Shown: positions 1-64,000 of the stretch, piece by piece
Layout: each line of letters opens with the position of its first letter
How positions within the stretch are numbered: position 1 is the first letter of the stretch
Assembly (NCBI RefSeq): GCF_900186995.1
Contig: NZ_LT906463.1
Location: 372,001-436,000, forward strand
DNA length: 64,000 nucleotides
Reading direction: 5' to 3'
Origin: Haemophilus pittmaniae
GTDB taxonomy: Bacteria; Pseudomonadota; Gammaproteobacteria; Enterobacterales; Pasteurellaceae
Position numbers and translations under genes: made by a program
The notes under the pieces: generated by a model
What the model was told of the DNA's origin: nothing
The model's input: the letters and a program-made list of their open reading frames with translations, nothing else
Database searches by the model: none

Positions 1-59
1 TGCATGTGTTAAGCCTGCCGCCAGCGTTCAATCTGAGCCATGATCAAACTCTTCAATTC
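1..59 (-). rRNA. rrs: 16S rRNA, 5' end only (runs off the window)
   Basis: The reverse complement reads as the universal 5' end of bacterial 16S rRNA, including the AGAGTTTGATCATGGCTCAG primer-site sequence and the GAACGCTGGCGGCAGGC segment. Transcription runs leftward, so only the first ~59 nt of the gene are present. The mature 5' end is placed at about 59 by comparison with the Escherichia coli 5' end. Having hemG just upstream of an rRNA operon matches the E. coli hemG-rrsA arrangement. Confidence 0.97.
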
Positions 60-277
60 AAGTTCAATCGCTCAATAAACTGCTTAGCTAAAGTCACTTT
101 ACATTAAGTAAATGAATTTCTAGTTTAAGCACCTATTAAGACTTCAAAATTAAAAAATATTTTTAAATCAAGTCAATCAACAAGTGCCCACACAGATTGT
201 CTGATACATTGTTAAAGAGCAAAAAATAACGACGCACTTCTTGATGTTTCACAACAGTGCGTCGTTGTGTGGGGCGC
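60..277 (-). promoter_or_regulatory. rRNA operon leader with boxA antitermination site
   Basis: This is the transcribed leader between the rRNA promoter and 16S. The minus strand contains TGCTCTTTAACA at 221-210, a perfect match to the boxA element that loads the Nus antitermination complex. It is followed by the CAGACAATCTGTGTGGGCAC segment typical of gammaproteobacterial rRNA leaders, part of the RNase III processing stem. The rest is AT-rich and holds no gene. Confidence 0.85.
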
Positions 278-305
278 ATTATAGGGATTTCAGAATCCTT
301 TGCAA
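278..305 (-). promoter_or_regulatory. rRNA operon promoter (sigma-70)
   Basis: On the minus strand there is a -35 TTGCAA (305-300), a 16-bp spacer and a perfect -10 TATAAT (283-278). A GC-rich discriminator (GCGCCCC) follows, as expected for a promoter under stringent (ppGpp) and growth-rate control. The A/T-rich sequence just upstream (about 306-345) could act as an UP element. Confidence 0.8.
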
Positions 306-395
306 GATCTTTTTGTAAAAAAATGTAAATTTTTTATTGATTGAAGAAATTTTCATCAAATCGTCTAAAAAACACAAATTTTATGGTGTTTTATT

Positions 396-902
396 CTACG
401 GATTCAGACTTTCTGCAAATGCCTTTACTTTTTCCCAGTTGGTATATTCAATTTCTTTAGTCGCATCAGTTTCGCCACCTGTAATTTTCATAATCAATTG
501 GATCATGACACGATCAAACCATTTATAACGAGGATAACATAGTGCGCCAGCAAAGATCGCAATTTTACTTGGCTGCCAGCTAATACGTTGCAAAAATTTC
601 CGAATGTATGGGTTAGTTTCCGGATTATCTTTGCCGGGTTTACGGGCTGTAAGATTGACACCGAAAAAAATCGCTTTTCTATCATTTAAAAGAGAACTAT
701 TTTTTTCCACAAAACGGTATAGCAACCGATTGAAGTGCCCATAACGAATTGCTGCACCAATGATAACTCGCTCAAAGGGACGAATATCAAAATCTTCCCG
801 CAATGGCTCAATCACAACCTCATCATCAATAAATGATTGAATAAACTCAGCAATTTTTTTTGTTTGCCCATCATGGCTTAAATATAAAATTAAGGTTTTC
901 AT
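396..902 (-). CDS. hemG: HemG, menaquinone-dependent protoporphyrinogen IX dehydrogenase
   Basis: A flavodoxin-fold enzyme of 168 residues that oxidises protoporphyrinogen IX to protoporphyrin IX, the penultimate step of haem synthesis, passing electrons to quinone at the inner membrane. The FMN-phosphate loop is visible at residues 8-16 (LSHDGQTKK). The second half has the HemG-type segment with NPYIRKFL, CYPRYKWFDR and MKITGGETD. The start at 902 is chosen because flavodoxins begin with MKTLILY and because it gives a TAATG stop/start overlap with trkH. A longer in-frame start exists but would run back into trkH. The order yigZ-trkH-hemG-rrs is the same as in E. coli. Confidence 0.93.
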   Translation of the reverse strand: MKTLILYLSHDGQTKKIAEFIQSFIDDEVVIEPLREDFDIRPFERVIIGAAIRYGHFNRLLYRFVEKNSSLLNDRKAIFFGVNLTARKPGKDNPETNPYIRKFLQRISWQPSKIAIFAGALCYPRYKWFDRVMIQLIMKITGGETDATKEIEYTNWEKVKAFAESLNP

Positions 903-2365
903 TATGCTTTCCAAAATGCTGGCGTAAAGAGCGCCAACAACGTAAAAATTTCCAGACGCCCACAAACCATGGCAAAAGTTAATACCCACTTGGCGCTATC
1001 GGGAATCGCAGTCATATTACTACTCACTGAACCCAATCCCGGGCCTAAATTATTAATGCAGGCTAGCACTGCATTAAATGCGTTAAATGGCTCTACTCCA
1101 CAGGCAATGACAGCTAATAAACACAAAGTAAAAACTAATAAATATGCTGAAAAGAACGCCCAAATACTACCAATCACCCGTTCATCCAACACGTTTTTCC
1201 CCCATTTGATCGGATAAACTAAATTCGGATGTACAAATCGTTTTAATTCCCGTAGCCCTTGTAAATACAACACCAGCACCCGTGCCACCCGCAAACCGCC
1301 GCCTACTGAGCCAGCGCAACCACCAATAAACGCAGCAATAATTAACAACATTGGAACAAAAGAAGGCCAGGCAGAAAAATCGGAAGTGGTATATCCGGTA
1401 GTCGTTGAAATTGATACCGCCTGAAACGCTACCTGTTCAAAATCTTTCCACGACGATGTGAAATAGTTATGTCCAATCATAACTAAGCTACAAACCGTCA
1501 CAATAATAATTTGAATACTGACGAAAAAACGAAACTCGGGATCCCGGCTATAAATTCGCCAGATATTCTCACGCCCAAAGGTAGAAAAAGCTCTAAAGTG
1601 CAACGCAAAATTACAGGCAGAAATCAAAATAAAACCTATCGTAATCCAGTTAATCGCCGAACTATGGAAATAGCCTATACTGGCATCATGCGTAGAGAAA
1701 CCACCAATAGACACCGTCGAAAAACTATGGGTAATCGCATCGAAAGGCGTCATGCCTGCAAACCAATAGGCCGTTGCACAGCTTAATGTTAAGAAGAAAT
1801 AGATGAACCATAGGGCTTTCGCTGTTTCCGAAATCCTTGGGCGCATTTTTTGATCCTTCATTGGCCCAGACATTTCTGCGCGATAAAGCTGCATTCCACC
1901 AATGCCAAGTAATGGAATAATCGCAATAGCCAACACGATAATCCCCATTCCCCCTAACCACTGCAAGAATTGGCGATAAAACAAAATTGCTTTCGGTAGA
2001 TTATCCAAACCTGTCAACACGGTGGCGCCTGTCGTTGTTAATCCCGAAAAGGCTTCAAACACAGCGGCCGCCAAAGTGATATGTGGTGCATCAAAAAGCA
2101 ACAATGGCAAAGTCGCTAATCCGCCCAAAACAAACCAAAAAGCCACCACAATTAAAAATCCTTCACGGGAACGCAATTCTTGTTTGTGATGATGACAAGG
2201 CCACCACAACAACACGCCCACCATAAAGCTTAACGCGAAGGCCTGCATAAATGCCTTACCGCCACCATCGCCATAAATCAATGCAACAAAAGCCGGCACC
2301 AACATGGTGCCGGAAAAGCACATAATGAGAATACCGATAATTCGAATAATAGATAAAAGATGCAC
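902..2365 (-). CDS. trkH: TrkH, potassium uptake channel subunit
   Basis: A polytopic inner-membrane K+ translocating subunit (487 residues) that works with the cytoplasmic NAD/ATP-binding TrkA. The four selectivity-filter P-loops of the Trk/Ktr family can be read: TTTGAT near 110-115, STVSIGGFS near 216-224, TTTGYTT near 321-327 and NNLGPGLGS near 438-446. The length equals that of the E. coli protein. It lies between yigZ (10 nt away) and hemG (1-nt overlap), so the three are probably one transcript. trkA is not in this window. Confidence 0.95.
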
Positions 2366-2375
2366 AGCAACCTGC

Positions 2376-2987
2376 TTACTTGAGCGCTATCAATTGCAAG
2401 CGTCCGGCAGAACGCTCCGCCAAAGCTTGCCCGAAAGGCACTATTTGATCTTCGCTTAATGCCAAAGTTAAACGAATTTGTTGTTGAAAATCCTGAGCTT
2501 CAATCAGAACCTGAAACTGTCCGCATAGCTGCTGAACATCCTTCAGTTGGGCGTAATCGCAAATCAATTCAAAGTATTGACGTTCGATCTTCAGCTCTGT
2601 TTGTAATTGCGCTAATGCCTGTTGTACTCCGTTACCATAAGCCCGCACCAAGCCACCAGTACCAAGCAAAATACCACCATAATAACGCACCACAACAGCA
2701 CTAATTTCACCAATATTGCTGCCCTGTAAGGCTGCCAGCATCGGTTTTCCAGCGGTACCGGCCGGTTCACCATCATCGGAAAAACCCAGCTGTTGTGAAT
2801 CATTTGGAGCGCCTGCAACCGCAGCCCAGCAATGATGACGCGCATCGGGATGCAAGGCCTTAATCTCTGCCCAAAAATCCCGTGCGGCCGCTAAGCCGGT
2901 AGTCGGTGCTAAGTAGGTGATAAATTTGCTTTTTTTGATTTCTTCTTGAAACACCGTTGATGCTTTGGGAATCAAAAACTCCGCCAT
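2376..2987 (-). CDS. yigZ: YigZ, IMPACT-family protein
   Basis: A cytoplasmic protein of 203 residues from the YigZ/IMPACT family. The N-terminal domain has the family signature [16 protein letters not shown] (about 69-84) and [18 protein letters not shown] (about 99-116), followed by a C-terminal ferredoxin-like DUF1949 region. The family is linked to translation or nucleotide-related functions, but the exact reaction is unsettled. It is the first gene of the yigZ-trkH-hemG group; the gap to tusA, which is divergent, is about 96 bp and should hold both promoters. Confidence 0.9.
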
Positions 2988-3083
2988 AATTTCCCCATCA
3001 ATTATTTGCGTCCAAGTCTATCACCGTTCAAAAAAACCAACAATTATTGTATGATGGACGCCTTTTTTCTTGTGGGGAAAACA

Positions 3084-3323
3084 ATGAACTCAATATCTGT
3101 CACGCAAACGCTAGACACTCAAGGCTTACGCTGTCCCGAACCGGTCATGCTAGTACGTAAAACTATCCGTAATTTAACCGATGGCGATGTGTTGTTAATT
3201 ATCGCTGATGATCCCGCGACCACCCGTGATATTCCCGGCTTTTGCCAATTTATGGAACATCGCCTATTGGCTAGTGAAACCGCACACCCCCCTTATCGCT
3301 ATTGGGTAAAAAAGGGGCTGTAA
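3084..3323 (+). CDS. tusA: TusA, sulfur carrier protein
   Basis: A small sulfur-relay protein (79 residues) that takes persulfide sulfur from IscS and passes it to TusBCD-TusE for 2-thiolation of tRNA wobble uridines. The catalytic cysteine is in LRCPEP at residues 13-18, and the C-terminal half has the typical [14 protein letters not shown] pattern. The start at 3084 matches the length of E. coli TusA (81 residues); an upstream in-frame ATG would add an unconserved tail. Transcribed alone, divergently from yigZ. A copy of the 60-bp dispersed repeat follows it. Confidence 0.93.
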
Positions 3324-3344
3324 TTTAGTTCTCAAATCAATGTC

Positions 3345-3404
3345 AATAAAATCAATAACTTAGATGCCGTTTTGAAGAAAACTCTAAGAATCGATAGGGC
3401 GTTT
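3345..3404 (+). repeat. 60-bp dispersed repeat, copy 1
   Basis: A 60-bp unit that begins AATAAAATCAAT and ends AGGGCGTTT. It lies in the convergent gap between tusA and the lipoprotein gene that ends at 3417. It is the most diverged of the plus-oriented copies in the middle but matches the others at both ends and in exact length. See copies at 25021, 26142, 30307, 37869, 51297 and 53588. Confidence 0.8.
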
Positions 3405-3416
3405 CAAAGCATGGCA

Positions 3417-4271
3417 TTATTGTTTTGTAACAAAGTACCCTGCCGCTTTGAAATCCTCGGTCAGCCAATCTTGTAATTGCGACCAACCAATCACCAATTC
3501 TTGCTCTCCTTCTGCAAAGGAAGCGATCTCATATAATTCATAAACAAAATGCACGCCATCAATGGCTAAATAGAAATTATCGGGAACATTGAAATCCTGT
3601 TTATTGGTGAAGACTTCATCCTCATGAATGGCGCCGTATTGCGTATAAATATCCCATAATGCTGCTTTTAGCGATGCCCGGCTATCCGCTTTAAAAACAT
3701 CGTCGAAGGTCAATAGCCGTTGGCGGGCTAAATCGATATTAAGATATTGCGTGCGATACATACCATGTGCACCGCCACTGTAGCTATAGGTCCTCAAACT
3801 AAACAACGCCAACTTGCCGCGCTGACTCAAAAAATTCAAGGTTTTGGATAATTCCTGATTAAATGCATCCTCTGTTTTATCCAGATTGAATTCCTGTTGA
3901 TAAAATGTAGCCAATTGCTCGCGATTAGTCAGATTGGTCTGTTGTGGTTCAAATTGACGCAACAACAATTGATCCAACCAATCCTGACCACTATCACTTA
4001 AACCGGTAATGGTGAACGTCGTACTTACCGTTCTTTTATCCTCGGTAGTTGTTTCTTCCGTCTGACTAAAAATTACCTTCGGTTGTAGTACCAATGCAGG
4101 AATTAGACCTTTTTGCCGCTCCTCCGCTTGAGCTAACTGTGCCTTCAGCTCTGCAACCTGTGCAGTTAATTGGGCTATTTGTTCATTGTGTTGATTCGCG
4201 GCCGGATTTTCCTCTTTACAACCACCTAATAAGAGTCCCGCCAGCAATAGGCTAATAATTGTTTTTTTCAT
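3417..4271 (-). CDS. Lipoprotein with RsiV/DUF3298-like domain, paralogue 1
   Basis: An exported lipoprotein of 284 residues. It has a signal peptide with lipobox LLGGC (Cys18), then a short coiled-coil-like stretch (about 28-55, repeated QLTAQVAELKAQLAQAEE), then a globular domain with TYSYSGGAHGMY followed by an FDDVF motif. That arrangement is typical of the DUF3298/RsiV-type domain. The neighbouring gene at 4306-5217 encodes a clear paralogue with the same layout. Function is unknown; it is probably anchored in a membrane facing the periplasm. It follows the paralogue by about 34 bp and may be co-transcribed from selA-selB. Confidence 0.75.
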   Translation of the reverse strand: MKKTIISLLLAGLLLGGCKEENPAANQHNEQIAQLTAQVAELKAQLAQAEERQKGLIPALVLQPKVIFSQTEETTTEDKRTVSTTFTITGLSDSGQDWLDQLLLRQFEPQQTNLTNREQLATFYQQEFNLDKTEDAFNQELSKTLNFLSQRGKLALFSLRTYSYSGGAHGMYRTQYLNIDLARQRLLTFDDVFKADSRASLKAALWDIYTQYGAIHEDEVFTNKQDFNVPDNFYLAIDGVHFVYELYEIASFAEGEQELVIGWSQLQDWLTEDFKAAGYFVTKQ

Positions 4272-4305
4272 AATTATCCTTGTTAATTCGATATGCGTGT
4301 TTTCA

Positions 4306-5217
4306 TTACTCTACGATAGGTGCCGGAGTTAAATCATAATATTGCTGCTGTATAAATTCCGGTTTTAATAAATTTCCTTCTAGAAACCAATCCCAAGAAA
4401 CCGTCAGCTCTTGCTCTCCTGCTACATAAGGGGCGATCTCATAAACATGGTAAATAAAATGGATCCCATCGTGCGCTAAATAAAAATTTTTAGAAACCTC
4501 AAAATCTGCTTTTGGGGTAAAAACCTGTTCCTCATTAACATTGCCAAAATCAGTATAAATACGCCACAACAACTCCTTTATCTCCGGTAATTTTTTCTCA
4601 TCAAATACATCCGAAAAATTAACCACCTGATGCCGATTCATATCTACCGTTAAATATTGCTTGCCACCTACGCCATGGGCTCCACCTTCATAACTATAGT
4701 ATCCAATGAAAAAAGTCGATAATTTCTCTTTTTGACCAATAAACCCCAACCAAGCATTACGGGAAAATCCGATTTCCGGCTGTGCCTGCATATCACTTTT
4801 TATCTGATTAAACAGTGTTTCATAGCGAGCAACCGCTTGCTCACGGGTTTTCGGTGTATTCTCACTAAATTCGGACTGCATCAGCTCCGTCCATAACAAC
4901 TCATTTAACCACGTGATATTGGTTTTTAAGCCCCAAATATTCAAACTGATCGGGGCACTATGTCCATCAAACCAATGTTCTTGTGATGTTGGATAATTAA
5001 TTTTTTCCAATTTTTCGAAAATCACCTCTTTATTAACCAAAATAGCCGGAATGAGGTTTTCATTCTTTTCTTTTAATTGCGTATTTTCAGTAGTAAGTTG
5101 ATTAATAATCTGAGCTTGGCGCTCAATCGTCGCCTTTACTTCCTTATCTTCACAACCAGCTGTACTAAGCAATGTAGTAAAAATACAAATGGAAAGAAGT
5201 GCTTTCTTGATTAACAT
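4306..5217 (-). CDS. Lipoprotein with RsiV/DUF3298-like domain, paralogue 2
   Basis: A lipoprotein of 303 residues with lipobox STAGC (Cys22), a coiled-coil-like region (about 30-52) and the same GYYSYEGGAHGVGG ... FSDVFDEKK ... GIHFIYHVYEIAPY pattern as its downstream neighbour, so the two arose by tandem duplication. The start at 5217 is preceded by a good ribosome binding site (AAAGGAAA) and gives a proper signal peptide; a longer in-frame start would overlap selB. It lies 10 bp after the selB stop, which suggests read-through from the sel operon. No known selenium role is implied by the sequence. Confidence 0.75.
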   Translation of the reverse strand: MLIKKALLSICIFTTLLSTAGCEDKEVKATIERQAQIINQLTTENTQLKEKNENLIPAILVNKEVIFEKLEKINYPTSQEHWFDGHSAPISLNIWGLKTNITWLNELLWTELMQSEFSENTPKTREQAVARYETLFNQIKSDMQAQPEIGFSRNAWLGFIGQKEKLSTFFIGYYSYEGGAHGVGGKQYLTVDMNRHQVVNFSDVFDEKKLPEIKELLWRIYTDFGNVNEEQVFTPKADFEVSKNFYLAHDGIHFIYHVYEIAPYVAGEQELTVSWDWFLEGNLLKPEFIQQQYYDLTPAPIVE

Positions 5218-5227
5218 TAATTTTCCT

Positions 5228-7087
5228 TTATAGGTCAAAAATATCTTTATCACGCAATATATGTTCGTTACCACGACGACGTAGGAAACCGCTACGGTCA
5301 AAGTATTCCATCAATTGTACGGTCAGCTTACGACCAAAATTGAGCTGATCACGTAATTCATTGACTGAAATACGTCCCGACTCAGCGGCCATTTGTTTAA
5401 TTAAGCGAGCATAGCCATAAAGGGTTTCCGCCAAAAAGAAACGATCCTTCACAATTGGGATTAAAAAACCTAATTTACCGGCCTTATACATAAAATTTCG
5501 CATGGCGCTCTCTTCCAGCCCGAGGGCATTGGCCATATCGCGTACCCAAATAGGCTGTCCGGAGGCTTTTTCAAACTCCTCTAACACGCTATGCCATAAA
5601 GCTTGTTCAGATTCAGAAAAACCGAGTTTATGTTGCGGAAGATGTAACCAACCACGACTTTGTGCCAACCGGCCGTCATCCAACAAACGTTCAATTAAGT
5701 GATAAATCAATTTTTCTGGCTGATTAAGCGCGGCAATTCGATATAGACGCGCCTTAGCTAAACCCAATTGATCATCGTGCTGTTCATGATAGTTACTTAA
5801 TACCTCAACTAATGAGGCTTCTTTGGCAGCCTGATAATCCGCATTAAAGCACCAATCTTGATAGCGTTCAGCACCGATTAAAGCAAGTTGTTCGTCTAAT
5901 TGGGACTCACTTAATTGTTCAAGCCAACGTAGGTATTGTGCCGTTTGTGGCCCCTGCTGCAAAATCAATACCAATCGTTCTTGTGTTGAGGATGCCTGAC
6001 GTAAAGCCTGTAAATAAGCTAAGCGAGAAGCGGTTCGTTTATGACGTTTCGGTGAATTAATTTCCACAACCCGAGCCCCACCAAGCAAACTTTTTGCATC
6101 CCCTGAACGGATAATCAATTTATCACCAAAGGTTAAAAATAATGGCTGAGTCAAAACAATTTCGGCCAATATTGTGTCATTCGGTCGAGCATTTTTTCTT
6201 TCCAATAAAGCCAATTTACCGGTCGTACGACTGGCTGCATGATAAACGTGTACGGACTGCATTTCAGACAATGCCACATCCGTCGTTAAACTCACGGTAA
6301 TACGCTCAGTTGGTAGCGGAATAATATCGGAAAATAGCCAATCACCACGAGCTAATGGTTGTTTATTTAAATCAACGTTTAAATTTAATGCCAATCGCTG
6401 ATCTGCCAATCCTTGTGCGGATTCCGTATTTTGTGCATGAATATTTTTTACCCGAACCCGCTCACCGTTGGATAAATAAAGTTCATCTTCAATAAGAACT
6501 TTTCCTGCAAAGGCTGTTCCTGTCACGACAGTTCCAGCCCCTTTCACACTAAACACGCGATCGATGGCATAACGAAATAGTTTATTGATTTCACCTAATT
6601 CTGGCAACGTTGCCAAATAATCACGCAATTCAGCAATACCTTGCCCACTATGAGCTGAGGTGACAAAAAAAGCCGCATTCGTTAAAAATGGATAATGAGC
6701 TTTCAGTTGTTGTGCCAAACTTTCAATTTGTGAAACCTCTGCACGATCCGCTTTAGTTAATACCACAATAATTTCGTCAAACTGTAATTGACGTAAAATA
6801 GCTAAATGTTCACGAGTCTGAGCACTAATACCTTCATCAGCAGCTACGACTAACATGGCATAATGCACGCCTCCTAACCCTGCCAACATATTAGCTAAGA
6901 ATTTCTCATGGCCAGGTACATCAATAAACCCTAACACCCGTTCCTCTAACGGAAGATAGGCATAGCCTAAATCGATCGTCATGCCACGTTTTTTTTCCTC
7001 CGGCAAATGAGCTGTATTGGTACCGGTTAGCGCCTGCAAAAGTGCAGTTTTCCCATGATCCACATGGCCTGCTGTAACAATAATCAT
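5228..7087 (-). CDS. selB: SelB, selenocysteine-specific elongation factor
   Basis: A GTPase of 619 residues that delivers selenocysteyl-tRNA to UGA codons carrying a downstream SECIS hairpin. The EF-Tu-like G domain shows GHVDHGKT (7-14), DVPGHEKF (about 57-64) and LTKAD (about 111-115). Beta-barrel domains follow, then a C-terminal set of winged helices (from about residue 390) that bind the SECIS RNA. The length matches E. coli SelB (614). Its ATG overlaps the selA stop (ATGA), so the two are translationally coupled. With selA and the tRNA at 8560 it forms most of the Sec pathway; selD and any selenoprotein gene lie outside the window. Confidence 0.96.
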
Positions 7088-8460
7088 AGTTCGTCCACCG
7101 TTTTAAGTAATTCTGATAAATTCGCTACACTGCGTAAATCCAAACAAATCCGTCCCTTTTCAATTCGACCGACAATCGGCTGTGACAGTTGCTTCAAGCG
7201 ACTCATTAAAGCCAACGGCTCAGGGGCTGTAATTGCAACTGCTTTGGATGGCAACATTGCCATCGGTTGAGAACCACTACCAATCTGTGCCTCACTATCA
7301 ATAATTTCGATATGATAATTTGAATTGAGACGTTGACATAAACGTTCTGCCAATTGCTGAGCCTGCTCTGCCAATAATTCTACGGGCTGCGTGAGTAACT
7401 GAAGAGTCGGAATACTTGAAGTGAGTTTTTCTGGTTGTAAATAAAGTCTCAATGTCGCTTCCAATCCGGCTAAAGTTACTTTATCGCAACGTAATACTCG
7501 CTTTAATGGATGAGCTTGTAGTTGCTGGATCCAGTCCCGTTTACCGACAATAATCCCAGCCTGTACTCCACCTAATAATTTATCTCCGGAAAAAGACACC
7601 AAATCCACGCCTTGTGCAACCTTTTCCTGTACCGTTGGTTCTGTAGGTAAACCGTACTGGCTTAAATCAATTAGAGCTCCACTACCCAAATCAGTAATCA
7701 CCGGAATATTAAACTCATCTCCCAACGCAACCAATTGCTGCTCACTAACCGATGCAGTAAAACCACAAATTTGGTAATTGCTACAATGCACTTTCATTAA
7801 AAAGGCCGTATTTTCATTGATCGCCTGGCGATAATCTTTAAGGTGAGTTCGATTGGTTGTTCCGACTTCAATGAGCTTACATCTCGCTTGCTGCATGATA
7901 TCTGGGATCCGAAAAGCCCCACCAATTTCAATTAACTCACCACGGGAAATAATCACCTCTCGGTCCTTGGCAAAAGTAGCCAACATCAACAATACCGCAG
8001 CAGCATTGTTATTTACGATACAAGCAGCCTCGGCACCAGTCAGTTCAGCCAATAATGCACTGACATAATTATCGCGATGGCTACGAGCACCTTCGGTCAA
8101 ATCATATTCTAATGCCACATTATGCCCCATTGCATTGAGCGCCGCCTGTTGAGCACTTTGTGGCCACAGCGCACGACCTAAGTTAGTATGTAGGATCGTA
8201 CCGGTAAGATTATGCACGCTTTGAATTTGAACCCGTTGCTGCTCGGCCAAGCGCTCAGCCAAATAGGATAAAGTGCGATCAATGTCTTGTAAGAAATCCG
8301 GGCTATGTTGTTCACGTTTAATAAATTCACGGGCTTCAATCAATAATTGACGGCCGCTTGTAACGACAGCCTGATGGCCAAATTGATTAACCAATTCAAC
8401 CCCCTGAGGGGTTTTCAATAATTTATCCAGAGCGGGAACGGAGCGAAAAAGTTCGGTCAT
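7084..8460 (-). CDS. selA: SelA, L-seryl-tRNA(Sec) selenium transferase
   Basis: A PLP-dependent enzyme of 458 residues that converts Ser-tRNA(Sec) to Sec-tRNA(Sec) with selenophosphate. The PLP lysine is in [10 protein letters not shown], near residue 294 (Lys295 in E. coli). The N-terminal tRNA-binding region and NNNAAAVLL (about 150-158) are also typical. The start at 8460 is chosen over an ATG 21 bp upstream because it is preceded by AGGATATATT and begins MTELFRSVP as in the family. The gene is divergent from selC, 99 bp away. Confidence 0.96.
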
Positions 8461-8493
8461 AATATATCCTGTTATCCACAATAATTAAGCGGC

Positions 8494-8499
8494 ATTATA
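8494..8499 (-). promoter_or_regulatory. Candidate selA-selB promoter (-10)
   Basis: The minus strand has a consensus -10 TATAAT here, 34 bp upstream of the selA start. The matching -35 position (about 8517-8522) is weak and lies on top of the -35 of the divergent selC promoter, so the two promoters are nearly back to back. Confidence 0.5.
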
Positions 8500-8517
8500 C
8501 GCTAAAATCAATGAGAT

Positions 8518-8546
8518 TTGACCGCCCGACAATTATCGGTTAGAGT
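8518..8546 (+). promoter_or_regulatory. selC: selC promoter (sigma-70)
   Basis: -35 TTGACC (8518-8523), 17-bp spacer, -10 TAGAGT (8541-8546). Transcription would begin only a few bases before the tRNA gene. Confidence 0.7.
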
Positions 8547-8559
8547 AAAGCCACTCTTT

Positions 8560-8654
8560 GGAGGGGCGTCGTTTCCGGTGAAGCGGCAGGACTTCAAATC
8601 CTGTTAAGGACGCCAGCGTTCTTGGGTGGGTTCAACTCCCATTCCCCTCCGCCA
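8560..8654 (+). tRNA. selC: tRNA-Sec (UCA anticodon), with encoded CCA
   Basis: A 95-nt tRNA, the same length as E. coli selC. The acceptor stem GGAGGGG pairs with CCCCTCC before the encoded GCCA. The anticodon loop is ACTTCAAAT with anticodon TCA reading UGA, and there is the long extra arm of Sec tRNAs between about 8603 and 8625. It lies head-to-head with selA, which charges it. Confidence 0.97.
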
Positions 8655-8663
8655 AATAAATTA

Positions 8664-8692
8664 AAAAAAGCAGGTTTTAAAGCCTGCTTTTT
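8664..8692. terminator. Bidirectional rho-independent terminator
   Basis: The stem AAAGCAGG / CCTGCTTT is flanked by A and T runs, so it can stop selC transcription rightward and the lipoprotein gene at 8706 leftward. Confidence 0.8.
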
Positions 8693-8705
8693 ACGTATCA
8701 ATAGA

Positions 8706-9131
8706 TTATTTTACAATATCGCCTTTCAACGCTACCCCGCCGATAATATTTCCAGTATGGCATTCATATTGACTCGGACTACTATAGGCTTTCTTCTTGT
8801 AATAAGAAACGATATTACCAACCTTAGTTGCACCTTTAGATTGTGCTTTCTCCTGTAACTGTTTTACTGCAGATAAAAAAGCCCAACGACAGGCTTCTTG
8901 TGGAGTTTTATTAGATGCATTAGTTTTCTTATTAGTTACGGCATCAGCAACAATGACTCTACCTGGGGCAGGTCGGCCGAAATATAATTTAACTCCCGGA
9001 TTTAACACGCTCGCAGCTTCTGGTGATTTCAATGCTTCATCGATAGAAAAATGATGTGTAGAATCTACCGGCGCACAAGCGCTAGCTGCTAAAATAGCTA
9101 ATGCACAAGGAATCATACGGAATAATTTCAT
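8706..9131 (-). CDS. Small predicted lipoprotein beside the APE locus
   Basis: An exported protein of 141 residues with a signal peptide ending AASAC (lipobox-like Cys19). It has a C-terminal domain with CRWAFLSAVKQLQEKAQ, VGNIVSYYKKK and YECHTGNIIGGVALKG. Similar small proteins, often labelled misleadingly as an excinuclease ATPase subunit, accompany aryl polyene clusters in other gammaproteobacteria; that family memory is unverified here. The start at 9131 is supported by GGAGCAACT just upstream. It is divergent from the APE operon, sharing a 153-bp control region. Function unknown. Confidence 0.65.
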   Translation of the reverse strand: MKLFRMIPCALAILAASACAPVDSTHHFSIDEALKSPEAASVLNPGVKLYFGRPAPGRVIVADAVTNKKTNASNKTPQEACRWAFLSAVKQLQEKAQSKGATKVGNIVSYYKKKAYSSPSQYECHTGNIIGGVALKGDIVK

Positions 9132-9168
9132 AGTTGCTCCTTTAATTTTCAACTGAATTTCCAACAGA

Positions 9169-9177
9169 AGTATAGCA
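9169..9177 (-). promoter_or_regulatory. Candidate extended -10 promoter for the divergent lipoprotein gene
   Basis: The minus strand reads TGCTATACT, an extended -10 element 38 bp upstream of the start at 9131. No convincing -35 is present. Confidence 0.4.
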
Positions 9178-9207
9178 TTCTTTATACAAAAACCACTATT
9201 CCTATGA

Positions 9208-9236
9208 TTGCTTTAATCTGATGCTATGGGTAGAAT
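9208..9236 (+). promoter_or_regulatory. Promoter of the aryl polyene operon
   Basis: -35 TTGCTT (9208-9213), 17-bp spacer and -10 TAGAAT (9231-9236), 49 bp before the first gene of the operon at 9285. It is the best promoter-like sequence before the run of overlapping plus-strand genes to 24361. Confidence 0.6.
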
Positions 9237-9284
9237 TGGGCAATTTTTTTACTCTCTATATTTTAGATTTAATAAGGAATTCCA

Positions 9285-9719
9285 ATGAAAAAGCTCGTTT
9301 TATCTCTTTGCGGCGCTTTATTTTTGCTTTCAGGTTGTTCAAACGGCGGCGTTGATGAGGATGCATTAACGGCGGTCGATAAAAATCAAAATATCCGTCA
9401 AGTTTGTATTAAAGGTAGCACAAGAGGTGCTCCCGATGACTTTATGGATAGCTTAATTGCTAGCTTAAAAAAGAAAAATATCATCGGAGAACGGGTGAAA
9501 GACAACCGTACAGTCTGTAACCATATTTTATCTTTTAGTGCTAAAGGTAACCGTAACATCATTGCACGGGCCCGCTTACGTATATTAAGCGGTATCAACA
9601 ATCAGCCGCTAGGTTCTGTATCCTATAAATTAAAAGGTGAGGAAAAAGACCGTGTTGCACAAGTCGGCTTACAAGGACAAACCGATTTAATGGTTAATCA
9701 ACTTTTTAAAAATTACTAA
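9285..9719 (+). CDS. Small lipoprotein, first gene of the APE operon
   Basis: A lipoprotein of 144 residues: signal peptide, lipobox LLSGC (Cys18), then a small alpha/beta domain with two cysteines (VCIKGS near 42-47 and VCNHIL near 77-82) and a final NQLFKNY. The pattern recalls the Sbal_3080-type lipoprotein family, but I could not check this. The stop overlaps the start of apeC by one base (TAATG), so it is translationally coupled to the pathway and probably serves it at the cell envelope. A ribosome binding site (AAGGAAT) precedes the start. Confidence 0.7.
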   Translation: MKKLVLSLCGALFLLSGCSNGGVDEDALTAVDKNQNIRQVCIKGSTRGAPDDFMDSLIASLKKKNIIGERVKDNRTVCNHILSFSAKGNRNIIARARLRILSGINNQPLGSVSYKLKGEEKDRVAQVGLQGQTDLMVNQLFKNY

Positions 9720-10453
9720 TGAACCAAACGATTTGCCAATTTTCTTTCAGCCTCTCCGCTTGGAATATTGTCTGCGATAAAGTCCTAAGCAAAGAAGATT
9801 GGCTACGAGAACCAGAGGATTGGTGGCAACATGAATTTACTGATTTTGCTCCCAAATTAGCATTTCTGCCGCCATTAAAACGACGCAGATTAAACCTCTC
9901 TGCCCGTTTATTTTTTGAGGCTGCGTGGAATTTATTAGAAGAAGATGCCAATATCCCAGTGATTTATGCTTCCCTAAACGGAGAGGTAAACCGTAATTTT
10001 CAATTGTGGCATTCACTATTAACCGAAAACGAGCTATCTCCAACCTCCTTCAGTCTATCTGTGCACAATGCACTAGTAGGGCAATGGTCTGAATTTCGAG
10101 GGGTAACGGCTGAGACTGAAGCAATTACCGCTAATGGCGATAATTTAGAAATAGCGCTATTAGAAGCTTACCTACTACTAAATGAGGGGCATCGTAAAGT
10201 TTTGGTCATTTGCGGAGAGTCACCTTTAGAACAACAATATAACGCTACGCCGGTAGAGCGTTTTCCCTTTAATTACAGTCTAGCGTTACTAATTGAACAA
10301 GGTCACGACTATCAATTAACTCTATCAACCCAACCTCATACGAAAACGAAGATAAATTCATCTTTGGAATGGGTAAGAATGCATTATAGCGATAGCCATC
10401 AATGGACAACCCGTAGTAGTAACGGAGAAACATGGAAATGGTGCAAAAAATAG
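9719..10453 (+). CDS. apeC: ApeC-like chain length factor (beta-ketoacyl synthase homologue without catalytic Cys)
   Basis: A protein of 244 residues resembling the N-terminal half of ketoacyl synthases (Ketoacyl-synt_2 type). It has the SPTSFSLSVHNALVGQWS segment (about 106-123) that characterises this subfamily, and it lacks the active-site cysteine. In E. coli APE synthesis, ApeC pairs with the ketosynthase ApeO as a KS/CLF heterodimer that sets polyene length. Here the partner is at 20683. The 3' end overlaps apeD by 22 bp. It follows the lipoprotein gene with a 1-bp overlap. Confidence 0.85.
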   Translation: MNQTICQFSFSLSAWNIVCDKVLSKEDWLREPEDWWQHEFTDFAPKLAFLPPLKRRRLNLSARLFFEAAWNLLEEDANIPVIYASLNGEVNRNFQLWHSLLTENELSPTSFSLSVHNALVGQWSEFRGVTAETEAITANGDNLEIALLEAYLLLNEGHRKVLVICGESPLEQQYNATPVERFPFNYSLALLIEQGHDYQLTLSTQPHTKTKINSSLEWVRMHYSDSHQWTTRSSNGETWKWCKK

Positions 10454-11220
10454 ACTGGCTACGACGTTTTTTAGCAACCACATTAGGTTTTATTTTTTGG
10501 GGGGGTGCCGGCATCCTGCTACAACTTTATCTTCTAAGATACGCAAAAAAAACTCACTCTCTGAATGAACAACTAAAAGCCCGTAAAAAAATAGGAAAAA
10601 TATGGAGCTATTTCGTTCGTTATTTAAGTTGGAGCGGGGTTTTAAAAGTTGAGTACCTGGGATTTGAGAAATTAGGCCGTCCTGGACAACTAGTGATAGC
10701 AAACCACCCATCTTTATTAGACGTTGTATTAATTCTAAGCAGACAATCGGACTTGAATTGTATCGTAAAGAAGGATCTACTAAACAATCCGACAATGCGA
10801 AATCAAATATTAGCCTGTGGTTTTATTCCCAATACCGAGTCAGAAGAACTGCTAGAAACCTGTGATCATGTATTGAAAGAACAGGCTTTATTGCTTTTTC
10901 CGGAAGGAACCCGAACCGGATGGGATGGTGAGGTTAAATTAAATAGAGGTGCTGTATCATTAGGATTACGCAGTGCTCAAGTAATAACACCGATCATTAT
11001 AAAAATGAATCCGCTAAATTTTAAAAAAGGGCAACCTTGGTATCGTATTCCAAAACAAAGAATTCACTATCAGTTAATTGTCGGTGATGATATATATCCT
11101 CAATCTTGGCTTACTGAAAAGCCTTTGCCAATAGCCTCTCGACGTTTAACTGTTTACTTACAAGATTATTTTAATTCTCATACAAAGGATAACCAAAATG
11201 GAACTCGAACAACAAATTAA
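10432..11220 (+). CDS. apeD: ApeD-like lysophospholipid acyltransferase
   Basis: A membrane-bound acyltransferase of the PlsC superfamily (262 residues). After an N-terminal hydrophobic segment (about 18-36) it has the catalytic NHPSLLD motif (HX4D, about 88-94) and the acceptor-binding PEGTRTG motif (about 158-164). In APE loci it is thought to attach the polyene or an acyl chain to a lipid-like carrier. A run of seven Gs preceded by six Ts lies in the codons for the hydrophobic segment (10493-10505). Overlaps apeC by 22 bp and the ACP gene by 23 bp. An alternative start two codons later (10438) is possible. Confidence 0.85.
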   Translation: MEMVQKIDWLRRFLATTLGFIFWGGAGILLQLYLLRYAKKTHSLNEQLKARKKIGKIWSYFVRYLSWSGVLKVEYLGFEKLGRPGQLVIANHPSLLDVVLILSRQSDLNCIVKKDLLNNPTMRNQILACGFIPNTESEELLETCDHVLKEQALLLFPEGTRTGWDGEVKLNRGAVSLGLRSAQVITPIIIKMNPLNFKKGQPWYRIPKQRIHYQLIVGDDIYPQSWLTEKPLPIASRRLTVYLQDYFNSHTKDNQNGTRTTN

Positions 11221-11455
11221 AGCATTAATTATTGAAAGCTTGGCATTAGAGGATATCTCTGTTGATGATATTGAAACTGATATGCCATTATTCTCTGAGG
11301 AAGGATTAGGATTGGATTCTGTTGATGCACTAGAGCTCGGTCTAGCGTTACAAAAAACTTATGGTATTCAACTCAGCGGAGAAAATAATCAATCTCGCGA
11401 ATACTTTACCAGTGTTGCGACTCTCGCTGATTTCGTCCGCTCTCAAACCCAATAA
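11198..11455 (+). CDS. apeE: ApeE-like acyl carrier protein
   Basis: An ACP of 85 residues with the phosphopantetheine attachment site GLDSVDALEL (Ser near residue 42). An acidic four-helix-bundle composition fits. It carries starter or growing polyene chains as a thioester. The 5' end overlaps apeD by 23 bp, and a ribosome binding site (AAAGGATAA) sits inside apeD. It is the first of two tandem ACPs; APE synthesis in E. coli also uses two. Confidence 0.92.
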   Translation: MELEQQIKALIIESLALEDISVDDIETDMPLFSEEGLGLDSVDALELGLALQKTYGIQLSGENNQSREYFTSVATLADFVRSQTQ

Positions 11456-11464
11456 GGATACCCC

Positions 11465-11716
11465 ATGACCGAACAAGAAATTCAAACAATTCTTAGCGAA
11501 GCCTTGCAGTCTCTCTTTGAAATCGAGCCGGAAAGAATCAAACCGGAAACCAATCTATATCAAGACCTAGAAATTGATAGTATTGATGCTATCGATCTTA
11601 TCGACTACATCAAACGAAAAACCGGCCATAAATTACAGGCTGAGGATTTCCGTAATGTGCGCACGGTAGATGATGTTGTTCAAGCTGTACTTAAGCTTAG
11701 CCAAAAAAGTGAGTAA
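11465..11716 (+). CDS. apeF: ApeF-like acyl carrier protein
   Basis: The second ACP (83 residues), with the attachment motif EIDSIDAIDL (Ser near residue 38). It starts 9 bp after apeE with AAGGAT as ribosome binding site. It is clearly different in sequence from apeE, so the two are not a recent duplication and probably have separate roles (starter loading versus elongation). Confidence 0.92.
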   Translation: MTEQEIQTILSEALQSLFEIEPERIKPETNLYQDLEIDSIDAIDLIDYIKRKTGHKLQAEDFRNVRTVDDVVQAVLKLSQKSE

Positions 11717-11724
11717 TCCGCACA

Positions 11725-13395
11725 ATGCTCTCCTACACCGATAATGCGCTAATTTCCTGCAATCCAGACTGGACTTACCGAGACTTTTGTCAACGGGTTG
11801 CACAAATTGCTGCTGAATTTCAGCGACGAAAAATTAATGCCGTTAGTATTTGGTTTAATGATAGCGCATCACTTACCTGTGTATTATTAGCAGCCTGGGA
11901 GGCTAACGTAACAGTGTTATTCCCTCCCAATCTAACAACTGAAAGTTTGCTATGGGCAAAAGCTAATAGCCAGCTTTGGTTAACTGATAATGAGGTTGTA
12001 GCTGAAAATGTCGAACAATTTTCATCCTTTGGCACCCTAAATCAAATATCAACAAAAAGACCTCAATTTTCCCCCACCAATCAAACCGAACTGTGGCTAA
12101 AAACCTCAGGTAGCACTGGTGAAGCAAAGACAATCGTAAAAACAGCGGAACAAATGTGGCGCGGCGGGAATGTTTTAGCCAAAACGGTACCTTTTGAAGA
12201 TGGAAATCATATCACTAGTCTGGCTACAGTGAGTTCACAACATATTTATGGTCTTACTGTACACATAATGATGTCTCTACAAAAAGGTTGGTGTATTGGA
12301 AGACATCAATTGTTTTCACCACAATGCCTCATTGAAAACACTCAAAAAAATAATACTGTTATCGTGAGCAGCCCGGCGATGTTAGGAAATATAGATTGGA
12401 CACAAACCATTCTACCGACAAACGTTTCTGGTTTTATTTCCTCTGGTGGTGTACTTCCGGAAAGTATTGCCGAGGAAATACGCCAACAGTCCGTAGTGTC
12501 AGAAATTTATGGCAGCACCGAAACTGGTCCAATTGCTATTCGTAGTGACAACAGCCTTTGGCAAAAACTTCCCGACAGTCTATTAGGTTGCAACAAAAAT
12601 GATGAATTATGGATAGAAGCTGGTTGGTTATCTCAACGAGAACAAACGGCCGATGTCGTCGAATTCTCATCCGCAGGTTTTCGTTTATTAGGACGGGCCG
12701 ATCGTATCGTAAAATTGGCCGACAAACGTATCTCCCTTGCTGCAATTGAAAATATCTTGTTACAAACCGAGTGGGTTGAAGATTGCTATCTTGCCTGCCA
12801 TCATGAAAAAAGCAGACTAGCAGCCTGGATTGGTTTAACTGAAAAAGGTATCGAACTTTTCCGTGAACAAGGGCGTCGAGCATTAATTAGTCAATTGCGT
12901 CGTCACTTAATTAATAATGTGGAACTGCCTGCTATTCCTCGCTTTTGGCGTTTTACCGATAAATTGCCACGGAATAGCCAATCCAAAATCAGTAAAGTGG
13001 AATTCCATCAAATTTTTAGTGATAGTTGTAAAGATGCTAAATGGGCTAATCCGCAGCAAACGGATAATGAATATTCTGTTACAGGTAAAGTGCCACTGGA
13101 CTTGGTCTACCTTGCAGATCATTTTGATCGTTTCCCCTTAGTTCCAGGCGTTATTGAACTTCAATGGATCTGCGAACAAGCAAGCCAATTCCTGCAAACA
13201 AATATTGACTGCCGATATTTTGAAAAATTAAAGTTTCAGAAATTCCTTCGCCCTAACGATGAATTCCTACTGCAATTAAAATGGAATGAAAAACTCCATA
13301 AACTACATTTTTCCTTGAAAACAGCCAGTGAACCATGCTGTAGTGGTATAGCCGTACTCAATCTAAAATCAAGCAATGTTGAAGATCATCATTAA
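11725..13395 (+). CDS. Fused starter-unit acyl-ACP ligase and dehydratase (ApeH-ApeI type)
   Basis: A 556-residue fusion. Residues 1 to about 430 are an AMP-forming ligase: P-loop TSGSTGEAK (about 129-137), YGSTETGP (about 262-269), GRADRIVKLADKRIS, and the catalytic lysine in PRNSQSKIS (about 415-423). From about 450 on there is a hot-dog 3-hydroxyacyl-ACP dehydratase with DHFDRFPLVPGVIELQW, containing the expected catalytic histidine. The ligase would load an aryl acid on an ACP and the dehydratase would form the polyene double bonds. In E. coli these are separate proteins (ApeH, ApeI). A second ligase lies at 13920. The 3' end overlaps apeG by 20 bp. Confidence 0.85.
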   Translation: MLSYTDNALISCNPDWTYRDFCQRVAQIAAEFQRRKINAVSIWFNDSASLTCVLLAAWEANVTVLFPPNLTTESLLWAKANSQLWLTDNEVVAENVEQFSSFGTLNQISTKRPQFSPTNQTELWLKTSGSTGEAKTIVKTAEQMWRGGNVLAKTVPFEDGNHITSLATVSSQHIYGLTVHIMMSLQKGWCIGRHQLFSPQCLIENTQKNNTVIVSSPAMLGNIDWTQTILPTNVSGFISSGGVLPESIAEEIRQQSVVSEIYGSTETGPIAIRSDNSLWQKLPDSLLGCNKNDELWIEAGWLSQREQTADVVEFSSAGFRLLGRADRIVKLADKRISLAAIENILLQTEWVEDCYLACHHEKSRLAAWIGLTEKGIELFREQGRRALISQLRRHLINNVELPAIPRFWRFTDKLPRNSQSKISKVEFHQIFSDSCKDAKWANPQQTDNEYSVTGKVPLDLVYLADHFDRFPLVPGVIELQWICEQASQFLQTNIDCRYFEKLKFQKFLRPNDEFLLQLKWNEKLHKLHFSLKTASEPCCSGIAVLNLKSSNVEDHH

Positions 13396-13927
13396 TCTTT
13401 TAGTTAGTCTGGCAAGTATCGCCTATCCATTACTTTGGTTATGGAATGATCAAAGTAATGGGTTATTTGCTCTGCTCTGTCTTCTTATTCCACTATGGTT
13501 TATTAAAGGTCTTTATCAACATTCCACTGCTCGTTACCTCTCATGGTTTACCGGTACTTTGTTAAGCATTATAGCTATACGTGGCTCTGTTGAGGGGATG
13601 TATTGGTATCCACTAGTCATCAATGGGATTTTGTTATTGCTATTTGGTAGCAGCTTGTGGCAATCACAAACAGTAGTTGAACGACTTGCAAGGATCCAAG
13701 AACCAAATCTTAGCTCAGCAGGCATTCGCTATACCAGAAAAGTTACCATTTTATGGTGTAGCTTCTTCATTTTTAATATGTTTGTGGTCGCAGTAGCATT
13801 ACTGTTAGGTCAATATCGTTTTTGGGCGCTTTATAGCGGGGTTATTTCCTATATTCTATTAGGCATTCTAATGAGTGGTGAGTGGTTAGTCCGACAACGT
13901 GTTAAAAGAAAAATAATTAATGAATAA
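13376..13927 (+). CDS. apeG: ApeG-like integral membrane protein
   Basis: A polytopic inner-membrane protein of 183 residues with about five or six hydrophobic segments (near 2-20, 25-45, 55-75, 80-95, 120-145 and 150-170) and a basic C-terminus (RQRVKRKI). It resembles the COG4648-type membrane protein conserved in APE loci; its biochemical role is not established. It overlaps the ligase-dehydratase gene upstream (20 bp) and the second ligase downstream (8 bp). Its place between two paralogous ligases is unusual. Confidence 0.75.
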   Translation: MLKIIINLLVSLASIAYPLLWLWNDQSNGLFALLCLLIPLWFIKGLYQHSTARYLSWFTGTLLSIIAIRGSVEGMYWYPLVINGILLLLFGSSLWQSQTVVERLARIQEPNLSSAGIRYTRKVTILWCSFFIFNMFVVAVALLLGQYRFWALYSGVISYILLGILMSGEWLVRQRVKRKIINE

Positions 13928-15221
13928 CTTTATCGATAACTTTTTAATTGCACGAAATCCAGAATGGTATTGGACGGATTTTCGTTATCGCAGCCAACAA
14001 ATAGCACAACAGTTGCATCAGGATAACATTAGTACTCTTGCTTTCTGGTTTGAGGACTCTGCATCTTTTGCCTGTGCACTATTAGCTGCCTGGCAGGTAG
14101 GAGCTCGTGTTTTGCTACCACCTAATCTACTCGATGAGAACACCCTGTGGGTCAAGCAAAACGCTCAATTTTTAATGGATGATGCAATATTTTCCACGTA
14201 TGGTAAATCTCAACAGGTTGCAGATACACCTTTTGAATGGCCAAATCAAGGCGAAATTTGGTTAAAAACCTCCGGTTCAAGCGGAGAACCCAAAATCATC
14301 CGTAAAACGGCCGAGCAAATGTGGATTGAATCCCAAGCAATTATACAAAGTCTGCAATTACCTAAGGGCGATATTCAGGTTGTATCTAACGTATCGCCGC
14401 AACATCATTACGGTCTATCTTATCGAGTCATTTTACCGCTGACCCAGCAATGGAGCATTGCTCGTAAACAAGCACTGTACCCTGAAATTTTAATTGCTGA
14501 AAGTAATTTATCAAATAATAACCTATGGATTACCTCACCGGTTTTTCTAAATCATTTTGAACCACAATTAAAACACGAGCTACACAGTCAATTATGCGGT
14601 ATTGTTTGTTCAGGTGGCGTATTACCAGAAACTACAGCACAAAAAATTCGTGATAATTTTAATGCTCCGTTAATCGAATGCTATGGTAGTAGTGAAACCG
14701 GCGCCATAGCATTCCGAGCTGACAATGGGTTATGGCAACCTACTCCACTAACCCGAGTAGGTTTAAATGAGCAAGGTGCATTATGGGTTGAATCCAAATG
14801 GTTATTAGAGCGGGAACAAACTGCTGATGCGGCTATTTTAGATAAAGAAAAATTTAAGCTATTAGGACGCTTAGATCGCATTATCAAATTTGCAGATAAA
14901 CGCATTTCCCTCAATCAAATTGAGCATGACCTATTAAAGCATCCTTGGATTAATGACTGCTATATTGCACAACATAGTAAAAGGCAACGTCCAGCAGCTT
15001 GGATTGCTTTCAACAAGCAAGGCATTGACACATACCAAGTTCAAGGCCGACAAGCAGTGATTAATGAGTTACGCCAATATCTAGCGCTTACCCAAGATAA
15101 AATTGCTATTCCACGTTATTGGCGGTTTAGTAACAAACTGCCACGTAATGCACAATCTAAAATTAGCCGGCAAGACTTCGATAATATTCTACAACGTCCA
15201 CAAGGAATGCTTAATGAGTAA
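13920..15221 (+). CDS. apeH: Second starter-unit acyl-ACP ligase (ApeH type)
   Basis: A stand-alone AMP-forming ligase of 433 residues, plainly paralogous along its full length to the ligase half of the 11725 gene. Shared blocks include WLKTSGSSGEPKIIRKTAEQ, CYGSSETGAIAFRADNGLW and KLLGRLDRI. The catalytic lysine is in LPRNAQSKISR near residue 413. It has no dehydratase domain. It presumably activates an aromatic acid such as 4-hydroxybenzoate for loading on ApeE/ApeF. The position after apeG matches the usual ApeG-ApeH order, so this copy may be the ancestral one. Confidence 0.85.
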   Translation: MNNFIDNFLIARNPEWYWTDFRYRSQQIAQQLHQDNISTLAFWFEDSASFACALLAAWQVGARVLLPPNLLDENTLWVKQNAQFLMDDAIFSTYGKSQQVADTPFEWPNQGEIWLKTSGSSGEPKIIRKTAEQMWIESQAIIQSLQLPKGDIQVVSNVSPQHHYGLSYRVILPLTQQWSIARKQALYPEILIAESNLSNNNLWITSPVFLNHFEPQLKHELHSQLCGIVCSGGVLPETTAQKIRDNFNAPLIECYGSSETGAIAFRADNGLWQPTPLTRVGLNEQGALWVESKWLLEREQTADAAILDKEKFKLLGRLDRIIKFADKRISLNQIEHDLLKHPWINDCYIAQHSKRQRPAAWIAFNKQGIDTYQVQGRQAVINELRQYLALTQDKIAIPRYWRFSNKLPRNAQSKISRQDFDNILQRPQGMLNE

Positions 15222-15936
15222 GGTTATAGCGATAATTCCACACTACAATCACTCTGCAACTGTTGGTTATGTAGCCCAGACTCTCATAAACCAGGGACTG
15301 GAAGTATTAATTGTGGATGACGGCTCCACCGCTGAACACCGTCAAGCGTTATCCAACTTAAACTCAATCAAGGGCTTACATATCCACTACCGTAGCCAAA
15401 ATGGTGGTAAGGGTGCAGCAATGAAATCTGGCTTTCAATTCGCCCTGCGACTAGGGTATACGCATGCATTACAAGTTGATGCCGATGCCCAACATAATCT
15501 TGCTGATGTTCCATTAATGCTGCAACAAGTGGAAAAAATGCCAGAAGCAATTGTATGTGGCCGACCAATTTATGGAGATGATGCACCCAAAGCCCGGCTA
15601 TACGGACGCAAGATCACTAATTTTTGGAATGCTATACACACTTGGTCATTTGATATCAAAGATGGCATGTGTGGTTTTCGTATCTATCCTCTTGCACCAG
15701 TAGATAGATTATTGCGACAACAATCCCTTGGGGATGGTATGGATTTTGATATTGACATAATCATTCGAGCTCATTGGCAACAAATCCCACTTAAGTGGAT
15801 AGATACCCCAGTTAAATACGATAAAAACGGTACATCGCATTTCAAAGTAGGAAGGGATAACCTACGAATAAGTCTACTACATACCCGCTTATTTTTTACC
15901 ATGCTAGTCCGCTTACTACAGGGTAAACCACTATGA
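15214..15936 (+). CDS. apeJ: Family 2 glycosyltransferase (ApeJ-like)
   Basis: A GT-A fold glycosyltransferase (240 residues) with IIPHYNHS at the N-terminus, DDGST (about 33-37) and the metal-binding DADAQ (about 89-93). It would transfer a sugar to a lipid carrier or to the polyene head group. The start at 15214 is chosen because it begins MSKVIAIIPHYN and overlaps the preceding stop by 8 bp; an earlier in-frame ATG would give an unconserved tail. In E. coli the glycosyltransferase and acyltransferase parts are described as one protein; here the acyltransferase is the next gene. Confidence 0.82.
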   Translation: MSKVIAIIPHYNHSATVGYVAQTLINQGLEVLIVDDGSTAEHRQALSNLNSIKGLHIHYRSQNGGKGAAMKSGFQFALRLGYTHALQVDADAQHNLADVPLMLQQVEKMPEAIVCGRPIYGDDAPKARLYGRKITNFWNAIHTWSFDIKDGMCGFRIYPLAPVDRLLRQQSLGDGMDFDIDIIIRAHWQQIPLKWIDTPVKYDKNGTSHFKVGRDNLRISLLHTRLFFTMLVRLLQGKPL

Positions 15937-16856
15937 AATCAAAGCATTGGGCAAAACAAAAAGAGCGCGGTAATGCCCTAGGGCTGAATATCACTCGACT
16001 TGCTGTACAATATTTCCCGCTATGGGGTATCCGAATTTTTAACATTCTTGTGGTAAGTTATTTTTACCTCACAGCAAGACAGGCTAGACATAACATTCAC
16101 CGCTATTACTATCACTTAACATCGCACTATCCAGAATTACAACTGCCGTCCAACAAAATTTTTCGACATTTTCTAGCCTTTGGCGAAGCCATTACCGATC
16201 GTTTTGCTGTTTGGCAACGTAAAATTCGCTATAACGATCTGTGGATTGATGATGCTGATAATTTATATGCAGATATGAATAGTGGTAACCGTGGGCAATT
16301 ATTGGTCTGCTCCCACTTTGGCAATATTGAAATCTGCAGAGCATTAGTTGATGAAAGTCCGTTGCCGAATTTTAAATTAACCGTATTAGTGCATAATAAG
16401 CATGCAGAAGCATTTAATCAGGCATTAGTTAAAGCTGGAGCCTCCGAACTAGAAGTCCTCCAGGTAGAGGATTTGGATACCCCAACCATGTTGGGATTAG
16501 TTTCTCGTATTGAACGGGGCGAGTGGATCGCTATCGCTGCAGATAGAATTCCTGTCCGAGGTGAAAAAACCGCTGCTGTTTCTTTTTTAGGTCAACCCGC
16601 ACAATTTCCTCAAGGAGCATGGTTATTAGCCTCATTGTTAAAAACCCCACTAAATACACTTTTTTGTATTAAAGAAAACGGCCGATATCATTTCAAACTA
16701 CGCCGTTTTTCTCCGACTATTCTCGGCCGCGGTAAGGAGCGTAGTATAAACATCCAACAAGCCATGCAACGCTATGCGGAACTCTTGGAACAAGAATGTC
16801 GGGAAAACCCGCAATACTGGTTTAACTTTTATGATTTTTGGAATGATCAACAATGA
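15933..16856 (+). CDS. LpxL/HtrB-like acyltransferase of the APE locus
   Basis: A membrane acyltransferase of 307 residues resembling the lauroyl/myristoyl transferase family. It has a hydrophobic N-terminal segment (about 30-50), the catalytic SHFGNIE (HX4E, about 127-133) and DRIPVRG (about 205-211). It probably esterifies the aryl polyene to a lipid or sugar acceptor. Both ends overlap neighbours by 4 bp (ATGA), so translation is coupled to the glycosyltransferase and the thioesterase. Confidence 0.82.
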   Translation: MKSKHWAKQKERGNALGLNITRLAVQYFPLWGIRIFNILVVSYFYLTARQARHNIHRYYYHLTSHYPELQLPSNKIFRHFLAFGEAITDRFAVWQRKIRYNDLWIDDADNLYADMNSGNRGQLLVCSHFGNIEICRALVDESPLPNFKLTVLVHNKHAEAFNQALVKAGASELEVLQVEDLDTPTMLGLVSRIERGEWIAIAADRIPVRGEKTAAVSFLGQPAQFPQGAWLLASLLKTPLNTLFCIKENGRYHFKLRRFSPTILGRGKERSINIQQAMQRYAELLEQECRENPQYWFNFYDFWNDQQ

Positions 16857-17296
16857 AAAAACATATCTATTGCCATAGTAGCAGCGAATACGAAATTCCT
16901 TTTTTTGATGTAGATTCAATGGATATTATGTGGCACGGACACTATGTTAAATATCTGGAAATGGCACGCTGTGCTTTTCTAGAGGAAATTCATTATACCT
17001 ACGATGTTATGCGGGCACAGGGATACGCCTGGCCAATCGTACAACTCAATGTGAAATATGTGAAACCAGCCCGTTTCCGCCAAAAAATTAGGGTAGATGT
17101 TGCATTAGTTGAATATGAAAGTAGTATCCGTGTCGATTATGTCATTCGCGCAATTGACAGTGGTGAAAAATTAACTATCGCTTCAACAACCCAAGTAGCA
17201 GTCTCTATTAATAACCAAGAAATGCAATTTACCACCCCTCAATGTTGGCGAAATGCTGTTGAAAGCCATCCAACGTTTCAAAGAGAATCCGTATGA
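16853..17296 (+). CDS. apeK: ApeK-like hot-dog thioesterase
   Basis: An acyl-thioesterase of the 4-hydroxybenzoyl-CoA/YbgC family (147 residues). The family motif is FFDVDSMDIMWHGHYVKYLE (residues 19-38), with the catalytic aspartate region D-x-x-x-I-M-W-H-G. It may release the finished chain or clear misprimed ACPs. It begins within an ATGA overlap and ends in another with the LolA-like gene. Confidence 0.85.
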   Translation: MKKHIYCHSSSEYEIPFFDVDSMDIMWHGHYVKYLEMARCAFLEEIHYTYDVMRAQGYAWPIVQLNVKYVKPARFRQKIRVDVALVEYESSIRVDYVIRAIDSGEKLTIASTTQVAVSINNQEMQFTTPQCWRNAVESHPTFQRESV

Positions 17297-17877
17297 AAAA
17301 ATATTTAATGCTTCTACTATTTTTATTTAGCACTTCTAGTTTCGCATTCTCAGAGCAGGAATTAATAAAACAGTTGCAACAACCACAAAATGTACAAGGT
17401 GATTTTGTTCAACAACGCTATCTCAAAGCACTTCCGACTCCTATTACCACAACAGGAGTCTTTACTTTAATCGCGAATAAAGGATTGTTATGGCATATGC
17501 AAACACCTTTTGAAAGCATTACCAAAGTAACCCCCCAAGGAATTATGCAATGGAATAATACCACCTGGGTAAATAGCGACAAAATTGGTCAAGGAGAACA
17601 AATTCGTCTATTCCTTGGTTTATTGTCAGGTAATATTGATGGTTTAAAAAGTCAATTTTCCATAAATGTAGACGGCTCATCCGAAAAATGGCAGCTAAAA
17701 CTCGTACCCAACTCAATGTTAATGCAACAAATTTTTACCGAAATCCTAGTTAAGGGAGGTCATCTTGTTGAGGTCATAGAACTTCACGAAAAACAAGGTG
17801 ATCGAACCGTCATCCAGTTATTAAATAGTAAACAAAATCAAACTCTGAGTAATTTTGTCCAACAATCACTAAACTAA
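17293..17877 (+). CDS. apeL: ApeL-like LolA-related periplasmic carrier
   Basis: A periplasmic protein of 194 residues with a clear signal peptide (about 1-19, ending SFA-FSE) and a LolA-like beta-sheet domain: VQGDFVQQRYLKALPTPITT, then GLLWHMQTPF and IRLFLGLLSG. LolA proteins carry lipids through the periplasm; in APE loci this one is thought to ferry the polyene lipid to the outer membrane. Acts with the MMPL exporter and the lipoprotein downstream. Confidence 0.83.
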   Translation: MKKYLMLLLFLFSTSSFAFSEQELIKQLQQPQNVQGDFVQQRYLKALPTPITTTGVFTLIANKGLLWHMQTPFESITKVTPQGIMQWNNTTWVNSDKIGQGEQIRLFLGLLSGNIDGLKSQFSINVDGSSEKWQLKLVPNSMLMQQIFTEILVKGGHLVEVIELHEKQGDRTVIQLLNSKQNQTLSNFVQQSLN

Positions 17878-17890
17878 CGGTCTATTAATA

Positions 17891-20176
17891 ATGAATTGCT
17901 TTAAAGCATTCTCGACAAAATACTTAAGAATGGCATGGTTATGCTGTTTAGCCTTTACCCTTTGGAGTTTCGGATATCAGCTCTATCGTGGCCAATGGCT
18001 TGAAACCGAGCTGCAATCACTGCTTCCTGGCGAATTAGAACTAACGGAAATGCAACGTCAGGCCGATATCATTCAAGAAAAGCGATTCAATAACCAATTA
18101 GTTGCGCTAATCGGTAATCCATCTGCTGAACAGGCTCAACAATTAGCATTAGAACTGGATTCAAGATGGCGGAAACATCAAGAATTATTTAGTACCGTAG
18201 ACCTCAAAATCAATCCGGATCTCAATAAACTCCAAAATGAAATTAAGCAATTGCGGTTAGCGCTCTTACCTGCTCATATTCAACAAGAACTACAAACCGC
18301 TCCGCAACAATATTTTCAACAATATGCCGAGCAAATTCTGAATCCATTTTCTCGCTCCTCTCTACTTTCCATAGAACAAGACTGGTTGGGGCTAGGGCGC
18401 TTTGTCACCACTCAAACCATCGGTCAAACGGCCATGTCCTGGGATCCGCAAAGTGCTATGTTACAAATTAAACAGGCGAATATGACCTGGATATTGCTAC
18501 GTGCGACTTTACAACCACAAAACCTAATGGCACCTAGCAGTGAACTGGCTCTACTGATGGAACAATCCCGGGCCTACGTTATCAAACACCAAGGTCAATT
18601 TCTGGTGACTGCCGCAGCATTATTTTCTAGCGATGCAAAACAAAAAGCAGAATCAGAAAGCACCTTGATGACAATTATCGGGCTCAGCCTAACCCTATTA
18701 CTACTTTGGGTAAGCTTTCGCAATTGGCGGGTATTATGGCTATTTTTACCGATATTTGCGGGTATGCTAGGTGGTATTACCGCTACTATTTCTGCTTTCG
18801 GGCACATCCATATCCTTACACTGGTTATTGGCACCAGTTTAGTCGGTGTATTAATTGACTTTCCATTACACTGGTTAGCATCATCATTATTTACAAAACA
18901 TTGGCAACCGACAGTAGCCATGCATAAACTACGCTTTACTTTTGTCATCAGTTTATTAATTACTTTACTCGGCTATGTATTACTAGCCTTCACCGTGTTA
19001 CCGATTCTGACGCAAACAGCCGTATTTTCCATTGCCGCATTAATTTATGCATTATTAACCACAATGTTGGTGCTACCTCCACTGTTTCCTACAAAAAATT
19101 CTCCTCCGACAGAGCGGCTACAAAAAATTCGCCATATTCTTTATCAAATAAGTTATTGCAGTATTCCAAAACCATTATGGATATTACTCATTGCAATATG
19201 GCTTGGTGGTATTTGGCAAAGTCAGTGGCAAGATGATATCCGCCAATGGGTGTCTCTTCCCCCTAAAATGGTGGCTGAGGCCCAAAAAATTGCCGAGCTT
19301 AGCGGAATTAACTTAAGTAGCCAATATTTTTTAGTCATCGCTAACAATGAGTCCGCTCTTTTGAGCAAATTATCCTCTCTAGAAACAGTACTACAACAAC
19401 AAGGAGTAGAATTTCAATCACTCGGCCAATGGTTCATACCAAAAGAACAGCAACAGCTACTACAGCAACAATTAAAACGACTCACACCGCAAGATTATGC
19501 ACCTTTAATTGCGTTAGGGATTCCTTTAGAAACATTAGAAACGGCCGCAACAGAACTACAACAACAGTCGCTGATTGATTTATCTCAAGCCTTACAAACG
19601 GAATTGGGACAAAGTAAGCAACAGCTTTACCTTGGTCAACTAGATGAACAAACTATTGCAGCCATCATTCCTATCAACAATACATCAGCAAATTTGCAAC
19701 AATTGGCCAATGGGCAGGATATCTTCTGGCAAAATAAACGTAATCTGTTAAATCAGGCCTTTGCCCATACTCGTGTACAAGCGGCCTGGCTAAAAGCATT
19801 TTCTTTTCTGTTAGCAGGGGCATTGCTATGGCACTTTTTTGGTATTAGAAAAAGTTTACAAATTCTAACACCGCCGTTATTAGCTATCACAATTACACTT
19901 TCGTTGCTGGGGTGGCTAAATATTCCTATCGGATTATTTAGTTTATTCGGTCTACTATTGGTTTCAGCCATAGGCATTGATTACAGCGCCTATATGCAAA
20001 GCGCTCAGGAACCTTTATCCTATAAACGTATTGCGATATTATTAGCGGCAACGACTACCATAATTTCCTTTGTTTTATTAGGCATCAGCAGCACTCCTGC
20101 GGTAGCAGCATTTGGCTTGAGCGTGAGTATTGGGGTAGCCTTTAGCGTATTTTTAACCCTACGATTATTTCGTTAA
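17891..20176 (+). CDS. apeM: ApeM-like MMPL/RND-family exporter
   Basis: A large inner-membrane transporter of 761 residues with the RND/MMPL layout. There is one N-terminal membrane helix (about 15-32), a periplasmic loop, a first helix bundle (about 255-400), a second helix at about 430-445, a second periplasmic loop and a final bundle (about 635-760). LLVSAIGIDYSAYMQ in the last bundle is typical of the family. It probably exports the APE lipid. It starts 13 bp after apeL. Confidence 0.85.
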   Translation: MNCFKAFSTKYLRMAWLCCLAFTLWSFGYQLYRGQWLETELQSLLPGELELTEMQRQADIIQEKRFNNQLVALIGNPSAEQAQQLALELDSRWRKHQELFSTVDLKINPDLNKLQNEIKQLRLALLPAHIQQELQTAPQQYFQQYAEQILNPFSRSSLLSIEQDWLGLGRFVTTQTIGQTAMSWDPQSAMLQIKQANMTWILLRATLQPQNLMAPSSELALLMEQSRAYVIKHQGQFLVTAAALFSSDAKQKAESESTLMTIIGLSLTLLLLWVSFRNWRVLWLFLPIFAGMLGGITATISAFGHIHILTLVIGTSLVGVLIDFPLHWLASSLFTKHWQPTVAMHKLRFTFVISLLITLLGYVLLAFTVLPILTQTAVFSIAALIYALLTTMLVLPPLFPTKNSPPTERLQKIRHILYQISYCSIPKPLWILLIAIWLGGIWQSQWQDDIRQWVSLPPKMVAEAQKIAELSGINLSSQYFLVIANNESALLSKLSSLETVLQQQGVEFQSLGQWFIPKEQQQLLQQQLKRLTPQDYAPLIALGIPLETLETAATELQQQSLIDLSQALQTELGQSKQQLYLGQLDEQTIAAIIPINNTSANLQQLANGQDIFWQNKRNLLNQAFAHTRVQAAWLKAFSFLLAGALLWHFFGIRKSLQILTPPLLAITITLSLLGWLNIPIGLFSLFGLLLVSAIGIDYSAYMQSAQEPLSYKRIAILLAATTTIISFVLLGISSTPAVAAFGLSVSIGVAFSVFLTLRLFR

Positions 20177-20177
20177 T

Positions 20178-20681
20178 ATGATTAAATTCTATTCTTCTTT
20201 GTTGCTATGCTGTTTCCTGACCGCCTGCTCAACGCTACCGCAGCCGCTTCAGCTACCACAGCAAACAACTCCCAATCGGCTTTTTAAAGTGGAGCAATTG
20301 GATCAGCAAAATCAGCTACAACAAGCCAGTCTACTCAGTTTGCAAACCACCCCAAAACAATGGCGTTGGGTACAAACTGATGCGTTGGGTACTCCTTTAG
20401 CGCGCGTACTATTGTCGAAGCAAGGTTGGCAGAATGATGGCTTTATCATGCCGAATCGTCAGGCACAATGGCTATACTCAGCACTTGCCAGTGCATTTAA
20501 CCCCACACAACCGCTGTTTGCGCTGTCATCTGACATATCAGCCGAAAACACTCGCTGTTATAAACAGCACAATAACTTTCTATGGTGCACCCAATCACTA
20601 CCCGGCTATTGGCTGATCCAATTAGCCGATAGTAGTCACTGGCGCATTACTGAACTTACCGAAAATTCTAATAAACCATAA
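20178..20681 (+). CDS. apeN: ApeN-like lipoprotein (DUF3261 type)
   Basis: A lipoprotein of 167 residues with lipobox FLTAC (Cys17) and a Gln-rich linker. Its LolB-like core is rich in Trp and Gln (QWRWVQTDALGTPLARVLL). It starts one base after the apeM stop. By analogy with LolB it could receive the pigment lipid at the inner face of the outer membrane; this is inference from fold resemblance and position. Confidence 0.78.
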   Translation: MIKFYSSLLLCCFLTACSTLPQPLQLPQQTTPNRLFKVEQLDQQNQLQQASLLSLQTTPKQWRWVQTDALGTPLARVLLSKQGWQNDGFIMPNRQAQWLYSALASAFNPTQPLFALSSDISAENTRCYKQHNNFLWCTQSLPGYWLIQLADSSHWRITELTENSNKP

Positions 20682-20682
20682 T

Positions 20683-21909
20683 ATGATTGCATCCTTTATC
20701 AACCACCCGGCTATTATCAGCAGCCTGGGAGAAGGTCTCGAACAACACATTGAAAAATTACTAGCTAATCAATCCAGTCCATTACAGGAGAGCGATTGTA
20801 TCCGTCAACGTCATCAAATTGATGATGACACTCGAGTATTAGGCGTCGTTGATGTTCCACTACGCCCTTTTGATACTGAGCTTGCCCTCCAGCATCGTAG
20901 TCGTAACAACCAATTGGTATGGCATGCTATGGCTCAAATTGAGGATATTCTGCAAAAAGCTATCACTCGTTTCGGAGCACATCGGATCGCCGTTATTATC
21001 GGCACATCCACGACTGGTGTTGATGAAAATATCCCAGTATTTAAATATGAGTCCGAGCATCCTAATGACTGGTCAGGCGCACCATTTAACCAACAGCAAC
21101 AATATTTTTCTGCACCTGCGGATTTTCTGGCTGCGCAATATGGTTTAGGAGGCCCAACCTACGGTATTTCAACAGCCTGTACTTCCGGTGCTAAAGCCTT
21201 AATGAGCGCAGCACGATTACTCAATGCGGGCCTTTGTGATGCCGTGTTATGCGGTGGTGTCGACACCCTATCACCATTGACCGTCAAGGGATTTAACTCC
21301 CTTTCAGTTTTAAATAAACAGCGTTCCAATCCGTTTTCCGTCAATCGTAACGGCATCAATATTGGTGAGGGAGCCGCACTATTCGTGCTTAGTCGAGAAC
21401 AACTTAGCGACAGCAGTATTCAACTACTCGGTTATGGCGCTAGTAGTGATGCCTACCATATGTCTTCCCCCCATCCGGAAGGTCGTGGTGCAATAGAGGC
21501 CTTTAAAACTGCACTACAAAATGCAGCAATAGATGCCTCCTCTGTCGGTTGGATTAATTTGCATGGCACAGGAACGCAGCATAACGATCAAATGGAAGCG
21601 CTAACAGTAAATCATGTTTTTGGCGCACACACCCCATGCACGTCAACCAAGCCTTACACCGGCCATACGCTTGGTGCAGCAGGCGCCATTGAAGCAGCGC
21701 TTTGTTATGGCATGATCGACCGTCGCCTCAATCCGCAAGGTAAACTGCCTGCACAATTATGGGATAAGCAAACCGATAATGAATTAGCAACAATTTCCCT
21801 AACCGATGAACAAAGTTGCTGGCCACAAGGGCGTCGCATCGCTGCCAGCAGTTCCTTTGCCTTTGGCGGTAATAACGCGGTATTAATTTTAGGAGAAGCG
21901 TATGCTTGA
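20683..21909 (+). CDS. apeO: ApeO-like beta-ketoacyl-ACP synthase (elongating KS)
   Basis: A ketosynthase of 408 residues with a complete active site: cysteine in STACTSGA (about 164-171), histidine in LHGTGTQHND (about 295-304), and lysine and histidine in TSTKPYTGHTLGAAG (about 321-335). In E. coli the ApeO-ApeC heterodimer extends the polyene with malonyl-ACP; here ApeC is encoded at 9719. It overlaps apeP by 8 bp. Confidence 0.9.
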   Translation: MIASFINHPAIISSLGEGLEQHIEKLLANQSSPLQESDCIRQRHQIDDDTRVLGVVDVPLRPFDTELALQHRSRNNQLVWHAMAQIEDILQKAITRFGAHRIAVIIGTSTTGVDENIPVFKYESEHPNDWSGAPFNQQQQYFSAPADFLAAQYGLGGPTYGISTACTSGAKALMSAARLLNAGLCDAVLCGGVDTLSPLTVKGFNSLSVLNKQRSNPFSVNRNGINIGEGAALFVLSREQLSDSSIQLLGYGASSDAYHMSSPHPEGRGAIEAFKTALQNAAIDASSVGWINLHGTGTQHNDQMEALTVNHVFGAHTPCTSTKPYTGHTLGAAGAIEAALCYGMIDRRLNPQGKLPAQLWDKQTDNELATISLTDEQSCWPQGRRIAASSSFAFGGNNAVLILGEAYA

Positions 21910-22348
21910 TTTAAGTTTACCGATTCGACAAATCTCGCCGTTGTTACCACATAGCGGGAAAATGGTGCTGCTAGATAAAATCACGAATTTTGGTACAGAC
22001 TTTCTAGAGGCCGAGACCACGCTCGATGAGCATTGTCTGCTAGCAAAAAAAGGAATCATCGATAGCCTCATGGGAGCAGAAATAATGGCTCAAGGTGTAG
22101 CCGCCTGGGCGGGAATCCAATGTGTGAAAGCCGGCAAACCAATTGGTCTAGGCTATTGGATTGGTTCCCGTAAACTTAGTATCCACTGTGCACAATTACC
22201 AATTGCACGACCATTGAAAATCAGTATTCATCTTTCTATTGAAGACACCAGCGGATTCGGCGTATTTGACTGTCAACTGGTCGATATACAGGAGAATCAA
22301 GTTCTCGTTGAAGGATCCCTGAATGTCTATCGTCCGCAAACAGCCTAA
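21902..22348 (+). CDS. apeP: ApeP-like 3-hydroxyacyl-ACP dehydratase
   Basis: A hot-dog fold protein of 148 residues in the ApeP/FabZ-like group. It has LLPHSGKMVLLDKI at the N-terminus (His near residue 18) and MGAEIMAQGVAAWAG (about 59-73), where the glutamate is a candidate acid/base. It would dehydrate the beta-hydroxy intermediate to give trans double bonds. With the dehydratase domain at the end of the 11725 gene the locus has two dehydratases, as in E. coli (ApeI and ApeP). Confidence 0.85.
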   Translation: MLDLSLPIRQISPLLPHSGKMVLLDKITNFGTDFLEAETTLDEHCLLAKKGIIDSLMGAEIMAQGVAAWAGIQCVKAGKPIGLGYWIGSRKLSIHCAQLPIARPLKISIHLSIEDTSGFGVFDCQLVDIQENQVLVEGSLNVYRPQTA

Positions 22349-22372
22349 CTACAAAAGAACCCAAGGAACATC

Positions 22373-23101
22373 ATGCAACAAACCATTTTAATTACAGGCT
22401 CCAGCCGAGGTATCGGTAAGGCTATTGCCCTTCGTTTGGCACACAGCGGCTATGATATCGTCCTTCATTGTCGTAGTCGGATTGAAGAAGCTGAGGCCAC
22501 CGCCGAAGCCATCCGTGTCCTTGGTCAGCAAGCGCGCGTCTTACAATTCGATGTATCCGATCGCGCCCAAGCTGCAGCGATATTAACTGCCGATATCGAA
22601 CAACACGGTGCATACTATGGTGTGGTACTAAATGCCGGACTGACCCGAGATAATGCCTTTCCGGCACTGACCGAAGAGGATTGGGATTGTGTATTACGTA
22701 CCAACCTCGATGGTTTCTATAACGTTTTACACCCGATTATGATGCCGTTAATCCGTCGTCGTAAAGCCGGTCGCATCGTTTGTATTACCTCAGTTTCCGG
22801 GATCATTGGTAATCGTGGACAAGTCAACTACAGTGCATCTAAAGCCGGACTTATCGGTGCTGCCAAAGCATTGGCCGTGGAATTGGCTAAACGTAAAATT
22901 ACCGTCAATTGTGTCGCCCCCGGCTTAATTGATACCGAAATTTTAGATGAAAACCTACCCTTGGATGAAATCATGAAAATGATCCCGCTTGGTCGAATGG
23001 GAAATGCCGATGAAGTGGCACATGCAGTGGATTTTCTGATGGATGAAAAAGCCGCCTATATCACCCGTCAGGTGATTGGGGTTAATGGCGGATTGTGTTA
23101 A
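22373..23101 (+). CDS. apeQ: ApeQ-like ketoreductase (FabG-type SDR)
   Basis: A short-chain dehydrogenase of 242 residues: the NADPH-binding TGSSRGIGKA (7-16), NAGLTRDN (about 87-94), catalytic serine in ITSVSG (about 137-142) and YSASKAG (about 152-158). It reduces beta-ketoacyl-ACP intermediates. A ribosome binding site (AAGGAA) precedes the start, 24 bp after apeP. Confidence 0.9.
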   Translation: MQQTILITGSSRGIGKAIALRLAHSGYDIVLHCRSRIEEAEATAEAIRVLGQQARVLQFDVSDRAQAAAILTADIEQHGAYYGVVLNAGLTRDNAFPALTEEDWDCVLRTNLDGFYNVLHPIMMPLIRRRKAGRIVCITSVSGIIGNRGQVNYSASKAGLIGAAKALAVELAKRKITVNCVAPGLIDTEILDENLPLDEIMKMIPLGRMGNADEVAHAVDFLMDEKAAYITRQVIGVNGGLC

Positions 23102-23113
23102 GGATAAAAAAAT

Positions 23114-24361
23114 ATGAAACGAGTTGTCATTACAGGTATTGGTGGCATCACCGCCTTTGGTAAGGATTGGGACAGTATTCGTCGTGCTTTTGCTGACCAA
23201 CGCAATGCGGTACAAAGCTTTGCTGATTGGGCTGAACGCTATCCTGAACTGGAGGCCCGTTTAGGCGCACGCATCGATGATTACACACCACCAGCACACT
23301 GGAACCGCAAGAAGCTAAGAAGTTTAGGACGGGTTTCCCAATTTGCCGTAGAAGCAGCCGAACGCGCCTTAGCCGATGCAGGTCTGCTGGACGAAAATGG
23401 CGAAGTACTAACATACCTACAGGATGGGCGGATGGGTGTAGCTTGCGGTTCGTCAACCGGTTCCACCAACGATATTAAAGATGCTGCCGAGTTACTGATG
23501 ACCGGCAAATCCGACGGTTTTAACGCCAATACCTATGTGCGCATGATGCCACACACCGCCGCGGCAAATATTGGTATTTTCTTTGGCCTACAAGGGCGCA
23601 TCATTCCAACCTCTAGCGCCTGTTCCTCTGGTAGCCAAGGCATTGGTTACGCCTACGAATCAATTAAGTACGGCCTGATTCCAATGATGTTGGCCGGTGG
23701 CGCGGAAGAATTCTGTCCGTCCGAGGTCTATGTCTTCGATTCGCTCTATGCCGCTAGCCGTAACAATGCCCATCCGGAACTCACTCCACGCCCTTATGAC
23801 GCTGCCCGCGATGGTTTGGTGATTGGTGAAGGTGCCGGAATTTTTGTGTTGGAAGAATTGGAGCATGCGAAAGCGCGTGGTGCGCGAATCATTGCCGAAG
23901 TAGTTGGTTACGGAGCCAATAGTGATGGCACTCATGTCACCCGCCCACAAAAAGAAACCATGCAACGCTGCATGGAGTTGGCCCTACAAGACGCTAATCT
24001 CACGCCGGAGAAAATAGGCTATGTAAACGGCCATGGTACTGCTACCGAACAGGGTGATATTGCTGAGACTCAAGCGACTGCCGCGCTCTTTGGAAAGATT
24101 CCGTTGAGCTCACAAAAAAGCTATCTCGGCCACACACTAGGGGCTTGTGGAGCATTAGAATCTTGGTTTTCCATTGAAATGATGCGGGATGGCCGTTTCG
24201 TACCGACTCTCAACTTAACTAACGTAGATGAACGTTGTGGCGCGCTAGATTATATCCAAGGAGATTTCCGCTCCATTCAAACGGATTATGTCATGAACAA
24301 TAACTTTGCCTTTGGCGGAGTTAATACTTCATTAATTTTTAAACGCTGGCAAGGCGAATAG
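23114..24361 (+). CDS. apeR: ApeR-like beta-ketoacyl-ACP synthase
   Basis: A second full ketosynthase (415 residues): cysteine in SSACSSGSQG (about 164-173), NGHGTATEQGD (about 302-312) and KSYLGHTLGACG (about 336-347). In E. coli APE synthesis ApeR is dispensable or does the first condensation. It is the last gene of the operon, and its 3' end overlaps by 23 bp the end of the oppositely oriented gene at 24339. No terminator was found directly after it. Confidence 0.9.
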   Translation: MKRVVITGIGGITAFGKDWDSIRRAFADQRNAVQSFADWAERYPELEARLGARIDDYTPPAHWNRKKLRSLGRVSQFAVEAAERALADAGLLDENGEVLTYLQDGRMGVACGSSTGSTNDIKDAAELLMTGKSDGFNANTYVRMMPHTAAANIGIFFGLQGRIIPTSSACSSGSQGIGYAYESIKYGLIPMMLAGGAEEFCPSEVYVFDSLYAASRNNAHPELTPRPYDAARDGLVIGEGAGIFVLEELEHAKARGARIIAEVVGYGANSDGTHVTRPQKETMQRCMELALQDANLTPEKIGYVNGHGTATEQGDIAETQATAALFGKIPLSSQKSYLGHTLGACGALESWFSIEMMRDGRFVPTLNLTNVDERCGALDYIQGDFRSIQTDYVMNNNFAFGGVNTSLIFKRWQGE

Positions 24362-25004
24362 CCCGACCATCACTCAAGGGAAGCAAAACAGCTTCCCTTT
24401 TTAGTTGTTCCAGCATCGCCATAGATGGTGCTAAAAAATCCCCAGCCGGCATTTCCGATGCATCCTCCGTTATAAACTCCACTTCGGCCAGTGCCGGTAT
24501 TGGTGATGTCCCTAATAACCAAAATACCGCGCCTTCGCGTTCCGTTGTATTTTCCGTGATGCTTTCTAGTCCCCAACCGACTAACGCCTGCTCACAATCG
24601 TTATCCAACAATTCCAAGATTGCCAGCGCTAACGGCTGCCAATAGCTTTGCCGATTTAGCGCTAAAAAAATCGCATTGCCATGGGTTTGTAAAGCCTGTG
24701 CCAATTGAAAGGTCGCCGCATTATTGAGATTAGCCATAAAATCCAAGGGCGATGGCAAATTATGCTGCATCAGATTTTCAAACATTTTGTCGAATTTCCG
24801 AGGCGAATTAAACGGCGAACCACAAAAAATCGCCGTTTGCCCCTGCAGTTTATCCGCCAATGGTAAAGCCCCCAGCAATATCAATTGGCTAAAGCGGGTC
24901 AAACGCCGGCCATCAATCCCCAACATCTGTAATTGCACCCGCAGGGTTTTATCGTCGGCCCCTTCAGCCATAAAGCAATGTGTCGCCTGCAAATATATCT
25001 TCAT
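24339..25004 (-). CDS. Ketosynthase-like orphan (chain-length-factor type), convergent to apeR
   Basis: A protein of 221 residues. IDGRRLTRFSQLILLGALPL, then IFCGSPFNS, then LPSPLDFMANLNNAATFQLA, then ALVGWGLE form the same series of blocks seen in ketoacyl-synt_2 proteins such as the ApeC-like protein at 9719. It has no catalytic cysteine, histidine or lysine set, so it is not a working ketosynthase. Start 25004 begins MKIYLQ; an ATG at 25022 is also possible. It overlaps the end of apeR on the opposite strand, and its 5' flank is a copy of the 60-bp repeat. Role unknown: possibly an extra chain length factor. Confidence 0.6.
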   Translation of the reverse strand: MKIYLQATHCFMAEGADDKTLRVQLQMLGIDGRRLTRFSQLILLGALPLADKLQGQTAIFCGSPFNSPRKFDKMFENLMQHNLPSPLDFMANLNNAATFQLAQALQTHGNAIFLALNRQSYWQPLALAILELLDNDCEQALVGWGLESITENTTEREGAVFWLLGTSPIPALAEVEFITEDASEMPAGDFLAPSMAMLEQLKREAVLLPLSDGRAIRLASV

Positions 25005-25020
25005 CTCAGTCTCCGCCAGC

Positions 25021-25080
25021 AAACGCCCCGATGATTTTAAAAGTTTTTCTTAAAAACAAACCTAACCCATTGATTTTATT
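25021..25080 (-). repeat. 60-bp dispersed repeat, copy 4
   Basis: On the minus strand this begins AATAAAATCAATGGGTTAGG and ends GGGGCGTTT. It lies directly upstream of the ketosynthase-like gene, between it and the hldD terminator. Confidence 0.85.
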
Positions 25081-25092
25081 AGACATGTAATA

Positions 25093-25126
25093 AAAAAGCC
25101 GCAATTTATCAAAAACGCGGCTTTTT
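25093..25126 (-). terminator. Terminator of hldD
   Basis: The stem AAAAAGCCGC / GCGGCTTTTT has an AT-rich loop and lies 21 bp after the hldD stop (minus strand). The symmetrical A and T runs could make it work both ways. Confidence 0.8.
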
Positions 25127-25146
25127 ATCTCCCTCGGCAACAGCAG

Positions 25147-26073
25147 TTACTTGCGATTTAACCAAGCCATATATTCCGCCACGCCTTCGGCAACATTTTT
25201 AAACGGTTTGTCATAACCCGTTGCACGTAATTTATCGAGGTTAGCTTGCGTAAATTCTTGATAACGGGATTTCAAGTGTTCCGGGAATGGAATGGTTTCC
25301 ACTTGGCCTTTGCCGTGGAATTTAATTACTGCTTTAGCAACTTCGGCGAAGGATTCCGCATTGCCACTACCGCAGTTAAAAATCCCGGAAATACCGTGCT
25401 GCCAGCACCAAATATTGACAGCAGCAACATCGCCTACATACACAAAGTCACGGCGGAAATGTTCGCTGCCGGCAAATAATTTCGGATTTTCACCATTTAA
25501 GATCTGTTTATTCAAATGGAACGCCACGCTGGCCATTGAGCCTTTATGCCCCTCACGCGGTCCATACACGTTGAAATAACGGAATCCACATACCGGTGAT
25601 TGTGCTTCCGGCAAAATATTACGAACATATTGGTCGAATTGGAATTTAGAATAGCCGTACACATTTAATGGACCTTCAAATTCACGCTCTTCGCGGAACT
25701 CGGTTTTATCGCCGTAAGTCGCAGCGCTAGATGCATAAAGGAATGGAATTTGGCGTTCTAAGCAATAATGCAACAACTCTTTAGAATATTCATAGTTGTT
25801 ATGCATGATGTATTTGCCATCCCATTCAGTGGTTGCCGAGCAAGCACCTTCATGGAATACCGCATCGATTTTACCGAATTCATCGCCGGCAATAATAGAG
25901 GCAATGAAATCCTCTTTATCACAATAGTCGGCAATGTCTAAATCCACCAAATTCACGAATTTAGTACCGTCTTTTAAGTTATCCACCACTAAAATGTCTT
26001 TGCGGCCCATGTCGTTGAGCGCTTTTACGATATTGCTGCCGATAAAGCCAGCGCCGCCGGTAACGATGATCAT
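25147..26073 (-). CDS. hldD: HldD, ADP-L-glycero-D-manno-heptose 6-epimerase
   Basis: An extended SDR epimerase of 308 residues that makes ADP-L-glycero-D-manno-heptose for the LPS inner core. It has NAD-binding [10 protein letters not shown] (5-14), SSAATYG (about 115-121), catalytic YGYSK (about 139-143) and [13 protein letters not shown] (about 167-179). Its length equals that of the E. coli protein (310). It is a single gene here, flanked by copies 4 and 5 of the 60-bp repeat. Confidence 0.96.
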
Positions 26074-26141
26074 TTGCTTGTCCTTTTAAGTTGAAAGATT
26101 CGGGTTATTGTAAAGGATTTCCACGGTAATGTGTACGCTTA

Positions 26142-26201
26142 AAACGCCCCTACCATTTCAAACTTTCTGCCCTAAATAACAGCTAACCCATTGATTTTAT
26201 T
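26142..26201 (-). repeat. 60-bp dispersed repeat, copy 5
   Basis: On the minus strand this begins AATAAAATCAATGGGTTAGC and ends TAGGGGCGTTT. It lies between the cysZ stop (26236) and the hldD start (26073). Confidence 0.85.
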
Positions 26202-26235
26202 AAGGTTGCCAATAAAAATATTTATCCTATTGATT

Positions 26236-27078
26236 TTACTGCACTATTTGATTGTCTTTAGGGGCAACAGCCGTACCGCGAGGCGTACCAACATCGCGTC
26301 CGCCACCTTGGCCGCTATGCGGCATTGGTTCGAAACGCCAATGGCTCCGGTAATTTTCCACCCACATGACGGTTGCGGCACATACCGCTACCGGCATCAC
26401 TAAAAAGTTCACAAAAGGCACCATTGCACAACCGCTCACCAATGCACCGAATGTCAGATTTTGTGTACGTTGTTGGCCAAGCGCACTTTTCATCACCGCA
26501 AAGGACACTTTGTGGTTATCGAACGGATAATCGCAATATTGAATGGCCATCATCCAACAGGTGAATAAAAACGCCAACACCGGCACGATAGTTTGTCCAA
26601 CCAGAGGAATAAATCCTAATAAAAACAATGCAATAATTTTTGGTAAACTGTACCAAAGTTTTTGCCACTCACGCTTTAACATACGCGGCACATCTTTCAT
26701 CACATCCCACAGATTATCATCGTTGATCTCTTCGCCGGTCAGCATTTTTTCCACTTTCTCCGCCAATAGCCCATTAAACGGCGCAGCAATAAAATTGGAT
26801 AAGGTATTAAACACAAAATAAAACAACAGCAACACCATGCCGATAGAACAAATCAGCAAAATGACACTTAAAAAGCTGAGCCAATCAGGCACAAAGCTCA
26901 TCATGAAGTCAATCCAACCGGAAACCTGGTTGATGAATAGCCAAAACAAACTGCTGAGCAGCAGGATGTTCAACAAAATCGGCATAATCACAAAACGGCG
27001 CAAGCCTTTTTGACAGATCAGATGCCAACCGGTAACAAAATATTGAAAGGCATTTTTCGCCTCGTTGAGATTAAACAT
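26236..27078 (-). CDS. cysZ: CysZ, sulfate transporter family protein
   Basis: An integral membrane protein of 280 residues with hydrophobic stretches near 30-50, 65-92, 140-175 and 205-235, and the conserved [21 protein letters not shown] segment (start of the family core). CysZ mediates sulfate entry for cysteine synthesis. It is divergent from zipA, as in Haemophilus influenzae. The C-terminus (about 255-280) is Gly/Pro-rich and less conserved. Confidence 0.92.
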
Positions 27079-27212
27079 TCGCTTTCCTTGATTTATGATA
27101 AATGCCCGCTAAAGACCACGGCAGGCGCGACAAATTCAATTTTTCGCCCTATTTTTTCCCCCTCCAAAATATGCTAGGATTGACGCACTTTTATTGCGCG
27201 TAAGGAGCAAAA

Positions 27213-28208
27213 ATGGACTTCAATACTATTTTGATTATTCTTGGGGTGATTGCATTAATCGCCCTTGTGGTGCACGGATTATGGTCAAATCGCCGTGAGA
27301 AATCAAAATATTTTCAAAATGCCAACACCTTCAATCGCAATACATCCGGTTTGCGCCGGGTCGGTGAAGGGGACAGTATGCCACCACCTCAAGAACAGCC
27401 GGTGTTCAACGCGGCGCGTAGCCCATCCCAAACGAGCGCACCGAAGGCAGTACAGCAAGCGCTCAATTTTGAAGAAGCAGCGCAGCCCCGTGAACGTAGC
27501 GTAGATGACATCAAAATCTCCATTCCAAATCAACCGGCTCCGCAAACTCCGGATTATCAAATGCGTCCTACCCAGGTCGCACCGCTGGCGGCTCCACAGC
27601 CAATTGAATATCCGCCAATCAACAGTAATCCAAAGGTCTGCGAAATAACCTTAGCCGAATTGGAACACCAAGCGGGCGATGAAGGAATTAATTCCTCTTC
27701 ACCGGAATTGCGCGCGGAATTGGCTGAAATGTCACTCAATGGCTATGAAGAAGGGCCGGCGGTCCATTTCAATACGGTACAAGCCGAAGTATCCAAACAA
27801 CAAAAACAAACCAGTGGCTTTATTCAACTTTATGTCATCGCCGCCCATAACCGCGAATTCTACGGACCTTATTTAGCGCAAGCGTTAGATAATTTGGGCT
27901 TTATTTGGGGTGATGACGGCCTTTACCACCGTCACTTAGATTTAAGTATTGCCAGTCCGATTTTATTCAGTTTGGCGAACCTCGAACAACCGGGCACCTT
28001 CGATCCTTACAATATGGCAGAATTCAATACCGAAGGTGTTGTGTTGTTTATGCAATTGCCATCACCGGGTTCCGATTTAGCCAACCTCAAAATGATGTTG
28101 CGGGCAGCCAAAACCCTAGCCGAAGACTTAGGCGGTGCGGTATTAACCGAGGAAGAAGAAATCCTCGACGAACAAACGGAAGCGGCCTACCTCGCCCGAG
28201 TCAGTTAA
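27213..28208 (+). CDS. zipA: ZipA, cell division protein
   Basis: A bitopic inner-membrane protein (331 residues) that tethers FtsZ to the membrane. It has an N-terminal membrane helix (about 4-24), a basic patch, a Pro/Gln-rich linker (about 55-150) and a C-terminal FtsZ-binding domain (about 195-325), with FYGPYLAQALDNLGFIWGDD and the ending YLARVS. A ribosome binding site (AAGGAG) precedes the start. The paired uptake sequence after it may act as a terminator before ligA. Confidence 0.93.
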   Translation: MDFNTILIILGVIALIALVVHGLWSNRREKSKYFQNANTFNRNTSGLRRVGEGDSMPPPQEQPVFNAARSPSQTSAPKAVQQALNFEEAAQPRERSVDDIKISIPNQPAPQTPDYQMRPTQVAPLAAPQPIEYPPINSNPKVCEITLAELEHQAGDEGINSSSPELRAELAEMSLNGYEEGPAVHFNTVQAEVSKQQKQTSGFIQLYVIAAHNREFYGPYLAQALDNLGFIWGDDGLYHRHLDLSIASPILFSLANLEQPGTFDPYNMAEFNTEGVVLFMQLPSPGSDLANLKMMLRAAKTLAEDLGGAVLTEEEEILDEQTEAAYLARVS

Positions 28209-28227
28209 CTCTTTTCCATCCTTGACG

Positions 28228-30287
<2,060 letters not shown>

Positions 30288-30306
30288 ATGTTTTTAAGCC
30301 AATCAT

Positions 30307-30366
30307 AATAAAATCAATGACTTAGAGTGTATTTTTAGAAAAATTCCAATTTCCTAGGGGGCGTTT
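30307..30366 (+). repeat. 60-bp dispersed repeat, copy 2
   Basis: Begins AATAAAATCAATGACTTAGA and ends CTAGGGGGCGTTT. It lies in the convergent gap between ligA and tyrP, just before the shared terminator. Confidence 0.85.
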
Positions 30367-30392
30367 GGCGTATTGGCTTTGAGACATAAAAT

Positions 30393-30420
30393 AAGGGCGA
30401 TCCCATGATCGCCCTTTTAT
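30393..30420. terminator. Bidirectional terminator between ligA and tyrP
   Basis: A perfect 10-bp stem AAGGGCGATC / GATCGCCCTT with a CCAT loop, flanked by A and T runs on both sides. Confidence 0.85.
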
Positions 30421-30439
30421 TTGTGCTACGTTAAATCGC

Positions 30440-31660
30440 TTACCCCACCACAGCCGGCAGTTTGCCTGCTTGGATAAGGAATGGAATCGCCATAATTAAT
30501 AAGCCAACGAGGAGCGCTAAAATTAGCGTTAGATAACCACCTGCCACTCGATAAGGTAAATTTGGATGGGTCACGCGGGTACGCCAAGCCAAGCCGATTG
30601 GTAAAATCAAACAATAAAAGGCACAAAGCAAACCGGCATATCCCAAGGCTTTAATGAAGCCTTCCGGATAAAACAAGGCAAATGCTAATGGTGGAAGGAA
30701 GGCCGCCACGCTCAACACAAGGCGATTTTTCGGTAAAGAATAGCGTTTAAATAAATCGCCTAAGCCTTCAAATACCCCCAGCATCACACCAAGGAATGAG
30801 GTGATTAATGCGAGGGAAGAGAAAATCCGCACAATCTCGCCCATGATATTGGAACCGGTGATTTCTCGGGTGGCATTCACTAGACCATTGAGCGTAGGAT
30901 CTGCTTTCAGAATTTGTACAAATTCATTCTGACTTAATACGCCGTGGGTTGATAATTGCCACACTAAGTAAGCCACCAATGGAATTGAAGTACCAATTAA
31001 GATAGCCCGACGGAATTTAGCCACGCTGCCATCCAAATATTTATTCACACTCCCCATAATGATATGGAAGCCAAAGGAGGTGAAGAAAATCGGTGCTGCG
31101 GAAATAACAAAAGCGTAATCCAATGGTAGCGCCAGTAAATTATCCACCTTCACTTTCGGTAGCATCATAAACAACACAAAGGCAAAAGCGATCAATTTAC
31201 CGATAAACAACATACGGGTAGCACCATCAACCCCTTTAGTTCCAATCACCACGAAGGAACCCAACACCAAGGTAAATAATAAAATTGCCGTTTTCAACTC
31301 TAATGGTTCGCCACCAAAAGCCGTCGGTAAACCGGCCAATAACGAGCCGCCACCGGTAATATAAGCTGCCGAAAGCGCATACAATAAAATCAACAAACTA
31401 AAGGTCGCTAAAGCACGGCCGAGCACACCAAAATATTTTTCTGCTAAGGTTGCCACACCATCATCCAGATATTCGGCGGTTTGGTAAACTTCCACAAATA
31501 GCAATCCGCTATAGCTTAAAATAGCCCAGAGCCCGACCAACAAGAGCACAGTATAACCAAAGCCGATACCCGCCGAGGTCAATGGCATTGCCAACATCCC
31601 TGCACCAATACTGGTGCCCGCAATAATCAATGCGCTGCCTAAGGTTTTATTTTTGAGCAT
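30440..31660 (-). CDS. tyrP: TyrP-like aromatic amino acid permease
   Basis: An inner-membrane symporter of 406 residues from the hydroxy/aromatic amino acid permease family, with about 11 hydrophobic segments. The first helix has GSALIIAGTSIGAGMLAMP (8-26), the substrate-binding region of this family. Its place before tdk and tsaD resembles the tyrP copy in H. influenzae. Tyrosine rather than tryptophan specificity is inferred from that similarity. Confidence 0.85.
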   Translation of the reverse strand: MLKNKTLGSALIIAGTSIGAGMLAMPLTSAGIGFGYTVLLLVGLWAILSYSGLLFVEVYQTAEYLDDGVATLAEKYFGVLGRALATFSLLILLYALSAAYITGGGSLLAGLPTAFGGEPLELKTAILLFTLVLGSFVVIGTKGVDGATRMLFIGKLIAFAFVLFMMLPKVKVDNLLALPLDYAFVISAAPIFFTSFGFHIIMGSVNKYLDGSVAKFRRAILIGTSIPLVAYLVWQLSTHGVLSQNEFVQILKADPTLNGLVNATREITGSNIMGEIVRIFSSLALITSFLGVMLGVFEGLGDLFKRYSLPKNRLVLSVAAFLPPLAFALFYPEGFIKALGYAGLLCAFYCLILPIGLAWRTRVTHPNLPYRVAGGYLTLILALLVGLLIMAIPFLIQAGKLPAVVG

Positions 31661-31690
31661 AAATTGTCCTCAAGAGAAAAGTAAAAAAGG

Positions 31691-32272
31691 TTACAGCAAG
31701 CCGCATTTTTCTTTGTAATGATAACGACAAACCGACATATAGCGGTCATTACCGCCGATTTGAATTTGTTCGCCTTCGCGAATCACATCGCCTTGCGCAT
31801 TTAAACGCAATACGAAATTAGCTTTGCGTCCGCAATAGCAAATGGTTTTAAGTTCTTCCAATTGGTCAGCCCAAGCCAGTAGGTATTTACTCCCTTCAAA
31901 TAGCTCCGCCTGGAAATCGGTACGCAAACCATAACATAGGACGGGAATATTTAATTTGTCCACGACATCACTCAATTGATAAACCTGTTGCTTTGTAAGA
32001 AATTGAGCTTCATCCAACAACACACAATGCAATGGCTGTGCTGCCGCTTGTGCACTGATTTCCATCCATAGATCGGTACCTGCATGGAAAAGTCTGGCAT
32101 CCTCAGAAATACCAATACGGGAAGTGACTTTACCGGCGCCAAAACGATCATCGATAGCTGCGGTATACACCAAGGTGTGCATATCCCGTTCCCGATAATT
32201 ATAAGCGGACTGTAGCAAGGTTGTGGACTTACCGGCATTCATTGTGGAATAGTAAAAATACAGTTTAGCCAT
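31691..32272 (-). CDS. tdk: Tdk, thymidine kinase
   Basis: A type II thymidine kinase of 193 residues: P-loop [10 protein letters not shown] (11-20), the DEAQFL block (about 88-93), and zinc-binding cysteines in CYCGRKA (about 144-150) and CRYHYKEKC (near the C-terminus). It salvages thymidine to dTMP. Its start overlaps the stop of the small gene upstream by one base (TAATG). Confidence 0.96.
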
Positions 32273-32508
32273 TATTTAATAATCCATTTCCACATGTAAT
32301 AGGCAATAAATCCGGCCACCGGTGGGCAAGCTGCTAACATAAAGGTACCGTAGGTCGCACCACCGCCAACCAGTTGTCCGGCACTCGCTAAAGCGGCCAC
32401 GATATCAGCACTCGGGGTCGTAAAAATCCACAGACCTATCAGTGCTAATACAGCAAAGCAAGCGATACCTGCGGCACGCATTGCTCTGACTTTAATCATA
32501 TTTTCCAT
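32272..32508 (-). CDS. Small membrane protein of unknown function
   Basis: A protein of 78 residues with two hydrophobic helices (about 12-30 and 50-74), a basic N-terminus and a Gly-rich hairpin ([11 protein letters not shown]). I do not recognise a family. It is real rather than a shadow: it fills the gap between tsaD (3 bp upstream) and tdk (1-bp overlap) and is translationally coupled to both. Confidence 0.65.
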
Positions 32509-32511
32509 ATC

Positions 32512-33546
32512 TTATCCTTCAATCGCCGGTAATTCACTCATTGGCCAGCGTGGTTTAATATCAAGAGCCAGTCCACTATGTTGACCTTTCGCCAAACGGA
32601 GCATTCCGGCATAAGCAATCATGGCACCATTGTCGGTACAAAACTGTGGTGGTGGGTAAAAAACTTCACCGCCTAATTTTTTCATCATTTGCGCCAAATT
32701 TTCCCGTAATTGCTGGTTAGCGCTTACCCCCCCGGCAATCACTAAGCGTTTATAGCCGGTTTGTTGCAACGCTCGTTTGCATTTTATCGCTAAGGTATCA
32801 ACCACCGCTTCTTGAAATGCATAGGCGATATCCGCTTTACTTTGAGCAGATAACTCGCCCTCTTGCTTCACTAGTTTGTTAATCGTATTGGCGGCAAAGG
32901 TTTTTAATCCGGAAAAGCTAAAATCCAAACCTGGTCTATCAGTCATTGGGCGAGGGAAAGCAAAACGACCGGCATGCCCATCACTAGCTAAACGGGCCAA
33001 TGCCGCACCACCAGGATAATCCAACCCCAATAATTTAGCGGTTTTATCAAAGGCTTCTCCAGCCGCATCATCTATCGATTCACCAATCACCTGATATTGA
33101 CCAACACCTTCAACTTTAACCAATTGGGTGTGTCCGCCGGACACCAATAATGCTAAAAAAGGGAAATCGGGACGATGCTTATCCAGCATAGGTGCTAATA
33201 AATGACCTTCCATATGATGAATACCAATTGCCGGCACATTCCAAGCGTAAGCAAGCGAACGGGCAATAGTTGAACCGACCAGCAGCGCTCCAATAAGCCC
33301 CGGACCTGCAGTATAAGCTACGCCATCAATATCTGCTGCAGTCAAACCGGCTTCTTTTAAAGCCGCATCAATTAATGGCGCAGTTTTGCGGATATGATCA
33401 CGGGAAGCCAACTCCGGCACTACACCGCCATAATCAGCATGCAACGCAATTTGGGTATATAGCTGGTTAGCCAACAAACCGCGTTCTTCATCATAAATTG
33501 CCACACCGGTTTCATCGCAAGATGTTTCAATACCTAAAACCCGCAT
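32512..33546 (-). CDS. tsaD: TsaD, tRNA threonylcarbamoyladenosine transferase
   Basis: An ASKHA-fold enzyme of 344 residues that transfers threonylcarbamoyl to A37 of ANN-decoding tRNAs, in complex with TsaB and TsaE. It has [10 protein letters not shown] at the N-terminus, the metal-binding HHMEGH (about 110-115) and the LVSGGHTQL block (about 133-141). It is divergent from rpsU, the standard arrangement in gammaproteobacteria. Confidence 0.96.
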
Positions 33547-33650
33547 GTTATCCTCTTCAAAATAGGGAAAAAATTGCGGCGAATTCTACCCTGTTTGCGG
33601 TTTTTTCTCCAGTTTAAAGGGCAAAAATCAAGAAAATCCGCATTCCACCC

Positions 33651-33680
33651 TTTACTTTGAAGGGTAAAGTAGATTAGAAT
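33651..33680 (+). promoter_or_regulatory. Candidate rpsU-dnaG-rpoD promoter
   Basis: -35 TTTACT, 18-bp spacer, -10 TAGAAT, 78 bp before rpsU. The leader then has a small hairpin TGTCGA / TCGACA (33699-33715) before the ribosome binding site GAGGTG. Confidence 0.45.
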
Positions 33681-33757
33681 TGCGACCTTTATTGAAACTG
33701 TCGAATCTTTCGACAAATTAAATTGCAATTAATTAAACTCATTGAGGTGATTGGCTT

Positions 33758-33973
33758 ATGCCTGTAATTAAAGTACGTGAAAACGAATCCTTCGACGTAG
33801 CTTTACGTCGTTTCAAACGCTCTTGCGAAAAAGCAGGAATCTTAGCGGAAGTTCGCGCTCGTGAATTTTACGAAAAACCAACAACTATTCGTAAACGTGA
33901 AAAATCGACTCTTGCGAAACGTCACGCTAAACGCAATGCTCGCGAAAACGCGCGTAGCACCCGTTTATACTAA
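33758..33973 (+). CDS. rpsU: Ribosomal protein S21
   Basis: S21 of the small subunit, 71 residues, very basic (ending [13 protein letters not shown]), identical in length to E. coli. First gene of the macromolecular synthesis operon rpsU-dnaG-rpoD. It is preceded by the ribosome binding site GAGGTG. Confidence 0.97.
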
Positions 33974-34003
33974 TTCATAGTATTTCTTAACTCGAGTTAA
34001 CAT

Positions 34004-34032
34004 AAACCGTGAAACCTTTGGGATCACGGTTT
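34004..34032 (+). terminator. Partial terminator/attenuator between rpsU and dnaG
   Basis: A 9-bp stem AAACCGTGA / TCACGGTTT with an 11-nt loop is followed by TTGTTGC rather than a full T run. A leaky terminator at this place is known in the E. coli operon, where it lowers dnaG expression relative to rpsU. Confidence 0.7.
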
Positions 34033-34074
34033 TGTTGCTTTCAAAAAGGTCATTTTGTATCACGGAGACAATCA

Positions 34075-35856
34075 ATGAAAGGCTTAATTCCTCGCCAATT
34101 TATTGATGATTTGCTGACTAAATCCAATATTGTCGATGTGATTAATAGTCGGGTTAAACTCAAAAAAGCCGGCCGTGACTATCAGGCCTGCTGCCCTTTC
34201 CACCACGAAAAAACTCCTTCCTTTACTGTTAGCGAAAAGAAACAATTCTATTATTGCTTCGGTTGCGGAGCAAAAGGCAATGCCATCTCCTTTTTGATGG
34301 ATTATGACAAGTTGGAATTTGTTGAAGCAGTTGAGGAATTGGCGGCGGCAGCCGGGTTGGAAGTGCCTTATGAAAACCGCAATAACGGCCAATCCAGCAA
34401 ACCAAGGGTTGATTATCAAACCAAACGCAACCTTTATGAATTGATGCAGGAAATTGCCCAATTCTATCAGCAGCAATTAAGCTACAATATTCCCGCACAA
34501 AGTTATCTGCAACAACGGGGATTATCCGATGAAATCATCCACCGTTTTCAAATTGGTTTTGCACCAAATGCAATGGATACGGTATTGCGTCAATTTGCTA
34601 AAAATAATGCTGAACAGCAACGCTTATTTGAATTAGGCATGTTATCGCGCAATGATCGGGGTTCGGTTTACGATAAATTCCGTCATCGTATTATGTTTCC
34701 AATTCGCGACAAACGCGGGCGTACTGTTGCTTTTGGTGGGCGTGTATTAGGTGATGAAAAACCCAAATACCTTAACTCACCAGAAACCATTACCTATCAC
34801 AAAGGTAATGAGCTATACGGGTTATTTGAAGCGCTACAAATAAATGACCAACCGGAAAAATTATTAGTTGTAGAAGGTTATATGGATGTGGTGGCCTTAG
34901 CTCAATTTGGTGTTGATTACGCGGTAGCCTCATTAGGAACCTCAACCACCTCCGAACAAATTCAACAACTATTCCGAGTCACCGAGCAAGTCGTATGTTG
35001 CTATGACGGCGATCGTGCCGGACGGGATGCGGCTTGGCGCGCCTTAGAAAATGCTCTCCCCTACCTCCAGGATGGACGACAAATTAAATTTATTTTCCTA
35101 CCTGATGGCGAGGATCCTGATAGCTATATTCGTCAATTCGGCCAAGAGAAATTTGAAGCCTATATTAATCAAGCGCAATCCTTAACGGATTTTCTATTTG
35201 CGCATTTAAGCCCACAAGTAGATTTCTCTTCACAAGAAGGCAAGACTAAATTAATTGCGTTGGCCGCTCCTTTAATCCGGCAAATACCTGGTGACGCCTT
35301 GCGTATGGCATTACGTAATAGCCTGGCACAACGAGTAGGTATTCTAGATCAAAGCCAATTGGATGAATTGTTACCGAAGGAAACTAATGCGCCCATAACA
35401 AAACCGCGCATGGAAAATAAAATCAAAAAAACACCAATGCGGATTGTTATTTCACTACTATTACAAAATCCACATTTGGTCAGTCGAATTTCTCCTGCTG
35501 GAGTACAGGCATTACGCAATGAAGCAGGCTTTGAACTATTGCTCCAACTCAGTTCACTCTGCCGGGAACGGGAAGGTATTTCGACCGGACAAATACTGGA
35601 GCATTTTCGAGATAGCGAGTATCGCTCCCCCCTTGAAATTCTAGCCAGTTGGGAACATCTACTCGATGATGCAGAGATTATCACTGCCTTTTCACAAAAT
35701 TACCGTCGCTTAAATATTCAGGCGATTGAACGGGACATTGCCATGCTAATTGCTAAAGAGCGAACCGAAGGGCTTTCCGAGGTAGAACGCGGGGCATTGA
35801 TTACCCTCCTAAAATCCAAAGAAGAGCAGAAAAAACAGTTAGTTAATCCGCTATAA
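34075..35856 (+). CDS. dnaG: DnaG, DNA primase
   Basis: A primase of 593 residues that lays RNA primers at the replication fork. The N-terminal zinc-binding domain has CPFHHEKTPSFTV followed by YYCFGC (about 40-65). The TOPRIM core has EGYMDV (about 266-271) and the DGDRAGRDA metal site (about 310-318), and a C-terminal helicase-binding region follows. The start at 34075 gives MKGLIPRQFI, the family N-terminus, with GGAG upstream; an in-frame ATG at 34009 falls inside the attenuator hairpin and is rejected. Confidence 0.96.
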   Translation: MKGLIPRQFIDDLLTKSNIVDVINSRVKLKKAGRDYQACCPFHHEKTPSFTVSEKKQFYYCFGCGAKGNAISFLMDYDKLEFVEAVEELAAAAGLEVPYENRNNGQSSKPRVDYQTKRNLYELMQEIAQFYQQQLSYNIPAQSYLQQRGLSDEIIHRFQIGFAPNAMDTVLRQFAKNNAEQQRLFELGMLSRNDRGSVYDKFRHRIMFPIRDKRGRTVAFGGRVLGDEKPKYLNSPETITYHKGNELYGLFEALQINDQPEKLLVVEGYMDVVALAQFGVDYAVASLGTSTTSEQIQQLFRVTEQVVCCYDGDRAGRDAAWRALENALPYLQDGRQIKFIFLPDGEDPDSYIRQFGQEKFEAYINQAQSLTDFLFAHLSPQVDFSSQEGKTKLIALAAPLIRQIPGDALRMALRNSLAQRVGILDQSQLDELLPKETNAPITKPRMENKIKKTPMRIVISLLLQNPHLVSRISPAGVQALRNEAGFELLLQLSSLCREREGISTGQILEHFRDSEYRSPLEILASWEHLLDDAEIITAFSQNYRRLNIQAIERDIAMLIAKERTEGLSEVERGALITLLKSKEEQKKQLVNPL

Positions 35857-35924
35857 AAATGGTAGAATTGCGCGCTTAAAGTGCGCTTTATCTTTCTTCA
35901 GAATCAAGCAAAACGGGTATAAAA

Positions 35925-37808
35925 ATGGAACAAAATCAACAATCTACAGCCGAACAATATTCGGAACAAATTGAACAGCTAATGGAATTGGGTCGCACGC
36001 AAGGTTATCTCACCTTTGCCGAAATCAATGATTTGCTGCCTGAAGATGTGATCGATCCCGAATATTACGACAAACTTTTGCAAACTCTGCAAAATGATGC
36101 AGGCATTCCGGTTTTAGATGAAGCACCGGAAAGCGATGAAATGATGCTCAATGACACCATTCCCGATGAAGATGCAGTAGAGGAAGCAACTCAAATTCTC
36201 TCCAACGTAGAATCGGAAATTGGCCGAACAACTGACCCTGTGCGTATGTATATGCGCGAAATGGGTACCGTTGATTTGCTTACCCGTGAAGATGAAATTA
36301 GCATCGCCAAACGCATTGAAGAGGGGATTGACGAAGTACAAGGAGCCATTGCTGCTTATCCAGAGGCCTTAAATCCATTATTGGCACATTATGCTGATGT
36401 TGAAGAAGGCAATTATCGTTTGGCTGACTTAATCACCGGCTTTGTGGATCCTAATATCATCGAAGAAGAAAATGCCGATGTTCAGTATGCTCACAGCGAT
36501 GATGATGAGAATGCAGAAACTATTAATGCTGAATCCGATGAGGAAGAAGATGAAAGCGATGAGAATTCCTCTTCCGATGACAGCGAATCGGATAACAGCA
36601 TTGACCCTGAATTAGCCCGTGAGAAATTCTATGAGTTAAAAGCTCAGCACAGCAAAACGCTACAAGCCATTGAAAAACATGGCCGTCATGGCAAACGAGC
36701 TAAAGAACAAATTGCGCTTTTAGGTGAAATTTTTAAACAATTCCGCTTAGTCCCAAAACAATTTGATCAGTTAGTTTTTGCCATGAAAAATATGATCAAA
36801 CAGGTTCGAGCGGAAGAACGCCAATTACAAAAAGTTTTGGTTGATATCGCCGGAATGCCGAAAGACGAATTTGAAAGCCTCGTATTAAGCCACAGCAGCA
36901 ATCCTACTTGGTTGGAAAAAGCGCTCAAATCCACAAAATCTTGGGCCAAACGTTTACCAAAATACGAAGAACGGTTACGTCTCTCCATTGATAATTTAGC
37001 GCTCTTGGAACAACGCAGCAATTTGAGCGTATTAGAAATTCGTGAAATCTGCGATGCCGTAGCACGTGGCGAACAAAAAGCCCGTCGCGCGAAAAAAGAA
37101 ATGGTTGAGGCCAACTTACGTTTAGTGATTTCCATTGCGAAAAAATATACCAATCGCGGCCTACAATTCTTAGATTTGATTCAAGAAGGTAATATCGGCT
37201 TGATGAAAGCGGTGGATAAATTTGAATATCGTCGCGGTTATAAATTCTCTACCTATGCGACCTGGTGGATCCGGCAGGCTATTACTCGTTCAATCGCCGA
37301 CCAAGCACGCACAATTCGGATTCCGGTACATATGATTGAGACCATTAATAAGCTAAACCGTATTTCTCGCCAAATGTTGCAAGAAATGGGACGTGAGGCA
37401 ACTCCGGAAGAACTGGCTGAAAGAATGGGAATGCCGGAAGATAAAATCCGTAAAGTGCTAAAAATCGCTAAAGAACCGATTTCTATGGAAACTCCAATTG
37501 GTGACGACGATGATTCACACTTAGGGGATTTCATCGAAGATAGTACGCTTGAGTTACCGCTCGATAGCGCAACTGCACAGAGCCTAAAAGTTGCAACTCA
37601 TGAAGTGTTAGAAGGATTAACACCACGTGAAGCGAAGGTGCTTAGAATGCGTTTCGGTATCGACATGAATACGGATCACACATTAGAAGAAGTTGGTAAA
37701 CAATTTGATGTAACCCGTGAGCGGATTCGCCAAATTGAAGCGAAAGCCCTACGTAAATTACGTCATCCAAGCCGTTCAGAAACATTGCGCAGTTTCTTAG
37801 ATGAATAA
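35925..37808 (+). CDS. rpoD: RpoD, RNA polymerase sigma-70
   Basis: The primary sigma factor, 627 residues. It has region 1.1 at the N-terminus and region 1.2 ([21 protein letters not shown]). A long acidic Asp/Glu/Ser stretch (about 180-225) is followed by regions 2.1-2.4 ([20 protein letters not shown], then [10 protein letters not shown]), 3 and 4.2 ([20 protein letters not shown]). A likely internal promoter (TAGAAT, about 35863-35868) lies in the 68-bp gap after dnaG. Confidence 0.97.
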
Positions 37809-37827
37809 TCTTTTAAACGACTAGATT

Positions 37828-37859
37828 CAAAAAGCATCACCTTCGGTGGTGCTTTTTTC
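37828..37859 (+). terminator. Terminator of the rpsU-dnaG-rpoD operon
   Basis: The strong stem AAAGCATCACC / GGTGGTGCTTT with a TTC loop is followed by TTTTC. Confidence 0.9.
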
Positions 37860-37868
37860 TTGCCAATA

Positions 37869-37928
37869 GAACGCCCCTACGAAATCCGGAGTTTTACCAA
37901 AAATAACACCTAAGTCATTGATTTTATT
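37869..37928 (-). repeat. 60-bp dispersed repeat, copy 6
   Basis: On the minus strand this begins AATAAAATCAATGACTTAGG and ends TAGGGGCGTTC (last base differs). It lies exactly between the rpoD terminator and the S10-operon terminator. Confidence 0.85.
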
Positions 37929-37938
37929 AGCACTAATA

Positions 37939-37972
37939 AAAAAGCCAACGGCACAGGCCATTGGCTTTTATT
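37939..37972 (-). terminator. Terminator of the S10 operon
   Basis: AAAAGCCAA / TTGGCTTTT stem with a GC-containing loop, followed on the minus strand by TTATTAG. It lies 14 bp beyond the rpsQ stop. Confidence 0.85.
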
Positions 37973-37985
37973 TTTTACTTGTTAA

Positions 37986-38243
37986 TTAAGCAATAACTGC
38001 TTTCTCAACAACGCGAACTAAAGTCCAAGATTTGGTTTTAGAAAGAGGACGACATTCGCGAACCTCTACTACATCACCTAATTTGGCTTCGTTGTTCTCA
38101 TCGTGTACGTGTAATTTAGTTGTACGACGGATAAATTTACCGTATAACGGATGTTTTACCTTACGTTCAATAGCAACAACGAAAGATTTTTCCATTTTGT
38201 CGCTAACTACTTTACCTTGTACGCTACGAATTTTATCAGTCAT
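37986..38243 (-). CDS. rpsQ: Ribosomal protein S17
   Basis: An OB-fold small-subunit protein of 85 residues with [17 protein letters not shown] at the N-terminus. Last gene of the S10 operon, overlapping rpmC by one base (TAATG). In most relatives the spc operon (rplN first) follows; here a terminator and the end of rpoD follow instead. Confidence 0.97.
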
Positions 38244-38433
38244 TACTCACCCGCCTTCTCGGTTAAAATGGTTTTAACGCGTGCGATATCACGACGCACT
38301 TGTTTAGCCTGATGGGTTTGTTGAAGCTGACCGGTGGCTGTTTGCATACGCAACTTGAATTGTTCACCTAAAAGGTTCACTAATTCAGCATTCAGCTCTT
38401 CAACACTTTTTGTACGTAAATCTTGAGCTTTCA

Positions 38434-38434
<1 letters not shown>
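38243..38434 (-). CDS. rpmC: Ribosomal protein L29
   Basis: A helical-hairpin large-subunit protein of 63 residues at the peptide exit tunnel, near the trigger factor and SRP docking sites. It begins [18 protein letters not shown] and overlaps both neighbours by one base. Confidence 0.97.
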
Positions 38435-38844
<410 letters not shown>

Positions 38845-38857
38845 TTAGCGTTTCTCC

Positions 38858-39565
38858 TTACTTACGACCTTTGCCACGCGGAGCCTTTTTCGGCTTGTCG
38901 GCAGGTTGTTGTTCTGATTGCGCAACTGCAGCCATTCCACCCAAAATTTCACCTTTGAAGATCCACACTTTAACGCCAATTACGCCGTATGTAGTATGAG
39001 CTTCTGCAGTGTTATAATCGATGTCCGCACGAAGAGTATGTAGAGGTACACGACCTTCACGATACCATTCAGAACGTGCGATTTCTGCACCACCTAAACG
39101 ACCGCTAACCTCAACTTTGATACCTTTAGCACCTAAACGCATTGCGCTTTGTACTGCACGTTTCATAGCACGACGGAACATTACACGACGTTCTAATTGA
39201 GAAGCGATGCTGTCTGCAACTAATTTTGCATCTAATTCCGGTTTTTTCACTTCAGAAATGTTGATTTGAGCCGGAACGCCAGCGATTTTAGACACTGCGT
39301 TACGTAATTTTTCAACATCTTCACCTTTTTTACCGATAACGATACCAGGGCGAGCTGTGTGAATTGTTACACGAATACTTTTAGCTGGACGCTCAATAGT
39401 AATACGTGAAACCGAAGCGTTTGCTAATTCTTTATTTAAGAATTTGCGTACTTTGAAGTCACCGTCAAGATTGTCGGCGAAATCTTGTGTATTCGCGAAC
39501 CAAGTAGAGTTCCAAGGTTTTACAATACCTAGGCGAATACCATTTGGATTTACTTTTTGACCCAT
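38858..39565 (-). CDS. rpsC: Ribosomal protein S3
   Basis: A small-subunit protein of 235 residues at the mRNA entry channel, with a KH domain including [15 protein letters not shown] (about 74-88). The basic tail ends [10 protein letters not shown]. It starts [14 protein letters not shown], as in all bacteria. Confidence 0.97.
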
Positions 39566-39582
39566 TGCTATTCCTCTACTTA

Positions 39583-39915
<333 letters not shown>

Positions 39916-39926
39916 CTATTTACCTC

Positions 39927-40205
<279 letters not shown>

Positions 40206-40226
40206 TTATCCTCTTATTAATTTAAA

Positions 40227-41048
40227 TTATTTGCCACGACGACGTACGATATATTTATCAGTACGTTTGTTGTGACGAGTTTTCTTACCTTTGGTTTGAA
40301 CGCCCCAAGGAGTTACTGGGTGTTTACCAAAGTTACGACCTTCACCACCACCGTGTGGGTGATCTACCGGGTTCATTGCAGTACCACGAACTGTAGGGCG
40401 AATGCCTCTCCAGCGGTTAGCACCAGCTTTACCCAATACGCGAAGCATATGTTCTGAGTTACCAACTTCACCGATTGTAGCAACACATTCAGCTAATACT
40501 TTACGCATTTCGCCTGAACGTAAACGTAAAGTTACGTAGTTGCCTTCACGAGCGATGATTTGTACATAAGCACCAGCAGAACGAGCGATTTGACCGCCTT
40601 TACCTGGTTTTAATTCAACGTTATGTACTGTTGAACCAACTGGGATATTACGCATTGGTAATGAGTTACCCACTTTGATTGGTGAGTTAACGCCAGCTTG
40701 GATTTGATCGCCAACTGACAAACCTTTAGGTGCTAAGATATAACGACGTTCACCATCTTTATAAAGCACTAAAGCAATGTTAGCTGAACGGTTTGGATCA
40801 TATTCTAAACGCTCAACAACCGCTGGGATATCTAACTTGTTACGTTTGAAATCGATTAAACGGTAATGTTGTTTATGACCACCACCGATGTGGCGAGTGG
40901 TAATACGACCATAGTTGTTACGACCACCAGTTTTAGATTTAGTATCTAGAAGAGGCGCGTAAGGTTTACCCTTGTATAATTCAGGGTTCACGATTTTAAC
41001 AACGTGACGACGACCAGCGGAGGTCGGCTTACATTTAACGATAGCCAT
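40227..41048 (-). CDS. rplB: Ribosomal protein L2
   Basis: A large-subunit protein of 273 residues needed for subunit joining and peptidyl transferase assembly. It contains the conserved [18 protein letters not shown] segment (about 219-236), including the essential histidine. Confidence 0.97.
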
Positions 41049-41065
41049 TCTCTAATTTCCTCCGA

Positions 41066-41365
41066 TTACTCTGCACTATCCACGAAGTCCAAATTCTGGC
41101 CTTCGGCTAAAGTTACATAAGCTTTTTTCCAGTCGCTGCGACGACCCATTTTGTTACCACGGCGTTTAGTTTTACCTTTAACAACCACAGTACGAACAGA
41201 GTCAACTTTTACTTCAAATAATTGAGCAACAGCAGCAGCAATTTCAGCTTTGTTCGCATCTAAAGCAACTTTAAGTACAACAGTGTTAGATTTTTCAGCA
41301 TTGTTAGTTGCTTTTTCAGAGATGTGCGGTGCACGTAGCACGCTTAGCAAACGTTCTTGACTCAT
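41066..41365 (-). CDS. rplW: Ribosomal protein L23
   Basis: An exit-tunnel protein of 99 residues and docking site of trigger factor and SRP. It begins [20 protein letters not shown]; the loop [20 protein letters not shown] reaches into the tunnel. It overlaps rplD by 4 bp (ATGA). Confidence 0.97.
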
Positions 41366-41964
41366 GCTAGGATCTCCTCAATTTGTTTGACAGCGTCAAC
41401 AGTAACAATCACTTTATCGAAAGCGATTAAGCTAACTGGATCGATACCTTGAACATCACGTACATCAACTTTATATAAGTTACGCGCCGCTAAGAATAGA
41501 TTTTCATCTAAACTTGCTGTGATAATTAATGCATCTTCAACTGCTAAATCTTTTAATTTTTGTACTAAAACTTTAGTTTTTGGTGCATCTAATTCGAATT
41601 TTTCAACAACAACCAAACGGTCTTGACGAACTAATTCAGAAAGAATGCTTTTGATAGCACCACGGTACATTTTCTTGTTCACTTTTTGGCTGTGATCTTG
41701 TGGTTTAGCCGCGAAGGTTGTACCACCAGAACGCCAGATTGGTGATTTGATATCACCAGAACGAGCGCGACCTGTACCTTTTTGACGCCAAGGTTTTTTA
41801 CCTGAACCAGACACTTCAGCACGAGTTTTTTGTGCACGAGTACCTTGACGAGCACCTGCTGCATAAGCAACAACAACTTGGTGAATCAAAGCTTCGTTAA
41901 ACTCACGTCCGAAGGTAGTTTCAGAAACAGTTAGTGCGTTTGCACCTACAACTTGTAATTCCAT
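41362..41964 (-). CDS. rplD: Ribosomal protein L4 (operon autoregulator)
   Basis: A large-subunit protein of 200 residues. In enteric bacteria, free L4 represses the S10 operon by binding its mRNA leader, and a leader of similar length is present here (42935-43118). The extended loop with [20 protein letters not shown], then [13 protein letters not shown], lines the exit tunnel. Confidence 0.97.
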
Positions 41965-41979
41965 CTCTATCTCCTAGAC

Positions 41980-42606
41980 TTATGCTTTAACTGCCGGCTT
42001 AACGATAACATCGCTATTGATAGCACCAGGTACAGAACCTTTTACTAATAGCAATTTACGCTCAGCATCTACACGAACAACTTCAAGTGATTGAACGGTT
42101 ACACGCTCAGCACCTAAATGTCCTGCCATTTTTTTACCTTTAAACACACGACCCGGAGTTTGGTTTTGACCAATAGAACCAAGTACACGATGTGATAAAG
42201 AGTTACCATGGGTAGCATCTTGGGTACGGAAGTTCCAACGTTTAACACCACCTTGGAAACCTTTACCTTTAGAAGTACCAGTAACATCTACTTTTTTAAC
42301 ATCTGCAAAGATGTCAACATTGATTTCTTGACCTAAAGTGAATTCTTCACCTTCAGTACGAAATTCCCATAAACCGCGACCAGCTTCAACACCTGCTTTC
42401 ACGAAATGGCCTGCTTCAGGCTTAGTTACACGATTCGCTTTTTTAGAACCAGTAGTAACTTGAACTGCAGTATAGCCATCGTTTTCAAGAGTTTTAACTT
42501 GAGTTACGCGGTTGGCTTCGATTTCGATAACGGTAACTGGCACAGAAACACCGTCTTCATTGAAGATACGGGTCATACCAACTTTACGACCGACTAAACC
42601 AATCAT
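41980..42606 (-). CDS. rplC: Ribosomal protein L3
   Basis: A large-subunit protein of 208 residues that helps start assembly of the 50S subunit. It begins [15 protein letters not shown]. The central loop has [20 protein letters not shown]; its glutamine (QNQTPG, near 151) is the residue methylated by PrmB in E. coli. Confidence 0.97.
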
Positions 42607-42622
42607 TGTAATAACCTCTTAA

Positions 42623-43118
<496 letters not shown>

Positions 43119-43124
43119 GCGCGA

Positions 43125-43153
43125 ATATTACACAAATTGACCTGATAACGCAA
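43125..43153 (-). promoter_or_regulatory. S10 operon promoter
   Basis: On the minus strand: -35 TTGCGT (43153-43148), 17-bp spacer, -10 TAATAT (43130-43125), then a GC-rich discriminator CGCGCGC as found in stringently controlled promoters. Confidence 0.75.
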
Positions 43154-43293
43154 GCTTTTTCTTATATTAAAATCGTAAAATTAGGTTCTCCCAGCTAATT
43201 CAATTTGACTAAGTAGACATCCAATAAATTGGACGAGTATAACAACATAACCCCTTCTAGAAATCTCATCCCCCCAATATTATGTGCTCGCAA

Positions 43294-43325
43294 ATATAAA
43301 GAGCAGTAGATACTGCTCTTTATAT
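43294..43325 (-). terminator. Long perfect palindrome after the two-partner secretion locus
   Basis: A 15-bp perfect inverted repeat, ATATAAAGAGCAGTA and its complement around a 2-nt centre. It is placed about 64 bp past the stop of the last gene of the locus, where a terminator is expected. It lacks a long T run after the stem, so the call is not certain. Confidence 0.55.
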
Positions 43326-43389
43326 ATTAATAACTTACATACCTAATTTTATATTTTTCTCAAAATTATGGTCTTATCCTAAAGAATAC

Positions 43390-43746
43390 TTATCCCCAAG
43401 GTTTAGCATCAGGTCTACTATATTTTTTACGCCATTGTACACATACAGGTCTATTCCACATTGTTCTTTCTTCGCAAATCGGTCCACCTTCTAAATACCA
43501 ACCTTTTTTTTCTAAACAAAGATTAACTTCAGGATCATCACTTTCTCCTATCACATAATCCATTCCACAATCGTCCATATCTTTCTCTCTTCTATCAAGA
43601 TATTTTTCCAATACTTTAGGATCTGAGTCTGGAAATAACGTATTCTCATTATGCAACTGCCAATGGTCATGCGGTGGTGCTGGTTTAAACCCGCCAAAAG
43701 AACAACCAAACAATGTTAGGGAAAATAGTACGAACAAAAATCTCAT
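43390..43746 (-). CDS. Small lipoprotein coupled to the exoprotein gene; candidate immunity protein
   Basis: A lipoprotein of 118 residues: signal peptide with lipobox LFGC (Cys15), then a short acidic and aromatic domain with four further cysteines (DDCGMDY, NLCLEKKGWY, PICEER, PVCVQW), which may form two disulfide bonds. I do not recognise a named family with certainty. Its ATG overlaps the exoprotein stop (ATGA), so it is made with the exoprotein. A periplasm-facing lipoprotein encoded next to a secreted putative hydrolase is the pattern of immunity proteins for lipase effectors; that role is inference. Confidence 0.65.
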   Translation of the reverse strand: MRFLFVLFSLTLFGCSFGGFKPAPPHDHWQLHNENTLFPDSDPKVLEKYLDRREKDMDDCGMDYVIGESDDPEVNLCLEKKGWYLEGGPICEERTMWNRPVCVQWRKKYSRPDAKPWG

Positions 43747-46700
43747 TTGTTGCCCTCCTTACTGATATTATTTAATTCAAAAATAGTCGTTTCGTTACCC
43801 ATTTTAAGATCTCCTTCTTTTCTATATCCATCTGTTACACATTGCCTTTGTCCTAAACCATGACAATTATGAACTGAAGAAACGTCATCGCTAAACATAT
43901 CTAACTTAACTTTTAGCCAACCATTATTCTTATGATTTTCAATCGTTGTTGCTGGATTTCCACCCAATAACACTGGCATACTACCCACAGGATCTTCTTT
44001 GTGATTTTCAATTCGAATTGCCCCATCCGAAGTTGTCCTTTCTTTACCGGTTTGCAATTTACTTAGGTAGCTATCTGCTCTCGTAACATCCGCTGCAGGA
44101 CCAACCATTTTAATCGTTGTACCTGAAAGTAACCTTTTCGCTTGGTTATCTTCCGTATTTAATACTTTTAATGCATTACTGATTGTTAACGTTCCACGAC
44201 TATGAGAACCAAGGTATAAACCATCTTTACCATATTGATTCATAATATTAATTGCTTGCAAACTTGAATTATCCATACCCAAGAATTTTCCAAAAGAACT
44301 TTCAAACATTTTTTCATAACCGGCAACCAATAGTTCTGAAAAACTATTATTCGCTTTAGGATGATGAACAAAATAAACATCTTTATAGATCCGTTTATTG
44401 ATATCTCCCGTTTTTTCATCTTTGCTAGCAATATAGTTTTGTACTGCAAATTTTGCTGCAGCATTGCGATCATTAAAGATGCCATTAAATGCAACTACAT
44501 ATTTACTTTCTGTTTTTCCTGTCTTTGGATCCGTATAAGTTACTTTTTGTAATTGATTACGTTCTTGATCGGACAGCTCATGTAACAAATAAATATTGCG
44601 ACCTTTATCCAATTGTTGTTTAAGATATTCTTTTCTATTTACTCCCTTAGAATCTGCTTCTTCATTTATTTTCGCCATAATTTCTGGATCCTTTACAGGT
44701 TTTCCATTTTTACCTATTTTATGCGTAAACATCCGATGTTCAGCAATAAACATTGTTCGATAAGCCTCATCCATAGAGCTACCAATATTCTTCGCAAAAT
44801 TCTGAATCGTTACTACATCCTGCTCAACTGTTTTCATCATTCCTGCATAATCTACTTTTTCAAGTTTATTTGCCTGTTGCTCTGTTGATTTCTTGATTGC
44901 TTCAATATTCTTTTTGCCTTCTGCACTACCAATATTAAAATTACCGTCACTAATTACTGCATTAGTTATGCTTTGGTAGCTTTCTTTTTGGCTACTGTTG
45001 CTAGCTAAATTTGCCAAACCAATTTTGGCTGCAGCATACAAATCCGTACTATGGACATCATCTTTGCCTAAACCAAATTTTACTGGTAATTGATTAGCTT
45101 TATTCGGATTAGCCTTATCAAAGGTTTCTCCCTCTCTTCCTTTACGATACATTTCATTAAGTTTTTTGTCTTCTTCTGAAGTTTGATCACGAGCAACCGA
45201 AAATCCTCCCATTAATCCTATAGCTGAAGATTTCGCATTAGAATAATTCTGAATATTGGCATACTCAAAATCTTGTGCGGTTATTTGATTCTTCTCTTTT
45301 ACCGCACTTGAAAGAATAGCCCCTCCGACAGAGGATACTTTATTCCTCACCTCCACATCATAACCATCATCCCCAGCAAAAATACCGGTTTGTTCGTTTA
45401 CAGAGGCATAATCTGAATGAATTTTTGAGCGGTTGTAACTACCGCCAACAGCAACGCCATACCCGACCGTCACACTACCGCTTACATTCATTTGTTTACC
45501 ATCATAAGTTGCCTTATCCTGCAGGCTTTCAATATTAAGATTTTCGGCCGAAACTTCGACACGTTTACCTATAACTTGAGCTCCAATTAAATTCGCATCA
45601 CCTCCTGCCTGAATTACAGTTTTACTATTGCTATCCCCGACATGGCTGGCCACATATGAAACCTCATCGCCATTGCCATATCCCTTGCCATAGTTGTCAC
45701 CAACGGTTAAGCCGGCTGAAACACCTTTACCAATAGCAATCGCTACACCGACGTTAAAACCACTAGACTTATTGGTGCTACGCTCCATATGGGTTTGCTC
45801 AGCCGCTTTAATATTCACCTGATTATCAGCAATCAAGGTTGTTCCCTGCTTACCCGATACATCGGAACCAATAATGTCAATATTGGCATCTTTCCCCACA
45901 GCAGTTGCGACAATATTCACCTTACCATCGGCATTCACTTGTGATTTTGCTGCAGTTTTACCTTCAACATGAGTTTTAGATTCACTTTGCTGTTGGCCAT
46001 ATGTAATCGAAATCTTAATACCTGAACTATCGCCCCCCGATTGACCCGCTCCTGCGCCCATACCGGCAAGCCCGGCTACAGCGCGACCTGCTTGAACTGA
46101 GCTATATGCGGTATTCGCCACCGCCATTGCATTCACTCGGGAACTTTTGCTTTTTCCCATAGTTTGAGCTGATTTAACTGCCCCCTGCACAGCATTAATG
46201 GCATCCAATATTGGTGAAGTCAGCGCAATAGTTAAACCTTTCTGTTCAAAAGTCTGTTTCATATTGCTTTCGTATTTATCATCTGCGGCTTGAATCTTGG
46301 CATTCTTAGCCAAAATATTCACATCACCTTTTATTGCACTTAATGCACTGGCTGTTTGGGTATAATTGTTATCTGCAATAATTGTGGTATTGCCATGTAA
46401 ACTGCCTACTTGGCTACCACTAGCAGAAAGTCTGGTTTGATCAACTTCCAATGCTTGTTTCTGCTGACCGATAGTAAAACCAATCCCAGCTCCCATGAGA
46501 CCTGATTTTTGCTTCATCTCAATATCCTGAGAATAAACACGATTTTCGGCCTCTTTAATCTCAATGTTCTTACCCTTAGCCCATAATCCATTTTCAGCGA
46601 CTACATTGGAACCTTGCACGCTCACGTTACCATGATTAGATTGCAAAATGACTTTATCCGCATCGAATTCCGATGCTTGAGCCAGATCATAGCGATGTTC

Positions 46701-49700
46701 ATGCTTACGAGTTGTCGTAGTTTTATTCACCAGATTCTTAGCTACACTTTTACTGCCCGCAGATAAATCCTCGTAAGAACGGCTTTCTCGAATCAAAATA
46801 TCACCGTCTGATAGCACCCTCATCGTGCCATTACCGGTTATCGACACTCCTTTCATTTCCACGGACCGTCGCCCTTCCAACAGAGCATTAGCCTCGATAT
46901 TTAATCGATTACCGATCTCTTGTTTTCGGTGCAACTTGTAGTAGTTATCCGCATCATTTACATAGTTTTGTTTGCTTTCCGTCTCTAAGGTCGCGAAATT
47001 AAGCCGATTTCCCGCACGAATATCCGCACCTCCTTGTACATTCACTAGCGCACCTTTCAACGTAATATCTTCGTTCGCATACAAGGCTAGTGAACCTCTT
47101 GCATGAGTATCTCCAACATTAATCATTGCCGTACGATCAATGGATTTTTGATAGTCATGCTCAGTATTTGCGGTCTCCGTCAATGTCGATAGTACGCGAA
47201 TATTTTGTCCCTGCCCGACCACATGCGTACCGCGCCATTCTCCACCGAGATTCTGCAAACGTTGTTTGGCCAGTAAATACATCTGATGTCCTTGCAGTAC
47301 ACCACCATTATTTTCAATATTATTGGCATGCAGATAATTCAGATGACGCCCGGTAATAACCCCACTATTACTAACATTATCTAGATCTGCCACTATTTCA
47401 TTGGCTGAAATCACCGCACCGGAACCATCCACATCTGTATTACGCCCCACAATATAAACTTGCGGTACTAGCACTTGAGTCGTACTACCGTCCTTGAGAA
47501 TCACTTCCCGTTTAACCAACCACACCATGTCGGAAGTCAGTTCCTTCATTTGTGCTGCAGTTAATGCCACTCCAGGGATCAAATTTAACTTATCTGCATA
47601 TTGCATACCATTATCCATCAGTGCTTTATATTGCTCATAATCGGATAAATAACCGTCTAGAAAACGACGACCTGTCAATTGATTAATTTGCTCATTGATT
47701 AAACGCTGTTCATAAAAGCCATCCCCTAAACGTTTCAGTATATTCTTAGGATCATTACGCAAGGCTTTCAACATATAGTCTGAACTTAACCAACGAGATT
47801 TTTGGGTAAATCGCGGATCTGTTTCAATTAAAACACTACCACCTTGCGGATTCACCTTATAAAGGCTAGCCTGTGGTATTGTGATCTGCGGTAAATGGGT
47901 TTTGATATTGTTGACCTTGCCGGAATAAAGCGCATCAGTATCACTTTCAGCCAATAGCTTCGCGCCCTGCAATGTAGGCTGAATAGCCGTTGCATGAGCA
48001 TCTACTGTTGTACCGGTATTTGCCACAGACTCACCAATGGTATTCAGCACCAAACCAAATCGCACTGTTTCCGGTGGTTGCTGAGCGAGTGGTGAGCGTA
48101 CTTTTTCATCTAAAAAATCACGGCGATGCTTCAGTCTTTTCCGCCCCCCACCTGGTTTACGTCGAACCTGTTCGTATCGATAAAAGGAACCGATATCCTT
48201 AGTTATTAACTGCGCCTCCAAATCTTCGTTAATCAGTTTTCCTGAACCAGCGGTAATTTCCTTGCCTGACTTTTGAATATCTTGTTGATTAAAAGTAAAG
48301 CGTCCCCCGACAAGTAAGTGGCTATATTGGTTATGAACATGATCGCTTGTTAAATTTAAGTCACCACCTATCAACAATTTTGCCGGAGCCTCATCATATT
48401 TTTCCGGCACATAGCGAATCCGAGTAAATTTCTTACGCTGCCAATAATCACCGGTACTCCCCCGCACATCCGGTTTTGTCGGGTCGAAGAAATCAAATAC
48501 CGCAGTATTGCGACGCTGACCGTTATTGTGATGCATGCGCCCATCTACACCATCGCGAAACCATTCTGAAACCGTTTTAGAATGACGATCTTCAAAACCA
48601 TAAAGGTCAAAATCTTCTCTCTCCTCCCGAATACGTACCTTCACATGAATATCTTTATTATTAATCTTTCCAACTTTTGCTACCGTTGGGCCCAGTAATT
48701 CCATGGTCGCACTTTCATTATTAATCACACTGGCTTTGCCCTCTGCCTGATGCAGTTCATTTAAATGACGACCAATAACCGTTTTTCCTAGCGATAACAC
48801 CAGTGACTTATCACGATTAAGTAATTCATTAAAAGCAAGATCCAAACGTTCCCGTGCTGCAATAGTTGCTCCGTCAAGATTCTCAATACGCGCTGCTTCT
48901 ACAGCTAAATGATTGCCATAAATTCGGCCTGAACCTAAATTTCGGACTTGCTCCCCTTGCAACTGATTCACCACACCATCAATTAAACCGAGATTAATAA
49001 TACTTTTACCCTGCAGTTCCGTTTGCATTGCGGAAATTTCTGCATTTTCATTATTGTGTAACGACTGCCCACGGATTTGGGCCCGATTCCCAACCGCTAA
49101 TTGCGTGTTGTTTACAAAATCGCCCTCGGTCGTAAAAGTCAGATTATTCCCCACAGCAAAGGCATGATTTAGGGTAAAGCTGTCTTTTAAAACAACATCT
49201 AAATCTCCACGAGTCTTAATTGCGCCTTCATCAATTAATCCCTTTGCCTGTAATTGCATGCCTGTAGCCGATTCAATTTTACCCAACGCATTATTTACCA
49301 TTAAGGTCAATGCCGGATTGGTAATATCAATATGACCATTAGAGAGAATTTCGCCTTGCTGGTTATCAAGTCTCTGAGCCACATTTAAAGCAGCAGATTG
49401 AGCCACATAAATACCTCCGGCCTGATTATTGAGATGGGCAGTATGCAACGCCAAAGTGCCTGCCTGAATGCCTAAATGAGGCGTTTCGCCTGTAGCTTTA
49501 GTCTGCGTATTATCCAGCTCATCCACTTGCAATTGAGCCTGTGTGGCAAAAATCAATCCATGCTTATTGGTTAAACTATTCGCCGAGATATCTGCTGTGT
49601 GTGCAATGACTTGTCCTTGTTGGTTGTGTAGTTTATCCGTCTGAGCAGAAAGCACACCCTGACCAGCCCAAAGCAATCCCTGATCATTTTGCAACAATGG

Positions 49701-51485
49701 TACGCGAAGCGAGAATGCACCATGACTCAACATAGACCCCTGACGATTATCCAAGCCATCCGCTAAATTCAGTGACCATTGTGCTGAACCGCGCTGAAGC
49801 CAACTTCCTTGCTGGTTGTTAAGCTGTTTAGTCTCAACCGTAAAATGCCCGGCGTTTAAATTGGCTTTTTCTGTGTTAATTTGTTGAGGCGCTTTTAAGC
49901 TGGTATCACCTAAACTGAAAATACTCGCCCGCGTTAAATTCAGCGGAGAGACTTGCGATTCAAGATGATTGCTATAACTACTTGAATGACTTGCCGATAA
50001 ATCGGTATTCTTAGCGATACCAAGAAAATGCCCGGAGACCAAATGGCGTCCCTGAGAAAGAAGCGTATCTTCTGCGGCCAAGGTTAGCTGAGCACCTTGT
50101 ACCGATTGGCTATCTAAGTGGCGTTTTTCACCCTCTGCAGAGCTCTCCATGGTGATTCCTGCAGCAATCAGCGCATTTTTATCTGCCGTAATTTGTTTTG
50201 CCCGATAAGCCACATTGCCCTTAGCAACGGTTTCACCACTTTGCTCAATATTATGCTTGGCATTCAAGGCAACCGCATTTTGCTGAGAAATGATTGAGCC
50301 GGTATGGGCTATATTGGCTGCCTGTACATGGATCTTGCCCTGTCTGCTTGCTAACTTACCTCGGTTTTCCAGATTCTTTTCAGCGTTGGCATCAATACCG
50401 CTATGCGCACTGATAGTGCCTTCATTCACAATCCGCCCTTGGCTATCAATCTTCACATCGCCCGCTGAGGCACCGATATGGCCGGCGTTGCGTACGCCAA
50501 GGCCTTGGCCGTTATCCACTAAATGAATTTTCTCGGCATACATTCCGCCCAATTGGCTAACATCAACGCTGTAGGAGGATTGGTTTTCTGGCGTTGTCGG
50601 ATTGTTGGCTGCCGGTTGTTCTCCCACATACACCACCGAATCATTGGTGCGGTCAACTTTGTTTTTGCCGGTGGTGACTTTAATCCCTTTGTTCGACCAA
50701 ACACCGCCCTTGATTTCCGCTTTCTCACTGATGATGTCGGTGTAATCCGCTTGGCGGTTATCCATGCCTTTTTCACCCACGCTGACTTTACCGCCCTGTA
50801 CGCGATAGCCCTTCAGGTTGCCGTTTTCCACTTCAGCCTTGCCGGTAGTCAAGGTGGCTCGGCCGGCATTAATTACCCCACAGCCATCACAATGAATTCC
50901 ATTTGGGTTAGCAATCACGACATCAGCTTTTTTCCCTGCCACTTCCACATAGCCTTTTAAGCGGCTTGGATTAGCCGAGTTCACCTCGTTAAGAATGACT
51001 TTGGCTTCGCCACGCGCAAGATTCGGGTTGCCCTGCACCCAGCCGGCCATTTGGGTTTGTGCCGCCTTGCGGGCGTTGTTGAGGATGGCGCCCTGCTCGG
51101 CCACATCAAATTGTGTATATTGGTTGCGTGAGACCCCGCCTGCACTTGGCGTTTGGATATTGACCTGTGGCAGGCCGTTTGCGGTTTTCAGTACGGTTGG
51201 TTGTTGATTACCCGGCGCCGATTTATCCGCTCGAATCGCCATTTCTTGCGCCTGCGCTTGCGGCATCCAGACAAAGCCCAAGGACAACATCAATGCAAAC
51301 GCCACCCTGGTAAGCGGAGTTTTTCCGAAATTAACACCTAACCCATTGATTTTATTAGAGTTGCTTGAAAAATGCGTTTCTACGCAATCCACCGCCGCTT
51401 TGCCGGCGCTTTTGGCCAGTTCGGACACCACCACCAGTTGATTTAACACGCGGCTGAAGATGACTTTGTATTGACGATTGTTCAT
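43743..51485 (-). CDS. Filamentous-haemagglutinin-like two-partner secretion exoprotein with C-terminal hydrolase-like domain
   Basis: An exoprotein (TpsA) of 2580 residues. It has an extended signal peptide (ESPR type, from KVIFSRVLNQLVVVSELAK at residue 7, likely cleavage after AQA near 79). The TPS secretion domain (about 90-330) contains VIANPNGIHCDGCG. A very long beta-helix repeat region follows, with haemagglutinin repeats to about 2150. The C-terminal ~250 residues include FNGIFNDRNAAA, the LGSHSRGT elbow (Ser2429), EDPVG (Asp2498) and VHNCHG (His2539), a possible Ser-Asp-His triad. No VENN motif was seen. Residues 44-63 are encoded by a copy of the 60-bp repeat. Secreted by the FhaC-type protein upstream. 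Confidence 0.88.
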   Translation of the reverse strand: MNNRQYKVIFSRVLNQLVVVSELAKSAGKAAVDCVETHFSSNSNKINGLGVNFGKTPLTRVAFALMLSLGFVWMPQAQAQEMAIRADKSAPGNQQPTVLKTANGLPQVNIQTPSAGGVSRNQYTQFDVAEQGAILNNARKAAQTQMAGWVQGNPNLARGEAKVILNEVNSANPSRLKGYVEVAGKKADVVIANPNGIHCDGCGVINAGRATLTTGKAEVENGNLKGYRVQGGKVSVGEKGMDNRQADYTDIISEKAEIKGGVWSNKGIKVTTGKNKVDRTNDSVVYVGEQPAANNPTTPENQSSYSVDVSQLGGMYAEKIHLVDNGQGLGVRNAGHIGASAGDVKIDSQGRIVNEGTISAHSGIDANAEKNLENRGKLASRQGKIHVQAANIAHTGSIISQQNAVALNAKHNIEQSGETVAKGNVAYRAKQITADKNALIAAGITMESSAEGEKRHLDSQSVQGAQLTLAAEDTLLSQGRHLVSGHFLGIAKNTDLSASHSSSYSNHLESQVSPLNLTRASIFSLGDTSLKAPQQINTEKANLNAGHFTVETKQLNNQQGSWLQRGSAQWSLNLADGLDNRQGSMLSHGAFSLRVPLLQNDQGLLWAGQGVLSAQTDKLHNQQGQVIAHTADISANSLTNKHGLIFATQAQLQVDELDNTQTKATGETPHLGIQAGTLALHTAHLNNQAGGIYVAQSAALNVAQRLDNQQGEILSNGHIDITNPALTLMVNNALGKIESATGMQLQAKGLIDEGAIKTRGDLDVVLKDSFTLNHAFAVGNNLTFTTEGDFVNNTQLAVGNRAQIRGQSLHNNENAEISAMQTELQGKSIINLGLIDGVVNQLQGEQVRNLGSGRIYGNHLAVEAARIENLDGATIAARERLDLAFNELLNRDKSLVLSLGKTVIGRHLNELHQAEGKASVINNESATMELLGPTVAKVGKINNKDIHVKVRIREEREDFDLYGFEDRHSKTVSEWFRDGVDGRMHHNNGQRRNTAVFDFFDPTKPDVRGSTGDYWQRKKFTRIRYVPEKYDEAPAKLLIGGDLNLTSDHVHNQYSHLLVGGRFTFNQQDIQKSGKEITAGSGKLINEDLEAQLITKDIGSFYRYEQVRRKPGGGRKRLKHRRDFLDEKVRSPLAQQPPETVRFGLVLNTIGESVANTGTTVDAHATAIQPTLQGAKLLAESDTDALYSGKVNNIKTHLPQITIPQASLYKVNPQGGSVLIETDPRFTQKSRWLSSDYMLKALRNDPKNILKRLGDGFYEQRLINEQINQLTGRRFLDGYLSDYEQYKALMDNGMQYADKLNLIPGVALTAAQMKELTSDMVWLVKREVILKDGSTTQVLVPQVYIVGRNTDVDGSGAVISANEIVADLDNVSNSGVITGRHLNYLHANNIENNGGVLQGHQMYLLAKQRLQNLGGEWRGTHVVGQGQNIRVLSTLTETANTEHDYQKSIDRTAMINVGDTHARGSLALYANEDITLKGALVNVQGGADIRAGNRLNFATLETESKQNYVNDADNYYKLHRKQEIGNRLNIEANALLEGRRSVEMKGVSITGNGTMRVLSDGDILIRESRSYEDLSAGSKSVAKNLVNKTTTTRKHEHRYDLAQASEFDADKVILQSNHGNVSVQGSNVVAENGLWAKGKNIEIKEAENRVYSQDIEMKQKSGLMGAGIGFTIGQQKQALEVDQTRLSASGSQVGSLHGNTTIIADNNYTQTASALSAIKGDVNILAKNAKIQAADDKYESNMKQTFEQKGLTIALTSPILDAINAVQGAVKSAQTMGKSKSSRVNAMAVANTAYSSVQAGRAVAGLAGMGAGAGQSGGDSSGIKISITYGQQQSESKTHVEGKTAAKSQVNADGKVNIVATAVGKDANIDIIGSDVSGKQGTTLIADNQVNIKAAEQTHMERSTNKSSGFNVGVAIAIGKGVSAGLTVGDNYGKGYGNGDEVSYVASHVGDSNSKTVIQAGGDANLIGAQVIGKRVEVSAENLNIESLQDKATYDGKQMNVSGSVTVGYGVAVGGSYNRSKIHSDYASVNEQTGIFAGDDGYDVEVRNKVSSVGGAILSSAVKEKNQITAQDFEYANIQNYSNAKSSAIGLMGGFSVARDQTSEEDKKLNEMYRKGREGETFDKANPNKANQLPVKFGLGKDDVHSTDLYAAAKIGLANLASNSSQKESYQSITNAVISDGNFNIGSAEGKKNIEAIKKSTEQQANKLEKVDYAGMMKTVEQDVVTIQNFAKNIGSSMDEAYRTMFIAEHRMFTHKIGKNGKPVKDPEIMAKINEEADSKGVNRKEYLKQQLDKGRNIYLLHELSDQERNQLQKVTYTDPKTGKTESKYVVAFNGIFNDRNAAAKFAVQNYIASKDEKTGDINKRIYKDVYFVHHPKANNSFSELLVAGYEKMFESSFGKFLGMDNSSLQAINIMNQYGKDGLYLGSHSRGTLTISNALKVLNTEDNQAKRLLSGTTIKMVGPAADVTRADSYLSKLQTGKERTTSDGAIRIENHKEDPVGSMPVLLGGNPATTIENHKNNGWLKVKLDMFSDDVSSVHNCHGLGQRQCVTDGYRKEGDLKMGNETTIFELNNISKEGNK
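51297..51356 (-). repeat. 60-bp dispersed repeat, copy 7, inside the exoprotein coding sequence
   Basis: On the minus strand this begins AATAAAATCAATGGGTTAGG and ends GGTGGCGTTT. It is 60 bp with no gap relative to the other copies, and reads in frame as 20 codons (residues 44-63, NKINGLGV to RVAF) in the signal peptide region. Confidence 0.8.
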
Positions 51486-51574
51486 AGAGAATCCTTTGTA
51501 CTGTTTCTTTACAGAGATTGATTAAATTGAGTTATCTAAACTTTAGTCTTTTTTAATATGTTTATTACGCGCCA

Positions 51575-53344
51575 TTAGAAGCGGTAGCTCAGGTTAAACC
51601 CGGTGACCACATGGCTGGTGCGGAAGCCTTCCGGCTTTTTCAACGGCACACCAACAAAATAGTCGTAATTGAGTCCCCACAGGTTGCCACGTAGTCCAAT
51701 CGCGCCACCGGTCAGGCTATTGCCCACCTGTAATTCCTCCTGTAAGGAGCGTACCCGGCCGGTATCCACGGCCATATACAGCTCTTGTCCCCAATTGCCC
51801 ACATTCCAAGCGAGTTCATTACGCCATACCCAGCCACGTTCGCCGGAAAGGGTTAATTCCCCATCAAACCCACGTACCGTATAACGTCCTCCGATACTCA
51901 GCTTGTCCTGCTGCACCAGCGGTGTGCGGTTCCATTGGGCACTCCATTCCGTATTAAAGCGCAATGGTTGGTTAAACAAGCTAAACGGGTAGCTGAAATC
52001 AATGTTGGCTGTGATGATTTGCATACGTGAAGTGCCTTCATCAAATTCCTCTTCCGGCGCACGTAAGGCACGATGACCACCGGTGCCGCGTTTGTATAAG
52101 GCAGATAGCTGCAACACACCGTCATAGATATAGTGGGTATGGCTTAATCCCGCTTCCCAACCGGCGGTACGCCGGCGTTGCACTTCGATTTCGGTATCGT
52201 TGATGTAGTTTTGTGATTGGCGAGCCCACAAGGCCGCGTTGAGATAGGTTTTCGAGCGACTATCGCGCCATAACAAACGGCTTAAATTAGCCTTCATTTG
52301 GCGGCTTTCGCCGGAATAGGTATAGGATTCAAAGGCGCCGGCGACGGTTTGATGGTAGCGATAACGCGAACCCGATAAGCTCAGCTGATAGTTTTTCCAC
52401 GGAATGGAATAATACAAGCTGATGTTTTGACTGCCATAATCGCCTTCGGCCTTATCGCTGTGACGTTTGAAACTGCGGGTGCCGCTGATATAGAACATGT
52501 CATTTAAGGTCAGCACATTATCCCAAGAAAAGGTGGCTGAGCCCTGCAAACGGCCGGTGGCTTTTGAGCCGGAATCGTCCAAGCCGAGGGTGATATGGAA
52601 AGGAAAGCGTTGCTTATAACCCACAACAATATCCGTTTCGCCCACGTTTTCACTTGGTACCAATTGAAAATCCGCTTCTGCGCTAGGGACTCGCTTTAAA
52701 TTTTCCAAACCTTGCTCAATATCGCGTAGATTCAGTAATTCACCTTCCCGCAATGGCATGGCAAACCACAGGGTGCCACGCGTGGCAAATGGTAGCGCGC
52801 TCTGGTCTTGTAGTTGAATACGCCCCACTTTGCCCGGAATCACCGTGAGCACTAACATTCCGGAACGCAAATCCTGCGGCTCGACCACCACTCGAGTGGT
52901 CACATAACCGTACTCAATCAGACGATTTTGAATGCGTCGCAACAACACATTAATCCCTTGCGAACCCACACAGGCCGGTAAGGCAAAATCCCGTTCGGCA
53001 TAAACGGAGGATAACGCCCAGGAAAATTGGCTTGGTTGAATGAGTTTGGAACCGGCCTCAGCGTGAGAGGCCTCTGCCTGATAATCGGTGAGTACTAATT
53101 GATTAATCGTAAAACATTGCGCTTCGTGCTGCGGAAAACCGGCCTCAGCCAAGGTTTCACCTTGCAAGCGTACATCCGATGCCGTGACCTGCTGGGCAGC
53201 AATTGCCGCATTGAGCTGATTTTGTTGCTGTTGTTGACGCTGATTAATCGCATCTTGTTGGGGATCCAAACTGCTTCCCGGTGCGGCAATTACTGTCGCC
53301 ATGGCGCAAACCAGTAAGGGAAACATAAACACTTTATATTGCAT
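51575..53344 (-). CDS. FhaC/ShlB-type two-partner secretion transporter
   Basis: An outer-membrane TpsB protein of 589 residues. It has a signal peptide (about 1-21), a Gln-rich N-terminal helix region (QQRQQQQQNQL), two POTRA domains (about 75-240; GYVTTRVVVEPQDL and LRDIEQGLENLKRV), then a 16-strand beta-barrel ending in the outer-membrane signature Tyr-Arg-Phe. The barrel contains the conserved RGFDGE motif (about 489-494). It exports the exoprotein encoded 89 bp downstream. A promoter probably lies in 53345-53420. Confidence 0.92.
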   Translation of the reverse strand: MQYKVFMFPLLVCAMATVIAAPGSSLDPQQDAINQRQQQQQNQLNAAIAAQQVTASDVRLQGETLAEAGFPQHEAQCFTINQLVLTDYQAEASHAEAGSKLIQPSQFSWALSSVYAERDFALPACVGSQGINVLLRRIQNRLIEYGYVTTRVVVEPQDLRSGMLVLTVIPGKVGRIQLQDQSALPFATRGTLWFAMPLREGELLNLRDIEQGLENLKRVPSAEADFQLVPSENVGETDIVVGYKQRFPFHITLGLDDSGSKATGRLQGSATFSWDNVLTLNDMFYISGTRSFKRHSDKAEGDYGSQNISLYYSIPWKNYQLSLSGSRYRYHQTVAGAFESYTYSGESRQMKANLSRLLWRDSRSKTYLNAALWARQSQNYINDTEIEVQRRRTAGWEAGLSHTHYIYDGVLQLSALYKRGTGGHRALRAPEEEFDEGTSRMQIITANIDFSYPFSLFNQPLRFNTEWSAQWNRTPLVQQDKLSIGGRYTVRGFDGELTLSGERGWVWRNELAWNVGNWGQELYMAVDTGRVRSLQEELQVGNSLTGGAIGLRGNLWGLNYDYFVGVPLKKPEGFRTSHVVTGFNLSYRF

Positions 53345-53495
53345 AGAATTTAGCTGTTAGAAAGGATGGCCGCATTCTAAATAATTTGTAAAAAATGGTT
53401 TGCGATACGATTCACAGATATCAATTTTAATCATAAATCAATCTAAAAACACAATCTAACCATTTGAATTTAATAATATTATTATTCACAACAAA
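53345..53495. other. AT-rich intergenic region upstream of the two-partner secretion operon
   Basis: There is no gene here. It should hold the promoter of the transporter gene: a minus-strand TAGAAT at 53379-53374 is a possible -10 element without a clear -35. An AT palindrome (taataatattatt) lies near 53470. The remaining gap to 53645 contains the yibQ terminator and repeat copy 3. Confidence 0.5.
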
Positions 53496-53534
53496 TAAAA
53501 ATGCGGTTAAAACCATTTAAGGCTTTAACCGCAT
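53496..53534 (-). terminator. Terminator of envC-yibQ
   Basis: The stem ATGCGGTTAAA / TTTAACCGCAT has a 12-nt loop and a T run on the minus strand. The arms resemble a degenerate uptake-signal pair. Confidence 0.8.
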
Positions 53535-53587
53535 CTGTGCAATATCAAAATAACTATCTAACAAACATGATTTTTTAAACTATCATC

Positions 53588-53647
53588 AATAAAATCAATT
53601 AGTTATATCGTTTTTTAAGAAAAACTCTGATTTTGGAGGGGGCGTTT
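53588..53647 (+). repeat. 60-bp dispersed repeat, copy 3
   Basis: Begins AATAAAATCAATTAGTTATA and ends GAGGGGGCGTTT. Its last two bases overlap the yibQ stop codon, and it lies between yibQ and its terminator, so it is transcribed. Confidence 0.85.
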
Positions 53648-54497
53648 ATTGAGGGACTCCGCGCAACAAGGGGATCGGTGCAAAAGGCGCAACGGAGGTC
53701 GGTGCGGGAATATCGTTAAAAATCAAAATAAACGGTTTGGCTGGAATAACTTTTTCGTTACGCCACAAAACGCCCATGCCCACCAATTGAATATCCTCGG
53801 GCAGATTTTTTAGACCGCTTTGCAAAACCGCAATGGTATTCTTACGCGGGTGACCGATTGCGATAGCCGTACCATGTTTGCGGGCATAACTCAGCGCAGC
53901 TTGAAACTGGCGCTGCACATCCGCCAACTCATTACTGTCATCTAAAAAGATATGTCGATCAAGCACTCGCACACCCTGTTCCTTGGCGATTTTACCGGCT
54001 ACCGATTTACCGATAGTGCGACTATCTAAAAAGAATAACTGCTCCCGGCGTAAGGCACGCATCAAAGCTGCCATCAGTTGCGGATCGGCTGTTGCCGCAC
54101 TGCCCATATGGTTGTTCATACCGATGGCATGAGAAATAATCTCTTTTGCATCGCTGACCCGTTGTGCCACTTGAGATTCACTTAAGCCTAAGGTAAGCCC
54201 ACCGGCTTCAATTTTAATATTACTAACCGGCTGCATTGGCATATGAATCAAAATATCGCGTTTTTGTGCATGGGCCTGTTGATTGCGGGCCTTGGCATAA
54301 GGCGCAGCCGGAATAATTGCCACCGACACTTCACGCGGCATCGCCAACACGGCAGCATCTTCCGTGGGATGATAACCCACGTCATCAATCACAATGGCTA
54401 ATTTAGAGGGCGCGGCAAAGGCGCTCAAGCTACCCAATAAACCAATCACCAATAAGCTAATTTGCTTGTGCGGGAAAAGACGCATTATTTTAACCAT
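53646..54497 (-). CDS. YibQ-like divergent polysaccharide deacetylase
   Basis: A periplasmic protein of 283 residues with a signal peptide (about 5-28, ending AFA-APS). Its deacetylase-like fold has AIVIDDVGYHPTEDAAVLA (about 34-52), NHMGSAAT (about 127-134) and a final AIAIGHPRKNTI block. The family is usually found beside envC and is linked to envelope maintenance; its substrate is not known. It overlaps envC by 13 bp. An alternative start 12 bp downstream (MRLFPHK) is possible. Confidence 0.85.
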   Translation of the reverse strand: MVKIMRLFPHKQISLLVIGLLGSLSAFAAPSKLAIVIDDVGYHPTEDAAVLAMPREVSVAIIPAAPYAKARNQQAHAQKRDILIHMPMQPVSNIKIEAGGLTLGLSESQVAQRVSDAKEIISHAIGMNNHMGSAATADPQLMAALMRALRREQLFFLDSRTIGKSVAGKIAKEQGVRVLDRHIFLDDSNELADVQRQFQAALSYARKHGTAIAIGHPRKNTIAVLQSGLKNLPEDIQLVGMGVLWRNEKVIPAKPFILIFNDIPAPTSVAPFAPIPLLRGVPQ

Positions 54498-55708
54498 CCT
54501 GCCGGATTGACCGGAGTACCTTTGCGACTAATCCCAAAATACAGCGCCGGACGAGCAAGATCTCCGGTATTACCGACTTGGGCAATAGTTTGTCCGGCGG
54601 AAACCAATTGGCCTTGTTTCACAAACACCGCTTGGTTGAAACCATATAAACTCAAATCGCTGTCACCATGCTTGATGATTACCATATAGCCATAGCCGGT
54701 CAGACGGCCGGCCAAAATCACCCGACCACCGGCAATTGCTTTCACTGCTGTACCGATCGGTGCAGCCAATACTATTCCTTTCCAACGCACTTCACCGGCT
54801 TGAATAGAACCGAAAGAATGCAATAGGCTACCGGCAACCGGTTTGTTATATTGATGCTTAGCACTACCTAAACCGCTAGTACTATTGATTAACTGCTGTT
54901 CTTGAGCCGTTGGTTGATAAGGTTTAGCGGTACGTTTTTCCTCAGCCTGTTTTTTCTCAGCTAGAGCTTCACGCTCACGCTTTTCCTGCTCTTTGGCTGC
55001 GACTTCAGCGCGCTGAATCTCTTGGCGTAAAGCAGCTTCATTCGCCTTCAAGGATTCCAATTTATTTTGATCTTTATTCAGCGATTGATTCAACGCATTC
55101 AGGGTCGATTGGCGTTCCTGCTGTACTTTTTGCAGTTCTTGTTGCTGTTTCTTTTGAGTGGAAAGTTGCGCCTTGTGGCTGTCCTGCTGACCGCTAATCG
55201 CCTCACGTTGCTTGGCTAGCTGTTCTTGCGTAGCTTGCAATTTATCGATTAAGTCGATGCGCGCCTGATTGAGATGTTGATAATAAACCCGCATACGATC
55301 AGCCTTTTGCGGATCTTCTGAGAGCATGCGTTGCAACACGGAGGGATTCAGACCGGAACGATAAATGGCATCCATCTGGGCGGCCAGTTTGGCTTTTTGC
55401 TCCCGTTCCTGTTTCTGCAATTGTTTGATTTGCTTATCCGTTTCCGCCATTTGTTTACGGATTTCCTGCAAGCTTAATTCTGTTTCACGTAATTCACCGG
55501 CCACCGAATTAATTTTCCCCTCTTGCGCTTTGAGGGTCGATTGCAATTGAGCCTGTTTAGCCTTTTGGCTAGCGATTTTAGATTCCTGCTGTTTGATTTG
55601 TTGGCGAATTTGTTCAAGATCAGCGGCTTGTGGTTGGCCATTCAAAGCCAATCCGCACGCAAGTAATAATGCGGTAATGATGTTAAATTTTCTTGAATGA
55701 TGCGCCAT
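54485..55708 (-). CDS. envC: EnvC, murein hydrolase activator
   Basis: A periplasmic divisome protein of 407 residues that activates the amidases AmiA/AmiB at the septum. It has a signal peptide (about 1-27), a long coiled coil (about 30-250, many Gln/Lys heptads) and a C-terminal degenerate M23 (LytM) domain (about 295-407) with GTAVKAIAGGRVILAG and the ending RKGTPVNPAGWLK. The start at 55708 is preceded by GGAAGG; the upstream in-frame ATG gives no signal peptide at the right position. Confidence 0.92.
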   Translation of the reverse strand: MAHHSRKFNIITALLLACGLALNGQPQAADLEQIRQQIKQQESKIASQKAKQAQLQSTLKAQEGKINSVAGELRETELSLQEIRKQMAETDKQIKQLQKQEREQKAKLAAQMDAIYRSGLNPSVLQRMLSEDPQKADRMRVYYQHLNQARIDLIDKLQATQEQLAKQREAISGQQDSHKAQLSTQKKQQQELQKVQQERQSTLNALNQSLNKDQNKLESLKANEAALRQEIQRAEVAAKEQEKREREALAEKKQAEEKRTAKPYQPTAQEQQLINSTSGLGSAKHQYNKPVAGSLLHSFGSIQAGEVRWKGIVLAAPIGTAVKAIAGGRVILAGRLTGYGYMVIIKHGDSDLSLYGFNQAVFVKQGQLVSAGQTIAQVGNTGDLARPALYFGISRKGTPVNPAGWLK

Positions 55709-55931
55709 CTTGCCTTCCCCCGAACAACAGTGGGCGGATCTTATCATTAAATCCCTTGAGCCTAAAATTTTTCACGGGAATTTTACGAAAAATAGGTCAC
55801 TATCTGATTTTTTTGATTTATCTTGTCTTTTCATTGGTTTTCGCTGCTTTTCCTTGCTTGGCGCTTTCAAATCTACCGTTTTTTTGTTATAAAGTGCCGA
55901 CTATTTTTCATCAATACGTTAGGAGATCCTT

Positions 55932-56615
55932 ATGGAATTAGTATTCATTCGTCACGGTTTCAGTGAGTGGAACGCAAAAAATTTATTCACCGGTTGGCGT
56001 GATGTAAACCTGACCGAGCGCGGCGTAGAAGAAGCGAAAGCAGCGGGTAAAAAATTATTCGAGAAAGGCTATGAATTCGATATCGCATTCACCTCTGTAC
56101 TAACCCGTGCAATCAAAACCTGTAACATCGTATTGGAAGAATCTCACCAATTATGGATTCCACAAGTGAAAAACTGGCGTTTAAATGAACGTCACTACGG
56201 TGCGTTACAAGGCTTAGATAAAAAAGCCACCGCTGAACAATACGGTGACGAACAAGTCCACATTTGGCGTCGTTCTTATGACATTTCTCCACCGGATTTA
56301 GATCCACAAGATCCAAACTCTGCACACAACGACCGTCGTTATGCCAACATCCCATCCGATGTAGTGCCAAACGCAGAAAACCTAAAATTAACCTTAGAGC
56401 GTGCATTACCATTCTGGGAAGACCAAATTGCCCCTGCAATGCTTTCCGGTAAACGTGTTTTAGTGGTTGCGCACGGTAACTCTCTACGTGCTTTAGCAAA
56501 ACACATCATCGGTATTTCTGATGCGGAAATCATGGATTTTGAAATCCCAACCGGTCAACCATTAGTATTAAAACTTGATGATAAATTAAACTACGTAGAA
56601 CACTACTACCTTTAA
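55932..56615 (+). CDS. gpmA: GpmA, 2,3-bisphosphoglycerate-dependent phosphoglycerate mutase
   Basis: A glycolytic enzyme of 227 residues interconverting 3- and 2-phosphoglycerate. It has the catalytic histidine in [10 protein letters not shown] (His8 region), ERHYGALQG (about 86-94) and the second histidine in [11 protein letters not shown] (about 177-187). A clear ribosome binding site (TAGGAG) precedes it. It is divergent from envC and followed by a paired uptake-signal terminator. Confidence 0.96.
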
Positions 56616-56632
56616 TTTATAAACGAATACTT

Positions 56633-56662
56633 AAAGTGCGGTTAATTTTGACCGCACTTTTT
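56633..56662 (+). terminator. Terminator made of inverted uptake signals
   Basis: AAAGTGCGGT and ACCGCACTTT (two exact Haemophilus-type uptake signals, head to head) form a 10-bp stem after gpmA, followed by TT. Confidence 0.85.
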
Positions 56663-56681
56663 ATTTCAGGAGCATAACGGA

Positions 56682-57386
56682 ATGAAAAAATTACTCACTT
56701 TGATTTTTGTCTGTTTGCCTGTTTTGGCATTTGCCGCTTCACCGGGGCATACAACAAAATCAACGGCGTCCAAAACGGTCAAAACCGCGGTGAAAAAAGT
56801 CGAAGCTAAGAAAACCGCAACCCCAAAGGATGCGACGAAAGCGAGCAAAAAGAAAGTTGAAACACCAAAAGCCAATCTGAAAAAAAGTGCAAAAATTGTC
56901 GAGGCGAAAAAGCTCACCGGTAAAAAAGACAAAATGACACATAAAACCGCTAAAGCTGAATCGAGCAAGGCCAAAAACAAGCAGGCTGAGACGCATAAAA
57001 AACAGGATAAGGTGAAAACATCAGTGAAAAAGGAAAAGGTTAGTTCTCAACAAACGGAAACCGGCGCAGTCAAACAAACCGCTCCGAAAGCTACCAAGAG
57101 CGTAACCAAATCCGTGGTTGTACCGAGCTGTAACGATCAAAAAGTGTTTGCCGTATTATCCGATGCCTTCAGACAACAAGCCCAAGCGACCCACACACAA
57201 ATGACCGTAAAACAAATCACCCAAGCCCGCGAAACCCAATCCTATCCCGATAAAGGTATTCGCAGCTGCCATTCCTTGGTGGAAACTAATGGGGTGAAAT
57301 ACGAAACCGATTACAGTGTGATCTTAAACGACCAGGGTTTCTTCGTGCAGGTTGAAAATGCCCAACCGGCACACAGCCGCTTCTAA
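56682..57386 (+). CDS. Lysine-rich exported protein of unknown function
   Basis: An exported protein of 234 residues. It has a signal peptide (about 1-19, ending AFA-ASP), a long Lys/Ala/Thr/Glu low-complexity segment (about 20-145, many KK pairs, histone H1-like in composition) and a compact C-terminal domain (about 148-234) with two cysteines (VVPSCNDQ and IRSCHSLV), perhaps a disulfide. I do not recognise a named family. The basic segment could bind nucleic acid, LPS or peptidoglycan. It has an AGGAG ribosome binding site. Confidence 0.7.
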   Translation: MKKLLTLIFVCLPVLAFAASPGHTTKSTASKTVKTAVKKVEAKKTATPKDATKASKKKVETPKANLKKSAKIVEAKKLTGKKDKMTHKTAKAESSKAKNKQAETHKKQDKVKTSVKKEKVSSQQTETGAVKQTAPKATKSVTKSVVVPSCNDQKVFAVLSDAFRQQAQATHTQMTVKQITQARETQSYPDKGIRSCHSLVETNGVKYETDYSVILNDQGFFVQVENAQPAHSRF

Positions 57387-57393
57387 AGCAATC

Positions 57394-57434
57394 GCGCTAT
57401 TTCAATCCAAGCTGTTGAAATAGCGCTATTTTTT
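57394..57434 (+). terminator. Terminator overlapping the end of rluE
   Basis: A 12-bp perfect stem GCGCTATTTCAA / TTGAAATAGCGC is followed on the plus strand by TATTTTTTC. It ends the gene at 56682, and its sequence also encodes the last residues of rluE on the other strand. Confidence 0.8.
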
Positions 57435-58074
57435 CATCTTCATTTAGCGCACGGTAAGTGCCGTTAGCAATTCCATCCAAAGTTAATCCCGCAATTTGAT
57501 AACGAATTAAGCGCAACGTCGGAAAACCGATATGCGCGGTCATGCGTCGCACTTGTCGATTACGCCCTTCACTAATTTTGATTTCCAACCAGCTAGTTGG
57601 GATACTTTGTCGTTCACGAATAGGCGGATTGCGAGGCCAAAGAAAATCTGGTTCAGAAATCAACCGCACTTTTGCCGGCTGAGTTATCCCATCTTTCAAT
57701 TGAACGCCTTTCCGGAGTTTATCTAAGTTAGTCTCTTCTGGAATACCTTCTACTTGCACAAAATACGTTTTTTCTGTTTTAAACTTTGGATCCGCCAAAC
57801 AATGTTGCACTTCACCATTATTCGTTAAAATCAGCAACCCTTCGCTATCGCGATCCAATCGCCCTGCAGCATACACGTTGGGAATGGTAATAAAATCTTT
57901 TAACGTAGTTCTGCCATTTTCATCGGTGAATTGTGTTAGCACATCAAACGGTTTATTAAATAAAACAACTATTGTTTGTGCTAATGTAGGTAGCTTTGCT
58001 TTTGGCTTAAATGAACGAGGGGACTTTAGCGTTCGTTTGGTCGTAAATGGGCGAGAAGGGAAAGATTTCGACAT
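57397..58074 (-). CDS. rluE: RluE, 23S rRNA pseudouridine synthase
   Basis: A pseudouridine synthase of the RsuA/RluE family (225 residues) that modifies U2457 of 23S rRNA in E. coli. The catalytic aspartate is in [16 protein letters not shown] (about 70-85). KTYFVQVEG and [10 protein letters not shown] (about 169-178) are further family blocks. The N-terminal ~30 residues are basic and disordered; there is no S4 domain, as in RluE. An exact uptake signal (57663-57671) lies inside the gene. Confidence 0.9.
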
Positions 58075-58138
58075 ATTATTTATTCAGTAAAAAGAGAAAA
58101 AGGGCGGATTTTACTCTACCCTCTCATATTAGCATTGA

Positions 58139-58687
58139 TTATAAGAAAGCTACCAGATGAATAATCCCAAACTTCATCATAGTCATTCCAAGAACAATCT
58201 CTAAAATAGAGAGAAGAAAAATAAAGACTGAATGACGTTCTCGAATTTGTACAGAAAATTGACTGTAATCTACTGGCTTTTTGCTCATGATATCTGCAAT
58301 AGCTGCTTCTGCTTTTTCTATAATATTTCCTTCATCAGTTAGTGAAAGAAGATAGTTTCCTTCTTCTGCGTGGAACCAATATAATTCCATCCGCCCTTTT
58401 GTAAATCCACTTGATGAAATTTTCAGAATGCTGATTGACAATGGAACCGTTCTTCCTGTCTGCTGATTGGTTATTTTAAAACCAATTTTTCCTATGGGGG
58501 ATTTGCTAAATAATTTTCCGCTAAGCCATATTCCATACATTCCCTTCGGCAAGAAAAAAGCCCCTTCTTTGTCTACACATGGCATTTCATATAACAACTC
58601 TGTATTGATCAAACGAGGGATCGTTTTAACGCCAATAATCAGCAGTATTATTCCTACTACCATCAATAAAAAATATAAATACTGCAT
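58139..58687 (-). CDS. Membrane-anchored protein of unknown function
   Basis: A protein of 182 residues with a hydrophobic helix at each end (about 4-22 and 153-178) and a soluble middle domain between them (FLPKGMYGIWLSGKLF, then GKIGFKITNQQTGRTVPLSI). This layout puts the middle domain on one side of the membrane. I do not recognise a family. It has lower GC than its neighbours by eye. It lies 64 bp upstream of rluE on the same strand. The 217-bp gap beyond it (to 58904) holds only the ilvC terminator. Confidence 0.6.
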   Translation of the reverse strand: MQYLYFLLMVVGIILLIIGVKTIPRLINTELLYEMPCVDKEGAFFLPKGMYGIWLSGKLFSKSPIGKIGFKITNQQTGRTVPLSISILKISSSGFTKGRMELYWFHAEEGNYLLSLTDEGNIIEKAEAAIADIMSKKPVDYSQFSVQIRERHSVFIFLLSILEIVLGMTMMKFGIIHLVAFL

Positions 58688-58850
58688 TTTGTTCCTTTAC
58701 TTATCTCGTCGTCAGGAGGAATTATAAAAATTCAGTTCTATTCTAGAAATCTAACTTTTATGAACATCATTATTACACCGCAACAATAATGTAATAAAAA
58801 TTAAACTAACATGAAAAGTACGATTAAAAATTTTTTACTCTTTTCAAAAC

Positions 58851-58883
58851 ATAAAAAAGCCAACTTATTAAATAAGTTGGCTT
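58851..58883 (-). terminator. Terminator of ilvC
   Basis: A 13-bp perfect stem AAGCCAACTTATT / AATAAGTTGGCTT with a 1-nt centre, followed on the minus strand by TTTT. Confidence 0.85.
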
Positions 58884-58904
58884 AGATTTTCTTAATTTAA
58901 GTTA

Positions 58905-60386
58905 TTAACCTGCAACTGCGATACGTTTCATATCTGTCATATAGCCACGTAACTCTTGACCAATTAATTCAACCGGGTGGTTACGGATTGCATCGTTTAC
59001 ATCACGTAGGGTGATGTTATCGATAGCGACTGCTGGTGTAGGTTCACCTAAATCGCCTTTTTGTAAGGTTGGGATGATTTCTTTAGCAAGAATTGGGGTT
59101 GCTACGTTAGAGAATAAGTAGTTACCGTATTCTGCAGTATCAGAAATTACCACGTTCATTTCGTATAAGCGTTTACGCGCGATAGTATTAGCGATTAACG
59201 GTAATTCGTGAAGTGATTCATAGTAAGCTGATTCTTCATAGATACCGCTTGCCACCATTGCATCAAAGGCTAATTCTACGCCTGCTTTCACCATTGCTAC
59301 CATTAACACGCCATTATCAAAGTATTCTTGTTCAGAAATTTTGATGCCGTCTGCTTTTGGTGCATTTTCAAAGGCAGTTTTGCCTGTTGCTTCACGCCAT
59401 GCGAATAAGTCTTTATCTCCGTTCGCCCAGTCTGCCATCATGGTCGCAGAGAAGTGACCGCTGATGATGTCATCCATGTGTTTGTAATATAAGAAACCAA
59501 GGCTTTCTTTGATTTGTTCAGCAAGTTCAAATGCACGTAATTTTGCACTGTTTGATAAGCGATCCATCATTAATGTGATACCGCCTTGTTTTAATGCTTC
59601 TGTAATAGTTTCCCAACCGTATTGGATAAGTTTGCCTGCGTATGCTGGATCTTTACCATCAGCAACAAGTTTGTCGTAACATACGATAGAACCTGCTTGT
59701 AACATACCGCAAAGAATAGTTTGTTCACCCATTAAGTCAGATTTTACCTCTGCCACGAATGAAGATTCTAATACGCCCGCACGGTCACCACCGGTTGCAG
59801 CTGCCCATGCTTTCGCAATTGCCATACCTTCACCACGTGGGTCATTTGCAGGGTGAACCGCGATTAATGTTGGTACGCCGAAACCACGTTTGTATTCTTC
59901 ACGTACTTCAGTACCCGGACATTTTGGTGCAGTCATGACCACAGTGATGTCTTCACGGATTTGCTCACCCACTTCAACAATGTTGAAACCATGTGAGTAA
60001 CCGAATGCAGAATCTTTTTTCATTAAAGGCATTACATCAGCCACGACTTTAGAATGTTGTTTGTCTGGTGTTAAGTTAATCACTAAGTCTGCAGTTGGAA
60101 TTAACTCTTGGTAAGTACCCACTTTAAAACCGTTCTCGGTTGCACGTTGGAATGAAGCGCGTTTTTCCGCAATCGCTTCTGGGCGTAATGCATAAGCAAT
60201 GTCTAAGCCAGAATCACGCATATTTAAACCTTGGTTTAAACCTTGTGCGCCACAACCTACGATAACGATTTTTTTGCCTTTTAAGTAGTTGCAACCGTCA
60301 GCAAATTCGCTGCGATCCATAAAACGACAACGACCTAATTGGTCTAATTTTTCACGTAAGTTTAAGGTGTTGAAATAGTTAGCCAT
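58905..60386 (-). CDS. ilvC: IlvC, ketol-acid reductoisomerase (class II, long form)
   Basis: An enzyme of valine/isoleucine synthesis, 493 residues, which is the long class II form. It has an N-terminal Rossmann domain with [12 protein letters not shown] (about 44-55) and two knotted C-terminal domains (from about 210 and 355). The tail ends [18 protein letters not shown]. It is divergent from its activator gene ilvY. Confidence 0.96.
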
Positions 60387-60460
60387 TTTTAATCCTTTCT
60401 ATGATGTTGATTAATGTGTATATAAGGTTGTGTTTGCATATAGCTTTTTGTTGTGGAGGG

Positions 60461-60488
60461 ATTATAAGGCTTTCAGTTATTGCGTAAA
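60461..60488 (-). promoter_or_regulatory. ilvC promoter
   Basis: On the minus strand: -35 TTTACG, 16-bp spacer, -10 TATAAT (60466-60461). The leader to the ilvC start is about 70 nt. Confidence 0.6.
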
Positions 60489-60510
60489 GTGATATTATTG
60501 ACACTTAATG

Positions 60511-60525
60511 TTGCATTTTTTGCAA
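60511..60525. promoter_or_regulatory. Candidate IlvY operator
   Basis: The inverted repeat TTGCA-N5-TGCAA fits the T-N11-A half-site rule of LysR-type regulators. It lies between the divergent ilvC and ilvY genes, 31 bp before the ilvY start and upstream of the ilvC -35. Confidence 0.6.
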
Positions 60526-60555
60526 TTACATTTTTTTACTTTTTAATACACACAA

Positions 60556-61434
60556 ATGAATTTTCACGATTTTCAAATTTTCCTACACCTGGTAGATACT
60601 CAAAACTTTGCGAAAACCGCTACGCAAAACTATATGTCACCCTCAACACTTTCACGCCAAATTCAGCGCATGGAAGAAGAATTAGAACAACCTTTATTCA
60701 TTCGTGATAATCGACAGGTGCGCTTAACCGAACAAGGAGAGAAATTTCTGCAATTTGCGAAAACAGAATGGCAAAACTGGCAACAGTTTAAGCGTCAGCT
60801 TAGGGATAATTCATCGGAATTAAGCGGAGAGTTACGCTTATTTTGTTCGGTAACGGCTTCATATAGTCACTTGCCACAGGTATTAGCCAAATTTCGTACG
60901 CGTTATCCAAAGGTTGAAATTCAACTGACCACAGGTGACCCTGCTTCTGCAGTACAATTCATTCAATCGGAGCAAGTGGATCTTGCTTTGGCGGGGAAAC
61001 CGAATAATCTGCCGACGGGATTAGAGTTTTATAAGATCGATGATATTTCCCTTTCATTAATTGCGCCTCGCGTGGCTTGTTTGGCGACACAATTATTACA
61101 GGAAGAACCTATCAATTGGCAGCAAATGCCTTTTATTTTGCCATTGGATGGGATGGCACGGCATCGTATTGAACAATGGTTACGTAGCAAACACATTAAA
61201 CATCCGAAAATCTATGCCACCGTAGCAGGACACGAAGGGATCGTGCCGATGGTAGCGCTCGGTTTTGGATTGGCTATGCTACCCGATGCAGTAATTGATA
61301 ATAGTCCAATGGCAAAAGAAGTTTCCCGTTTAAATTTGGATAATCCGGTAGAAGCATTTGATTTGGGCGTTTGTGTGCAAAAAAGAAATTTGGCAAACCC
61401 CTTAATTCGTGCATTTTGGGAGATGTTAGACTAG
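60556..61434 (+). CDS. ilvY: IlvY, LysR-type activator of ilvC
   Basis: A LysR-type regulator of 292 residues. It has an N-terminal winged helix-turn-helix (about 1-60; FAKTATQNYMSPSTLSRQIQ) and an inducer-binding domain (about 90-290). In E. coli, IlvY senses acetohydroxy acids and activates ilvC. Its divergent position next to ilvC and the palindrome at 60511 agree. The start at 60556 gives the expected MNFHDFQIF beginning. Confidence 0.93.
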   Translation: MNFHDFQIFLHLVDTQNFAKTATQNYMSPSTLSRQIQRMEEELEQPLFIRDNRQVRLTEQGEKFLQFAKTEWQNWQQFKRQLRDNSSELSGELRLFCSVTASYSHLPQVLAKFRTRYPKVEIQLTTGDPASAVQFIQSEQVDLALAGKPNNLPTGLEFYKIDDISLSLIAPRVACLATQLLQEEPINWQQMPFILPLDGMARHRIEQWLRSKHIKHPKIYATVAGHEGIVPMVALGFGLAMLPDAVIDNSPMAKEVSRLNLDNPVEAFDLGVCVQKRNLANPLIRAFWEMLD

Positions 61435-61465
61435 AATAATAAGTAGAATTAACCTAAGGATTATT

Positions 61466-62353
61466 ATGTTAAGAGGCGTACTCATTTCACTTTTAGCCTC
61501 ATTTTTATTTGGCTATATGTATTATTTTTCCACGCTGCTGAAACCACTTAGCGGCACGGATATTTTCGGCTATCGAATGATTTTTACATTCCCTTTCGTC
61601 GCCCTTTCCGTCATCATGTTTAAGCAGAAACAGGCATTAGTGGAACATATAAAACGCATCAAAAAACAACCGCTCTTTGCCCTTTCCTATATCACTTGTG
61701 GCGCATTAATGGGTTATCAAATGTGGCTCTTTTTGTGGGCACCCAATAATGGCAGCTCCTTAAGTGTTTCTTTCGGTTATTTATTGTTGCCAATTGTGAT
61801 GGTGGCCGCAGGGCGGATCATTTTTAAAGAACGAATTTCAACATTGAAATTCATTGCTGTGTTAATTGCAGCAGTGGGGGTGATTTCTAACATCATTTTA
61901 AAAGGCGAATTATCTTGGGAAGCCATTGTTATCTGTGTGGGTTACACCACCTATTTCTCCATACGAAAAGCTTTAAAAAATACCGATCTTGGTGCCTTTT
62001 GCTTAGAAATGATCGCATTATTGCCGGTTAGCGTTTACTTTGCTCTTCAAACTGATTTTGCCACCGTGCAGGAATATAATCCTAACATTTGGGGATTATT
62101 GGTATTGCTAGGGCTTATTAGTGGCTCTGCATTGATTGCTTACGTGATCGCCAGCAATATGTTGCCGATGAATTTGCTCGGTCTTCTAGGCTATGTTGAA
62201 ACCATTTTGATGGTGATTATTTCATTTTTAATTGGAGAGGAAATGGATGCGGACAGCTACCCGTTATTCATTTGTTTAGTATTGGCGATGAGCCTGATTA
62301 TTTTTGATGGCGTGTATAAACAGCGCGCAAAAGGAACAAACCATGTCGTTTAA
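61466..62353 (+). CDS. RarD-like EamA-family permease
   Basis: An inner-membrane protein of 295 residues with about ten hydrophobic helices in two five-helix halves, as in the drug/metabolite transporter (EamA) superfamily. [19 protein letters not shown] near the N-terminus, YRMIFTFP and [15 protein letters not shown] match RarD proteins. The substrate is unknown. It overlaps glpE by 11 bp. Confidence 0.85.
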
Positions 62354-62660
62354 AGAAATTACCCCAGAACAAGCTTGGGAGATGATGCAAAATGGCGCCA
62401 TGCTTGCTGATATTCGGGATCCACAACGTTTCACCTATTCCCATGCGAAAGGGGCGTTTCATTTAACCAACCAAAGTTTTTTACAATTTGAAGAACAAGT
62501 GGATTTCGACTCCCCGATTATCGTGAGTTGTTATCATGGTGTAAGCAGCCGAAATGTGGCGACTTTCCTCGTTGAGCAAGGCTATGAAAATGTGTTTAGC
62601 GTCATTGGTGGATTTGATGGTTGGGTAAAAGCTGGTTTACCGATAGAAACGGCTTATTAA
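62343..62660 (+). CDS. glpE: GlpE, thiosulfate sulfurtransferase
   Basis: A single-domain rhodanese of 105 residues. The active-site loop CYHGVSSRN (Cys near residue 63) matches GlpE. It transfers sulfane sulfur from thiosulfate to cyanide or thiols. The start at 62343 (MSFKEI) is chosen over an in-frame ATG 39 bp upstream because it gives the usual length (108 in E. coli). Co-translated with the permease gene. Confidence 0.92.
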
Positions 62661-62674
62661 TATTTTTTTGATTT

Positions 62675-62703
62675 AAAGTGCGGTGAAATTTACCGCACTT
62701 TTC
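62675..62703. terminator. Bidirectional terminator made of inverted uptake signals
   Basis: AAAGTGCGGT and ACCGCACTTT surround a 7-nt loop, with TTTT on the plus-strand side. It separates the convergent glpE and LLM oxidoreductase genes. Confidence 0.85.
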
Positions 62704-62714
62704 TTTTTGTCTCA

Positions 62715-63752
62715 CTATTGTTTATCCACAATTGCTTTCAACATCGTGTAAGATTGGGCTTGCTTTTGCTCATCAAAAATATAGCTCACTGCCATAATTT
62801 CATCAAAATGTACCCGTTCGCGTAATTGCTTGAGTTGAAATTCTACGCTTTCAGGACTACCGATAAGCGAACAAGCAGTCATTTGTTCCACTACAGCACG
62901 CTCTTGGTTGTAAATCGGGATTTCCTCAAAATCGACTGGACCAAAGTGCGGTTTCTTTTGGGCGTGCATTTGGGTTTTCCAAACATCTTCCTCTGATGCC
63001 AAAGGCGGTTGTAAATTTTGTTGCGCGTTAGTGACCACGTTTAAGAAAAATAGTGTTTGTGTCGTAGCCAGTTGTCTTGCTTCTTTATCGGTTTCGGCGA
63101 CAATCGCGTTCACACCTAAGATGACATAAGGCTCAGCAAGATAGGTCGATGGTTTGAAGTTTTTGCGGTAAATCTCCACCGCCATTTCCATCATGCGTGG
63201 CGCAAAGTGTGAAGCAAAGGCATAAGGCAAGCCAAGCTCTGCCGCAAGATAGGCGCTTTCAGTGCTGGAACCCAAAATATAAAACGGTATATTCAAGCCA
63301 GCGGAAGGATAAGCTGAAACAGGATTGCTATCTTTAAAGTAACCTCGAAGTTCCGCAATTTCCGCAGGGAAATCCAGACTGTTTCGTCCACGACGAAGTG
63401 CCGCAGCCGTTTGCATATCAGTTCCTGGTGCACGGCCTAAACCGAGTTCAACACGGTTTGGATAAAGTGTCTCTAGTGTGCCATATTGCTCAGCTACCAC
63501 ATAAGGCGAATGATTCGGTAACATCACGCCACCTGACCCCACGCGTAAGGTCTTCGTATTGGCTAACGTATGCTGAATTAAAAGTGCGGTCGCTGAACTC
63601 ACCAAATTTTTCATATTATGATGCTCAGCAATCCAATAGCGTTCAATGCCGATATTTTCAGCATGTTTTGCAAGACTTACCATAGACTCAACGGCTTGCA
63701 AATAAGTTTGTCCTTCTCGAACAGGGGCGAGATTAAGAATAGAGAGCTTCAT
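62715..63752 (-). CDS. LLM-class flavin-dependent oxidoreductase
   Basis: A luciferase-like monooxygenase-family protein of 345 residues with a TIM-barrel fold. YWIAEHHN (about 39-46), GSGGVMLPNHSPYVVAEQYG (about 73-92) and GLGRAPGTD are typical of the YhbW/MsnO8-like group. It uses reduced FMN; the substrate is unknown. Two exact uptake signals lie within it (62944-62952 and 63582-63590). Confidence 0.88.
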   Translation of the reverse strand: MKLSILNLAPVREGQTYLQAVESMVSLAKHAENIGIERYWIAEHHNMKNLVSSATALLIQHTLANTKTLRVGSGGVMLPNHSPYVVAEQYGTLETLYPNRVELGLGRAPGTDMQTAAALRRGRNSLDFPAEIAELRGYFKDSNPVSAYPSAGLNIPFYILGSSTESAYLAAELGLPYAFASHFAPRMMEMAVEIYRKNFKPSTYLAEPYVILGVNAIVAETDKEARQLATTQTLFFLNVVTNAQQNLQPPLASEEDVWKTQMHAQKKPHFGPVDFEEIPIYNQERAVVEQMTACSLIGSPESVEFQLKQLRERVHFDEIMAVSYIFDEQKQAQSYTMLKAIVDKQ

Positions 63753-63888
63753 TTTATTTCCTCATGATTGATTTGTTGAGCGTTATTATGCGCTTTTCTG
63801 GTAGAAATATCGATAAAATTGGAATAGACAGTTCCGAGAAAAGGAAAAATATTGCAAAATAGGCACAAATTCAGATGTATTCGAAAAA

Positions 63889-64000
63889 ATGATTGTATTT
63901 AATAATATTTCCCTAAAGCGCGGGCAAACTGAATTGCTTGAGAATGCCACGGCCACAATCAATCCCAAACAAAAAGTCGGCTTGGTGGGGAAAAATGGTT
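63889..64000 (+). CDS. ABC-F ATPase (YheS-like), 5' end only
   Basis: The first 37 codons of an ABC-F protein: MIVFNNISLKRGQTELLENA, then INPKQKVGLVGKNG, which is the start of the first Walker A. The sequence is close to E. coli YheS, a ribosome-associated ABC-F factor. The gene continues past the window end. It is divergent from the LLM gene across a 136-bp gap. Confidence 0.85.
   Translation, partial: MIVFNNISLKRGQTELLENATATINPKQKVGLVGKNG

Follow-up and report, generated by a model that had tools for sequence, protein, structure and literature searches.

A 64,000-nucleotide stretch of the Haemophilus pittmaniae chromosome, hereafter the window (42.6% GC), carries seven short segments, including one at positions 25021-25080, that a first-pass annotation described as a dispersed repeat of exactly 60 bp with fixed ends and a free middle. 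What is this sequence, how far does it extend through the genome and into related genomes, and what keeps its copies alike? H. pittmaniae (42.4% GC, median genome size 2.20 Mb) is placed in one genus with H. parainfluenzae in the available portion of PMC13076348. The annotation knew of no described element of this kind in Pasteurellaceae, and we found none in the open-access titles and abstract openings that were searched.

Extent and anatomy of the repeat

The seven segments proved to be gap-free and to lie at the positions and on the strands originally assigned to them. They share AATAAAATCAAT at one end, and the opposite end is GGGCGTTT or close to it (the right end is GGGCGTTC at 37869-37928 and GTGGCGTTT at 51297-51356). 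The pattern AATAAAATCAATNNNTTAG, allowed up to three mismatches, matched the window 12 times, compared with a mean of 2.37 and a maximum of 6 in shuffled sequence. A whole-genome count, which the annotation had proposed as a check, was performed using a spaced pattern with 22 fixed bases and at most two mismatches; it yielded 336 matches (148 + 188) in the single 2,181,355-bp contig of the genome and none for the reversed pattern. The 12 window matches against a shuffled maximum of 6, together with the 336 genome matches against a control of 0, exclude chance. Spacing within the element is fixed genome-wide (74 copies in 464 kb), with one copy seemingly carrying a 1-bp indel (G000:2052736). 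Neither outcome that the annotation said would refute the family, a frequency no higher than chance or a loss of the constant spacing, was observed.

The annotation was thus right that the length of the unit is fixed, but the length itself is greater than 60 bp. In an alignment of 38 genome copies, conservation runs from position -16 to position +60 and sequence outside these limits is near-random, giving the unit sharp edges. Because conservation before AATAAAATCAAT takes in a T-tract and a CA...CT motif and reaches back 16 bp, the repeat unit is 76 bp, consisting of 16 upstream bases and the reported 60. In this alignment the invariance of bases 1-12 and 16-17 arises partly by construction, whereas that of the upstream tract and the right end does not.

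Redrawn to 76 bp, the first copy in the window occupies 3329..3404 on the plus strand (earlier given as 3345-3404). Two minus-strand copies lie at 25021..25096 (earlier 25021-25080), where the IHF consensus WATCAANNNNTTR is found at 25063-25075, and at 26142..26217 (earlier 26142-26201), which is accompanied by a degenerate left-core relic on the same strand (26222..26240), 39 bp from the intact copy. The plus-strand copy at 30291..30366 (earlier 30307-30366) directly follows the 3' end of a gene for an NAD-dependent DNA ligase (28284-30287), and the minus-strand copy at 37869..37944 (earlier 37869-37928) is 3' of a sigma-70 type gene (35925-37808). A further minus-strand copy, at 51297..51372 (earlier 51297-51356), is 3' of a ShlB/FhaC-type transporter gene and overlaps the start of a mechanically called ORF (43743-51485), whose true start may be later than the mechanical one. 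Finally, the plus-strand copy at 53572..53647 (earlier 53588-53647) ends at the stop codon of an opposite-strand ORF (53646-54497).

The majority consensus of 116 copies is TTTTTAAATCAACTCT AATAAAATCAAT(G/A)(A/G)(C/G)TTA(G/C)...TTTT-N4-AAAACTC...(A/T tract)...GGGGCGTTT, with an information content of 86 bits over 76 positions; the copies were gathered by the left-module pattern, and the invariance of the left module is partly a product of that procedure. The middle, which the annotation had called free, is in fact constrained: positions 16-18, 26-29 and 34-37 are conserved in at least 90% of copies, and positions 43-47 form an A/T tract on either strand, being TTT in 69 copies, AAA in 38 and neither in 9 of the 116. 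A tract that may be either TTT or AAA suits DNA shape better than RNA pairing. Selection on an RNA structure, which the annotation had also raised, found no support from folding, as RNAalifold returned 0 consensus pairs for the 38 copies and 9 of 10 copies folded singly fell within 2 sd of their shuffles (the other had a z of -2.44). There was no Rfam match to the copies at the gathering threshold, and the only match in the window was to tRNA-Sec, at a gene located at 8559-8654. With no consensus fold and no Rfam match at the copies, an RNA element was rejected.

The left module, a putative IHF site, fits the IHF consensus, given as WATCAANNNNTTR in the available part of PMC3682984. Element positions 6-18 match this consensus in 116 of 116 copies, partly by construction, and the variable triplet at 13-15 falls within its NNNN spacer. 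When sites in 464 kb were instead found by the right module alone, the IHF consensus was in place at 71 of 72, and the 72nd is a frame-shifted match of the indel-bearing copy. The consensus by itself is not rare in this genome, with 153 matches in 464 kb, 74 of which are elements, compared with 16 for the reversed control. The element contains no uptake signal sequence (USS), as the annotation had stated.

Copy number, range and placement

Ten congeners gave 0-2 weak matches each, and the same spaced pattern gave 1-2 matches in each of 9 of 40 relatives and none in the others. A sequence-only covariance model, run over 140 Pasteurellaceae genomes with stricter filters than the spaced pattern, found matches at E <= 1e-4 in eight. 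Besides the H. pittmaniae genome itself, these comprise a strong match outside the genus (E 1.6e-17) and six weak matches in other genera (23.6-26.9 bits). In the H. pittmaniae genome this search scored only 150 candidates, all 150 of which matched, so 336 is the better count.

An exact pattern had one match in the GTDB species collection, from which H. pittmaniae itself may be left out, and this match is in Haemophilus sputorum CCUG 13788, the species that also accounts for the strong covariance-model match. Its copy is flanked by hisD and hisC, and the surrounding segment, 93-94% identical to the H. pittmaniae genome (92-95% in a separate comparison), has probably moved between the two lineages. 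The hisD-hisC interval of the H. pittmaniae genome contains no element; it holds a 391-aa gene (L138:9106-10281) with no Pfam match at E 1e-5. Copies can thus come or go, and the hisD-hisC copy is not universal.

Our view within the species comprises one H. pittmaniae genome and one IMG/VR contig that share one copy. Thirteen IMG/VR contigs carry the left pattern, of which 12 lack the right end. The remaining contig (L088) has phage genes and is probably from another strain of the same species: it shares 243 bp with G000:24169-24411 (1 mismatch, 2 gaps), and its copy is identical over the 60 bp and differs in the upstream T-tract. A blastn search with one copy returned only partial matches, at E >= 0.05, among plasmids (8 records) and phages (13 records). 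A phage or plasmid origin was rejected on the basis of these partial matches and the missing right end in 12 of the 13 contigs.

Genes were taken as mechanical ORFs rather than annotations, and although these cover 90% of the sequence, an overlap of more than 40 nt with a chosen ORF is seen for just 3 of 115 copies. An unbiased subset of 73 copies comprises 45 between tandem, 22 between convergent and 6 between divergent genes, compared with 94 tandem, 33 convergent and 49 divergent among intergenic gaps of at least 80 bp, a set that includes gaps lengthened by the element. Tandem copies in this subset have no preferred orientation to transcription (23 ++ vs 22 --). A right-hand gene points at 77 copies; for 17 of these the distance to its stop codon is at most 3 bases, on the side where the two overlap. 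Some copies precede or follow terminator-like hairpins.

The interval 0-1.2 Mb contains 176 copies. Outside a 71-kb copy-free gap, 20-kb bins hold a mean of 3.09 copies with a variance of 1.08 (lower-tail p 1.6e-6), as judged against a Poisson expectation rather than a map of intergenic sites and with three prophage bins dropped; with those bins kept, the mean is 2.93 and the variance 1.49. The signal of even spacing weakens with bin size (p 0.006 at 40 kb and 0.066 at 60 kb). A matrix scan of 60 kb from the gap (G000:500001-560000, L140-L142) found no copy. Nine of ten proteins scanned from the gap hit phage families that have a named function (Mu-type transposase, portal, tail, baseplate and terminase); the tenth hit a phage family with a DUF2326 domain and unknown function. 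This interval is probably two element-free prophages. Tape-measure and tail-sheath genes are also present within it.

GC skew changes sign at about 0.50-0.59 Mb and at 1.62-1.71 Mb. When copies are assigned to replication strands on this basis, the spacer is GGG in 28 of 72 on the leading strand and in 7 of 104 on the lagging strand (p 2e-7); the two arms taken separately give p 5e-6 (left) and p 0.01 (right), with the caveat that the switch point that best sorts GGG lies at 820-830 kb (86%) and not at the skew-based 560 kb (28 of 35). GC skew by strand is +0.24 vs -0.01 in the variable columns and -0.01 vs -0.06 in the flanks, a much weaker strand effect in the flanks than in the element. The simplest reading of these strand-specific spacer variants would be long residence under strand-biased mutation.

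Insertion and intactness of the copies

We compared 196 orthologous gaps between H. pittmaniae and one congener (G004, 1.2 of 2.09 Mb). The 18 gaps with one element are longer in H. pittmaniae by a median of 82.5 bp, whereas the 178 gaps without an element have a median difference of 0. The element is therefore an insertion in most of the 18 gaps, which bears out the suggestion in the annotation that it spread as a unit. Length differences fall between 77 and 98 bp in 11 of the 18 element gaps, with extremes of -458 and +164 bp, and 3 of the 178 element-free gaps likewise differ by 60-110 bp.

With a scoring matrix trained on 110 collected copies, 116 copies score 42.7-106.3, none score 10-40, and the reversed control in 464 kb gives 0; the score is 41.9 for an additional copy, at G000:1112699. 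Across the 33 columns that are conserved in at least 90% of copies, 68 copies have no deviation, 33 have one, 12 have two and 3 have more. Scanning 464 kb for half-elements gave one weak left-only match and one frame-shifted right match. Relaxing the scan gave 21 left-core matches that belong to no full copy; 17 of them are in the 464-kb sample, where the reversed control gave 4. Four of the 21 (26222-26240 in the window, and G000:333866, 1189635 and 1287145) are 39-68 bp from an intact copy and resemble decayed duplicates, as if only redundant copies decay. This near-total intactness, together with intergenic placement, suggests that something keeps each copy working.

The variable columns of the 116 copies are nearly independent draws (mean pairwise identity 0.492, and 0.492 after shuffling), so the copies are not the product of a fresh burst. 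Similar pairs are in excess, with 72 pairs at or above 70% compared with 11 when columns are shuffled, and two pairs of copies are alike at 86% and 84% of variable columns.

Candidate roles of the element

These data support an inserted IHF-type DNA element that is kept intact copy by copy. Our leading reading, in which we place a little less than even confidence, is that it is a 76-bp IHF-type nucleoprotein site with about 340 insertions, kept by genome-wide selection or drive. These insertions would have occurred in the lineage of this one species, mostly downstream of genes, and the copies would now be held intact, locus by locus, through a genome-wide selective or drive force. Judging from the motifs, IHF would bind the left 35 bp (T-tract to TTA) and bend the DNA back, and the bend would allow the right module (TTTT-N4-AAAAC, the either-strand A/T tract and GGGGCGTTT) to meet the left module. 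A putative second factor would read the right module. The resulting complex may act as a dispersed, orientation-neutral chromosomal mark rather than a local gene regulator, and nucleoid architecture would be its most conservative role.

We regard it as rather unlikely that the repeat is instead a selfish or formerly mobile IHF-dependent mini-element that was moved by a recombinase and has no selected function in the cell. Insertion as a unit with sharp ends fits such an origin, as do the two pairs of alike copies and the excess of similar pairs, and IHF is a common cofactor of recombination. However, the element has neither terminal inverted repeats, as end-to-end complementarity is below that of shuffled copies, nor a target duplication, as none was found at 115 copies. 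Among 6,800 combinations of boundary and length in the latter search, the highest z was 4.1; this case comprised 4 of the 115 copies, lay away from the element edges and is as expected by chance. A MITE and target duplication were both rejected, and the annotation's statement that this is not an ordinary MITE holds. Truncated or decayed copies are also few, and the replication-strand-specific variants argue for long residence.

Nor does the one transposase of the relevant type point to the element as its substrate. The single PF01797 match in the genome, a Y1/RAYT-like transposase at L139 (G000:1700561-1700905), sits between restriction-modification-like genes and is flanked by its own REPs (GTAGGGTGGGCTTCAGCCCACC), and the element is absent from this 3.3-kb locus. 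REP/BIME sequences with RAYT transposases are likewise high-copy, intergenic and downstream of genes, and their RIB/RIP forms contain IHF sites. The element differs from them in having no consensus palindrome, and a RAYT/REP origin was rejected because the Y1 transposase is flanked by another REP and the element has 0 consensus pairs. Correia repeats, or NEMIS (CREE), of Neisseria are likewise short high-copy repeats with an IHF site, but as described in the available part of PMC2229807 they have a 24-bp terminal inverted repeat, TA ends and a target duplication, whereas the H. pittmaniae element lacks the inverted repeat and the duplication. Caulobacter CIR repeats are, in the same portion of PMC2229807, likewise intergenic and free of terminal inverted repeats; they contain two long RNA stem-loops and a GANTC motif, while the H. 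pittmaniae element has no conserved fold.

A second alternative, which we consider unlikely, is that the element is a replacement uptake (self-recognition) sequence: the uptake preference would have changed, the old USS would have decayed, and the element would be kept by molecular drive, that is, by biased uptake and recombination. The USS core AAGTGCGGT occurs 205 times in the H. pittmaniae genome (reversed control 36), compared with 1,276-1,481 times in all ten congeners. Another uptake motif was rejected: the highest-ranking words in the 9- and 10-mer enrichment lists come from the element or from residual USS. The Apl-type USS shows no excess (10 in 464 kb, against 6.2 expected), and a few unrelated 8-mers are mildly enriched, such as TGTGACAT (22 vs 5.4). 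Elements are also located where the congener G004 has USS, which are present in 12 of the 18 element gaps and 30 of the 178 others (Fisher p 1.6e-5). When this association was stratified by gap length among non-divergent gaps, the odds ratio was 6.3 (p 0.009), and among the 31 non-divergent gaps with a congener USS, H. pittmaniae carries the element in 12, retains a USS in 5 and shows neither of them in 14. Like the USS of Pasteurellaceae, the element has a GC core with A/T tracts, is orientation-neutral and is poor in new DNA, with no copy in the 60 kb scanned from the largely prophage 71-kb gap. Furthermore, comEC/rec2 is matched within an 830-aa open frame.

Several observations weigh against replacement of the uptake sequence. 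The insertion origin of the element speaks against calling it a USS, as known USS arise via point mutation in the available portions of PMC1626085 and PMC7811141. USS are about 30 bp long and number more than 1,200 per congener, whereas the element is 76 bp long, intergenic and present in about 336 copies, a low number for an uptake sequence. USS distribution is called uneven in the part of PMC7811141 available to us, so evenness of spacing does not in itself mark a USS. An IHF consensus is unexpected in a sequence that is read outside the cell, the loss of USS may merely reflect weakened competence, and USS and element may just both favour 3' intergenic space. In addition, two genomes of an otherwise USS-rich genus (G146 and G147, genus g56) are also USS-poor (357 and 334), and neither gave an element match in the covariance-model search of 140 Pasteurellaceae genomes. 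Because USS loss and element gain in one species of eleven constitute one evolutionary event, they cannot carry the uptake claim alone.

A related proposal, in which we have correspondingly little confidence and which we view as quite unlikely, is a new self-DNA mark, in which an inserted, IHF-containing 76-bp sequence replaced USS as the preferred signal for uptake or exchange. As part of the same proposal, the mark would have spread by insertion rather than point mutation and would be kept intact by molecular drive. If true, this would be, to our knowledge, the first known uptake sequence originating as a copied element. The data do not tell nucleoid architecture and biased uptake apart.

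It is very improbable that the element serves its flanking genes as a local signal in transcription, whether terminator, promoter or RNA element, because the placement downstream of genes and the hairpins beside some copies, which would suit this, are offset by orientation that is neutral to transcription and by the lack of a conserved fold or of an Rfam match at the gathering threshold. We give just as little credence to the idea that a tyrosine integrase targets the element much as it would an attachment site. The left module is similar to the IHF-type sites that accompany phage attachment sites, and in an IMG/VR prophage contig (L079:49-150) AATAAAATCAATGACTTA, an IHF-type sequence next to a likely attachment site, starts 9 positions past the end of a tRNA-Arg(ccg) gene, but a tRNA was found in 1 of the 6 contigs (of 13) given to a tRNA search, the right-module pattern is found in 1 IMG/VR contig, and the likeness may be that of the IHF consensus alone.

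About 336 copies that share 86 bits, few of them decayed, in one species and lacking from its sampled congeners, represent much more constraint than the same number of ordinary binding sites would require, and the replication-strand-specific spacer variants are a further regularity. Because the same species has lost most of its USS, a change of uptake specificity is directly testable by uptake competition. The element provides a natural setting in which to test how a repeat scattered over the chromosome turns into one of its maintained features.
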